From NCBI GenBank assembly GCA_021298655.1, contig JAJTFK010000017.1, forward strand, positions 1 through 37,951: a DNA stretch of 37,951 nt, in the 5' to 3' direction. The first letter of the stretch is position 1. Every line of letters starts with the position of its first letter. The notes under the pieces are model-generated. The model worked only from the letters and a program-made list of their open reading frames with translations, had not been told where the DNA came from and did no database searches. Source of the DNA: Cryomorphaceae bacterium (GTDB lineage: Bacteria > Bacteroidota > Bacteroidia > Flavobacteriales > Schleiferiaceae). Shown piece after piece: positions 1-37,951 of this stretch. Made by a program: the position numbers and the translations under genes.

Positions 1-49
1 CAACGATAGGGGCTCGGCCTTGCACGGGGGCGGGCGATTCACGGCGCCG

Positions 50-57
50 TATCTTTG
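50..57 (+). promoter_or_regulatory. -7 promoter element of gltX
   Basis: TATCTTTG matches the Bacteroidota -7 consensus TAnnTTTG exactly and lies 20 bases before the gltX start. I see no convincing -33 TTG at the usual spacing. Assignment is inferred from motif and position. Confidence 0.55.
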
Positions 58-77
58 CGGCCTTCAAGGATTTTACT

Positions 78-1619
78 ATGTCTGACCGCCGCGTTCGCGT
101 TCGTTTTGCCCCCAGCCCCACCGGCCCGCTCCACATGGGCGGAGTCCGTACGGCCCTCTACAACTTCCTGTTTGCCAAAAAGTTGGGCGGTGATTTCCTG
201 CTCCGCATCGAAGACACGGACCAAACCCGCTTCGTTCCGGGCGCCGAGCAGTACATCGTCGACGCCCTGGCGTGGTGCGGAATTTCGCCCGACGAAGGCA
301 TTGGCGTGAACGGCCAGATTGCCGACCACGGTCCCCACGCGCCCTACCGCCAATCCGACCGCAAGCCCATGTACCGCGCCTTTGCGGACCAGCTCTTGGC
401 TGCCGGACACGCCTACTACGCGTTTGATACCCCCGAAGAGCTCGAGGCGATTCGCGAGCTGGCTAAGGCTGCCGGAAACCCCAACTGGCAGTACAACAGC
501 ATTACGCGCACGTCGATGAAGAACAGCTTGACGCTGCCCGAAGAGGAGGTTGCGCGCCGACTTGAGTCGGGCGAGGCCTACGTGGTCCGCGTGAAAATGC
601 CTCGAAACGAAGAGGTTAAGTTTGAGGACCGCATTCGTGGATGGGTCAGCGTCAACACCCTCAACCTCGACGACAAGGTGCTGCTCAAGGGCGACGGGAT
701 GCCGACCTACCACCTGGCGAACGTGGTCGACGACCACCTGATGGACATCACCCACGTGATTCGCGGCGAGGAATGGCTGCCGTCGGCGCCCCTCCACGTG
801 CTGCTCTACCGATTTTTTGGGTGGGAGCAGCCGGAATTTGCGCACCTTCCCTTGCTGCTGCGCCCCGACGGAAACGGCAAGCTTTCCAAGCGCGACGGGG
901 ACCGCCTTGGCTTCCCGGTGTTCCCGTTGAACTGGGCCAACGCCGAGACGGGCGAAACCGCGAGCGGATACCGCGAGCGCGGATTCTACCCCGAAGGCTT
1001 TGTCAACATGTTGGCTTTTTTGGGCTGGAACCCCGGCACCAACCAAGAAATTTTCACCCTCGACGAGCTTGTCGAGGCCTTCTCGATCGACAAGGTCCAC
1101 AAGGCCGGAGCCCGCTTTGATTTTGAAAAAGCCAAGTGGTTCAATCAGCAGCACCTGCGCCAGCGTTCGGCCGAAATCCTGTCCGACGAGTACCGGGCGG
1201 GCGTTGCCGAGGCCTACGGAGCTTCGGTCGACTCGGCCTTTGCCGCCAAGGCGTTGGCCCTGTTCATGGACCGCGCCGAGTTTATGGGCGACATCGTGGG
1301 GGCCGCCCCCTACTTGTTTGCCAAGCCCGCGGAATACGACGCCGTGATGGTGGACAAAAAGTGGACTCCGGACTCGGCGGGGCACCTGCGCAGCCTGGCG
1401 CCGCGTTGGGCCGCAACGAACTACACGGAGTCCGCCCTTGAAGCAGCCTTTAAGGACTTTTTGGCCGAAACCGGACTGGGCTTTGGCGCCGCCGGCCCCG
1501 TAGTGCGCCTCGCCATCGCCGGCACCACCCAGGGGCCGAGCATTTTCGGCGTCATGGAGCTCTTGGGCCGCGCGGAGTGCGAAGCCCGCATTGAATTAGC
1601 CATCGCCACCTTAGGCTGA
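78..1619 (+). CDS. gltX: glutamyl-tRNA synthetase
   Basis: This enzyme charges tRNA-Glu with glutamate in the cytoplasm using ATP, a class I aminoacyl-tRNA synthetase reaction. The 513-residue protein has the HIGH-type signature PSPTGPLHMGG at about residues 12-22 and the KMSKS-type signature KLSKR at about 268-272, followed by the helical anticodon-binding half. Length is normal for bacterial GltX. The ATG at 78 sits 20 bases after a TAnnTTTG promoter, and no in-frame alternative fits better. folB follows after 15 bases on the same strand, so the two are probably co-transcribed. Whether it also mischarges tRNA-Gln cannot be decided, since glnS and gatCAB are not in the window. A long open frame on the opposite strand is a composition shadow. 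Confidence 0.97.
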   Translation: MSDRRVRVRFAPSPTGPLHMGGVRTALYNFLFAKKLGGDFLLRIEDTDQTRFVPGAEQYIVDALAWCGISPDEGIGVNGQIADHGPHAPYRQSDRKPMYRAFADQLLAAGHAYYAFDTPEELEAIRELAKAAGNPNWQYNSITRTSMKNSLTLPEEEVARRLESGEAYVVRVKMPRNEEVKFEDRIRGWVSVNTLNLDDKVLLKGDGMPTYHLANVVDDHLMDITHVIRGEEWLPSAPLHVLLYRFFGWEQPEFAHLPLLLRPDGNGKLSKRDGDRLGFPVFPLNWANAETGETASGYRERGFYPEGFVNMLAFLGWNPGTNQEIFTLDELVEAFSIDKVHKAGARFDFEKAKWFNQQHLRQRSAEILSDEYRAGVAEAYGASVDSAFAAKALALFMDRAEFMGDIVGAAPYLFAKPAEYDAVMVDKKWTPDSAGHLRSLAPRWAATNYTESALEAAFKDFLAETGLGFGAAGPVVRLAIAGTTQGPSIFGVMELLGRAECEARIELAIATLG

Positions 1620-1634
1620 TTTTCGCTTGCCGTC

Positions 1635-2000
1635 ATGAAGCGCCGCACCCGAATTGACCTCGTAAATCAGCGCGAGTACGCCTTTCACGGCTGCTTGCCC
1701 GAAGAGGCCTTGATCGGCAGCGACTACCTGATCAACGTTCGGGCCTGGGCCGACGTGGCCGATTCCGCGTCGACGGATGCCTTGGGTGACACCGTAGACT
1801 ACGTGGCCCTTCGGCGCATTGTCGGCGAAGAAATGGCCGTTCGCGCCAACCTTCTCGAAACCGTGCTCGAACGAATGGCGCGGCGTGTTTTTGCGGAACA
1901 CCCTAGTGTTGAGCGCGTTAAGATTTCACTGGCCAAGCTCAACCCGCCCCTTGACGGCGACGTTCAGGCCGTCCGCGTGGTCTGGGACGTGCGCCGCTAG
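1635..2000 (+). CDS. folB: dihydroneopterin aldolase
   Basis: FolB converts 7,8-dihydroneopterin to 6-hydroxymethyl-7,8-dihydropterin and glycolaldehyde in folate synthesis. The 121-residue protein has the usual family length. It shows the FHGCLPEE segment (about residues 16-23), carrying the substrate-binding glutamate, and the C-terminal ISLAKLNPP segment with the catalytic lysine. The start at 1635 lies 15 bases after the gltX stop, so it is likely the second gene of that transcript. The link to gltX is positional, not metabolic. A tRNA-Cys with its own promoter begins 60 bases after the stop. Confidence 0.9.
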   Translation: MKRRTRIDLVNQREYAFHGCLPEEALIGSDYLINVRAWADVADSASTDALGDTVDYVALRRIVGEEMAVRANLLETVLERMARRVFAEHPSVERVKISLAKLNPPLDGDVQAVRVVWDVRR

Positions 2001-2041
2001 TCCATATTCGGCCTCAACGCCCGCGGTTCACTAGATTTCCC

Positions 2042-2049
2042 TACTTTTG
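2042..2049 (+). promoter_or_regulatory. -7 promoter element of tRNA-Cys
   Basis: TACTTTTG fits TAnnTTTG and ends 11 bases before the mature tRNA 5' end, as expected for a dedicated tRNA promoter. Confidence 0.5.
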
Positions 2050-2060
2050 CACTCCTCCAT

Positions 2061-2134
2061 GGTCTCGTGGCCGAGAGGTTAGGCAAGGCTCTGCAAAAGC
2101 TTGTACAGCGGTTCGAATCCGCTCGAGACCTCCA
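2061..2134 (+). tRNA. tRNA-Cys (anticodon GCA)
   Basis: The cloverleaf folds by hand. The acceptor stem GGTCTCG pairs with CGAGACC, the D-stem is GCC/GGC, and the anticodon stem AGGCT/AGCTT (one G-T pair) closes the loop CTGCAAA with anticodon GCA. The variable region is 4 bases, and the T-stem AGCGG/CCGCT closes TTCGAAT. The discriminator is T and the 3' CCA is encoded (2132-2134). The total of 74 bases is normal for tRNA-Cys. A strong terminator follows at once, so this is a single-tRNA unit. Confidence 0.97.
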
Positions 2135-2141
2135 AAAAACG

Positions 2142-2170
2142 ACCGGCAGTCAGTGACTGCCGGTTTTTTT
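2142..2170 (+). terminator. intrinsic terminator after tRNA-Cys
   Basis: A perfect 10-bp GC-rich stem (ACCGGCAGTC with GACTGCCGGT) and a 3-base loop run into seven or more T residues. It ends the tRNA transcript and separates it from the regulator gene downstream. Confidence 0.9.
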
Positions 2171-2244
2171 GTGCCCAGTCGGCTTGGGTGCTGTTCATCC
2201 CCGGGGGTCCTCGGGGGTGGGCCGGGTAATTAGCGGGGCTTCCC

Positions 2245-2252
2245 TATATTCG
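2245..2252 (+). promoter_or_regulatory. putative -7 element of the AraC-type regulator
   Basis: TATATTCG matches TAnnTTTG with one mismatch and ends 28 bases before the ATG at 2281. The rest of the 2171-2280 interval shows only G-rich sequence. Confidence 0.35.
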
Positions 2253-2280
2253 TTATACCAACCAATGAACCAAATCACCT

Positions 2281-3006
2281 ATGATCCTCGTCCTTTCTCC
2301 CCAGGAAGGCCTGCGCAAGCGTTTCGAAGAAACACTTAAGGCCCAGCACATTGACGTAGCGGCCGCGCCGACCGTGGCCTCGTGGTCCGAGCAAAACAGC
2401 CTGAAACTTCCCCATATTGCCCTGGTCGACATTTCGCATACGGCCGATGCCGGAGCGTCCTTAATGGACGAGTTAAGCGAAATAGAAGACCTCAACATGC
2501 TTTGGGTGCTCATGGTTTCGGTGCCCTGCAGCATCAACCACCGAATTCAAAGTTTGCGCAACGGGGCCCTTGATTGCCTTTGTGCGGACGTGGACCCCGA
2601 AGAGTTGGTGCTCAAGCTGCAGCGTTTTTTAACGCTTTGTCCGCGCAGCAAGTACGCGCCGCCCGCCGAGATGACGGAACGCGAACGCGTGGTTGCCATG
2701 ATTCAGAAAAGCCTCAAGCAGAATATTAATGTTGAAAGCCTGGCCCGTGCCCTTCACATGAGCCGCAGCTCGCTTCAGCGCGCGTGCATACGCCACTTTA
2801 AAATTGGGCCCAAGGAGCTCATAACCCAGCACAAAATTCAGCAGGCCATGCGCCTTATTGAGTTGGGATCCAACAACGTAGCTTCACTTGCCTTCACGGT
2901 CGGCTACACCAACGTAAACAACTTTATTTCAGCCTTTAAGCGCCAAACCAACCAAACTCCGAAGGAGTACATGAAGGCCCGGCACCATTTTGAGGAACAG
3001 GTTTAG
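2281..3006 (+). CDS. AraC-family regulator with degenerate receiver domain
   Basis: This 241-residue protein has two parts. Residues 1-120 resemble a response-regulator receiver: D50 sits at the phosphoacceptor position (IALVD) and S80 at the Ser/Thr switch. However, the N-terminal acidic pair is replaced by S6-P7 and the conserved lysine by A102 in a segment otherwise like YLTKPFDPEEL. Residues 135-235 form an AraC-type double helix-turn-helix, including the second-helix segment VASLAFTVGYTNVNNF and a family-typical KRQTNQTPKEY end. It is therefore a DNA-binding regulator whose receiver is unlikely to be phosphorylated normally. It lies 44 bases upstream of an aldehyde dehydrogenase on the same strand, which has its own promoter inside the gap. 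Its target and signal are unknown, and no partner kinase is adjacent. Confidence 0.85.
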   Translation: MILVLSPQEGLRKRFEETLKAQHIDVAAAPTVASWSEQNSLKLPHIALVDISHTADAGASLMDELSEIEDLNMLWVLMVSVPCSINHRIQSLRNGALDCLCADVDPEELVLKLQRFLTLCPRSKYAPPAEMTERERVVAMIQKSLKQNINVESLARALHMSRSSLQRACIRHFKIGPKELITQHKIQQAMRLIELGSNNVASLAFTVGYTNVNNFISAFKRQTNQTPKEYMKARHHFEEQV

Positions 3007-3022
3007 TCTTGCCTTGGGGGGC

Positions 3023-3030
3023 TACCTTTG
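3023..3030 (+). promoter_or_regulatory. -7 promoter element of the aldehyde dehydrogenase
   Basis: TACCTTTG is an exact TAnnTTTG match ending 20 bases before the ATG at 3051. It helps decide that ATG over an in-frame start at 3009, which would lie upstream of the promoter. Confidence 0.55.
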
Positions 3031-3050
3031 TGGCGTCAGTTTTTTCAACC

Positions 3051-4583
3051 ATGAGCACAACCCCCTCCTTTCTTCACGATCTTGGAATTCAGCACGACAA
3101 CGCGGGCACCTGGATCGGCGGTCAATCCATTGACAGCGCAGCATACCTAACCAGCTTCTCGCCGGTAGACGGCAACGTAATTGGCCGTGTTTCGGTAACC
3201 ACCGTAGAACAGTACCATAAGGCCATTGATTCCGCCCACGCCGCCTACCTGGATTGGCGAACGGTTCCCGCCCCCAAACGCGGTGAGGTGGTGCGCCAAT
3301 ACGGAAACCTTTTGCGCCAACACAAAGAAGCCCTGGGGGCTCTGGTAAGCTACGAAATGGGCAAGTCCCTGGCTGAGGGGCAGGGTGAGGTCCAGGAAAT
3401 GATCGACATCTGCGACTACGCCGTTGGTCTTTCTCGCCAACTCGCAGGCCTCACCATGAAGTCCGAGCGGCCGGACCACCTTATGATGGAGCAGTGGCAT
3501 CCCGTAGGCGTAGTTGGAGTTATTTCAGCCTTTAATTTTCCGGTTGCCGTTTGGGCATGGAACGCGTGTATTGCTTGGGTTTGCGGAAACTCCGTGGTGT
3601 GGAAGGCTTCCGAAAAAGTGCCTTTGTGCGCCGTAGCTTGCCAAATTTTATGGAACCGCGTAGCGTCCGAAAACCAGGTTCCCGCGGGATTATCGTGCAT
3701 TGTAACGGGCGGCGTCGACCTTGGGGTCCTGCTGTCTGAAGACACGCGAATTCCGGTAGTTTCTGCTACCGGTTCCACCCGAATGGGCCGCGAAGTTGGT
3801 CAAAAGGTGGCCGCCCGCTTTGGACGCAGCATTTTGGAACTGGGCGGAAACAACGCCATCATCGTAACGCCTTCCGCAGACCTTAAAATGACCGTTACGG
3901 CAGCGGTATTTGGTGCGGTGGGAACAGCTGGACAACGCTGCACCTCTACCCGTCGCTTGATTATCCACGAGAGCATCTTTGATAAAGTGCTGGACGCCAT
4001 CAAAAACGCCTACGGTCAACTAAAAATTGGCTCACCCTTGCGCGCGGAGAACCATGTGGGTCCGCTCATTGATCAAGATGCTGTGGCGATGTATGTCGCG
4101 GCACTCGATCGTGTTGAGGCCGCAGGAGGAAGCTTTCACCTTCGCGGCGGCGTACTGGAAGGACCGGAATACGCCAGCGGGTGCTACGTAAAACCTTCCA
4201 TTGCGGAAGTTGAAAATGACTGGTCCATTGTGCAGCACGAAACCTTTGCCCCGCTGCTCTACGTGATGAAGTACCGCGAGTTATCCGAAGCCATTAACCT
4301 GCAAAATGCCGTTCCACAAGGACTTAGTTCCGCAATTATGACCGGTTCGATGCAGGAGGCCCACCGATTCCTCAGTGCAGAAGGTTCCGACTGCGGTATT
4401 GCCAACGTAAACATTGGCACCAGTGGAGCCGAAATTGGGGGTGCTTTTGGTGGGGAAAAAGAAACGGGAGGTGGACGCGAAAGCGGTTCGGATTCCTGGA
4501 AGGCCTACATGCGCCGGCAAACCAATACCCTGAACTACGGCAGCGCCCTTCCGTTGGCGCAAGGCATCGTTTTCAACATTTAA
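3051..4583 (+). CDS. ALDH7-type aldehyde dehydrogenase (aminoadipate semialdehyde dehydrogenase-like)
   Basis: This 510-residue NAD(P)-dependent aldehyde dehydrogenase carries the catalytic cysteine in GTAGQRCTSTRR (about C297) and the general-base glutamate in SILELGG (about E263). The N-terminal cofactor-binding fold includes SAFNFPVAVWAWN. The C-terminal stretch GGEKETGGGRESGSDSWK and the following YMRRQTNTLNYG are hallmarks of the ALDH7/antiquitin group, which oxidises alpha-aminoadipic semialdehyde in lysine breakdown. That substrate is inferred from the family. An in-frame upstream start at 3009 precedes the promoter motif and adds a non-conserved tail, so I chose 3051. The AraC-type gene directly upstream may regulate it. 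No lysine aminotransferase is nearby. The gene has more A/T at third positions than gltX. Confidence 0.9.
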   Translation: MSTTPSFLHDLGIQHDNAGTWIGGQSIDSAAYLTSFSPVDGNVIGRVSVTTVEQYHKAIDSAHAAYLDWRTVPAPKRGEVVRQYGNLLRQHKEALGALVSYEMGKSLAEGQGEVQEMIDICDYAVGLSRQLAGLTMKSERPDHLMMEQWHPVGVVGVISAFNFPVAVWAWNACIAWVCGNSVVWKASEKVPLCAVACQILWNRVASENQVPAGLSCIVTGGVDLGVLLSEDTRIPVVSATGSTRMGREVGQKVAARFGRSILELGGNNAIIVTPSADLKMTVTAAVFGAVGTAGQRCTSTRRLIIHESIFDKVLDAIKNAYGQLKIGSPLRAENHVGPLIDQDAVAMYVAALDRVEAAGGSFHLRGGVLEGPEYASGCYVKPSIAEVENDWSIVQHETFAPLLYVMKYRELSEAINLQNAVPQGLSSAIMTGSMQEAHRFLSAEGSDCGIANVNIGTSGAEIGGAFGGEKETGGGRESGSDSWKAYMRRQTNTLNYGSALPLAQGIVFNI

Positions 4584-4910
4584 TCAATATCAAATTCCTT
4601 TTATAGTTTATATAGTATTGTCTGGTTAATAAGTAGAATAAGTTTTCGCAGATGAATTTGGATACTGGAGTTATACACGGTAGTTAACATGTTATCAACG
4701 AACTTTTATTAATTAACTTATTAAAAATCAATATATTATATTTAAACGCGCGCAAGCGAAGAAGGTAATTAACGAACGCACTGTACATAACTTATCTGAG
4801 GGTTGTTGGGGAAAACAAGGGGAAGTAATGAGCCCCGGGAGTTAATAATCGGAAGACCCAATGCAGTTACTACGAGTTATGAAGACCTTTGCAGCACTTA
4901 TTAACGCTTT
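4584..4910. other. AT-rich gene-free region, candidate replication origin
   Basis: This is the only gap over 300 bases without a gene. By hand count it is about 34% GC overall and about 15% GC in 4681-4740, against nearly 60% in typical genes here. The core 4704-4744 is almost pure A/T and could be an unwinding element. Sequences resembling the DnaA box TTATNCACA are TTATACACG (4671-4679, one mismatch), TTATGTACA on the minus strand (4782-4790, one mismatch), TTATCAACG (4692-4700, two mismatches), and TTTTCCCCA on the minus strand (4807-4815). Three parS-like palindromes lie 0.85-2.7 kb downstream around mnmG, a gene often found near origins. The boxes are weak and no perfect one is present, so this is a candidate only. 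It could instead be a long regulatory leader of rpiB. Confidence 0.4.
4884..4891 (+). promoter_or_regulatory. putative -7 element of rpiB-ybeY-mnmG
   Basis: GACCTTTG differs from TAnnTTTG by one base and ends 19 bases before the rpiB start, the same spacing as at gltX and the aldehyde dehydrogenase. Confidence 0.35.
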
Positions 4911-5357
4911 ATGAACATGACTTTATCTCTTGGCTCCGATCATGCTGGTTTCCCCTTAAAGGAAGCCATTAAGGCCCATTTAACGGATTTAGGCTACACG
5001 GTGCTGGACCGCGGAGCGTTTTCTCTGGATTCGGTAGATTATCCCGATCACGGGCACGCGGTAGCCAACGATGTGGAGCAGGGAAGCAGTTCCTTGGGTA
5101 TTGTGGTTTGCGGAAGCGGAAACGGCATCAATATGGCGGTTAACAAGCACGAAGGCATTCGCGGAGCTCTTTGTTGGTTGCCGGAATTAGCGGCACTTGC
5201 GCGCCAACACAACGACGCCAACGTCCTGGCACTGCCGGGTCGATTTATTAGTGAGTCCGTGGGTCTGGCTTGCGTTGATGCCTTTTTGGGTGCGCAGTTT
5301 GAAGGAGGACGGCACGCCACACGAGTAGCTAAGATTAACGGTGGGGATCGTTTTTGA
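4911..5357 (+). CDS. rpiB: ribose-5-phosphate isomerase B
   Basis: RpiB interconverts ribose 5-phosphate and ribulose 5-phosphate in the pentose phosphate pathway. The 148-residue protein is of normal length and begins with the family signature LGSDHAGFPLK. It carries the active-site cysteine in VVCGSGNGI and the phosphate-binding HNDANVLALPGRF stretch. A second ATG two codons in (4917) is an equally plausible start. It opens a cluster with ybeY (overlapping by 17 bases) and mnmG. The AT-rich region lies immediately upstream. Confidence 0.93.
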   Translation: MNMTLSLGSDHAGFPLKEAIKAHLTDLGYTVLDRGAFSLDSVDYPDHGHAVANDVEQGSSSLGIVVCGSGNGINMAVNKHEGIRGALCWLPELAALARQHNDANVLALPGRFISESVGLACVDAFLGAQFEGGRHATRVAKINGGDRF

Positions 5358-5778
5358 CATACCACGGGTATCCGGATTTAATCGGAAGATCACGGCTGCG
5401 TGGTTGAACCAGGTTGCGTTAACCGAAGGTGCGCGCCTAGACCGATTGAATTACAAGTCATTCAAGCGCGCAGAGATGATTGACCTCAATAATCGGTTTC
5501 TGCAGCACGATTACGACACGGATATTATTTCGTTTCCCGAAGCGGAAGCGCCGCATCCGATATCAGCAGACTTTGCGCTTGGATGGGATCAAATCAGGGA
5601 GCAAGCGACCGAAGTAAATGAAGCCTATTTACGGGAACTTCATCGCGTCATGGTTCATGGACTCTTGCACTGTTTGGGTTTTGACGACAAGTCCGACGAA
5701 GACCGCGCCGTTATGCGCGCTAAGGAAGACGAATATTTAAGTTTACACCCCGAGTGTTCCACGTGGAACAAGGCGTAG
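5341..5778 (+). CDS. ybeY: endoribonuclease YbeY, rRNA maturation factor
   Basis: YbeY is a metal-dependent RNase involved in 16S rRNA 3'-end maturation and ribosome quality control. The 145-residue protein contains HGLLHCLGFDD. Two metal-binding histidines of the H-x3-H-x5-H signature are present and the third position is Asp. I believe Bacteroidota YbeY proteins commonly have this variant, so it is not a sign of decay. The start used is GTG at 5341, overlapping the rpiB end by 17 bases, and no ATG fits the conserved N-terminus. The last codons overlap the first parS-like palindrome (5755-5770), and mnmG starts 4 bases after the stop. Confidence 0.9.
   Translation: MGIVFDIPRVSGFNRKITAAWLNQVALTEGARLDRLNYKSFKRAEMIDLNNRFLQHDYDTDIISFPEAEAPHPISADFALGWDQIREQATEVNEAYLRELHRVMVHGLLHCLGFDDKSDEDRAVMRAKEDEYLSLHPECSTWNKA
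5755..5770. other. parS-like palindrome 1
   Basis: TGTTCCACGTGGAACA is a perfect 16-bp palindrome that closely resembles the ParB-binding parS consensus TGTTNCACGTGAAACA. It lies in the last codons of ybeY, 12 bases before mnmG. Two further copies of its 14-bp core occur within the next 1.9 kb. ParB binding is inferred from sequence only; parA and parB are not in the window. Confidence 0.65.
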
Positions 5779-5782
5779 CACA

Positions 5783-7633
5783 ATGAAGTACGATGTAGTT
5801 GTTGTAGGTGCTGGCCACGCCGGAAACGAAGCCGCCGCCGCCGCTGCCAAACTTGGTGCGAAGGTTTTGTTGGTTACCATGAACATGCAGACCATTGGCC
5901 AAATGAGCTGCAATCCCGCCATGGGAGGTGTAGCAAAGGGACAGATCGTTCGGGAGATCGATGCTTTAGGCGGATGGAGTGGAATCATATCCGACAAAAC
6001 AGCCATCCAGTTTCGGATGCTCAACCGAAGCAAGGGTGCGGCAATGTGGAGCCCCAGGACGCAGAATGATCGTTGGAGGTTTGCCGAGGAGTGGCGCTTG
6101 ACTTTAGAATCCCTGGAAAACCTCGATTTTATTCAAAGCACGGTCGATGAAGTACTCTTAGATGGATCTCGCGTTCGTGGCGTGGTATTGCAAAGCGGGG
6201 AGGAAATACATTGCCACAAGGTCGTTTTGACGAGCGGAACCTTTCTGAACGGAATCATGCACATTGGCACTCGGCAAATGAATGGGGGCCGCAGCGCCGA
6301 AGGAAGCGCCCGCGGCATAACCTCCTGCCTTCAGTCCTTTGGTTTTGAGTCCGGGCGGATGAAGACGGGAACCCCGCCGCGCATTGATGGCCGCAGCCTG
6401 GATTATTCCAAATTTGAAATTCAAGAAGGCGACGAGAACCCCGGAACATTCAGCTATTGGGCGTCCAAGCCCCTAACGAAGCAACGCCATTGCTGGATTG
6501 CCCACACGTCCGAACAGGTACACGACGTTTTGCGCAGCGGTTTTGATCGCAGCCCACTGTTCAATGGGGCCATTCAGAGTTCCGGTCCACGGTATTGCCC
6601 CAGCATTGAAGACAAGATTAATCGGTTCGCCGACAAGACCAGCCACCAACTCTTCATTGAACCCGAAGGCTGGAACACGGTCGAAATGTACATCAATGGA
6701 TTTTCGACGAGCCTTCCAGAAGAAGTTCAAATACAGGCGCTTAGACAAGTTTCCGGCTTTGAACAAGTTCGCTTTTTTCGTCCTGGCTACGCCGTGGAAT
6801 ACGACTACTTTCCGCCCACCCAACTGAAGCACAGCCTCGAAACGAAACCGGTTGACGGCCTGTACTTTGCCGGCCAAATTAACGGGACCACGGGGTATGA
6901 GGAGGCGGCCTGCCAGGGTTTAATGGCGGGGATTAATGCGGCCCTGTCTTTAAATGGGCGCGACGCATTTATTCTGGACCGCAGCGAAGCCTATATAGGT
7001 GTACTAATCGACGACCTCATCACAAAAGGCACGGAAGAGCCGTACCGAATGTTTACGAGCCGAGCGGAGTTTCGATTAAGCCTTCGTCAAGACAACGCCG
7101 ACCGCCGGCTAACGCCCTTGGGCAGAGCGCTCGGCCTGGTGGATGATGTGCAATGGGCGTCTTTTGAGCAAAAAGAGCGGGATAGGTTCCACGTGGAACA
7201 ATGGATTGATGCGCAAACTACCGACCCCGAGGCTTGGAATGATTACCTCGAATCACAGGGTACCGCGCCCATTCGGCAAAAAGGCAGTCTTCGCGCACTG
7301 ATCTCCAGGCCCCAGTTGACCTTGGCCGGACTTCGGGCGCATGCTGCACAGGTTGAAGAGCCCCTGGTGGACGCGCTTGTTTGGGATCAGGTGGAAATAG
7401 ACGAAAAGTATCGGGGCTACCTAGAAAAGGAGCAGGAGCAGGTCGCAAAACTTAAGCGGCTTGAGTCGGTTCGCATTCCGGTGGATTTTGATTTTGAGAA
7501 AATAACCGCCCTAAGTATCGAATCGCGTCAAAAACTTAAGAAATTGAAACCCGAAACCGTTGGTCACGCAAGTCGTGTGTCCGGCGTTTCTCCAGCCGAC
7601 ATACAAATTCTACTCGTCCACCTTGGGCGGTAG
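5783..7633 (+). CDS. mnmG: tRNA uridine-5-carboxymethylaminomethyl modification enzyme MnmG (GidA)
   Basis: With MnmE, MnmG installs the carboxymethylaminomethyl group on U34 of certain tRNAs, using FAD and folate. The 616-residue protein begins with the FAD-binding VVVGAGHAGNEAA (GAGHAG at residues 9-14). It has the family signatures MSCNPAMGGVAKGQIV and TGTFLNGIMHIG, plus a second dinucleotide-binding region with YFAGQINGTTGYEEAA. The C-terminal helical domain is complete. The gene starts 4 bases after ybeY and forms one transcript with it. A parS-like palindrome sits just before, one within (7186-7199) and one just after the gene. Average GC (47% in one sampled line) is lower than in gltX or pgk. 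Confidence 0.97.
   Translation: MKYDVVVVGAGHAGNEAAAAAAKLGAKVLLVTMNMQTIGQMSCNPAMGGVAKGQIVREIDALGGWSGIISDKTAIQFRMLNRSKGAAMWSPRTQNDRWRFAEEWRLTLESLENLDFIQSTVDEVLLDGSRVRGVVLQSGEEIHCHKVVLTSGTFLNGIMHIGTRQMNGGRSAEGSARGITSCLQSFGFESGRMKTGTPPRIDGRSLDYSKFEIQEGDENPGTFSYWASKPLTKQRHCWIAHTSEQVHDVLRSGFDRSPLFNGAIQSSGPRYCPSIEDKINRFADKTSHQLFIEPEGWNTVEMYINGFSTSLPEEVQIQALRQVSGFEQVRFFRPGYAVEYDYFPPTQLKHSLETKPVDGLYFAGQINGTTGYEEAACQGLMAGINAALSLNGRDAFILDRSEAYIGVLIDDLITKGTEEPYRMFTSRAEFRLSLRQDNADRRLTPLGRALGLVDDVQWASFEQKERDRFHVEQWIDAQTTDPEAWNDYLESQGTAPIRQKGSLRALISRPQLTLAGLRAHAAQVEEPLVDALVWDQVEIDEKYRGYLEKEQEQVAKLKRLESVRIPVDFDFEKITALSIESRQKLKKLKPETVGHASRVSGVSPADIQILLVHLGR
7185..7200. other. parS-like palindrome 2
   Basis: The 14-bp palindrome GTTCCACGTGGAAC (7186-7199), followed by A, lies inside the mnmG coding sequence, where it encodes the residues FHVEQ. 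Maintenance of an exact copy within a coding region argues for a DNA-level function. Confidence 0.6.
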
Positions 7634-7647
7634 TTCCACGTGGAACA
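7632..7647. other. parS-like palindrome 3
   Basis: The core GTTCCACGTGGAAC at 7633-7646 fills almost the entire 16-base gap between the mnmG stop and the methyltransferase start at 7650. It could additionally affect read-through or translation of the next gene. Confidence 0.6.
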
Positions 7648-7649
7648 CT

Positions 7650-8528
7650 ATGGAAATACACCATTGCCCCTGCTGTGCGGGCACCAAACGTAAGGCCTCG
7701 CTCAATGTGGTAGATCACATGGTGAGCAAGGAGGTTTTTACTGTCTCACTATGCAGTAGTTGCGGTTGCGGGATTACCAGTCCGCGACCGGATGAAATAG
7801 GCCCTTATTACGAAAGCACGGCCTACACGTCGCACCAGGATGAAAATGGCGGCCTGTTTGGCGCCCTGTATGGTTGGGCCCGCGCCGTTGCGGCGCGTCA
7901 GAAGGTGCGTCTTATAAAACAGTCAGTGAAGAAGTCTGCTGGTGCCCTTCTGGACTATGGCTGTGGCGTGGGCGTATTTACCGCGAGGGCGGAGCGCTCG
8001 GGCTGGAAGGTTGCGGGTGTTGAGCTGTCGGATGCGGCGCGCGCCAAGGCCAATGAAAAGCTGAAGCAAGGACGCGTGGTGAAAACCCGTGGTGATTTGG
8101 ATGAGGCGGAACGGTTCGATGCGGTCACCCTCTTCCATGTCCTCGAGCACCTAGACGACCCAGCTGAAACCTTTCGGTGGATCCGCAGCCGAATGAATAC
8201 CGGGGGGGCGTTGATTGTGGCCGTTCCGAATTACGAATCTCCAGATGCGCGGCACTACGGGGCGTATTGGGCGGCTTGGGATGTGCCCATTCACTACTGG
8301 CATTTTACGAAGGAGGCCGTTTCGGAGCTCGCCAAATCGACGGGCTGGTTCGTGGCCGAAGTGCGCCCCATGCGCCTGGATGCCTTTTATGTTTCGTTGC
8401 TCAGTGAGTCCTACAAAACCGGCGTAAAAAACTGGTTTCCAGCAATTTATCAGGGAATTCGCAGCAATATTTTGGGCGGACGTAAAAACGCGTCCAGCCT
8501 TATTTACGTCCTGCGAAAAGCTTCATAA
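7650..8528 (+). CDS. class I SAM-dependent methyltransferase with N-terminal Cys cluster
   Basis: The 292-residue protein starts with a probable zinc ribbon (C6, C8, C9 and C35, C38, C40). A Rossmann methyltransferase domain follows, with SAM-binding motif I LLDYGCGVGVFTARA at about residues 100-114, an acidic motif II (VAGVEL) and the motif IV-like FDAVTLFHVLEHLDDP. This resembles the Methyltransf_23 type that often acts on sugars, lipids or small molecules; the substrate is not known. I chose ATG 7650 because it begins the Cys cluster. An upstream in-frame start at 7560 lies inside mnmG. The gene follows mnmG by 16 bases, filled by palindrome 3. Its last 29 bases overlap the convergent holB gene. 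Confidence 0.8.
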   Translation: MEIHHCPCCAGTKRKASLNVVDHMVSKEVFTVSLCSSCGCGITSPRPDEIGPYYESTAYTSHQDENGGLFGALYGWARAVAARQKVRLIKQSVKKSAGALLDYGCGVGVFTARAERSGWKVAGVELSDAARAKANEKLKQGRVVKTRGDLDEAERFDAVTLFHVLEHLDDPAETFRWIRSRMNTGGALIVAVPNYESPDARHYGAYWAAWDVPIHYWHFTKEAVSELAKSTGWFVAEVRPMRLDAFYVSLLSESYKTGVKNWFPAIYQGIRSNILGGRKNASSLIYVLRKAS

Positions 8529-9648
8529 CCGCGATTCCAAGGTCGCTTAGAACGATGCGGCTGTTGATGTTTCGCTGGATGTCCGTTAGGGCGCCCAGAA
8601 AAAGTTGCTGAAGTTCGTAATGCAGCGACTCGTTGAGCAGCCGAGCTAGCCCATCCGGTTGAAACGGCACGTCGGGAAACCACGCGAACAAGGACGTTTT
8701 AAGGGCGGAATGACGCATCCGCAGCAGTTGCGACATGAGGAGCGAACTAACCTGAAGCCACTGCTTTTGCTGTTCGCGCGGCTCCTTAGCTAAGGACTCG
8801 GCGAATTGCAGCAGGGCCACGAGGTCTTTCTTGTATACCAAGCGCATAAACTCGACAAACCGCTGAAGGGGTTCCTTAAGCGATTCGCGGTTTCGGTACA
8901 GCATGACGGCTTGCCCCGGTTGTCCGCCCGAAAGTTCCGTGAGTACCACGGCCTGCTCCGGCGACATACCCAGTTCGCACAGGGCCGCAACCAGTAAAGG
9001 GCTTGGTACCGGTTTAACCGGGTGAACCTGGCATCGCGACCGAATGGTTTGCAGTACGTCGCCCTCGTTGTGGCAGACGAGCAGAAGCAGCGTGCGATCT
9101 AAGGGCTCTTCGATCACCTTAAGGAGCTTGTTCGCGGCCGCGTCGTTCAGTCGCTCCGGCATCCAAAGGACTACCACTTTAAAGCCGCCGCCGTGTGCCT
9201 TGAGGGCGAGCAGTCGCTGAATCCGCGCGGATTCTTTGACCGAGATTTGAACAACTTTTTGCTTGCCGCCAAGGTGTTCAATCCACTCCGAACTCAATGG
9301 GTGGGGGTTGGATTGCAGGAAGCTGCGAAAATCCGCCAGAAAGGGAGCGCAGGTGTCTTCGTCGTCTCCTCGGCCCTCACCGCCCACCACGGGAACGATC
9401 CAGTGCACATCGGGGTGTGCGTGCCCCGCAAGCTGAATGCAGGAAGGGCAGCTTCCGCAGGCTCCGCGAATTGAAGGCGCGGCACACAGCAATCGAGCCA
9501 CGTATTCCTGGACCAAGGGCCAGGCCATACCCCCGTCTTCGCAGACCAGCATTTGGGCATGGGCCACGCGCGCTCGGTCGACCGCCTGATCGAGCCAAAG
9601 GCCCCATTCGGGGAGCTTTTCAAGGGGAATTTGCAGCGCGGGAACCAA
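8500..9648 (-). CDS. holB: DNA polymerase III delta-prime subunit
   Basis: The delta-prime subunit is part of the clamp loader that places the sliding clamp on DNA during replication. The 382-residue protein has the zinc-binding cysteine pattern ending in ACGSCPSC, the DAAANKLLKVIEEP segment of the clamp-loader AAA+ fold, and the SRC motif (TIRSRC) supplying the arginine finger. The Walker A region reads LVCEDGGMAWPL with no GKT/S, so it should not bind ATP productively, as in other delta-prime proteins. The predicted start is TTG at 9648, only 7 bases after a -7-like element (TACCTTCG), so the transcript would be nearly leaderless; the exact start is uncertain. The 3' end overlaps the convergent methyltransferase by 29 bases. 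It is divergent from pgk. Confidence 0.88.
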   Translation of the reverse strand: MVPALQIPLEKLPEWGLWLDQAVDRARVAHAQMLVCEDGGMAWPLVQEYVARLLCAAPSIRGACGSCPSCIQLAGHAHPDVHWIVPVVGGEGRGDDEDTCAPFLADFRSFLQSNPHPLSSEWIEHLGGKQKVVQISVKESARIQRLLALKAHGGGFKVVVLWMPERLNDAAANKLLKVIEEPLDRTLLLLVCHNEGDVLQTIRSRCQVHPVKPVPSPLLVAALCELGMSPEQAVVLTELSGGQPGQAVMLYRNRESLKEPLQRFVEFMRLVYKKDLVALLQFAESLAKEPREQQKQWLQVSSLLMSQLLRMRHSALKTSLFAWFPDVPFQPDGLARLLNESLHYELQQLFLGALTDIQRNINSRIVLSDLGIAVMKLFAGRK

Positions 9649-9655
9649 AGCGAAG

Positions 9656-9663
9656 CGAAGGTA
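9656..9663 (-). promoter_or_regulatory. putative -7 element of holB
   Basis: On the minus strand TACCTTCG matches TAnnTTTG with one mismatch and ends 7 bases before the presumed holB start. It lies back-to-back with the pgk element. Confidence 0.35.
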
Positions 9664-9669
9664 GCGTCC

Positions 9670-9677
9670 TACCTTTG
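9670..9677 (+). promoter_or_regulatory. -7 promoter element of pgk
   Basis: TACCTTTG is an exact TAnnTTTG match ending 29 bases before the pgk ATG. Confidence 0.55.
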
Positions 9678-9706
9678 CACTACGGCAACTAAGCGCCCCC
9701 GAGTTT

Positions 9707-10906
9707 ATGAAAACAATTGAACAGCTTGACGTTCGAGGTAAGCGGATTTTGGTCCGAGTGGACTACAACGTACCCCTTCGCGAAGACGGAGAAGTGGCGA
9801 ACAATCAGCGAATTGTGGCTACAATTCCCACCCTGAAGTCCATTCTGGATCGGGGGGGACGCGCCGTATTGGTTTCGCACCTGGGCCGACCCAAGGCAGC
9901 CTACGAAGCCGCGTATTCGCTGCGCCCTGTCGCGGTGGAGCTAGCGCGCATTCTCGGTCGCGAAGTCCAGTTTTCGGAATACACGGTGGGCCCCGAGGCC
10001 GTAGCAGCCACCAAAGCCCTTCAAGACGGCGAGGTGCTTCTGATGGAGAACGTTCGGTTTTTCCCTGGTGAGGAGTCGGGCGACGCCCAGTTTGCTCGGC
10101 AGCTCGCCGAGTTGGGCGATGCCTACGTCAACGATGCCTTCGGGACCGCGCACCGCGCGCACGCATCGACTGCCGTGGTTGCGGCCCAGTTTGCCGGTCG
10201 CGCAGCTTTTGGTCACGTGATGGCCCGTGAAATTGCGAACGTAGACCGTGTTTTGCAGTCCAAGGAGAAGCCGTCGGTGGCGGTGGTGGGCGGATCCAAG
10301 GTTTCCAGTAAAATCGTCATTCTGGAGCGCCTGCTGGACCGCGTCGATGCGCTCCTCATCGGCGGCGGCATGGCCTTTACCTTTTTGAAGGCCCAGGGAG
10401 CCCATGTGGGCAACAGCCTCGTTGAAGACGAGCATCTGGGTACCGCCAAGCACATCCTCGAGGCCGCGAAGGCCAAGGGGGTGGACATTTACCTGCCGGT
10501 TGACGTGGTGGCCGCGGACCGCTTTGCGGGAGATGCCGCGACGCAAATCGTGTCCAGCACGCGCATTCCCGATGGATGGATGGGTCTTGATGTGGGCCCC
10601 GAGACCGTTGCGGCCTATGCGAAGGTGGTTGGGAACGCCAAAACCCTCCTGTGGAACGGCCCACTTGGTGTGTTTGAATTGGAAGCCTTTGCCCACGGAA
10701 CGCGGGCCCTGGGCGAAGCCATTGCTTCGGCGACCGCGTCGGGTTCGCTCTTTTCGTTGGTGGGCGGCGGCGACAGCGTGGCCGCGGTGGAGCAGTTTGG
10801 CCTAGCCGACCGCGTCAGCTACGTGAGCACGGGCGGCGGAGCGATGCTGGAGTACCTAGAAGGCCGCGTCCTCCCCGGAATCCAGGCCGTCTACGACGCG
10901 GAATAG
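9707..10906 (+). CDS. pgk: phosphoglycerate kinase
   Basis: Pgk transfers the phosphoryl group of 1,3-bisphosphoglycerate to ADP in glycolysis and runs in reverse in gluconeogenesis. The 399-residue protein has the N-terminal substrate-binding signature RVDYNVPL and the HLGRPK and GTAHRAHAST segments. The hinge GGSKVSSKIVILERLL and the nucleotide-binding C-terminal motifs ALLIGGGMAFTF and SLVGGGDS are also present. Length is normal. It is a single-gene unit with its own promoter, divergent from holB. The last 51 bases overlap the 3' end of the oppositely oriented cvpA. Confidence 0.98.
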   Translation: MKTIEQLDVRGKRILVRVDYNVPLREDGEVANNQRIVATIPTLKSILDRGGRAVLVSHLGRPKAAYEAAYSLRPVAVELARILGREVQFSEYTVGPEAVAATKALQDGEVLLMENVRFFPGEESGDAQFARQLAELGDAYVNDAFGTAHRAHASTAVVAAQFAGRAAFGHVMAREIANVDRVLQSKEKPSVAVVGGSKVSSKIVILERLLDRVDALLIGGGMAFTFLKAQGAHVGNSLVEDEHLGTAKHILEAAKAKGVDIYLPVDVVAADRFAGDAATQIVSSTRIPDGWMGLDVGPETVAAYAKVVGNAKTLLWNGPLGVFELEAFAHGTRALGEAIASATASGSLFSLVGGGDSVAAVEQFGLADRVSYVSTGGGAMLEYLEGRVLPGIQAVYDAE

Positions 10907-11377
10907 GTTGGGCGTAAGCCATTCGCCCAAGGCGAGGGCCTTGCTGTAGTAGGTAGATTGGCTGCGGTATTCCGCACCCGGTCCCACGCTCGGAAACGCA
11001 TCCCCAAACCAACGCAGGGGCAGGGCGACCAGCGAAGCAATAAAAATGCCTTTGGCAAGTCCGCTCAGCGCGCCCAACAGTCGGTTTAGCCAACCCAACA
11101 AAATGAGTTTGGAAAGCCGGGTGGCGATTTTACCCAAAAACACCACACCGAGGTAAATGAGGAACAGGCTCACGTAGTAGGCCAGTCCGCGGCGCAGCTC
11201 GGCGTTGTCGATAAAGGCCACCAGGAAGGGCTCCAGGCGCTCCGAAAGCGGTCCCGCAAACAGGTAGCCCAAGAGCAGCCCAAGGAGCCCCGATAAGTCA
11301 TTGATGAATCCGCGCCAAATGCCTCGGGCCGTGAGCCCAACAACTAAGGCCAGAAAAAGCAGGTCAAGGCCCGTCAT
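10856..11377 (-). CDS. CvpA family membrane protein
   Basis: The 173-residue protein is mostly hydrophobic, with about four membrane segments (roughly residues 4-20, 26-46, 66-90 and 102-122). It resembles the CvpA family, named for a colicin V production requirement in E. coli but of unclear molecular role. It follows two lipoprotein genes by 3 bases and is probably the last gene of that minus-strand operon. Its 3' end overlaps pgk by 51 bases in antisense. I see nothing pointing to a specific local function. Confidence 0.8.
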   Translation of the reverse strand: MTGLDLLFLALVVGLTARGIWRGFINDLSGLLGLLLGYLFAGPLSERLEPFLVAFIDNAELRRGLAYYVSLFLIYLGVVFLGKIATRLSKLILLGWLNRLLGALSGLAKGIFIASLVALPLRWFGDAFPSVGPGAEYRSQSTYYSKALALGEWLTPNLFRVVDGLDSGEDAAF

Positions 11378-11380
11378 GGA

Positions 11381-11788
11381 TTAGCAGCCGCTGACGCCTT
11401 CGACGTACGGCTGAACGACGATCTGCACTTTGGCGGTGCTGTCGGCCACGAGTTTCAGGTATCCGCAACCAAAAACGACCGGCGGATTTCCGCCCTTTTG
11501 GGCCGTAACCTGAAGCACCGCGGGAAGGCCATACTGAAACACGTCGTTACCTTCGGCATCCCGCACTATGCCATCTACACCAGAGCGTCCTTCGAAGTCC
11601 GGTATTGCATTGACAACGGGCGCCGTAGCGCGGACCGAGGCATTTTGAAGCGGAATCAAGTCACCGTCTTCGTTCACGGCGACCACTTCAATTTGAAATC
11701 GGTAAACGGGGGCCTCTTTCGGTCCGCAGGACGTGAATCCAGCAAGGAGTGTAGCGGCCGCGAGGGCGGTAAAACGAAACGTGTTCAC
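11381..11788 (-). CDS. small predicted lipoprotein (second of a related pair)
   Basis: With the GTG start at 11788 the protein has 135 residues: a signal sequence ending FTSC (lipidated Cys at 21), then a beta-rich domain. The GTG overlaps the stop of the upstream gene as GTGA, which supports it over the TTG two codons earlier and suggests translational coupling. The mature part has the pattern IPLQNASVRA, a central GCGYLKLV and a C-terminal PYVEGVSGC. This parallels the upstream protein, so the two look like diverged tandem paralogues with two conserved cysteines. The fold may be Ig- or transthyretin-like. Function is unknown. Confidence 0.72.
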   Translation of the reverse strand: MNTFRFTALAAATLLAGFTSCGPKEAPVYRFQIEVVAVNEDGDLIPLQNASVRATAPVVNAIPDFEGRSGVDGIVRDAEGNDVFQYGLPAVLQVTAQKGGNPPVVFGCGYLKLVADSTAKVQIVVQPYVEGVSGC

Positions 11789-12192
11789 AAGCAACCGGTG
11801 TTGGGATCGCCGTAGGGGCGAAGGATTACGTACGCCACCGCGGTATCGCCAGGCACTACGTGCACGAACGAGCAGCCGCGGTACGCACCTTTGGTGGATT
11901 CAATGTCGAGGTAGGCCTCGCGCTCGTACTTCCACGGCGTATCGGTCCAGCCGCTTACGTCGGATTTTTTGTAGTAGTAGCCCGAGGTGTTGGGGTTGCT
12001 GAACAGGGTTCCGGTGCCGGGAACCGACAGGTGGATCCACGCGTTTTGAATGGCGACACTGTCTTGGTTGATAACCCGTACCGCAATGTAGCCGGGGCCC
12101 GTACGGGGTTTTTCGCACGAAGCGACCAGGCCGGCTAGGCCCAGGATGAGGGCGGCGGCAGAAAGGATCCGGTAGTTCACTCGCTTTAGCAT
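11785..12192 (-). CDS. small predicted lipoprotein (first of a related pair)
   Basis: From ATG 12192 the protein has 135 residues with a lipoprotein signal ending LVASC (Cys26). An in-frame TTG at 12216 lies within the promoter element and is rejected. The mature domain carries VAIQNAWIHLSVP, YRGCSFVHVVPGDTA and a C-terminal RPYGDPNTGCL, matching the layout of the downstream lipoprotein. An exact TATATTTG element ends 21 bases upstream. It leads the operon lipoprotein-lipoprotein-cvpA and is divergent from pheS (44 bases between starts). No known family is recognised with confidence. Confidence 0.75.
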   Translation of the reverse strand: MLKRVNYRILSAAALILGLAGLVASCEKPRTGPGYIAVRVINQDSVAIQNAWIHLSVPGTGTLFSNPNTSGYYYKKSDVSGWTDTPWKYEREAYLDIESTKGAYRGCSFVHVVPGDTAVAYVILRPYGDPNTGCL

Positions 12193-12213
12193 AGTTTTGC
12201 GCGACAAAGCAAG

Positions 12214-12221
12214 CAAATATA
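12214..12221 (-). promoter_or_regulatory. -7 promoter element of the lipoprotein-cvpA operon
   Basis: TATATTTG on the minus strand is an exact TAnnTTTG match, 21 bases before the ATG at 12192. Confidence 0.55.
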
Positions 12222-12236
12222 GCAGTTTCCCCGACG

Positions 12237-13238
12237 ATGCAGGCGAAAATCCAGGAATACCTCCACGAGGTTGCGTCAGCGACCCTTTTGAACGCTGAAG
12301 CGGCAGAGGCCCTTCGCCTGCGCTTTCTCGGCCGAAAGGGCGTAATGAATGAATTGTTTGCCGCGTTTAAAACGCTTGCACCCGAAGAGCGAAAGGAAGT
12401 CGGGCAGCGCCTAAACGAGCTGAAAACCGCCGTTGAAGCCAAGGTTGCGGAATTTTCGGAGTCCAAACCCAAAGTGCGCATTGCGGGCGAAGACGTAACG
12501 CGGCCGGGATGGGGCGTGCTCCCCGGAAGCCACCACCCCGTCAGTCAGGTGCGCAACGAATTGGTGGACATCTTTCGCCGCATGGGTTTTGCGGTAGCCG
12601 AAGGCCCCGAAATGGAGGACGATTGGCACAACTTTACGGCGCTGAATTTTCCGCCCGAGCACCCGGCCCGCGACATGCAGGACACGTTTTTCTTGGCGCG
12701 AAACCCGGATTGGGCCCTGAGAACCCACACATCCAACGTTCAGGTTCGCACAATGGAAACGCGCAAGCCGCCGATTCGCATCATTGCCCCCGGGCGGGTT
12801 TTTCGAAACGAGGCGATTTCGTCGCGCAGCCACTGCATGTTTCACCAGGTAGAGGGCCTGTACATCGACCGCAACGTCTCGTTTGCGGACATGAAGCAGA
12901 CCCTGTTGGAATTCGCCCAGGCTTTTTTCGGCGAACACACGGCCATTCGGCTAAGGCCCAGCTACTTTCCGTTTACCGAACCAAGTGCCGAAATGGACAT
13001 TTGGTGGGGACTGGAGACCGAAACGGACTACCGAATGACCAAGGGCACGGGCTGGCTCGAAATTCTGGGCTGCGGAATGGTTGACCCCGCGGTCCTGGAG
13101 TCCTGCGGAATTGATCCCGCCGAATACAGCGGGTTTGCGTTCGGCTTGGGCGTGGAGCGCATCGCCATGCAGCGCTTTTCGGTGCCCGACATCCGGGCGC
13201 TGTTTGAGAACGACCTGCGCATGCTGCGCGCGCTGTAG
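12237..13238 (+). CDS. pheS: phenylalanyl-tRNA synthetase alpha subunit
   Basis: PheS is the catalytic subunit of the alpha2-beta2 class II synthetase that charges tRNA-Phe. The 333-residue protein has an N-terminal coiled coil, then class II motif 2 in GRVFRNEAISSRSHCMFHQVEG and motif 3 in FAFGLGVERIAMQR. Also present are the PHE-binding FPFTEPSAEMDIWW and the LEILGCGMVDP segment. Length is normal. pheT is not in the window, so the two subunits are encoded apart, as in many Bacteroidota. I see no clear TAnnTTTG in its short upstream region. It converges on pyk with a 40-base gap. Confidence 0.97.
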   Translation: MQAKIQEYLHEVASATLLNAEAAEALRLRFLGRKGVMNELFAAFKTLAPEERKEVGQRLNELKTAVEAKVAEFSESKPKVRIAGEDVTRPGWGVLPGSHHPVSQVRNELVDIFRRMGFAVAEGPEMEDDWHNFTALNFPPEHPARDMQDTFFLARNPDWALRTHTSNVQVRTMETRKPPIRIIAPGRVFRNEAISSRSHCMFHQVEGLYIDRNVSFADMKQTLLEFAQAFFGEHTAIRLRPSYFPFTEPSAEMDIWWGLETETDYRMTKGTGWLEILGCGMVDPAVLESCGIDPAEYSGFAFGLGVERIAMQRFSVPDIRALFENDLRMLRAL

Positions 13239-13278
13239 CACCAGTTTTTTGCGGCCTAAAGGCCCAAAGCGAAGTCGT

Positions 13279-14697
13279 TTACCCGACGTCCTTGACCCGA
13301 ATCGTGTTGGTGGTTCCCTTTGCCTCGATGGGCATTGAGGCCAGCTGAATAATGCGGTCGCCGGCCTGAACCAAACCATCCGCCTTCAGTTGATTGGTGA
13401 TGTCCACAAAGGTGGCGTCGGTCGACTCCATGCTGTCGTAGTAAAATCCGCGAACCCCCCAATGCAGCGAAAGTTTGTTCAGAATCTTGTAGTTGGCGGT
13501 GAAGGCGTAAATGTGGCTTTGCGGGCGGAAGCTGGAAATCAGCTGCGCGGAGTGCCCCGAAAACGTCAGGGTGCAGATGGCGCTGGCTTCCACGCTGTTG
13601 GCCATTTTGGCGGCGTAGTAGCACACGGTGTCTGAAATGAAGCGCTCGGCGACGTGTTCCAGCGGCTTGTGTTCCTTTCCGCGGAAGCTGCAGCCGCGCT
13701 CGGCGGTTTCCGCAATGCGGGCCATAGTCTGAACGACCTGAACCGGGTAAATCCCCACCGAAGTTTCGCCGCTCAGCATCACGGCGTCGGCACCGTCCAT
13801 GACGGCGTTGGCCACGTCGTTTACCTCGGCCCGGGTGGGCGTCAGGCTGTCGATCATGGTCTCCATCATTTGGGTGGCGACAATTACGGGCTTGGCGAGC
13901 TCGATGCACTTGCGCACGATCATTTTTTGGATGAGCGGAACGGATTCCATGGGCACCTCTACCCCCAGGTCGCCGCGCGCAACCATGGCGCCGTCGGTGG
14001 CTTCGAGAATGGCGTCGATGTCGGCCACGGCCTCGGGCTTTTCGATTTTGGCGATGATTCCCGCGTGGTGCTTGCGGTCATTTAAAATGGCGCGGAGCTC
14101 GTGGATGTCCTGCGCGTTGCGCACAAAGCTGAGGCCGATCCAGTCCACGTTCTCTTCAAGGGCCACATCGAGGTCGGCGAGGTCCTTCTCGGTCAAACAG
14201 GGCAGCGAAACACGGGTATTGGGCAGGTTGACGCCCTTTTTTGATTTAAGCGGACCTCCCTGAATCGTTTCGGCGACCACCTCGTCGATGCCGTTGGTAG
14301 AAAGTACCTTGAGCACGAGCTTTCCGTCGTCGAGCAGCACGTTTTCGCCCACCCGCACATCGCGCGGAAACTGCGCGTAGGTCATAAACACCCGCTCTTT
14401 GGTGCCGTCGCATTTCACCGTGGTAAACGTGAGCCGATCTCCCGGCGCGAGCACGGCGCCCTCTTCGACTACGCCCACGCGGAGCTTCGGCCCCTGCAGG
14501 TCGGCCAAGACCGCGGCATGGTGCCCCGTTTCTTTGAGGATGGCGCGGATGCGGCGAATGGTGGCGCGGTGGTCGTCGGCGGCACCGTGCGAGAAATTCA
14601 CGCGGAACACGTTCACGCCCGCATCCAAAAGTTGTTTTAAAACGTCTTCAGAAGAGGAGGCAGGGCCTAGGGTCGCAACGATTTTAGTCCGTTTCAC
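13279..14697 (-). CDS. pyk: pyruvate kinase
   Basis: Pyruvate kinase makes pyruvate and ATP from phosphoenolpyruvate and ADP, the last step of glycolysis. The 472-residue protein starts MKRTKIVATLGPASS and has NFSHGAADDHR, the catalytic-lysine segment IIAKIEKPEAV and the Mg-binding MVARGDLGVEVP. MDGADAVMLSGETSVG and a complete C-terminal regulatory domain follow. The start codon is GTG at 14697, overlapping the stop of the upstream gene as GTGA, so translation is probably coupled. It is the last gene of acpP-fabF-rnc-IPExxVDY-pyk. Confidence 0.97.
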   Translation of the reverse strand: MKRTKIVATLGPASSSEDVLKQLLDAGVNVFRVNFSHGAADDHRATIRRIRAILKETGHHAAVLADLQGPKLRVGVVEEGAVLAPGDRLTFTTVKCDGTKERVFMTYAQFPRDVRVGENVLLDDGKLVLKVLSTNGIDEVVAETIQGGPLKSKKGVNLPNTRVSLPCLTEKDLADLDVALEENVDWIGLSFVRNAQDIHELRAILNDRKHHAGIIAKIEKPEAVADIDAILEATDGAMVARGDLGVEVPMESVPLIQKMIVRKCIELAKPVIVATQMMETMIDSLTPTRAEVNDVANAVMDGADAVMLSGETSVGIYPVQVVQTMARIAETAERGCSFRGKEHKPLEHVAERFISDTVCYYAAKMANSVEASAICTLTFSGHSAQLISSFRPQSHIYAFTANYKILNKLSLHWGVRGFYYDSMESTDATFVDITNQLKADGLVQAGDRIIQLASMPIEAKGTTNTIRVKDVG

Positions 14698-15200
14698 AGA
14701 TCGGAGTCCTTTATTGGTTCAAACACAAATTGGGCGTGCTCGTTCGGCGTCAGGCTTGTACGGGGGTTGCAGCCAAGCAATCCAGGAACGTCGTTGAGTT
14801 GGCGTTGCAAACCTACGATTTCTTGACTACTTAGCGGGGGATCAACTACTAAAAACGCGTTAATTCCGCGCGGTCGTCGAATGAAGTACGCGGCAGAGGG
14901 ATCGGGATCCAGTTGCCCAAACAGGCCTTCGGCAGGGCCTTGGGCGGACGGCGTTCCGATTAGTTGGTGCGGGGCATTCCAGAGCAGCGCGTACTCACGC
15001 GGTCCGTCTTCAAAGCGGAACAGGGCGTGGTGGTAGGTTCCCTCGGGTCGCTCGCGCACCCAATCCGCGCTGCGCCCCAAGCCCCAGCCCAAACGGTCGT
15101 TTAGGCGGAATACCAAGGGTACCGGATCCAAGTTGGTGCTCAGCGCCCAAACCTCCGGCAGGTCGTCTTCACCGACGTCGAGAACGAGGCGCCGTGCCAA
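14694..15200 (-). CDS. IPExxVDY-type family protein
   Basis: The 168-residue protein lies between rnc and pyk, the place where Bacteroidota carry the IPExxVDY family (function unknown). Its sequence fits that group loosely: FRLNDRLGWGL, an aromatic YHHALFRFED, YFIRRPRGINAFLVV, and a hydrophobic C-terminal stretch. The terminal motif after which the family is named is not clear here, so part of the assignment rests on position. The start is TTG at 15200, 32 bases inside the end of rnc. The stop overlaps the pyk start. It is likely cytoplasmic, with no signal peptide or membrane segment. Confidence 0.75.
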   Translation of the reverse strand: MARRLVLDVGEDDLPEVWALSTNLDPVPLVFRLNDRLGWGLGRSADWVRERPEGTYHHALFRFEDGPREYALLWNAPHQLIGTPSAQGPAEGLFGQLDPDPSAAYFIRRPRGINAFLVVDPPLSSQEIVGLQRQLNDVPGLLGCNPRTSLTPNEHAQFVFEPIKDSDL

Positions 15201-15918
15201 TTTTCAGGGATTTGCACGCCGCGCGGGCAGCCGCTTCTTCGGCGTTTTTCTTGGATTGTCCGCTGCCGGTAGCAACTTCGACGTCGTCGAGTACAAAGGC
15301 AACCGTGAAGCGGTTTTTGTCGTTGCCCTGCTCGTCAATCACGTCAAATTGAAAGCGCTGTTTTTTCTTTTGAACCTGCTCGATGAGCAGGCTTTTGTAG
15401 CTGATGACCTCCGTCTCGACTTGGTTGAAATTGACGTAGGGATCCAGCATTCGCCGGTGGACGAGGTAGCGGGCGGCGCCCCATCCGCGGTCAATGTAGA
15501 CGGCCCCCACAAGGGCTTCAAGCGTGTTGCCGGGCACCGACGAAGCTTGACCGTTTCGCATCCGGCCCTGCTCCATCCACTGGGGAATGCCCATTTTTTC
15601 GGCAATGCGGTTTAGGGCCTTTCGGCTGACCACCTTGGAACGCATGGAGGTGAGGTAGCCCTCGTCTCCGTTGGGGTATTTTTCGTAGAGGTATTCTGCC
15701 ATGAGCACCCCGAGCACGGCGTCGCCAAGGTATTCCAGGCGCTCGTAGCGCATGTTGGCGCTTCGTTGGTTGGGGTCGGCCTTCACCTTTCGGCGAAAGG
15801 CGGCTAAGTAAATGTTGGGATCGTTTGGGCGGAGTCCGGTCATGCGGGTCACCGCGGCGAGTACCGCTCGGTGCTCAGAAGGTACCGTGCGGAACAGGCG
15901 AAGTATAGCCCGAAGCAT
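15169..15918 (-). CDS. rnc: ribonuclease III
   Basis: RNase III cleaves double-stranded RNA, including rRNA precursors. In this 249-residue protein the catalytic signature YERLEYLGDAVLGVLMAEYL lies near residues 63-82, with the second acidic cluster in NTLEALVGAVYIDRGW. The C-terminal 70 residues form a double-stranded RNA-binding domain ending in SKKNAEEAAARAACKSL. The ATG at 15918 overlaps the fabF stop by one base (TAATG). A position after acpP and fabF is common in many bacteria. Confidence 0.96.
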   Translation of the reverse strand: MLRAILRLFRTVPSEHRAVLAAVTRMTGLRPNDPNIYLAAFRRKVKADPNQRSANMRYERLEYLGDAVLGVLMAEYLYEKYPNGDEGYLTSMRSKVVSRKALNRIAEKMGIPQWMEQGRMRNGQASSVPGNTLEALVGAVYIDRGWGAARYLVHRRMLDPYVNFNQVETEVISYKSLLIEQVQKKKQRFQFDVIDEQGNDKNRFTVAFVLDDVEVATGSGQSKKNAEEAAARAACKSLKIGTAPRSRRR

Positions 15919-17165
15919 TAAATCTTTTTGAAGATCACCGAGGCATTGTGGCCCCCAAATCCAAACGTGTTGGACAGGGCGGCACGCACGGTGCGCTTTT
16001 GGGGCACCCCAAAGGTGAAGTTCAGCTTGGTGTCCAACTCCGGATCGTCCGTGAAGTGGTTGATGGTGGGCGGAACCATGTCGTGGTACACCGACAGCAC
16101 AGCAACCGCGGCTTCAGCGGCTCCGGCGGCCCCCAAAAGGTGCCCCGTCATGGACTTCGTTGAGCTGATGTTCAAGCGGTAGGCGTGTTCGCCAAAAACC
16201 TCTTTGATGGCTTTGGATTCCGCTACATCGCCCAACGGCGTCGACGTGCCGTGAACGTTTACGTAGTCAATGTCTTCGGGCGTAAGGCCCGCGTCCTCGA
16301 GGGCGTTGCGCATCACGTTGCGCGCCCCAAGCCCATCCGGGTGGGGTGCGGTTAGGTGGTAGGCGTCCGCAGAAAGACCGCCTCCTACGAGTTCGGCGTA
16401 GATTTTGGCTCCGCGGGCTTTGGCGTGCTCGTACTCTTCGAGCACGAGTGCCGCCGCGCCTTCACCCAAGACAAAGCCGTCGCGGTCTTTGTCAAAGGGG
16501 CGCGAGGCCGTGAGGTAGTCGTCGTTGCGCGTGGAGAGGGCGTGCATGGAGTTAAAGCCACCGATGCCCCCTGGGGACACGGCCGCTTCGGATCCGCCGG
16601 TGATGATGACGTCGGCTTTGCCCAAACGAAGGAGCATGAGCGCGTCAATGACCGCGTTGGTCGATGAGGCACAGGCCGAAACGGTGGTGTAGTTCGGTCC
16701 GCGGTACCCGTACTTCATGGAAATGTACCCGCCGCAGATGTCGGCGATCATTTTGGGAATGAAGAAGGGGTTGAATCGGGGAATTTCTCCGCCCTTAAAA
16801 AAGTTGCCGAATTCTTCGGTGAAGGTGTCGAGTCCGCCAATACCCGAACCCCAAATAACGCCGATGCGGTCTTTGTTGGGGTTCGAAGCTTCGAGGTTGG
16901 AATCTGCAACGGCTTCTTCGGCGGCGATGAGGCCGAGGTGCGTGCAGCGGTCCATGCGGCGGGCCTCCTTGCGCTCAATGAAGTCTTCGACGTTGAGGCC
17001 TTTCACCTCACAGGCAAACTGCGTTTTGTAGTTTGACGCGTCAAAGCGGGTGATCGGACCCGCCCCGCTGCGGCCCTCGAGGAGGGCCGCCCAAAATGCG
17101 GGTGCGGTGTTTCCGATCGGGGTCAGGGCACCAATGCCCGTGACTACGACACGTTTTAGTTCCAT
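15918..17165 (-). CDS. fabF: 3-oxoacyl-[acyl-carrier-protein] synthase II
   Basis: FabF condenses malonyl-ACP with acyl-ACP to elongate fatty acids. The 415-residue protein contains the active-site cysteine in TVSACASSTNAV and the two catalytic histidines in VNVHGTSTPLGD and KSMTGHLLGAAGA. The C-terminal NTFGFGGHNASVIF is typical. Length is normal. It begins 9 bases after acpP, its carrier protein, and is followed with a one-base overlap by rnc. Confidence 0.97.
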   Translation of the reverse strand: MELKRVVVTGIGALTPIGNTAPAFWAALLEGRSGAGPITRFDASNYKTQFACEVKGLNVEDFIERKEARRMDRCTHLGLIAAEEAVADSNLEASNPNKDRIGVIWGSGIGGLDTFTEEFGNFFKGGEIPRFNPFFIPKMIADICGGYISMKYGYRGPNYTTVSACASSTNAVIDALMLLRLGKADVIITGGSEAAVSPGGIGGFNSMHALSTRNDDYLTASRPFDKDRDGFVLGEGAAALVLEEYEHAKARGAKIYAELVGGGLSADAYHLTAPHPDGLGARNVMRNALEDAGLTPEDIDYVNVHGTSTPLGDVAESKAIKEVFGEHAYRLNISSTKSMTGHLLGAAGAAEAAVAVLSVYHDMVPPTINHFTDDPELDTKLNFTFGVPQKRTVRAALSNTFGFGGHNASVIFKKI

Positions 17166-17174
17166 GGGGATGGA

Positions 17175-17411
17175 TTAGGCCTTGGCGGCAACGATGTAGT
17201 CAATGGCTTGACCAACCGTACCGATGCTCTCAGCTTGATCGTCTGGAATGTTGATGTCGAATTCTTTTTCGAACTCCATGATGAGCTCCACCGTGTCGAG
17301 GGAGTCGGCGCCCAAGTCGCCCGTGAAGGAGGCTTCGGCGGTTACTTCAGACTCGGGTACTCCCAATTTGTCTACGATGATGCTTTTTACGCGTGCGGCG
17401 ATATCGGACAT
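17175..17411 (-). CDS. acpP: acyl carrier protein
   Basis: ACP carries growing acyl chains on a phosphopantetheine arm. The 78-residue acidic protein has the modification site [10 protein letters not shown] with Ser37, followed by [15 protein letters not shown], as in canonical ACPs. It is first in the operon acpP-fabF-rnc-IPExxVDY-pyk and divergent from purN. A likely promoter element lies about 30 bases upstream. Confidence 0.97.
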
Positions 17412-17440
17412 AACCTATGGTTTTGAGTTATTGATGGGTG

Positions 17441-17448
17441 CAAAGAAA
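17441..17448 (-). promoter_or_regulatory. putative -7 element of the acpP operon
   Basis: TTTCTTTG on the minus strand differs from TAnnTTTG at one position and ends 29 bases before the acpP ATG. Confidence 0.35.
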
Positions 17449-17483
17449 AGCCAATCTTTGGAAATGTGGTGCATTTCGCCCCC

Positions 17484-17491
17484 TACCTTTA
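17484..17491 (+). promoter_or_regulatory. putative -7 element of purN-rnhA
   Basis: TACCTTTA differs from TAnnTTTG only in the last base. It ends 4 bases before the GTG at 17496 and 16 bases before the in-frame ATG at 17508. Confidence 0.35.
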
Positions 17492-17495
17492 AGCC

Positions 17496-18092
17496 GTGAA
17501 TGTGCCCATGGTAGCCTTACTCGCTTCGGGAAGCGGCAGCAACGCCGCAGCCATGCTCGATTTTTGGTCCAACGGGGCCGTAAAAGCTGCGGGAATTTGG
17601 ACCAACCGAAGGACGGCCGGAGTGTGGAATCGCGCACTTGACGTGCCCATTTTCCATCTTGTGCCGGGCCAAGACGACGAGGCGGTACTGGCGCAGTGGC
17701 GCGAAGCGGGCGTGAGCGCCCTGGTTTTGGCCGGCTACCTCAAACCCGTTCCGCCCTTGTGGATCCAGGCCTTTGGCGACCGCTGCTACAACATTCATCC
17801 GGCACTTCTTCCGGCGTACGGCGGCCACGGCATGTACGGACACCACATACACGAGGCGGTGGTGGCCGCGGATGAAGCGGAGTCCGGCCTTACGATTCAC
17901 CGCGTCACCGAGCGCTACGACGAGGGTCCGATTCTTTTTCAAATGCGAACCCCGCTTCGGCCGGGCGACACGGCCGAATCCCTGGGCGCGCGAATCCTCC
18001 AGGGCGAACACTGGGCCTACCCCCGCGCGGTGACCGCGGATTTGCTGGGCCACCCCATGCCCACCCAGCTCCCCGAAGGATGGTCCAAGTAG
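17496..18092 (+). CDS. purN: phosphoribosylglycinamide formyltransferase
   Basis: PurN transfers a formyl group from 10-formyltetrahydrofolate to GAR in purine synthesis. The 198-residue protein has the N-terminal phosphate-binding LLASGSGSN, the catalytic N and H in [13 protein letters not shown], and the catalytic Asp in YDEGPILFQ. The first in-frame start is GTG at 17496, but the promoter element ends only 4 bases before it. ATG 17508, which directly begins the conserved [12 protein letters not shown], may be the true start. rnhA overlaps its end by 13 bases. This purN/acpP divergent order is common in Bacteroidota. Confidence 0.94.
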
Positions 18093-18532
18093 ATCTGTTT
18101 ACCGACGGAGCGGCAAAAGGGAATCCAGGCCCCGGGGGCTACGGCAGCATTTTGCGCAGCGGCGCCCACGAAAAGGAGTTAAGTGGCGGATTTTACCACA
18201 CCACCAACAACCGCATGGAACTAATGGCCGTGATTGTTGGTCTTGAGGCGCTTAAGTCGGGTTGTGAAGTGCGCGTGGTCAGCGACAGCAAGTACGTAGT
18301 CGACGCATTTAACCTTCGGTGGATTGACGGCTGGAAGCGCCGCGGCTGGGCCAAAGTCAAAAACCCCGACCTCTGGAAGCGGTTGCTTAAAGCCATGGAG
18401 CCCCACAAGGTGCGCTACGAGTGGGTTCGCGGCCACAACGACCACCCCGAAAACGAGCGCTGCGACCGATTGGCTGTGGCGGCGTCCCTGAAGCCGACGG
18501 CCCAGGATTTTGGCTTTCAGCCCGAAGGCTAG
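18080..18532 (+). CDS. rnhA: ribonuclease HI
   Basis: RNase HI degrades the RNA strand of RNA-DNA hybrids. The 150-residue protein has all four catalytic acidic residues: D in [16 protein letters not shown] in [10 protein letters not shown] in [11 protein letters not shown] and D in [19 protein letters not shown] with its conserved His is also present. It overlaps the end of purN by 13 bases and shares its promoter. Its TAG stop overlaps the stop codon of the convergent parE pseudogene within a GCTAGC sequence. Confidence 0.96.
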
Positions 18533-18834
18533 CGGCGCCCCGCGGGGTCAAATAAGCTCAAGTCCATCCGTTGGTGCACAATACGGGTGATTTCAAGGAT
18601 GTCGTCGGGCAGAATCCGATATAAAATCACGTGCGATCCGCTTGGCAACCCCCGCAATTCAGCCCAAATTTGGGTGTAGCTACGGCCTATTTAAGGCCGC
18701 TGTTCTAATTGACGTACGGATCGTATGAGCGACCGATAGTAGGCGTCGGCTCGGCGTGCCGACCAAGTTTGTTGGGTGTACGTCCAAATATTGGTGAGGT
18801 CTTGAACTGCGGCTTTTGTGTACGCGACGCGCAC
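18529..18834 (-). pseudogene. parE: ParE-type toxin gene with an internal stop codon
   Basis: Reading from GTG 18834, two bases after the antitoxin stop, gives 102 codons that match the RelE/ParE toxin family. The start is VRVAYTKAAVQDLTNIWTYT, then SLIRSVRQLEQRP, and after the break IGRSYTQIWAELRGLPSGSH and ITRIVHQRMDL. Codon 48 (18693-18691) is TAA, exactly between RP and IGRSY, where the family normally has a charged residue before IGR. The frame is otherwise uninterrupted to TAG at 18531-18529. A single base change would restore it. The toxin is therefore probably inactive unless the stop is a sequencing error or is read through. No downstream start could give the C-terminal half efficiently. 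Confidence 0.82.
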
Positions 18835-18836
18835 CT

Positions 18837-19073
18837 TTATTTCGAGTTGAGCGTTCGCAGGTGGGCTTCAGGGTCAAAATCAGTCGCCTGACCGCTTGCA
18901 ATTCCTTCTGAAACAGCGGCGCGCAGTGCTTGAATTTTTTGCTCTTCAGCCTCAAGCAGCCGCAAGCCGGCACGTAGTACTTCGCTGGCGTTTTGGTATC
19001 GTCCAGTGCTCAGCGATTCGGAAACAAACGAATCGAAGTATTCGCCAAGGTAGATTGAGGTGTTTTTGCCCAT
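18837..19073 (-). CDS. parD: ParD-like antitoxin
   Basis: The 78-residue protein is a type II antitoxin of the ParD/CopG group. An N-terminal ribbon-helix-helix (NTSIYLGEYFDSFVSESL, then the ASEVLRAGLRLLEAEE helix) would bind DNA and dimerise. The acidic C-terminal tail would neutralise the toxin. The ATG at 19073 lies 4 bases after an exact TATATTTG promoter, so the message would be nearly leaderless. An inverted repeat overlapping the promoter is the likely operator. The partner toxin gene directly downstream is interrupted by a stop codon. Confidence 0.88.
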   Translation of the reverse strand: MGKNTSIYLGEYFDSFVSESLSTGRYQNASEVLRAGLRLLEAEEQKIQALRAAVSEGIASGQATDFDPEAHLRTLNSK

Positions 19074-19077
19074 AAAC

Positions 19078-19100
19078 CAAATATACCAAAAATTGGTATA
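19078..19100 (-). promoter_or_regulatory. parD promoter and overlapping operator
   Basis: On the minus strand TATATTTG (19085-19078) is an exact -7 element. An inverted repeat with 8-base arms, TATACCAA and TTGGTATA around AAA (19082-19100), overlaps its upstream end. This is the expected layout for autorepression by the ribbon-helix-helix antitoxin. Confidence 0.6.
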
Positions 19101-19109
19101 AGCCGGTAA

Positions 19110-20609
19110 CTAGTTGCTAGTTGCTAGTTTATCTGCCACGCTTCGGTCGTTCATCAGGCGCGGAACCTTGTTTTGTCCGCCCAATTTGCCTTCGGACTTC
19201 ATGTAGGTGATGAAGGCGTCGTTCGGCAGGGCCCGGAGCACGCAGTGGCGGAGGATTCCGCCCGAAATCAAGTCTTGGTAGTATACGTTTTTGGCCTGAA
19301 GGGCGCGGTCGACGGTCGCGGTAAAGGCCTCGAGGTCGGCGGGCTGCTCGTCAAAGGCGACAAACCACTCGTGGTAGGGCAGTCCGCCCTCGGCGGGGTT
19401 GACCTGGGGGGCGACGGTGAACTCGCGCACCGTACCTCCGTGGGCTTTAACGGCCTGCTCCAGGGCGTATTCGACTTCGGAACCGATGACGTGCTCGCCG
19501 AACGCCGAAATAAAGTGCTTGATGCGGCCCGAAACGCGGATGCGGAAGGGAGCCGTTGATACAAATTCGACGGTGTCGCCGATGCTGTAGCCCCAAAGTC
19601 CGGCGTTGGTGTGCATGACGAGCGCGTAGTTCACGCCGGTTTGCACTTCGGCCAAGCTCAACCGCGGCGGATTTTCATCAAAGTAGCGGTCCGCCGGAAT
19701 GAACTCGTAGTACATGCCGTTGTCGAGCAGCAGCAGCAGGTCCTGGCTGTCGGGCCGGTCCTGGTAGGCGATGAAGCCCTCGGAAGCCGGATAGGTTTGC
19801 ACGATGGGCACCTTGCGGCCAAAAAGTTCTTCAAACCGGGCGCGGTAGGGCTCAAAGGCGACGCCGCCGGTCACAAACAGGTCGAGCGTGGGGAAGACTT
19901 CGCCGATGCTGGACTTGCCGCTCACCTCAAGCAGGCGCTCGAAGTACATCTGCACCCAAGGCGGGATTCCGGAGATGATGGACATCGGGGCATTCACGGT
20001 TTCGCGCACGACGGACTCCACTTTTTCTTCCCAATCTTCGATGCAGTTGGTTTCCCAGGTCGGCTTGCGGTTTTTCTGCAAGTACGACGGAACAAAGTGC
20101 GCGGTGATTCCGCTGAGGCGCCCGGTGGGGACGCCGTTTTTGTCTTCGAGTACGGGGCTGCCCTGCAAAAAGATCATGTTGCCGTTCACCATGCGGCTTT
20201 GGCCGGTGGCGTGCATGTGGGCAAAGAGTGCGTTTCGGGCCGACGAAATGTGGTAGGGAACGGATTCCTTGGTTAGCGGAATGTACTTGGCGCCCGAGGT
20301 GGTGCCGCTGGTCTTGGCGAAGTAGGTCGGCCGGCCGGGCCACATCACGTCGGATTCGCCGGCCACGACGCGGTCGATGTAGGGTCGAAGCGCTTCGTAG
20401 TCGCGCACGGGAACCGCTTGAACCAGTTCTTCGTGGCTGCGCACGTCGGCCAGGCGGTGGTCGCGGCCAAAGGCCGTGGAGGCGGCGCGGCGCATCAGCT
20501 GCTCGAGGGTGCGCTGCTGGGTTTCAAAAGGCTTGGTGGCCCAAGCTCGGGTTTGGCGGTCAACTATGGCGGCCCACTGAACCGCGGCAAATTCTTTAAT
20601 TGTTTTCAT
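19110..20609 (-). CDS. GH3 family acyl-adenylating enzyme
   Basis: This 499-residue protein belongs to the GH3 family, best known in plants, where members adenylate hormone carboxylates and join them to amino acids. Visible features are the nucleotide-binding FAKTSGTTSGAKYIPLT, the segment FVTGGVAFEPYRARFEELFG, the YPASEGFIAYQ motif and GRIKHFISAFGEHV in the C-terminal part. ATG 20609 is chosen because conserved sequence (MKTIKEFAAVQW) begins there; an upstream start at 20663 runs into the neighbouring gene. The bacterial substrate is unknown. The gene follows the M23-like gene by 7 bases and is probably co-transcribed with it. Its last codons contain a heptamer repeat. Confidence 0.88.
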   Translation of the reverse strand: MKTIKEFAAVQWAAIVDRQTRAWATKPFETQQRTLEQLMRRAASTAFGRDHRLADVRSHEELVQAVPVRDYEALRPYIDRVVAGESDVMWPGRPTYFAKTSGTTSGAKYIPLTKESVPYHISSARNALFAHMHATGQSRMVNGNMIFLQGSPVLEDKNGVPTGRLSGITAHFVPSYLQKNRKPTWETNCIEDWEEKVESVVRETVNAPMSIISGIPPWVQMYFERLLEVSGKSSIGEVFPTLDLFVTGGVAFEPYRARFEELFGRKVPIVQTYPASEGFIAYQDRPDSQDLLLLLDNGMYYEFIPADRYFDENPPRLSLAEVQTGVNYALVMHTNAGLWGYSIGDTVEFVSTAPFRIRVSGRIKHFISAFGEHVIGSEVEYALEQAVKAHGGTVREFTVAPQVNPAEGGLPYHEWFVAFDEQPADLEAFTATVDRALQAKNVYYQDLISGGILRHCVLRALPNDAFITYMKSEGKLGGQNKVPRLMNDRSVADKLATSN

Positions 20610-20616
20610 CTCGGTA

Positions 20617-21471
20617 CTACTTGCGGTATCCCAGCTCCTGGGCGGCGTTGATGGGCCGGCCATGGATCCAGATTTCTACTTGAAAGGGTATGGGGTTTTC
20701 GGGGTCTTGCTCGAGAAGGCGCCCGAGGACTTCGCCCTTGCGCAGCCCCGAACCGACGCGGGTTTTCACGCGGCTAAGGCCGACGTAGCGGCTGATGCGG
20801 TCTTCGGAGTGGTGCACGGTCACGGAGTAGCCCAAGGAGTTGGTGCCCTCGACGGCAAGCACCGTGCCGTCTTCAACCGCAACCACGTCGGACGGCCGAA
20901 GGGCGTCGATTACCAGGCCGTATTGACCTTGGGCCGGATTGGCCTTGCGCAGCACCAGTCCCGCTACGGGCTGGAGCATCTCGGTGGGCTTGGGCGCAGC
21001 GGCCTCCCGCGCCTCTACCTCTTCCCGAAGCTTGCGCTCGCGTTCGCTGGTTTTTAGGCGTTCCGCGGACCAACCCGGCGGGGGCGTGGCGGCGCTGGTC
21101 AGGGTGTCGGGCGGAAGGGATCCGCCGACCATAAACTGAATGTGCTGAATGAATTGCTCCTGGTAGGCAACCAGGTCAACCAAGGAGTCGGTCACGGCGT
21201 TGAGGCGAACGGCTTCGCGGCGGAGCGACGTGCTGGAGTAGCCGGGAATGTATTCGCGCAGCGGGGTGTAGGCAATCAAAAACGTGGTTGAAACGATGAG
21301 AAAAAGTACCGATCCGCCCACGGCCAAAAAGACGTTCCGCCGATTGAGCACCATGGAAAACCGCTCTTCAAACGAGGACTCGTCGAGCAAAACCACGCGG
21401 TAGCGGTGGCGCCATTTGGCAAGCCAATGCTGCAAAACTTCCTTGCGGGTACGGCGAGCGGACTTCTTCAC
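20617..21471 (-). CDS. M23/LytM-domain membrane protein, probably non-catalytic
   Basis: The 284-residue protein has one membrane segment (about residues 47-68), a helical region to about 160, and a C-terminal domain (about 165-275) resembling M23 peptidoglycan endopeptidases: MLQPVAGLVLR, VVAVEDGTVLAVEG, YSVTVHHSEDRISRYVGL and LRKGEVLGRLL. The zinc ligands look lost: the first His is absent in QYGLVIDA, the HxH motif is replaced in PFQVEIW, and YAHL has become YVGL. A regulatory role like that of EnvC or NlpD, which activate other hydrolases, is inferred. The start is GTG 21471, 5 bases from an exact promoter element. It is divergent from the PorW gene and upstream of the GH3 gene. Confidence 0.8.
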   Translation of the reverse strand: MKKSARRTRKEVLQHWLAKWRHRYRVVLLDESSFEERFSMVLNRRNVFLAVGGSVLFLIVSTTFLIAYTPLREYIPGYSSTSLRREAVRLNAVTDSLVDLVAYQEQFIQHIQFMVGGSLPPDTLTSAATPPPGWSAERLKTSERERKLREEVEAREAAAPKPTEMLQPVAGLVLRKANPAQGQYGLVIDALRPSDVVAVEDGTVLAVEGTNSLGYSVTVHHSEDRISRYVGLSRVKTRVGSGLRKGEVLGRLLEQDPENPIPFQVEIWIHGRPINAAQELGYRK

Positions 21472-21476
21472 AAGCT

Positions 21477-21484
21477 CAAAGGTA
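21477..21484 (-). promoter_or_regulatory. -7 promoter element of the M23-like/GH3 operon
   Basis: TACCTTTG on the minus strand is an exact TAnnTTTG match, ending 5 bases before the GTG start. A nearly leaderless message is implied. Confidence 0.5.
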
Positions 21485-21519
21485 GCAGAATCGGTCGAGC
21501 GCCGCCCGCGCGAAGGCCA

Positions 21520-21527
21520 TAACTTTG
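21520..21527 (+). promoter_or_regulatory. -7 promoter element of the PorW-bactofilin-atp region
   Basis: TAACTTTG is an exact TAnnTTTG match, 22 bases before the ATG at 21550. Confidence 0.5.
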
Positions 21528-21549
21528 GGCCTTCTACGTTAGGTACCTT

Positions 21550-24201
21550 ATGCGCCCGCTACTTCTTTTTCGCTGGATGGCCCTCGGGGCACTGGCCACG
21601 GCAACCTGGATGGGGTGCAGCCGCGAAAAGGACCGTTGGATCAACCGAACCTACCACCAAACTACGGCTCGGTTTAACCCGCTGTACAACGGCCAAGTCG
21701 CCTACGATCAAGCCCTAACGGAACTGCGCGAGACCAACCGAGACGATTTTACCCAGCTTATTTCGGTCGACGACTGGGGCCGGGCCAAGCTCAATTCGCC
21801 GGCCTACCAAAAAGCCAAGCGCGCGGTGGAAAAAGCCAATAAGGCCATTCGCGAGCACAGCATGGTGTTCAAGGGCAAGCAAGCCAACCCGGCGGTGTTT
21901 GACGCCTACCTGCTTATGGGCCGCGCCCAAATTATTATGGGCCTCGACGCTCCCGCCAGCGAAGCCCTGAACACGGTCGCCCGCTTGAGCGGACGGGCCG
22001 AACAGCAACTTGAAGCGGAGCTGGAGCGCACCGAACTGCTCGCCCGCCAAGGGAATGCCTCGCTGGCCGAGCCGCTTTTGTATGAATTGGACCGCAAGGG
22101 GGTTCCCAAAAAATGGGGGTACTGGGTGCAGCGCATTCGCGGTCGAATGGCCATTTCGGAGCAGGATTGGCCGGCCGCGGCCGAGGCCATGACCAAGGCG
22201 TCGCAGCTGGCTCCCAAGGCGGACTTGCGGGCGCGCTACGCGTTTTTGGCGGCGCAGCTGTACGAAAAGGCTTCCGAGCCCGACCGGGCGCGGACCCTGT
22301 ACGAAGCCTGCCTCAAGGCCCAACCGCGGGACTACGCGATGCTGCTGGAGGCCCAACTACGCCGCAGCCTAAATGGCGGCGGGGTCAGCCCCAAGAAGCG
22401 CTACCAGGAGCTTCACGACCTGCTTCGCGAACCCAAAAACGCGGATTTCGCCGACCGAATTTATTTTTCGTTGGGCGAGTTGGCCACCCAGTGGGATGAA
22501 CCGGATCGAGCCTACGGGTACTACCAGCAGTCCTTCGCTGCCGGACGCGCCGAGCGGCCGATGGTTTATGGTTTGGCGTACGCGCGGCACGGAGCTTTGG
22601 CCCTGGAACGCAGGGCCTACGGCCGGGCGCAGGTCGATTTTGATTCGGCTGCGATTGTGCTTCCGGCGACGTACAGCGGCCGCGATGGGTATCAGCGAAA
22701 GGCCAAGGGCTTGTCGGTTCTCGTGGAGGCGCTGGAGCGGGCTGAGTTAGGGGATTCTTTGGTGCGCCTTTCGCGCAAGTCTGAGGTGGACGTACGCCGC
22801 CAGTTTGAGGAGTATGTGGCCGCGCTGAAGAAGGCCGATGAGGCGGAGGCCGAGCGGGAGCGGCGGTTGGCCCAGTTGGCGGAATTGCGTTCTGCAGGGG
22901 CGGAGTTGGATGCGGCGGCGCCCACCGCCGGCGGCGCGGCCGGCGGCGGCTGGGCGGTTTACGCCCCGGCGCTGCGCGCCAAGGGCGCCGCCACCTTCCG
23001 CCAAAAATTTGGCGAACGCCCCAACGTCGACAACTGGCGACTTCGGTCCAAATCCAGCGAATGGACCCAGCAAACCGCGGCCAAAAACCGCACCGAAAAA
23101 GAAGCCGGCGACGGCTCGTCGGACCCCGAAGAAAACGCCGGGCGCGACTCCGCCGCAACCGAGGCAGCCAAAACCGAAGAACCCGCGGGCCGCTACGACG
23201 TATCGGGCTACCTCGCCAAAATTCCGCGAACCCCCGAAGACCGAACCCGAACCCAGCAGGAGGCCTGCGTTGCTTGGTCGGACGTCGCTGCGGCCTACCG
23301 CGACGGCATGCAGGACCCCGCCGAAGCTGTGGAAGCCTACCGCCGGGCCCTGCGCAGCTGCCCCGACCATCCCGAGGCGCCCCGATGGCTGTACGCCACC
23401 TACCGACTTCACGTGGGCTTGTCCGAAACCCTGCAGGCCGAAGCGGCCCTAAAGGAGCTCCTGGAGCGCTACCCCAACAGCGAACCGGCCCAAATCGTGC
23501 GCAAGGGATCGACCGAATCCAAGGTCCCGCAGGAGCCGGCGGCATCGCCCGAATTCCGTGCGCTCCACGACGCGGTGAAGCGCAGGGACTGGAAGGAAGC
23601 CGTACGCATTCATCAGGCTTCGGCCTGGTCCGAATCGGAGCGTGCGCCCGCGGCGCTGCTGCACGCCCTGGCCGTTGGCGGACAGCAGGGAAAAACCGCC
23701 TACGCCGACGCCCTGCGGGCGGTGTCGGCAACCTTCCCCAACACGCCGCAGGCTGCGGCGGCCCAGACCTACTTGGTGGCGCTTTCCACCGTCGCGGCGC
23801 CCGAACCTGCGGTAAATCCGGACAACCTCAAACTGTTTACGCCGGCGCCGCAGGCTCCGCACCAAGTTATCCTGTTGTTCCCCACGGGCTTTGATGCCAA
23901 CGCGGTCCGCAATGCCCTGGCCCGAATTCACTCCACGAACTACCCCGAGAAACCCCTGGGCGTGCGCACCCTTCCCTGGAACGAAAACCTCGAGTTGATT
24001 TGCGTCGACGGATTTGCGAACGCGGCCGAGGCCCTGACCTACCGCGATGCAATGCGGCAGAATGCCGACCTTCGCAAACTACTTCCTGCGGAACGCACGA
24101 CGTTTTGGCCGGTTACTGTGGCGAATTTTTCGCACCTTTACCGTTCCAAAGATGACGCGGCCTACCGCCTCTTTGTTCAACGTCAATACGGATTGCCATG
24201 A
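21550..24201 (+). CDS. type IX secretion / gliding motility lipoprotein PorW/SprE-like
   Basis: The 883-residue protein has a lipoprotein signal (lipid Cys at 23, WMGC) followed by RWINRTYHQTTARFNPLYNG, similar to the start of PorW/SprE, a TPR lipoprotein needed for type IX secretion in Bacteroidota. Helical TPR-like repeats fill about residues 80-430 and 580-740. The C-terminal 120 residues (HQVILLFPTGFDANAV onward) match the family's conserved end. An Ala/Glu/Gly-rich low-complexity linker lies at about 430-560. The protein acts in the periplasm, anchored by lipid. The stop overlaps the bactofilin start as ATGA. The name rests on overall pattern, not a diagnostic motif. Confidence 0.83.
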   Translation: MRPLLLFRWMALGALATATWMGCSREKDRWINRTYHQTTARFNPLYNGQVAYDQALTELRETNRDDFTQLISVDDWGRAKLNSPAYQKAKRAVEKANKAIREHSMVFKGKQANPAVFDAYLLMGRAQIIMGLDAPASEALNTVARLSGRAEQQLEAELERTELLARQGNASLAEPLLYELDRKGVPKKWGYWVQRIRGRMAISEQDWPAAAEAMTKASQLAPKADLRARYAFLAAQLYEKASEPDRARTLYEACLKAQPRDYAMLLEAQLRRSLNGGGVSPKKRYQELHDLLREPKNADFADRIYFSLGELATQWDEPDRAYGYYQQSFAAGRAERPMVYGLAYARHGALALERRAYGRAQVDFDSAAIVLPATYSGRDGYQRKAKGLSVLVEALERAELGDSLVRLSRKSEVDVRRQFEEYVAALKKADEAEAERERRLAQLAELRSAGAELDAAAPTAGGAAGGGWAVYAPALRAKGAATFRQKFGERPNVDNWRLRSKSSEWTQQTAAKNRTEKEAGDGSSDPEENAGRDSAATEAAKTEEPAGRYDVSGYLAKIPRTPEDRTRTQQEACVAWSDVAAAYRDGMQDPAEAVEAYRRALRSCPDHPEAPRWLYATYRLHVGLSETLQAEAALKELLERYPNSEPAQIVRKGSTESKVPQEPAASPEFRALHDAVKRRDWKEAVRIHQASAWSESERAPAALLHALAVGGQQGKTAYADALRAVSATFPNTPQAAAAQTYLVALSTVAAPEPAVNPDNLKLFTPAPQAPHQVILLFPTGFDANAVRNALARIHSTNYPEKPLGVRTLPWNENLELICVDGFANAAEALTYRDAMRQNADLRKLLPAERTTFWPVTVANFSHLYRSKDDAAYRLFVQRQYGLP

Positions 24202-24638
24202 TGAACCCAGTTAAACGCATTGCCGAGTCAGTGCACGAGCACAACCGCATCGTCGAAGGTGCGGTGATTGAAGGAACGATTCAGTCTCCCGTGGATTTTC
24301 GCGTCGACGGAACCATTAAGGGCACCCTCCGCACCCAAGGTAAATTGGTTATTGGCCCCCAGGGGTCGGTGGAAGGCCAGGTTTTTGCCGGCGAGGCCAG
24401 CATTGCCGGAAAGCTCAAGGGCAGCCTTGAGGTAAAGGGCCTAACCACCTTGGCCCAAACGGCCCAGGTGCACGCGGAACTCTACACCGGCCAGATCAGC
24501 ATTGAGGCCGGCGCTCAGTTTTCGGGTCAGTGCCACATGGGGGTGAAGTCCACGGAGGCGGCAAAGCCCGCGGCCAGTGCGCCCGCAGCTCCGGCGGCTC
24601 CGGCAGTCAAAGCGCCCGTCCCAACGGCTACGGCTTAA
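24198..24638 (+). CDS. bactofilin (polymer-forming cytoskeletal protein)
   Basis: Bactofilins form beta-helical filaments that scaffold cell-wall and shape proteins. The 146-residue protein has the typical core: IVEGAVIEGTIQSPVDFRVD, then GTIKGTLRTQGKLVIGPQGS and repeats of the form GxxxGxVxAxxxxIxG. A disordered tail rich in Ala, Pro and Lys follows. ATG 24198 overlaps the stop of the PorW-like gene as ATGA, so the two are translationally coupled; ATG 24201 is an alternative. An M23-like gene, the usual companion of bactofilins, lies on the other side of the PorW gene. The downstream neighbour is atpZ. Confidence 0.9.
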   Translation: MMNPVKRIAESVHEHNRIVEGAVIEGTIQSPVDFRVDGTIKGTLRTQGKLVIGPQGSVEGQVFAGEASIAGKLKGSLEVKGLTTLAQTAQVHAELYTGQISIEAGAQFSGQCHMGVKSTEAAKPAASAPAAPAAPAVKAPVPTATA

Positions 24639-24648
24639 GTTGGGCCCC

Positions 24649-24852
24649 GTGCCGTCGCTGAACCTTCCGCCAAATGCCGGCAAAGCCCTGGCGCTCTCGG
24701 GTCAAATTATGGGGGCCGTTGCCCTAGGAACCTTTGTTGGATCCCTTTTTGACCGAGGTGACGCGCACCTTGGCGCCGGAATCGGGGCACTTGTTGGGGT
24801 TTTGCTGGCGCTCGCCGCCGTGGTGCGGTCGGCCCGTTCGTCTACCAAATGA
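24649..24852 (+). CDS. atpZ: AtpZ/AtpI-family ATP synthase accessory membrane protein
   Basis: The 67-residue protein has two membrane segments (about 16-33 and 40-57) separated by LFDRGDAHLG, the pattern of AtpZ/AtpI proteins that help assemble the ATP synthase c-ring or move Mg2+. I chose GTG 24649, 10 bases after the bactofilin stop. TTG 24640 is an alternative, and a longer in-frame extension overlapping the bactofilin gene has no family support. The stop overlaps the next ATG as ATGA. Confidence 0.75.
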   Translation: MPSLNLPPNAGKALALSGQIMGAVALGTFVGSLFDRGDAHLGAGIGALVGVLLALAAVVRSARSSTK

Positions 24853-25211
24853 AATCCATTCTTCTTCCGCTTGCTGCGCTCTACGCCCTCCTAGCCGTGG
24901 GTTCTGCGGCCGCCGTCGTGCCCCTTGGTTTTTCGTGGTATGGCCTTGGCGTGCTGTGGATTGCGGTGACGGGCTTCACCCAGTTTTTCTTTGCGTTTTC
25001 CCTTGAGCGGCGCCGGCCCAAGTCCTTTGTCTGGGTAATTTTAGGTGGCGGATTCCTTCGGATGCTGCTTGCCGCGGGGACGCTGATTTTGCCCATGAGC
25101 ATCGCGCAACCCGAGGGTTTTCGATCGGATTTGCTGCAGTTTGCCGCCGTTTTTATGCTTGCCCAGGCGGCCGAAACGGTGTTGGCCGTTCGCCACATAA
25201 AACAGGGCTAA
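24849..25211 (+). CDS. four-helix membrane protein, AtpI-like position
   Basis: The 120-residue hydrophobic protein has about four membrane segments (residues 3-24, 29-50, 61-82 and 94-115) with ERRRPKSF in the central loop. It lies between atpZ and atpB, where many bacteria have the accessory gene atpI, and overlaps atpZ as ATGA. I do not recognise a conserved motif that would prove AtpI identity. A role in ATP synthase assembly is inferred from position only. A promoter element for atpB follows within 20 bases of the stop. Confidence 0.75.
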   Translation: MKSILLPLAALYALLAVGSAAAVVPLGFSWYGLGVLWIAVTGFTQFFFAFSLERRRPKSFVWVILGGGFLRMLLAAGTLILPMSIAQPEGFRSDLLQFAAVFMLAQAAETVLAVRHIKQG

Positions 25212-25230
25212 AAGTTGCCTTGTTGCGGAC

Positions 25231-25238
25231 TATCTTTG
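25231..25238 (+). promoter_or_regulatory. -7 promoter element of the atpB operon
   Basis: TATCTTTG is an exact TAnnTTTG match ending 18 bases before ATG 25257, which opens the signal-peptide frame of atpB. It supports 25257 as the original translation start. Confidence 0.55.
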
Positions 25239-25256
25239 CCGCGCAATTAGGGACTG

Positions 25257-25404
25257 ATGGTACAACGCCGCTTACTTACGCTTTTCACCGCACTCACGCT
25301 GCCTTTGTCGGGAATTTGGGCTTCTTCAGCCGAAGAGCACACGGCCCCTGTGGAAGCGGTTGATTCGCACGACGCGGGCACCCACGAAGCGGAATCGGCT
25401 CGAG
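25257..25404 (+). other. atpB: atpB signal-peptide region in a shifted frame
   Basis: From ATG 25257 the frame encodes a clear signal peptide (MVQRRLLTLFTALTLPLSG, then IWASSAEEH) and an acidic His-rich stretch (DSHDAGTHEAE). This is the N-terminus I expect for Bacteroidota atpB. The conserved subunit-a sequence continues in the frame one base later. Staying in the first frame gives unrelated residues until a stop ending at 25568. Both frames are open between about 25330 and 25404, so the shift lies there. An indel in the genome or sequence is the simplest cause. Confidence 0.6.
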
Positions 25405-26358
25405 ATGATCATGCACCACATTGCCGACAGCCACGGATGGCACATCCTGGACTGGAACGGCCACGCGGTGAGTATTCCCCTTCCGGTGATTTTGTGGACG
25501 TCCAACGGCCTGGTGGTTTTTTCGTCGGCCGAATTCCACCACGACATCGAAGGGCATCATGTGGTTGAGGCCGGAGGCCTGCAGTTTGTGAACAAGCACG
25601 AGAAGATTTACTACGCGGGTACCGAAGACAAGCCCATCGACCTGTCGATTACCAAGAACGTGTTCGCCCTTTTGGTGGGCGCCGTCGTCATCCTGTTGAT
25701 CTTCTTTTCGGCGGCGCGCTACTACGCGAAGAACACCAACGCAGCTCCCCGCGGCCTGGCGGGTTTCGTAGAGCCCTTGATTTTGTTTGTGCGCGACGAC
25801 ATTGCCCGCGGCGCCATTCCCGAGAAGCACCTCAACCGCTTCGTTCCCTACCTGCTTACCCTGTTCTTTTTCATTTGGGTGAACAACCTGCTTGGATTGG
25901 TTCCCTTTTTCCCGGGCGGCGCGAACCTGACCGGCAACATCGCCGTGACCCTGGTGCTTGCGGCCTTTACCTTGATCATCACCAACGTCAACGGAACGAA
26001 GGACTACTGGATGCACATCGTGTGGATGCCGGGCGTTCCCACGGCACTTAAGCCCATTCTGGCCTTGATTGAGCTGATTGGCGTGCTGACCAAGCCCTTC
26101 TCGCTGATGATTCGTCTTTTTGCCAACATTACAGCCGGACACATTCTGGTGCTTTCGTTGGTATCGCTCATCTTCATTTTTGAGTCCGTATGGATTTCGC
26201 CCGGGTCCATTATTTTGACCCTGTTCATCTCGACTTTGGAACTCCTGGTTGCTGCACTGCAGGCCTATGTCTTCACGATGCTCACCGCGATGTCGTTTGG
26301 CGCCGCAGTCGAAGAGCACCACCACGACGACCACGCACACGCCGAGGGACACCACTAA
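25405..26358 (+). CDS. atpB: ATP synthase Fo subunit a
   Basis: Subunit a forms the proton half-channels beside the c-ring. From ATG 25405 the frame gives 317 residues beginning MIMHHIADSHGWHILDW, the conserved start of the mature family. It continues through about six membrane segments to the essential arginine in SLMIRLFANITAGH, and ends in a His/Asp-rich tail. The frame is open further upstream to a TTG at 25360 and beyond, but without an ATG. The natural start with signal peptide (25257) lies in another frame, so the gene appears frameshifted at its 5' end. If real, translation from 25405 would yield a protein without signal peptide. atpE follows after 46 bases. Confidence 0.88.
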   Translation: MIMHHIADSHGWHILDWNGHAVSIPLPVILWTSNGLVVFSSAEFHHDIEGHHVVEAGGLQFVNKHEKIYYAGTEDKPIDLSITKNVFALLVGAVVILLIFFSAARYYAKNTNAAPRGLAGFVEPLILFVRDDIARGAIPEKHLNRFVPYLLTLFFFIWVNNLLGLVPFFPGGANLTGNIAVTLVLAAFTLIITNVNGTKDYWMHIVWMPGVPTALKPILALIELIGVLTKPFSLMIRLFANITAGHILVLSLVSLIFIFESVWISPGSIILTLFISTLELLVAALQAYVFTMLTAMSFGAAVEEHHHDDHAHAEGHH

Positions 26359-26404
26359 CGTTTTCATTTTTATTCATCGTTTCACTTCAAATACCCCCTA
26401 AACA

Positions 26405-26608
26405 ATGACTGGTAGTATCGCTGCAATCGGAGCTGGCCTCGCAGTAATCGGTGTAGGCCTTGGCATTGGCCGCATCGGCGGACAAGCTATGGACGCCATC
26501 GCACGTCAGCCGGAAGCTTCGGGCAAGATCCAAACCGCCATGCTGATTTCTGCAGCCTTCATCGAAGGTGTGGGTCTCTTTGGCGTCGTGGTTTCGCTCC
26601 TTAAGTAA
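26405..26608 (+). CDS. atpE: ATP synthase Fo subunit c
   Basis: Subunit c forms the rotating membrane ring. The 67-residue hairpin protein has the Gly-rich first helix (AIGAGLAVIGVGLGIG), the polar loop ARQPEAS that contacts F1, and the ion-binding Glu54 in AAFIEGVGLFG. The residues around Glu54 do not suggest a sodium site, so proton use is likely. It lies between atpB and atpF, and a hairpin follows in the gap before atpF. Confidence 0.96.
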   Translation: MTGSIAAIGAGLAVIGVGLGIGRIGGQAMDAIARQPEASGKIQTAMLISAAFIEGVGLFGVVVSLLK

Positions 26609-26628
26609 TCGTCTACGCGGTCTGGGGG

Positions 26629-26654
26629 TTCAGTGCCTTTAAACGGGCACTGAA
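26629..26654 (+). other. hairpin between atpE and atpF
   Basis: TTCAGTGCC and GGCACTGAA form a perfect 9-bp stem with an 8-base loop. No T-run follows, so it is not a standard terminator. It may stabilise the 3' end of a processed atpE message or cause partial termination, since subunit c is needed in many more copies than subunit b. This role is inferred. Confidence 0.5.
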
Positions 26655-26691
26655 TCTTCGGCCGTGAAACGAACGTTAATCGTATTTACGC

Positions 26692-27186
26692 ATGGATTTA
26701 GTAACTCCGGGCTTAGGCCTAATTGTCTGGACGACCCTGGTCTTCCTCATTTTGGTGTTCTTGCTGGGCAAGTTCGCTTGGAAACCTATTTTGAATGCGG
26801 TTCACGCCCGCGAAGAGGCCATTGACCAAGCGCTCAAGCAGGCTGAAGCCGCTCGAGCAGAAATGGGCAAGCTTCAAGCGTCTAACGAGCAGCTGCTCAA
26901 GCAAGCTCGCGAGGAGCGTGAGGCCATCGTTAAAGAAGGCCGCGCGATGCGCGATGCCATGATCGCGGAAGCCAAAGACGCCGCGTCGGCGGAGGCAGCG
27001 AAAATCCTGGAATCGGCCCGCACCCAAATCCATCAAGAAAAGATGGCGGCGGTGACGGAGCTCAAGAACCAGGTAGCGCAGCTGGCTATTGATATGGCCG
27101 AAAAAGTACTTCGCGCCGAATTGGCCCAGCCCGAAGTGGCTAAGGCCAATGTGGAGCGCGACATCAAAGACCTCAACCTGAACTGA
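26692..27186 (+). CDS. atpF: ATP synthase Fo subunit b
   Basis: Subunit b is the peripheral stalk linking Fo to F1. The 164-residue protein has one N-terminal membrane segment (about residues 6-26, LGLIVWTTLVFLILVFLLG). A long charged coiled coil follows (AREEAIDQALKQAEAARAEM onward), as in the family. It begins 83 bases after atpE and is followed by atpH with a 1-base gap. Length is normal. Confidence 0.95.
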   Translation: MDLVTPGLGLIVWTTLVFLILVFLLGKFAWKPILNAVHAREEAIDQALKQAEAARAEMGKLQASNEQLLKQAREEREAIVKEGRAMRDAMIAEAKDAASAEAAKILESARTQIHQEKMAAVTELKNQVAQLAIDMAEKVLRAELAQPEVAKANVERDIKDLNLN

Positions 27187-27187
27187 G

Positions 27188-27736
27188 ATGAGTCTTTCGT
27201 CGCACCGCTACGCCAAAGCCCTGCTGGATTTGTCTGAAGAGCGTTCGCGCTCGGCCGAGGTAGCTGCAGACATGCAGCAGGTGCGCGAGGCGTTGTCGTC
27301 TAGCCGCGAGCTTCAGGTGTTTCTGGCGAGTCCGGTGGTCAAGCCGCACCAAAAAAAGAAGGTGTTGGCTGAGGTGTTTGGTGGGCTTAGTGAATTGAGT
27401 CGCTCGTTTGTCAACTTGGTCGTTGACCATGGACGCGAGGGCAACCTCAGTGCCATTGCGTCGAGCTACCTCGAGTCGTACCGCCGCCGCCAAGGCACGG
27501 TTTCGGCCACGGTGGCCTCGGCCCGCGCACTTACCCCGGAGCAGCGTGCCCAAATTGAGTCGGCCATTATGGCGGCCGGCGCCAAGGCCGTAGAGCTCCA
27601 CGAAGAAGTAAACCCCGACCTCATTGGGGGCTTGGTCGTTCGCGTAGGCGACAAGCAAATCGATACGAGTGTTGCGCAAGCGCTGCGCACCCTGGACCGC
27701 TCGTTCCAAAAGAATTTATACATCGCTGATTTCTAA
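27188..27736 (+). CDS. atpH: ATP synthase F1 subunit delta
   Basis: Subunit delta joins the top of F1 to the peripheral stalk. The 182-residue protein begins [15 protein letters not shown], has [22 protein letters not shown] in the middle and ends with [20 protein letters not shown], the conserved C-terminal signature. Length is normal. It sits tightly between atpF (1-base gap) and atpA (11-base gap). Confidence 0.95.
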
Positions 27737-27747
27737 TAAATCGAACC

Positions 27748-29328
27748 ATGGCAGACGTCAAACCCGCTGAAATTTCTGCGATTCTTCGCCAGCAGCTATC
27801 CGGATTCACCTCAGAGTCCGAACTCCAAGAAGTAGGTACCGTGCTCCAAGTGGGCGACGGCATTGCCCGTGCGTACGGACTTCAAAATGCCCAATCGGGT
27901 GAACTCGTGGAGTTCGAGAGCGGCCTTCGCGGAATCGTCCTCAACCTGGAAGAGGACAACGTAGGTATCGTACTCTTGGGCGCCGCCGAAGGCATCAAAG
28001 AAGGTTCTACGGTGAAGCGTACCGGAGTAATTGCTTCAATTAATGTGGGCGAAGGCATGGTTGGCCGCGTGGTGGATACCCTGGGCAACCCCATCGACGG
28101 CAAAGGTCCGATTGAGGGCGAGCGCTTTGAAATGCCGTTGGAGCGCAAGGCTCCGGGCGTCATCTACCGCCAGCCGGTAAATGAGCCGCTTCAAACGGGC
28201 ATCAAGGCCATTGACGCGATGATTCCGGTCGGACGTGGTCAGCGCGAATTGATCATCGGCGACCGCCAAACGGGTAAGACCACGGTGGCCATTGACACGA
28301 TCATCAACCAAAAAGAATACTACGACAAGGGCGAGCCTGTGTACTGTATCTACGTTGCTGTAGGTCAAAAGGGTTCAACGGTGGCGGCCTTGGCAAAGAC
28401 CCTCGAAGACAAGGGCGCAATGGCCTACACGACCATCGTGGCGGCCAATGCCGCTGACCCCGCGCCGATGCAGTTCTACGCTCCGTTCGCAGGCGCGGCC
28501 ATCGGCGAGTACTTCCGCGACACGGGTCGCCCCGCCTTGATCATTTACGATGACCTTTCAAAGCAGGCTGTGGCCTACCGCGAGGTGTCCCTGCTGCTCC
28601 GCCGCCCTCCGGGCCGCGAAGCCTACCCGGGTGACGTATTCTACCTGCACAGCCGCTTGCTCGAGCGCGCGGCCAAGGTGATCAAGGACGACGCCATTGC
28701 GGCCCAAATGAACGATCTGCCCGTGTCCCTCAAGGGCAAAGTAAAGGGCGGCGGTTCGCTGACGGCGCTACCGATCATTGAAACCCAAGCGGGCGACGTA
28801 TCGGCGTACATTCCGACCAACGTAATTTCGATCACCGACGGCCAGATCTTCTTGGAAGCGGACCTCTTCAACTCGGGCGTGCGTCCGGCCATCAACGTAG
28901 GTATCTCGGTATCGCGCGTGGGAGGTTCCGCACAAATTAAGCCGATGAAGAAGGTGGCGGGTACCCTCAAGCTCGACCAAGCGCAGTACCGCGAACTCGA
29001 AGCGTTTGCCAAATTTGGCTCGGACCTCGACGCGGCCACGATGAACGTGATCAACAAGGGTCGCCGCAACGTGGAAATTCTCAAGCAGTCCGTCAACACG
29101 CCGATGAGCGTGGAGAAGCAGGTGGCGATTATCTACATCGGCACCAAGGGCATGCTCAACAACGTACCCGTGAACAAGGTGAAAGCGTTTGAAGGCGCAT
29201 TCATCGAGTACATGGAAGCCAAGCACCGCAACGTGCTCGACGCAGTTCGCGGCGGCGCATGGGGCGACGCCGAAATCGGTGCCATTGAGGCGGCAGCCAA
29301 AGAAATTATTCCGGCCTACGCCAACTAA
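27748..29328 (+). CDS. atpA: ATP synthase F1 subunit alpha
   Basis: Subunit alpha forms the F1 hexamer with beta and holds the non-catalytic nucleotide sites. The 526-residue protein has the Walker A motif GDRQTGKTT (residues 171-179), [16 protein letters not shown], and the alpha/beta signature with the arginine finger in [11 protein letters not shown]. Length is normal. The catalytic beta subunit (atpD) and epsilon (atpC) are not in this cluster, which agrees with the split ATP synthase loci of Bacteroidota. Confidence 0.98.
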
Positions 29329-29338
29329 TACCTAAGCG

Positions 29339-30193
29339 ATGGCGAACCTCAAGGAACTCCGCAACCGCATTTCGTCGGTATCCAGCACGATGCAGATCAC
29401 GTCGGCCATGAAAATGGTTTCGGCGGCGAAGCTGAAGCGCTCGCAGGATGCCATCGTACAGATGCGTCCGTATGCGGAAAAATTGGGCGTCCTGATGGCC
29501 AACGTGAGCGCAACGCTTGACGCGTCGGAGAATCCTTTTGCGGTGCAGCGTCCGCTTCGTCGGGTACTTATCGTTCCCGTAACCGCCAACCGCGGTTTGT
29601 GTGGGGCATTCAATTCGTCGGTGCTCAAGCGCACCAAACTCGTAATGGATGCACTTGAGGCCCAGGGTGTTGCCGTTGAGCTCTTCGCGCTTGGAAAAAA
29701 GGGCCGCGACCAACTTCGCAAGCTCGACAACCTAGCTGGCAGTGAGATTGATGTCGTTGCCAATGTGACGTTTGACGGAGCCCGTGCGCTCGCCGAGAAC
29801 GCGATGCAGGGATTCTTGGACGGCACGTACGACCAAGTAATCGTGGTCTACAATCAGTTCAAGAATGCCGCGGTGCAAATGGTACGCGACGAGGTGGTAC
29901 TGCCGATTCCCCAGCCGGATTCCGCGCCTTCAAGCGACTATTTGTTTGAGCCGAACAAGGCGGACTTGCTGAACAGCTTGATTCCAACGCATATCCATAT
30001 GCAGTTTTTCAAGTCCTTGCTTGATTCTCAGGCCTCGGAGCACGGAGCACGGATGACCGCGATGCACAAGGCAACCGACAACGCCAAGAGCATGCGAGAT
30101 GGCCTTAAGCTTCAGTACAACAAGGCGCGTCAAGCCGCGATCACGAACGAGATTTTGGAAATTGTAGGGGGCGCCGAGGCGTTGAACGGCTAG
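29339..30193 (+). CDS. atpG: ATP synthase F1 subunit gamma
   Basis: Subunit gamma is the rotating central shaft. The 284-residue protein shows the conserved N-terminal helix (LKELRNRISSVSSTMQITSA, then MKMVSAAKLKRSQ), the middle TANRGLCGAFNSSV and the C-terminal helix ATDNAKSMRDGLKLQYNKAR followed by QAAITNEILEIVGGAEAL. It starts 10 bases after atpA and is the last gene of this ATP synthase unit. A strong terminator follows 24 bases after the stop. Confidence 0.97.
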   Translation: MANLKELRNRISSVSSTMQITSAMKMVSAAKLKRSQDAIVQMRPYAEKLGVLMANVSATLDASENPFAVQRPLRRVLIVPVTANRGLCGAFNSSVLKRTKLVMDALEAQGVAVELFALGKKGRDQLRKLDNLAGSEIDVVANVTFDGARALAENAMQGFLDGTYDQVIVVYNQFKNAAVQMVRDEVVLPIPQPDSAPSSDYLFEPNKADLLNSLIPTHIHMQFFKSLLDSQASEHGARMTAMHKATDNAKSMRDGLKLQYNKARQAAITNEILEIVGGAEALNG

Positions 30194-30217
30194 GGCCCAC
30201 TGCGGTTTTGTTTTTTT

Positions 30218-30244
30218 CAGGCTCCTTCGGGGGCCTGTTTTTTT
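30218..30244 (+). terminator. intrinsic terminator of the atp operon
   Basis: CAGGCTCC and GGGGCCTG form an 8-bp stem (one G-T pair) closed by a stable TTCG loop and followed by seven T residues. Another T-rich run precedes the stem. Confidence 0.92.
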
Positions 30245-30272
30245 GGTGGTGGACCAATTGCCGCGCCGGGGT

Positions 30273-30280
30273 TATCTTGG
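30273..30280 (+). promoter_or_regulatory. putative -7 element of the metalloprotease gene
   Basis: TATCTTGG differs from TAnnTTTG at one base and ends 4 bases before ATG 30285, again implying a very short leader. Confidence 0.35.
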
Positions 30281-30284
30281 TCGG

Positions 30285-32876
30285 ATGAACGCACTCGTAC
30301 GCTCCGCCCTCGTGGCCGCCGCACTGCTGGCCGCCACGCATCCGTCTGAAGGCCAGTCCAAGGCCAAGTCCAAGAAGTCCAAAGGGGCCCCGACCGCAGC
30401 GGCCGCAGCGGCTCCGTCCGATAAAAAGGTAACTATCGCCGCCAAGTTGAAGAACACGGTGGCCTTTGATGGCTTGATGAAGGTGTATCAGGACACGACC
30501 GACGGAAAGCTCTACCTCAAGCTAACGGCGGACCAGTTTAACCGCGAGTTCATTTACTGGAGCTATGCGGAGAACGGCGTGGCTTCAGTTGGCTTCAACC
30601 GCGGCTCGTTTCGCGCCAACGAAGTGTTCACGATTCGCCGCTACTTTGATCAGGTTCAGTTTGAAACCCAAAACACGGGATACTACTTTGATCCGGCCAC
30701 AGCCTTGAGTAAGTCCGCGGAGGCCAACATCAGTCCGGCGGTGCTGCTCAGCGAGAAGGTGGTCGCCGAAGACCGCGCCAAGGGCGAAGTACTGATTGAG
30801 GCCACGGGCCTTTTTTTGGGGGAAGCGCTGGACCGCGTCAAGGCTCCGTCCGCACCCGGGAGCCGGGAGTTTGGCTTGGGCACCCTGAGCAAGACCAAGT
30901 CGCGCGTAGCTAAGGTGCGGGCCTACCCCGAGAATACGGATGTGGTTGTGGACTTGGTGTACGACAACCCCAACGGCGTCGGTGGCGGACCGGACGTGAC
31001 CGACTCGCGCTACGTGACCGTGCGCCTGCAGCACAGCATTTTGGCGATGCCCGCCGCGGACTACATGCCGCGCCGCGATGATCCGCGCGTGGGCTACTTC
31101 GGCCAGCAGATCAACGACATGACTTCGCCGAAGGCGGCCAACTACCGCGACGTAATTAACCGCTGGAAGCTGGTGAAAAAGAACCCCGACGAAGCGGTTA
31201 GCGAGCCGGTCGAACCGATTACCTGGTGGATCGAAAACACCACGCCGCTTGAGTTCCGCGACGTGATTCAGCGCGCGGGCGAAGCCTGGAACGAGGCTTT
31301 TGAGAAGGCGGGCTTTAAGAACGCCATCGTGGTCAAGGTTCAGCCCGACGACGCCACCTGGGATGCGGGCGACATTCGCTACAACGTGCTGCGCTGGACG
31401 TCGAGCCCCTTTCCGCCCTTTGGCGGCTACGGCCCTAGCTTCACCAACCCGCGTACCGGCCAGATTTTGGGCGCCGACATCATGTTTGAGTACGTGTTTG
31501 TGGCGAATCGCTTGAAGCAGGCCGCGCTGTACAACAACCTCGGCTTGGTGGACGCCCAGGCCGAAGAGCCAATGCACGGCGACGACCATGCTGCCTGCGG
31601 TGCGGGCCACTACCTGCAGCAGTCCGCGCTCTTTGGCATGCAAGCCCTGGCCGCGGCGGGCGCTTCGGAAGAGCAGAAAAAGCGCTACCTCGAGGAGTCG
31701 CTGTACTACCTCGTGCTCCACGAAATAGGCCACACCTTCGGCTTGAACCACAACATGAAGGCGTCGCAGCTGCACCTGCCGAAAGACATTCACAACCGCG
31801 AACTCACCGAGCGCGTGGGCCTGGTGGGGTCGGTAATGGACTACCCCGCGGTCAACGTCAGTTTGGACCCCAAAAAACAGGGGCAGTACTTCACGACCAA
31901 GCCCGGACCCTACGACCTGTGGGCCATTGAGTACGGCTACAGCACGGGCGTGGCCGACGCCGACGCCGAAGAAGCGCGCCTGAATGAAATCCTTGCGCGC
32001 AGCACCGCTCCGGAGTTGACGTTTGGCAACGACGCCGACGACATGCGCTCGCCGGGCAAGGCCATTGACCCGCGCGTCAACGTCAACGACATGTCGGGCG
32101 ACGCCATCGCCTACGGGGTTGAGCGCATGCAGCTGGTCAACCGCTTGTACGGAACCTTGTTGGAGAACTACCGCAAGGAGGGCCAGAGCTACCAAGAGTT
32201 GGTGCAGGCATATGCCATTCTGGGCGGCGAAATCAGCAACGCGGCCGCAGCCATCAGCCGCTACGTCGGCGGGGTCTACGTGGAGCGCGGATTCCCGGGC
32301 CAGCCGGGCGCCAAGGATCCGTTTACGCCGGTTTCGTGGGCCGACCAAAAACGCGCCATGAACGCCCTGCGCACCCATGTTTTTGCGCCGACGGCGTTTG
32401 ACGCCGCCGCGCCCGTGTGGAAGTACCTGCAGCAGCAGCGCCGCGGATTTGGCTTCTTCAGCCAGACCGAGGACCCCAAAATCCACGACCGCAGCCTCGC
32501 CATTCAGCGCAACGTACTGGCTCACCTGCTGCACCCGGCGGTGATGAAGCGCCTGACCGATTCCAAGCTCTACGGCAACCAGTACAGCGTGGCCGCCATG
32601 ACGGCCGACCTGACCGACGCCCTTTTTGCGGCGGATTGGACCACTCCGGTAAATGGATTCCGCCAAAATGTTCAGCTGGAATACCTCGATCGGTTGATTG
32701 ACATCGCGGGCCTTGGGGAAAAGCCGGCAACCGGATACGATCGCCCATCGCAGTCGGCGGCCTTGGCCCAAATTCAGCGCATTCGCCAGCTCGTCCGCAC
32801 GAATCCGGGCACCGATGCCGAAACAAAGGCACACCGTGCGCATTTGGCCCTAAAATTGGATAAGGCGCTGGACTAA
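30285..32876 (+). CDS. secreted zinc-dependent metalloprotease (DUF5117/DUF4953 type)
   Basis: The 863-residue protein has a signal peptide (MNALVRSALVAAALLAATHPSEG) followed by a Lys/Ala-rich stretch. The large N-terminal region (about 50-370) matches the DUF5117-type start of Bacteroidota proteases. The catalytic domain carries HEIGHTFGLNH at residues 479-489, the metzincin HExxHxxGxxH zinc site, followed by GSVMDYP, which resembles a Met-turn. The C-terminal region is helical. ATG 30285 is chosen because it starts the signal peptide. Substrates are unknown. No type IX sorting domain is obvious at the C-terminus. A sensor kinase gene follows after 13 bases and may be co-transcribed. Confidence 0.88.
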   Translation: MNALVRSALVAAALLAATHPSEGQSKAKSKKSKGAPTAAAAAAPSDKKVTIAAKLKNTVAFDGLMKVYQDTTDGKLYLKLTADQFNREFIYWSYAENGVASVGFNRGSFRANEVFTIRRYFDQVQFETQNTGYYFDPATALSKSAEANISPAVLLSEKVVAEDRAKGEVLIEATGLFLGEALDRVKAPSAPGSREFGLGTLSKTKSRVAKVRAYPENTDVVVDLVYDNPNGVGGGPDVTDSRYVTVRLQHSILAMPAADYMPRRDDPRVGYFGQQINDMTSPKAANYRDVINRWKLVKKNPDEAVSEPVEPITWWIENTTPLEFRDVIQRAGEAWNEAFEKAGFKNAIVVKVQPDDATWDAGDIRYNVLRWTSSPFPPFGGYGPSFTNPRTGQILGADIMFEYVFVANRLKQAALYNNLGLVDAQAEEPMHGDDHAACGAGHYLQQSALFGMQALAAAGASEEQKKRYLEESLYYLVLHEIGHTFGLNHNMKASQLHLPKDIHNRELTERVGLVGSVMDYPAVNVSLDPKKQGQYFTTKPGPYDLWAIEYGYSTGVADADAEEARLNEILARSTAPELTFGNDADDMRSPGKAIDPRVNVNDMSGDAIAYGVERMQLVNRLYGTLLENYRKEGQSYQELVQAYAILGGEISNAAAAISRYVGGVYVERGFPGQPGAKDPFTPVSWADQKRAMNALRTHVFAPTAFDAAAPVWKYLQQQRRGFGFFSQTEDPKIHDRSLAIQRNVLAHLLHPAVMKRLTDSKLYGNQYSVAAMTADLTDALFAADWTTPVNGFRQNVQLEYLDRLIDIAGLGEKPATGYDRPSQSAALAQIQRIRQLVRTNPGTDAETKAHRAHLALKLDKALD

Positions 32877-32889
32877 CCGCTAGCCTGCC

Positions 32890-34314
32890 ATGCGACTGAC
32901 CCTCCGCGTCCGAATTTTCATCGCCATGTTCCTGTTGGTGGTGCTGGGTTTTGGCGCCACTGGGGTGGTCAGCTTCCTTCATTTTAAGGCCGAAGAAGTT
33001 GAGTACCGCCGCGAGCGCCTTAAGCGCAAGGAGCAGGCCGTAGAGGCCCACGTGGCCCACGAGCTTCAGCGTGCGATCGGCAAAGACATTGACGAGGGGG
33101 ATTTGATGTCGGCGTTCAATGAAGAGCTCTGCAGCATCAGCCGAATTCACCAAATTGACGTGGCCCTGTACCGAATGAACGGCGAACTCTTGCTCTCGTC
33201 GAACATGGCCCTGGTGGACGAAGGGATTCTTCCGCCCCGGCTACCGGAACTGGTCCACAGCCGCCGAAACCAAATTCTGAGCATTTCGGACCCGAGCCGC
33301 GGCGATCGGGAATTGCTGCTTTATACCGCAGAAATTAACAACGAATTGGGGCTTCCCGTGGCCTTGATGGTGGTCCCCTACAGCGACAAGGTCGAACGCC
33401 CCATGGAGGACATGGCTTTTTTTCGGGCTTTAGCTTGGCTGCACCTGGTGCTTTTTGTCGCGGCCACCTACTTTGCCTACCTGCTTTCGCGGAGCATTAC
33501 CCAGGGCTTGGAGGTCGTGGGCAACGCCATGAAGGGCAACCCCGAAGACGGCAGCAGCAATCCGCATCAGGTCGCGTGGCGCTCAAAGGACGAGATTGGC
33601 CAGCTGGTGGACGCGTACAACCGGATGGTCCAGCAAACCGAGGAAAACGCCAAGGCCTTGGCCAACGCCGAGAAGGAGCGAGCGTGGCGCGAAATGGCGC
33701 AGCAGGTCGCCCACGAAATCAAGAATCCGCTCACCCCAATGCGGCTGATGACGCAGCTGCACGCCAGCCGCGCGGCGCAGCTTACGGCCGACGAAGTGCG
33801 GAATTTTTCGGAGTCGATGCTTGCGCAGATTGATGCCATGTCGGCGGTTGCCGGGGACTTTAGCGAGTTGGCTAAGATTTCTAACGGACCCCTTCGGCCG
33901 GTAGACTTGGCCACGGTGCTGCGCCGAATTCAGCTTGCGTATCCGGGACTTGACTTGGCGTTGCCCGCGGGGCCCTGGATGGTTTTGGGAACCGAAGATT
34001 CGCTACTTCGTGTCTTTAACAACTTGTTAAACAACGCCTTGGATGCCATACCCCAGGGCAAGCAACCCAACGTATCCGTTACGGTTCGCGAGGACGAAGG
34101 CCATATTCTCGTGTCGGTTCGCGACAACGGTTCGGGAATTGCGCCCGAGCGCTGGGAGGCCATTTTTGCGCCGCATTTTACGACCAAATCCACGGGTACG
34201 GGTCTCGGGCTGGCGCTGGTGAAGTCCATAGTTGCGGGAATGGGTGGCCGCATCTGGATTGAATCCTCGTCGCCGGAAGGTTCGGTGTTTATGCTTCGCC
34301 TTCCGCGCGCGTAA
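32890..34314 (+). CDS. sensor histidine kinase (NtrY-like architecture)
   Basis: The 474-residue membrane kinase has two membrane segments (about residues 9-31 and 178-199) flanking an extracytoplasmic sensor region. A HAMP-like linker (200-250) follows, then a HisKA domain with phospho-accepting His275 in QVAHEIKNPLTPM. The ATPase domain has N box NNLLNNALDAI, G1 DNGSGIAPE and G2 GTGLGLALVKSI. All kinase motifs are present, so it should be active. No response regulator is adjacent, making it an orphan here. It follows the metalloprotease by 13 bases, suggesting shared transcription and perhaps an envelope-related signal. Its last 26 bases overlap the convergent methyltransferase gene. Confidence 0.9.
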   Translation: MRLTLRVRIFIAMFLLVVLGFGATGVVSFLHFKAEEVEYRRERLKRKEQAVEAHVAHELQRAIGKDIDEGDLMSAFNEELCSISRIHQIDVALYRMNGELLLSSNMALVDEGILPPRLPELVHSRRNQILSISDPSRGDRELLLYTAEINNELGLPVALMVVPYSDKVERPMEDMAFFRALAWLHLVLFVAATYFAYLLSRSITQGLEVVGNAMKGNPEDGSSNPHQVAWRSKDEIGQLVDAYNRMVQQTEENAKALANAEKERAWREMAQQVAHEIKNPLTPMRLMTQLHASRAAQLTADEVRNFSESMLAQIDAMSAVAGDFSELAKISNGPLRPVDLATVLRRIQLAYPGLDLALPAGPWMVLGTEDSLLRVFNNLLNNALDAIPQGKQPNVSVTVREDEGHILVSVRDNGSGIAPERWEAIFAPHFTTKSTGTGLGLALVKSIVAGMGGRIWIESSSPEGSVFMLRLPRA

Positions 34315-35092
34315 CCACCAGGATTTGCTGGGTTCCCCCAAAGCGCTCGGGCAGTACCCGGTACGTCCATCCCGCGGGCACGAGGCGGTTCCAGTCTGCC
34401 GCACTGAAGTAGACGCTGGCGTAGTTCTCGGGATTTAGCTGGTCCTCAAGTTCCGGAAGGGCGGATTCTTCGGTCGCGGAATGCACTTGGGTTTCGGGGG
34501 TAGCATCGTGCAGCGTGATCAGGGCCAATCCGTTTGGGCGGAGCGCGTCCAGCATGCGCTGAAGTTCTGCGGCGGCATCCCGAGGGCGCAGGTGGGTAAG
34601 CACCGATCCGGCCACGACGAGGTCAACCGGCGTCCCGTTCCAGGGCCTTGCGCCCCAAGCATTCTGCTGAAAGGCCATTGCGCCCGCTTTGGGGTCGTAA
34701 ACCCAGCGTTCGGCAGTCGGAAATTCCGCGGCCAGAAAGCGCCCCACCCGGCCGTATCCGCCGCCAAAGTCGAGCAGGCTTTGGGCCATGGGGGCCGATT
34801 TTTTTGCCGCAAGGGCCAGTTCGCGCCCCGCGCCGAAGTACTCCGAAGCCGCCCGAACCCAGTCTCCGCCCGAAACGCTCAAGGGGAAGCGGAACATGGC
34901 ATCGGCTCGGTGAATGGCCGGCGAAACACCCTCGGGCAGTTCGGGAATCCACGGCAGGCTCAGGGTTTCGGGGAGGTGCTGCTGCTGCAGGGCCGCCAAG
35001 GCATCCACGCGCCGCCGCAGTACGGCCAGGGCGTCGCGGTTTTCGCCGATGCCCGATTTGTCTTGAATCCAACGTTGAAGGCGCTTGAGCAC
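34289..35092 (-). CDS. class I SAM-dependent methyltransferase
   Basis: From GTG 35092 the protein has 267 residues. The N-terminal 60 residues are helical and charged (LKRLQRWIQDKSGIGENRD). The methyltransferase domain begins with the SAM-binding LLDFGGGYGRVGRFLAAEF, followed by VDLVVAGSVLTHLRP and LRPNGLALITLHD. The frame is open further upstream to 35347, but that part lies antisense to the next gene and has no family features. Substrate is unknown; the layout resembles sugar or glycan methyltransferases. It overlaps the kinase gene by 26 bases at its 3' end and is divergent from the enoyl-CoA hydratase. Confidence 0.75.
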   Translation of the reverse strand: MLKRLQRWIQDKSGIGENRDALAVLRRRVDALAALQQQHLPETLSLPWIPELPEGVSPAIHRADAMFRFPLSVSGGDWVRAASEYFGAGRELALAAKKSAPMAQSLLDFGGGYGRVGRFLAAEFPTAERWVYDPKAGAMAFQQNAWGARPWNGTPVDLVVAGSVLTHLRPRDAAAELQRMLDALRPNGLALITLHDATPETQVHSATEESALPELEDQLNPENYASVYFSAADWNRLVPAGWTYRVLPERFGGTQQILVVTRAEGEA

Positions 35093-35098
35093 AGAAAG

Positions 35099-35106
35099 TA
35101 TCTTTG
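35099..35106 (+). promoter_or_regulatory. -7 promoter element of the enoyl-CoA hydratase gene
   Basis: TATCTTTG is an exact TAnnTTTG match, 44 bases before ATG 35151. Confidence 0.45.
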
Positions 35107-35150
35107 GTCTGGCCAAAGTACGCCATTCACGCAACCCAATACGATGCCCC

Positions 35151-35915
35151 ATGTCCACCGTACGCCTTGAAGTTCGCGACCGCGTCGCTTTTCTTACGAT
35201 TGACCGCCCGGAAGCGCTGAACGCGCTGAACGCGCCGACGATCCAATCACTCCACGAGCACGTAATCGCGCTGGACGAGCGGGCCGACGTTCGCGCCGTC
35301 GTGCTCACGGGCGCAGGGCCCAAGAGTTTTGTTGCCGGGGGCGACATCGCGGAGTTTGCGGGCTACAGTCCGGCTGAGGGCGAGGCCTTGGCCCGCCGCG
35401 GCCACGACCTGCTGTTTAACCGTATTGCGCAGGCGCGCAAGCCCTACATCGCCGCCGTCAATGGATTTGCCCTAGGTGGAGGACTGGAGCTGGCCATGGC
35501 CTGCCACGTTCGGGTGGCGTCGACCACGGCGCGCATGGGCCTGCCGGAGTCGTCGCTTGGGGTAATTCCCGGCTACGGAGGTACCCAGCGCTTGGTCCAA
35601 CTCGTCGGTAAGGGTCGGGCGCTCGAGCTGATGTTCGGCGCCAGCATGATAGACGCAGCCAAGGCCGAGGCTTGGGGCTTAGTTAACGCGACCCACGAGC
35701 CCGATGCGCTCCTGGAAGCCGCCGAAGCCATGGCGCGCCACTTCATCAAAGCATCGGGCGATGCGCAGGCCGCCATCATCCGTACCGTGAACGCCGCCAC
35801 CGAGGGCGGGCCGGGTTTTGCTGCCGAAATCGCCGAGTTTGGCGCCCGATTTGGGACCGCAGAATTTACCGAAGGCACCACGGCTTTTCTCGAAAAACGC
35901 AAGCCGCTTTTTTAG
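35151..35915 (+). CDS. enoyl-CoA hydratase/isomerase family protein
   Basis: The 254-residue crotonase-fold protein has the start RVAFLTIDRPEALNALN and the oxyanion-hole segments FVAGGDIAEF and GFALGGGLELAMAC. Both catalytic glutamates are present, the first in GGGLELAMAC and the second in LPESSLGVIPGYGGTQRLV. It should hydrate trans-2-enoyl-CoA, for example crotonyl-CoA, in fatty acid or short-chain acyl-CoA breakdown. ATG 35151 begins the conserved domain; an in-frame start at 35085 lies before the promoter element. No other beta-oxidation gene is adjacent. Confidence 0.92.
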   Translation: MSTVRLEVRDRVAFLTIDRPEALNALNAPTIQSLHEHVIALDERADVRAVVLTGAGPKSFVAGGDIAEFAGYSPAEGEALARRGHDLLFNRIAQARKPYIAAVNGFALGGGLELAMACHVRVASTTARMGLPESSLGVIPGYGGTQRLVQLVGKGRALELMFGASMIDAAKAEAWGLVNATHEPDALLEAAEAMARHFIKASGDAQAAIIRTVNAATEGGPGFAAEIAEFGARFGTAEFTEGTTAFLEKRKPLF

Positions 35916-35970
35916 GTGTAGGCAGCGGGGCGTCTTTGTGCTAAATTGACGGCACCTAAACGCAACGCAT

Positions 35971-36675
35971 ATGTCTTTTTTGGTAATTGAACACGCGGTT
36001 TATTCCTTTGGCTCTGTCGGGTGGCTGGGCGGTATTGCGATTTTTGCAGCCTACGCAGCCCTTGTTTTCGGCGCGGCGCGCACCTGGAAGGGCGAGGAAC
36101 TCCGCACCTTTGAACGCTGGTGGGGCTACGCTTTGGCCGGGCTGCTGCTCGCCAAGCACCTGTACCTCTACCAAGTGGGCTTGTGGAACGTCCACGACAA
36201 CCTGGAACTTCACCTTTGCGGGTTCAGCCGCATGCTGAGCATTTTGCTGCTGGCATTTGGTGCCCGATGGGCGTTTTATCCCTTGTTTTTCTGGGGTATC
36301 GTCGGCGGATTTCACAGCCTACTCACCCCCGAGCTTACTGCGGGCGACAGCCCCTTCATGTACGCCGAATACTACATTGTACACGGCGGAATCATCATTA
36401 TTCCCCTGTACTTCGTCTTCGCACGGGGCTGGATGATTGGCAAGTGGACCTGGGCGAAAATGCTGGGAGTCAATGTTTTGTTGATGGCCCCCGTGGGCTT
36501 GGTTAACTACCTCGTCGACGCAAACTACATGTTTCTTTGCCAGCGTCCCATGGTAGATAATCCCTTCATCATGGGCGATTGGCCCTTTTACATTTTTGGC
36601 TTTTTGGCGGCCGGAGCCCTTCACTACGGCGCCCTAACCTTGCTTTTTTGGAAGCGGATTAACCGAGCGGCATAA
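35971..36675 (+). CDS. YwaF/TIGR02206-like membrane protein, copy 1
   Basis: The 234-residue protein has about six to seven membrane segments. It shares the pattern of the YwaF/TIGR02206 family of unknown function: LELHLCGFSRML, FFWGIVGGFHSLLTPEL, YYIVHGGIIIIPLYFVF and the late NYMFLCQRP with GDWPFYIFGF. The stop overlaps the start of the next gene by one base (TAATG). That gene is a clear paralogue, so the two are a tandem duplication and probably a two-subunit complex or a functional pair. No promoter is evident upstream. Confidence 0.8.
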   Translation: MSFLVIEHAVYSFGSVGWLGGIAIFAAYAALVFGAARTWKGEELRTFERWWGYALAGLLLAKHLYLYQVGLWNVHDNLELHLCGFSRMLSILLLAFGARWAFYPLFFWGIVGGFHSLLTPELTAGDSPFMYAEYYIVHGGIIIIPLYFVFARGWMIGKWTWAKMLGVNVLLMAPVGLVNYLVDANYMFLCQRPMVDNPFIMGDWPFYIFGFLAAGALHYGALTLLFWKRINRAA

Positions 36676-37385
36676 TGGGCGAGTGGGATATGGTGGTTGT
36701 CGAAGTCGGCGGCCCAATTTGGTGGGGCGGCTTCGGCATCCTGGTCCTCTTTTTTCTCGGATTTTTTGTCCTTGCCCCGAGGGCCGGGCACCCCAAGTTT
36801 GCTCAATGGGAGAAGATTTTGGGATGGGCCATTCTCGCCAATCAGTCCTGGTACTGGTGGATGGCGCTCGCCGACGGCACGTTTAATGCTCGCGAGTCGC
36901 TGCCGCTTCACATGTGCAGCTTTAGTCAGTTCCTGCTTTTTGCGCACTTGGTGCTCAAGCAAAAATGGGCACTGCCGCTCGTGGCCTTCTGGGGTCCGCT
37001 GGGCGGAATTCAGGCCTTCCTCACGCCCGCACTGGAGTCGTCGACCACGGTGGGTTACGTGACGCAATTTTACACCGCGCACTCTTCGGTGGTGGTGATT
37101 CCGCTCTACCTGATTATTCGGGGCGGAGCGCGCCTTCCGCGCCGTCTTTTTTGGCGCGTGATCGGCATCACCAATCTGGTCGGGTTTGCCATGATGGCGG
37201 TGAACGCGGCGCTGGGGTCCAACTACTGGTACGTCAACCAACCGCCGCCCGTAGATCACCCGTTGGTGCAAGGTGATTGGCCCTATTACTTGATCGGCAT
37301 CGAAGGCGCGGTCCTGGCGCTGTTCGCCGGGCTCTTTATGCTCCTTCGCGGCTACCGAGTAGCCGAAGCGCCTCACGCCGGCTAA
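36675..37385 (+). CDS. YwaF/TIGR02206-like membrane protein, copy 2
   Basis: The 236-residue paralogue of the preceding gene shows the same ordered motifs: LPLHMCSFSQFL, AFWGPLGGIQAFLTPAL, FYTAHSSVVVIPLYLII, NYWYVNQPPP and GDWPYYLIGI. The shared His, Cys and aromatic positions in the membrane segments (LHLC/LHMC, the H of VHGG/AHSS, NY..) are candidates for function. Overall similarity is moderate, so the duplication is old. It is translationally coupled to copy 1. Its last 50 bases overlap the convergent alkD-like gene. Confidence 0.8.
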   Translation: MGEWDMVVVEVGGPIWWGGFGILVLFFLGFFVLAPRAGHPKFAQWEKILGWAILANQSWYWWMALADGTFNARESLPLHMCSFSQFLLFAHLVLKQKWALPLVAFWGPLGGIQAFLTPALESSTTVGYVTQFYTAHSSVVVIPLYLIIRGGARLPRRLFWRVIGITNLVGFAMMAVNAALGSNYWYVNQPPPVDHPLVQGDWPYYLIGIEGAVLALFAGLFMLLRGYRVAEAPHAG

Positions 37386-37950
37386 GTCCGCTGAGTTCGG
37401 GGTGGGCGTCGACCCACTGCCGAACCCACCGAGGGTTCGTGCGGCTGTAGTCGCGCAGGGCCCATCCGATGGCTTTGCGGTGAAAGAATTCCTTGGATTC
37501 CGTGTGGGCGCCCAGGGCCTCGTCGAGCCATTCGGTGCGCGTTTCGGTGCGGAATCCGAGTTGGGCAATCATGGCGGTGCGGTTGAGCCAAAGGTTATCG
37601 GCGTAAATCCATTGCTGGATTCGAGGCCAAACGGCCTCTGGGTGGCGCTTAAGCAGGGCACCGGCCCCGTGCACCGCCAGCGTGTCCACGCTGTCCCACC
37701 AGCTTTGGGTGGTTATCCAGTATTCCAGGGCCGGGAGCGCTTCCTCCGGCGACCAAAATTTAGACTCCGATTTTAGCAGGTCAAGGGCGACGTATTGGGC
37801 TTCGCGGAAGGGGAGCGCCCAAAGCTGGTGTAACGTGTCGATGGCGGCGGATTTTTTGGGTCGCTCGGCCCAGTGCGTCCGCTGGATTTCGGCGCGAAGG
37901 GGCTTGGGAATTCCCAAAAAGGAGAAGTTGTGCTTCATGTAGGCGGCCAT
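37336..37950 (-). CDS. DNA alkylation repair protein, AlkD-like (5' end cut by window)
   Basis: The visible 204 residues are HEAT-like helical repeats of the AlkD family, DNA glycosylases that remove alkylated bases. MKHNFSFLGIPKPLR matches the family's early MK..F.FLGI segment. TTQSWWDSVDTLAVH carries the catalytic-site Trp and Asp, and FFHRKAIGWALRDYSRTNP is the conserved C-terminal repeat. In the family some residues usually precede MAAYMK, and the frame is open to the window edge. The true start therefore probably lies beyond 37951 and the gene is partial. It overlaps the YwaF-like copy 2 by 50 bases, tail to tail. Confidence 0.85.
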   Translation of the reverse strand: MAAYMKHNFSFLGIPKPLRAEIQRTHWAERPKKSAAIDTLHQLWALPFREAQYVALDLLKSESKFWSPEEALPALEYWITTQSWWDSVDTLAVHGAGALLKRHPEAVWPRIQQWIYADNLWLNRTAMIAQLGFRTETRTEWLDEALGAHTESKEFFHRKAIGWALRDYSRTNPRWVRQWVDAHPELSGLSRREALRLLGSREGA

Positions 37951-37951
37951 C

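Follow-up and report, generated by a model that had tools for sequence, protein, structure and literature searches.

In phyla other than Bacteroidota, the replication origin oriC commonly lies beside dnaA. In Bacteroidetes the two are described as commonly far apart (PMC4755523), and dnaA was not always a marker in the account of 12 gut bacteria, two of them Bacteroidetes, whose origins were placed from skew and clusters of parS (consensus quoted as TGTTTCACGTGAAACA; PMC10197239). In the Flavobacteriaceae, oriC was placed beside mnmG in Mariniflexile litorale, not at dnaA (PMC11278836), and likewise beside mnmG in Algorimicrobium (PMC12843772), both with Ori-Finder 2022 and skew. Ori-Finder uses indicator genes (PMC12843772), so that the mnmG label does not necessarily give the exact site. 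In a Blattabacterium endosymbiont, whose genome is reported to have neither dnaA nor DnaA boxes, the origin was set by skew in dapB (PMC2768785).

A mode of strand opening has been worked out in Bacillus subtilis, where DnaA binds two co-oriented boxes and extends onto 3′-GAT-5′ trios, bases one and two of each trio being captured and the third pointing away (PMC10721633, PMC8287927). The middle A is conserved and captured; residues Asn187, Arg202 and Glu228 bond the captured adenine and guanine, and their change to alanine causes a severe growth defect (PMC10721633). This arrangement, the basal unwinding system (BUS), was predicted in 1755 of 2070 species, with a rule of at least three trios 3′-NAN-5′ (PMC8287927). 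The main texts of these two papers contain no word starting with 'bacteroid', and our literature search on the DnaA-trio in Bacteroidetes found no paper. In searches judged from titles and abstract starts, no title among the matches listed names the site described below.

An AT-rich gap upstream of rpiB

The window analysed here, a stretch of 37,951 nucleotides, is the entire contig C4 of the 1.6-Mb genome of an uncultured Flavobacteriales bacterium (45 contigs, 97% complete). Between a gene for aldehyde dehydrogenase (3009-4583, plus strand, Pfam PF00171), which adjoins the gap in the genus, and rpiB (4911-5357, plus strand, PF02502) lies a gene-free block of 327 bp (4584-4910), which is very probably the chromosomal replication origin. 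The first-pass annotation had proposed it as a candidate oriC next to the rpiB-ybeY-mnmG cluster, and both its position and its composition stood up: GC content is 33.9% (58.7% for the window) and falls to 15.0% at 4681-4740. The adjoining genes, put near 60% there, are at 50-55% (aldehyde dehydrogenase 55.3, rpiB 53.2, ybeY 50.0, mnmG 53.5). Among 37,625 overlapping 327-bp windows, 37 are at least as AT-rich, and all of these start at 4554-4600 and therefore overlap the block. The block also holds an A/T-only run of 17 nt (4730-4746), longer than any other in the window. Origins carry an easily melted AT-rich stretch, and by nearest-neighbour stability both least stable 50-bp stretches of the 38-kb window lie inside or overlap the block. 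The second least stable one (4569-4618), overlapping and left of the trio-like tract described below, is the probable DNA unwinding element, and the least stable one (4697-4746), which includes the A/T run, is a second possible one. An Rfam scan of the gap gave no match up to E 1, and promoter and terminator scans gave nothing accounting for the block.

Instead of the four DnaA-box-like 9-mers with one or two mismatches announced by the first-pass annotation, the block contains six, all with exactly two mismatches to TTATCCACA and none with one, while a seventh overlaps the start of rpiB. Shuffled sequences gave 1.3 such matches. The looser core TTATNNAC likewise occurs six times, compared with 0.5 in dinucleotide shuffles of the same gap, a cluster of DnaA boxes beyond chance. 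Across 22 orthologous gaps, with the gap lengths of relatives chosen by hand, 75 copies of TTATNNAC were counted (shuffle mean 13.8, largest 24 in 200 shuffles); the surplus is not found in each gap (none in G034, one each in G028 and G022). Plain matching to TTATCCACA is useless by itself because matches across the whole window are not enriched (61 vs 57 expected). An alignment of 13 genus gaps displayed two patches, a conserved one towards the aldehyde dehydrogenase gene and a box-like one at window positions 4671-4700. The latter comprises the plus-strand boxes TTATACACG (4671-4679), where the three columns TAT are invariant, and TTATCAACG (4692-4700), in part conserved within the genus. 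Box matching further gave TTATGTACA (4782-4790, minus strand), TTATTAACT (4840-4848, minus), TTATTAACG (4898-4906, plus) and TTATGAACA (4909-4917, plus); the last overlaps the rpiB start codon, and its conservation may have coding reasons.

A conserved core associated with rpiB

The block contains an ordered core at 4610-4641, made of tandem boxes, a spacer and a trio-like repeat, which is new beyond the first-pass annotation. It lies in a conserved segment (4602-4646, plus strand) matched by R1, a sequence-only profile of 60 positions built from 21 relatives without this genome and run over 60 genomes. Read on the minus strand, the core consists of two abutting DnaA boxes, a short spacer and a repeat with a plus-strand T at each third base. 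In the B. subtilis system, the trio strand is the strand opposite to the TTATCCACA strand. On the rpiB strand, the relatives' consensus reads TAN TAN TAN TAN, two to three bases, then GGTTAATAN and NGTGNATAA, which on the opposite strand are the abutting DnaA boxes. In the window copy, a DnaA-trio-like tract ATA TAG TAT TGT (4610-4621, plus strand) is followed by the spacer CT, the inner box TTATTAACC (4624-4632, minus strand, three mismatches to TTATCCACA, including invariant columns of the 21 relatives) and the outer box TTATTCTAC (4633-4641, minus strand). The outer box is degenerate here, with four mismatches, and is TTATNCAC in the relatives' consensus. T is in register at 4613, 4616 and 4619 (three of four), the tract having been placed from the spacer and boxes alone.

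The gapless alignment of the 21 relatives, which leaves out this genome, has invariant columns T16, T19, T22, T25, G31, T32, T33, A35, A46 and A47. All 21 relatives have T at the third place in each of the four triplets, and the middle base was A in 18, 15, 20 and 14 of them (67/84), otherwise nearly always G, hence a purine in 83 of 84 cases (21 relatives, four triplets each). Because our first regular expression demanded TAG/TAA repeats and would bias these counts, the sites were relocated from spacer and boxes alone in a leave-one-out search. The same site was recovered in 21 of 21 relatives without using the triplets, so the period-three T is not an artefact of site picking. At eight sites outside the model, T was in register in 28 of 32 triplets and the middle base was A in 14 of 32. 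This count retains L073, located with a small margin (11.0 vs 8.2), and leaves aside G039, which was put at a wrong site, L029, which scored 4.1, and L064, whose register is shifted (T 1/4); with these three it becomes 31 T and 18 middle A of 44. The element of G039 was recognised by eye only, the box-only search having put it at a wrong site.

In this genome, 4602-4646 is the sole R1 match at E ≤ 1 (E 0.0067); searched in the window with filters off, it reached E 1.5e-4 and the next match E 3.9. The scan scores preselected candidates (at most 91 per genome; here 55 of 55 were scored), and its strict filters miss some weak matches. At E ≤ 0.001, 23 of the 60 genomes matched, namely the 21 of the model, G008 and G040. 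Three held-out genomes, G008, G040 and G045, matched at E ≤ 0.01, the latter two beside rpiB and G008 at the aldehyde dehydrogenase end of a gap broken between contigs. Within the genus, the match is at the gap in 14 of 22 genomes (12 in the model, this genome and G008); six of the remaining eight have no rpiB match, and the contigs of G003 and G018 end at or within rpiB. Contigs of G008 and G003 (L103, L104, L284) break in the proposed origin, no more than 40 bp ahead of rpiB, the other half of G008 being on its contig C30. In other genera of the family, 8 of 15 genomes matched beside rpiB at E ≤ 0.01, all of them in the model. Weaker matches were obtained in G031 (0.067), G032 (0.10) and G030 (0.78); G023 and G025 have rpiB with no R1 match beside it, and no rpiB match was found in G026 and G036. 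Among 23 genomes of other families, only G040, G045 (E 0.007) and G049, the last in the model, matched beside rpiB at E ≤ 0.01. R1 therefore matches few genomes beyond the family, which indicates that the core drifts. In G027 a second match, elsewhere than the gap, reached E 0.013, so E values near 0.01 are convincing only when combined with position. R1 was also run on 30 of 80 named loci and matched eight, five of which are contigs of model genomes; in L064 (0.0097), L073 (0.16) and L060 (0.28), outside the genus, the match is about 400 bp upstream of rpiB. A weak match (E 0.5) at G025:C7:49297-49342, about 5.4 kb from a parS pair, is possibly a relocated origin of G025.

Ten contigs of the genus were compared and share, as far as each extends, the gene order gltX-folB-(araC)-aldehyde dehydrogenase-gap-rpiB-ybeY-mnmG-methyltransferase-holB-pgk; the comparison detected no araC gene in G013 or G015. 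A tRNA-Cys gene occupies 2061-2134 of the window, between folB and the araC-type gene. The window's mnmG (gidA; 5783-7633, plus strand, PF01134) is 84% identical to that of L008, a Schleiferiaceae bacterium, and close relatives such as this one place the genome in the Flavobacteriales. The mnmG gene was read as two pieces in G002 (C41:12724-14845, about 320 bp between) and G014 (C355:3054-4899), which may reflect an assembly error or an insertion. The gene to the left of the gap varies: the genus has aldehyde dehydrogenase there, G024 a MORN-repeat protein, and G039 and the Chryseobacterium-type loci pgk. The core stays with rpiB despite this change of neighbour and with parS/mnmG up to 43 kb off, aldehyde dehydrogenase being separated from the core by 8-9 kb in G035 and by about 29 kb in G024. 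Conservation in relatives, put forward as a check by the first-pass annotation, was borne out, since the gap, the DnaA-box surplus and the 60-bp core are kept beside rpiB in most family members tested. In mnmG-centred stretches of Xanthomarina, Bizionia, Lacinutrix, Formosa and Salinimicrobium (L015, L021, L027, L063, L080) rpiB is absent, and the origin position relative to rpiB may therefore differ in such genera.

The distance between core and rpiB bears on a rival reading, in which the gap would be merely the AT-rich promoter or leader of the rpiB-ybeY-mnmG operon and the box matches a product of base composition. A promoter for rpiB is needed somewhere here, and there is one sigma-70-like match (4713-4742), a number at chance level (mean 1.1). 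However, the core is placed about 280-300 bp upstream of rpiB in the genus and about 350-460 bp in most other genera, with its repeat pointing away from the gene; the box cores exceed dinucleotide shuffles of this very gap; and, as detailed below, the skew minimum coincides with the core in three genera. We consider the promoter reading very improbable and retain that of an origin.

GC skew, parS sites and dnaA

As this genome is in 45 contigs, chromosome-wide GC skew was followed in relatives, among them G024 (same family, one contig, 4.0 Mb). Twenty 20-kb stretches sampled along G024 put the switch from negative to positive skew at 2.5-2.7 Mb and the return switch at 0.7-0.9 Mb. Analysed in detail over 180 kb, cumulative skew is lowest at 2,580,820, 155 bp from the core, next to rpiB (2,579,777-2,580,199, minus strand), while mnmG with a parS pair is at 2,623-2,625 kb and dnaA at 1,013 kb. 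For G035 and G033, stretches of 200 kb were chosen around rpiB before any look at skew, and their minima lie 108 bp (G035) and 117 bp (G033) from the core. These three genomes represent three other genera of the family, and their mnmG/parS regions lie 43, 19 and 15 kb from the core, respectively. In G039, from another family, the 80-kb minimum (1,457,211) falls at the pgk edge of the gap that separates pgk (1,456,045-1,457,226) from rpiB (1,457,801), where 16 sampled stretches also change skew sign. Distances of about 100 bp overstate the precision, because the left gene diverges from rpiB (in G024, G039 and Chryseobacterium-type loci) and itself makes local skew change.

Among 72 named Flavobacteriales loci, 14 had no rpiB in the stretch; in 58 of the 58 scored, 4-kb skew was negative to the left and positive to the right of the gap, a pattern due in part to divergent gene pairs (random positions: mean 24.9, largest 37 of 58). 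Over the whole 21.8 kb, the minimum fell at most 500 bp from the gap in only 17 of 58. In G049, which carries the core (E 1.4e-8), skew is weak and reaches its minimum 19 kb away. In G047, skew is irregular, with a change near mnmG/parS (541 kb) and none at rpiB (122 kb). With rpiB off the skew change in G047 and without a core in G025, rpiB was rejected as a universal origin marker.

Within the genus, minima fall left of the gap, at -1.6 kb from the rpiB start in the window (whose 4.9 kb to the left of rpiB are too short for local skew), -1.6 in G002, -2.5 in G012, -4.1 in G013, -4.2 in G015 and -14.9 in G005, which is 1.3-14.6 kb from the core; the left flank of G014 is too short. The skew check suggested by the first-pass annotation thus had a mixed outcome, positive in G024, G035 and G033 and, at the gap edge, in G039, and negative in the genus contigs and G049. 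Third-position skew was tried as a cleaner measure and rejected as the contigs disagree: relative to the core, it is lowest 4.5 kb to the left in G013 and G015, 12 kb to the left in G012 and 5.7 kb to the right in the window, and G005 and G002 have no minimum.

A second rival reading keeps the origin in this neighbourhood but has replication start at another point a few kb away, left of gltX for instance, or in the parS/mnmG segment. The minima 1.6-4.2 kb left of the rpiB start in five of six usable contigs (14.9 kb in the sixth) speak for this, as do the parS sites at mnmG, the skew change of G047 and the naming of mnmG as oriC neighbour in Flavobacteriaceae (PMC11278836, PMC12843772), a label which, given the indicator genes, need not be the exact site. 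Against it, the minimum follows the rpiB gap and not mnmG/parS in G024, G035 and G033, this genome has no second R1 match at E ≤ 1, and where the skew of the genus is strongest, in G013 and G015, the offset minimum coincides with the gltX start, where genes switch from minus to plus strand. Plus-strand gltX, folB and aldehyde dehydrogenase may carry positive skew in the genus. G035 has the same three genes 8-16 kb out, with side and strand unchanged, and keeps its minimum at the core; in G024 they are 29-39 kb out on that side, with aldehyde dehydrogenase on the other strand. Initiation at another nearby site is very unlikely in our judgement, and parS/mnmG as the origin itself was rejected for the family on the basis of the skew minima of G024, G035 and G033. 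Initiation at the rpiB gap remains the favoured reading.

The parS sites agree with an origin in this region. Sites of this kind resemble TGTTTCACGTGAAACA and cluster near origins, and all three exact copies of GTTCCACGTGGAAC found in the genome lie in the window, 0.85-2.7 kb from the gap: 5756-5769 in the end of the ybeY frame, 7186-7199 within the mnmG reading frame and 7633-7646 at the mnmG stop. The first starts 846 bp from the block, matching the 0.85 kb previously given. Apart from these, the search of the genome gave a single near copy, with one mismatch (C29:22183-22196, G000, L005). Of the 60 genomes, 49 have at least one copy of GTTNCACGTGNAAC, mostly one to three and up to nine. Three parS sites also occur in G010, G020 and G001 and two in many other relatives, several of which have a pair at both ends of mnmG.

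An oriC at dnaA, the arrangement familiar from other phyla, is almost certainly not what this genome has. Its dnaA is on another contig, C14, where no R1 match was reported, in agreement with the first-pass annotation's view that the origin is often not beside this gene in the phylum. G024 carries dnaA at 1.01 Mb, and 1.57 Mb separate the gene from the skew minimum; such a separation is usual in Bacteroidetes (PMC4755523). The G024 gene (C1:1013173-1014567) is near the plus-to-minus skew change, on the terminus side.

Comparison with Bacillus strand opening and other described origins

The core was examined with the published BUS rule. The inner box TTATTAACC, with three mismatches and a 2-bp spacer, falls within the limits for a DnaA box (at most three mismatches, within 16 bp of the trios), but two of the four triplets of the window copy have the middle A, fewer than the at least three 3′-NAN-5′ trios of the rule, so this copy is not classed as a strict BUS member. 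It is the weakest of the matched genus copies, with boxes of three and four mismatches and two strict trios. Among the 21 model relatives, 19 have at least three strict trios of four, three in a row in 13 of these. The core at 4610-4641 probably works as a BUS-like opening module, judging by its likeness to the B. subtilis one.

The residues that hold the trios in B. subtilis are altered. The genome's own DnaA aligns with 8btg_A (E 1.2e-102), the numbering of which fits the B. subtilis residues of PMC10721633, and carries Gln for Asn187, Val for Arg202 and Val for Glu228, with Ile190 and Ile193 unchanged. Across the DnaAs of 14 Flavobacteriales genomes, V, I, L or A stands in place of Arg202, V, A, I or S in place of Glu228, and Q (13) or R (1) in place of Asn187. 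Two of these DnaAs (G047 and G054) come from genomes without a recognised core beside rpiB. Chains 2z4r and 1l8q, which we take to be the Thermotoga and Aquifex DnaAs, retain Arg and Glu at the Arg202 and Glu228 positions. The box-reading motif is DHATV in 12 of the 14 genomes, DHSTV in G054 and NHTTV in G047, and DHTTV in 8btg_A (L154 for our DnaA, L146-L159). The boxes here are relaxed at positions 5-6 (TTATNNAC).

By analogy with B. subtilis, DnaA would bind the two abutting boxes at 4624-4641, in minus-strand orientation, with more DnaA on the boxes at 4671-4917, and its oligomer would extend leftwards onto the plus strand of the period-three tract (4610-4621). The unstable stretch 4569-4618, where the oligomer would run, would then melt, helicases would load, and two forks would leave, one towards rpiB and one towards aldehyde dehydrogenase. 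ParB bound at the parS sites (5756-7646) would let ParABS pull the new origins apart.

We tentatively raise the possibility, which we regard as somewhat doubtful, that Flavobacteriales origins are opened by a re-registered DnaA-trio: the grip on guanine and middle adenine would be lost (Arg202, Glu228, Asn187), the tract would have changed to T then purine at every third base, and DnaA would grip a different triplet base or the opposite strand with its fixed A. The link between DnaA residues and triplets is a correlation within one order, and the period-three repeat may also be kept for easy melting alone. If the changes of DnaA pocket and triplet do belong together, they would offer a natural test of DnaA's choice of strand and base, present knowledge of which, in the papers concerned, comes from B. 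subtilis and the purified DnaAs of six other species, none of them Bacteroidota (PMC10721633, PMC8287927). The proposed origin places a defined core in a group where dnaA is no marker, and a small profile finds the same site in relatives within the family, which is of use for growth-rate estimates from metagenome read depth and for the correct orientation of such genomes.

Compared with ParABS systems, the locus is alike in its exact palindromes GTTCCACGTGGAAC close to the proposed origin, and differs in the small number of sites (mostly 1-3 per genome), which are partly within reading frames. Like the mnmG-associated oriC of Flavobacteriaceae, from the same order, it is not at dnaA (as in Mariniflexile) and agrees with skew in some relatives, with mnmG 0.9 kb from the block in the window; unlike them, the core here goes with rpiB, mnmG being 15-43 kb off in G024, G035 and G033, and the accounts of the Mariniflexile and Algorimicrobium origins describe no core sequence (PMC11278836, PMC12843772). 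It shares with the B. subtilis BUS a pair of DnaA boxes that abut in the same orientation, followed after a short spacer by a period-three repeat and an unstable stretch, and in the relatives' consensus the outer box is closer to TTATCCACA, as in the predicted tandem BUS boxes (PMC8287927). It differs in that the fixed base is T at the third place, which B. subtilis DnaA leaves uncaptured, and not the middle A, and in that the equivalents of Asn187, Arg202 and Glu228 are replaced in 14 of 14 DnaAs. Taken from their sequences, the proposed origin core and its DnaA together look like a variant of the strand-opening system known from Bacillus.
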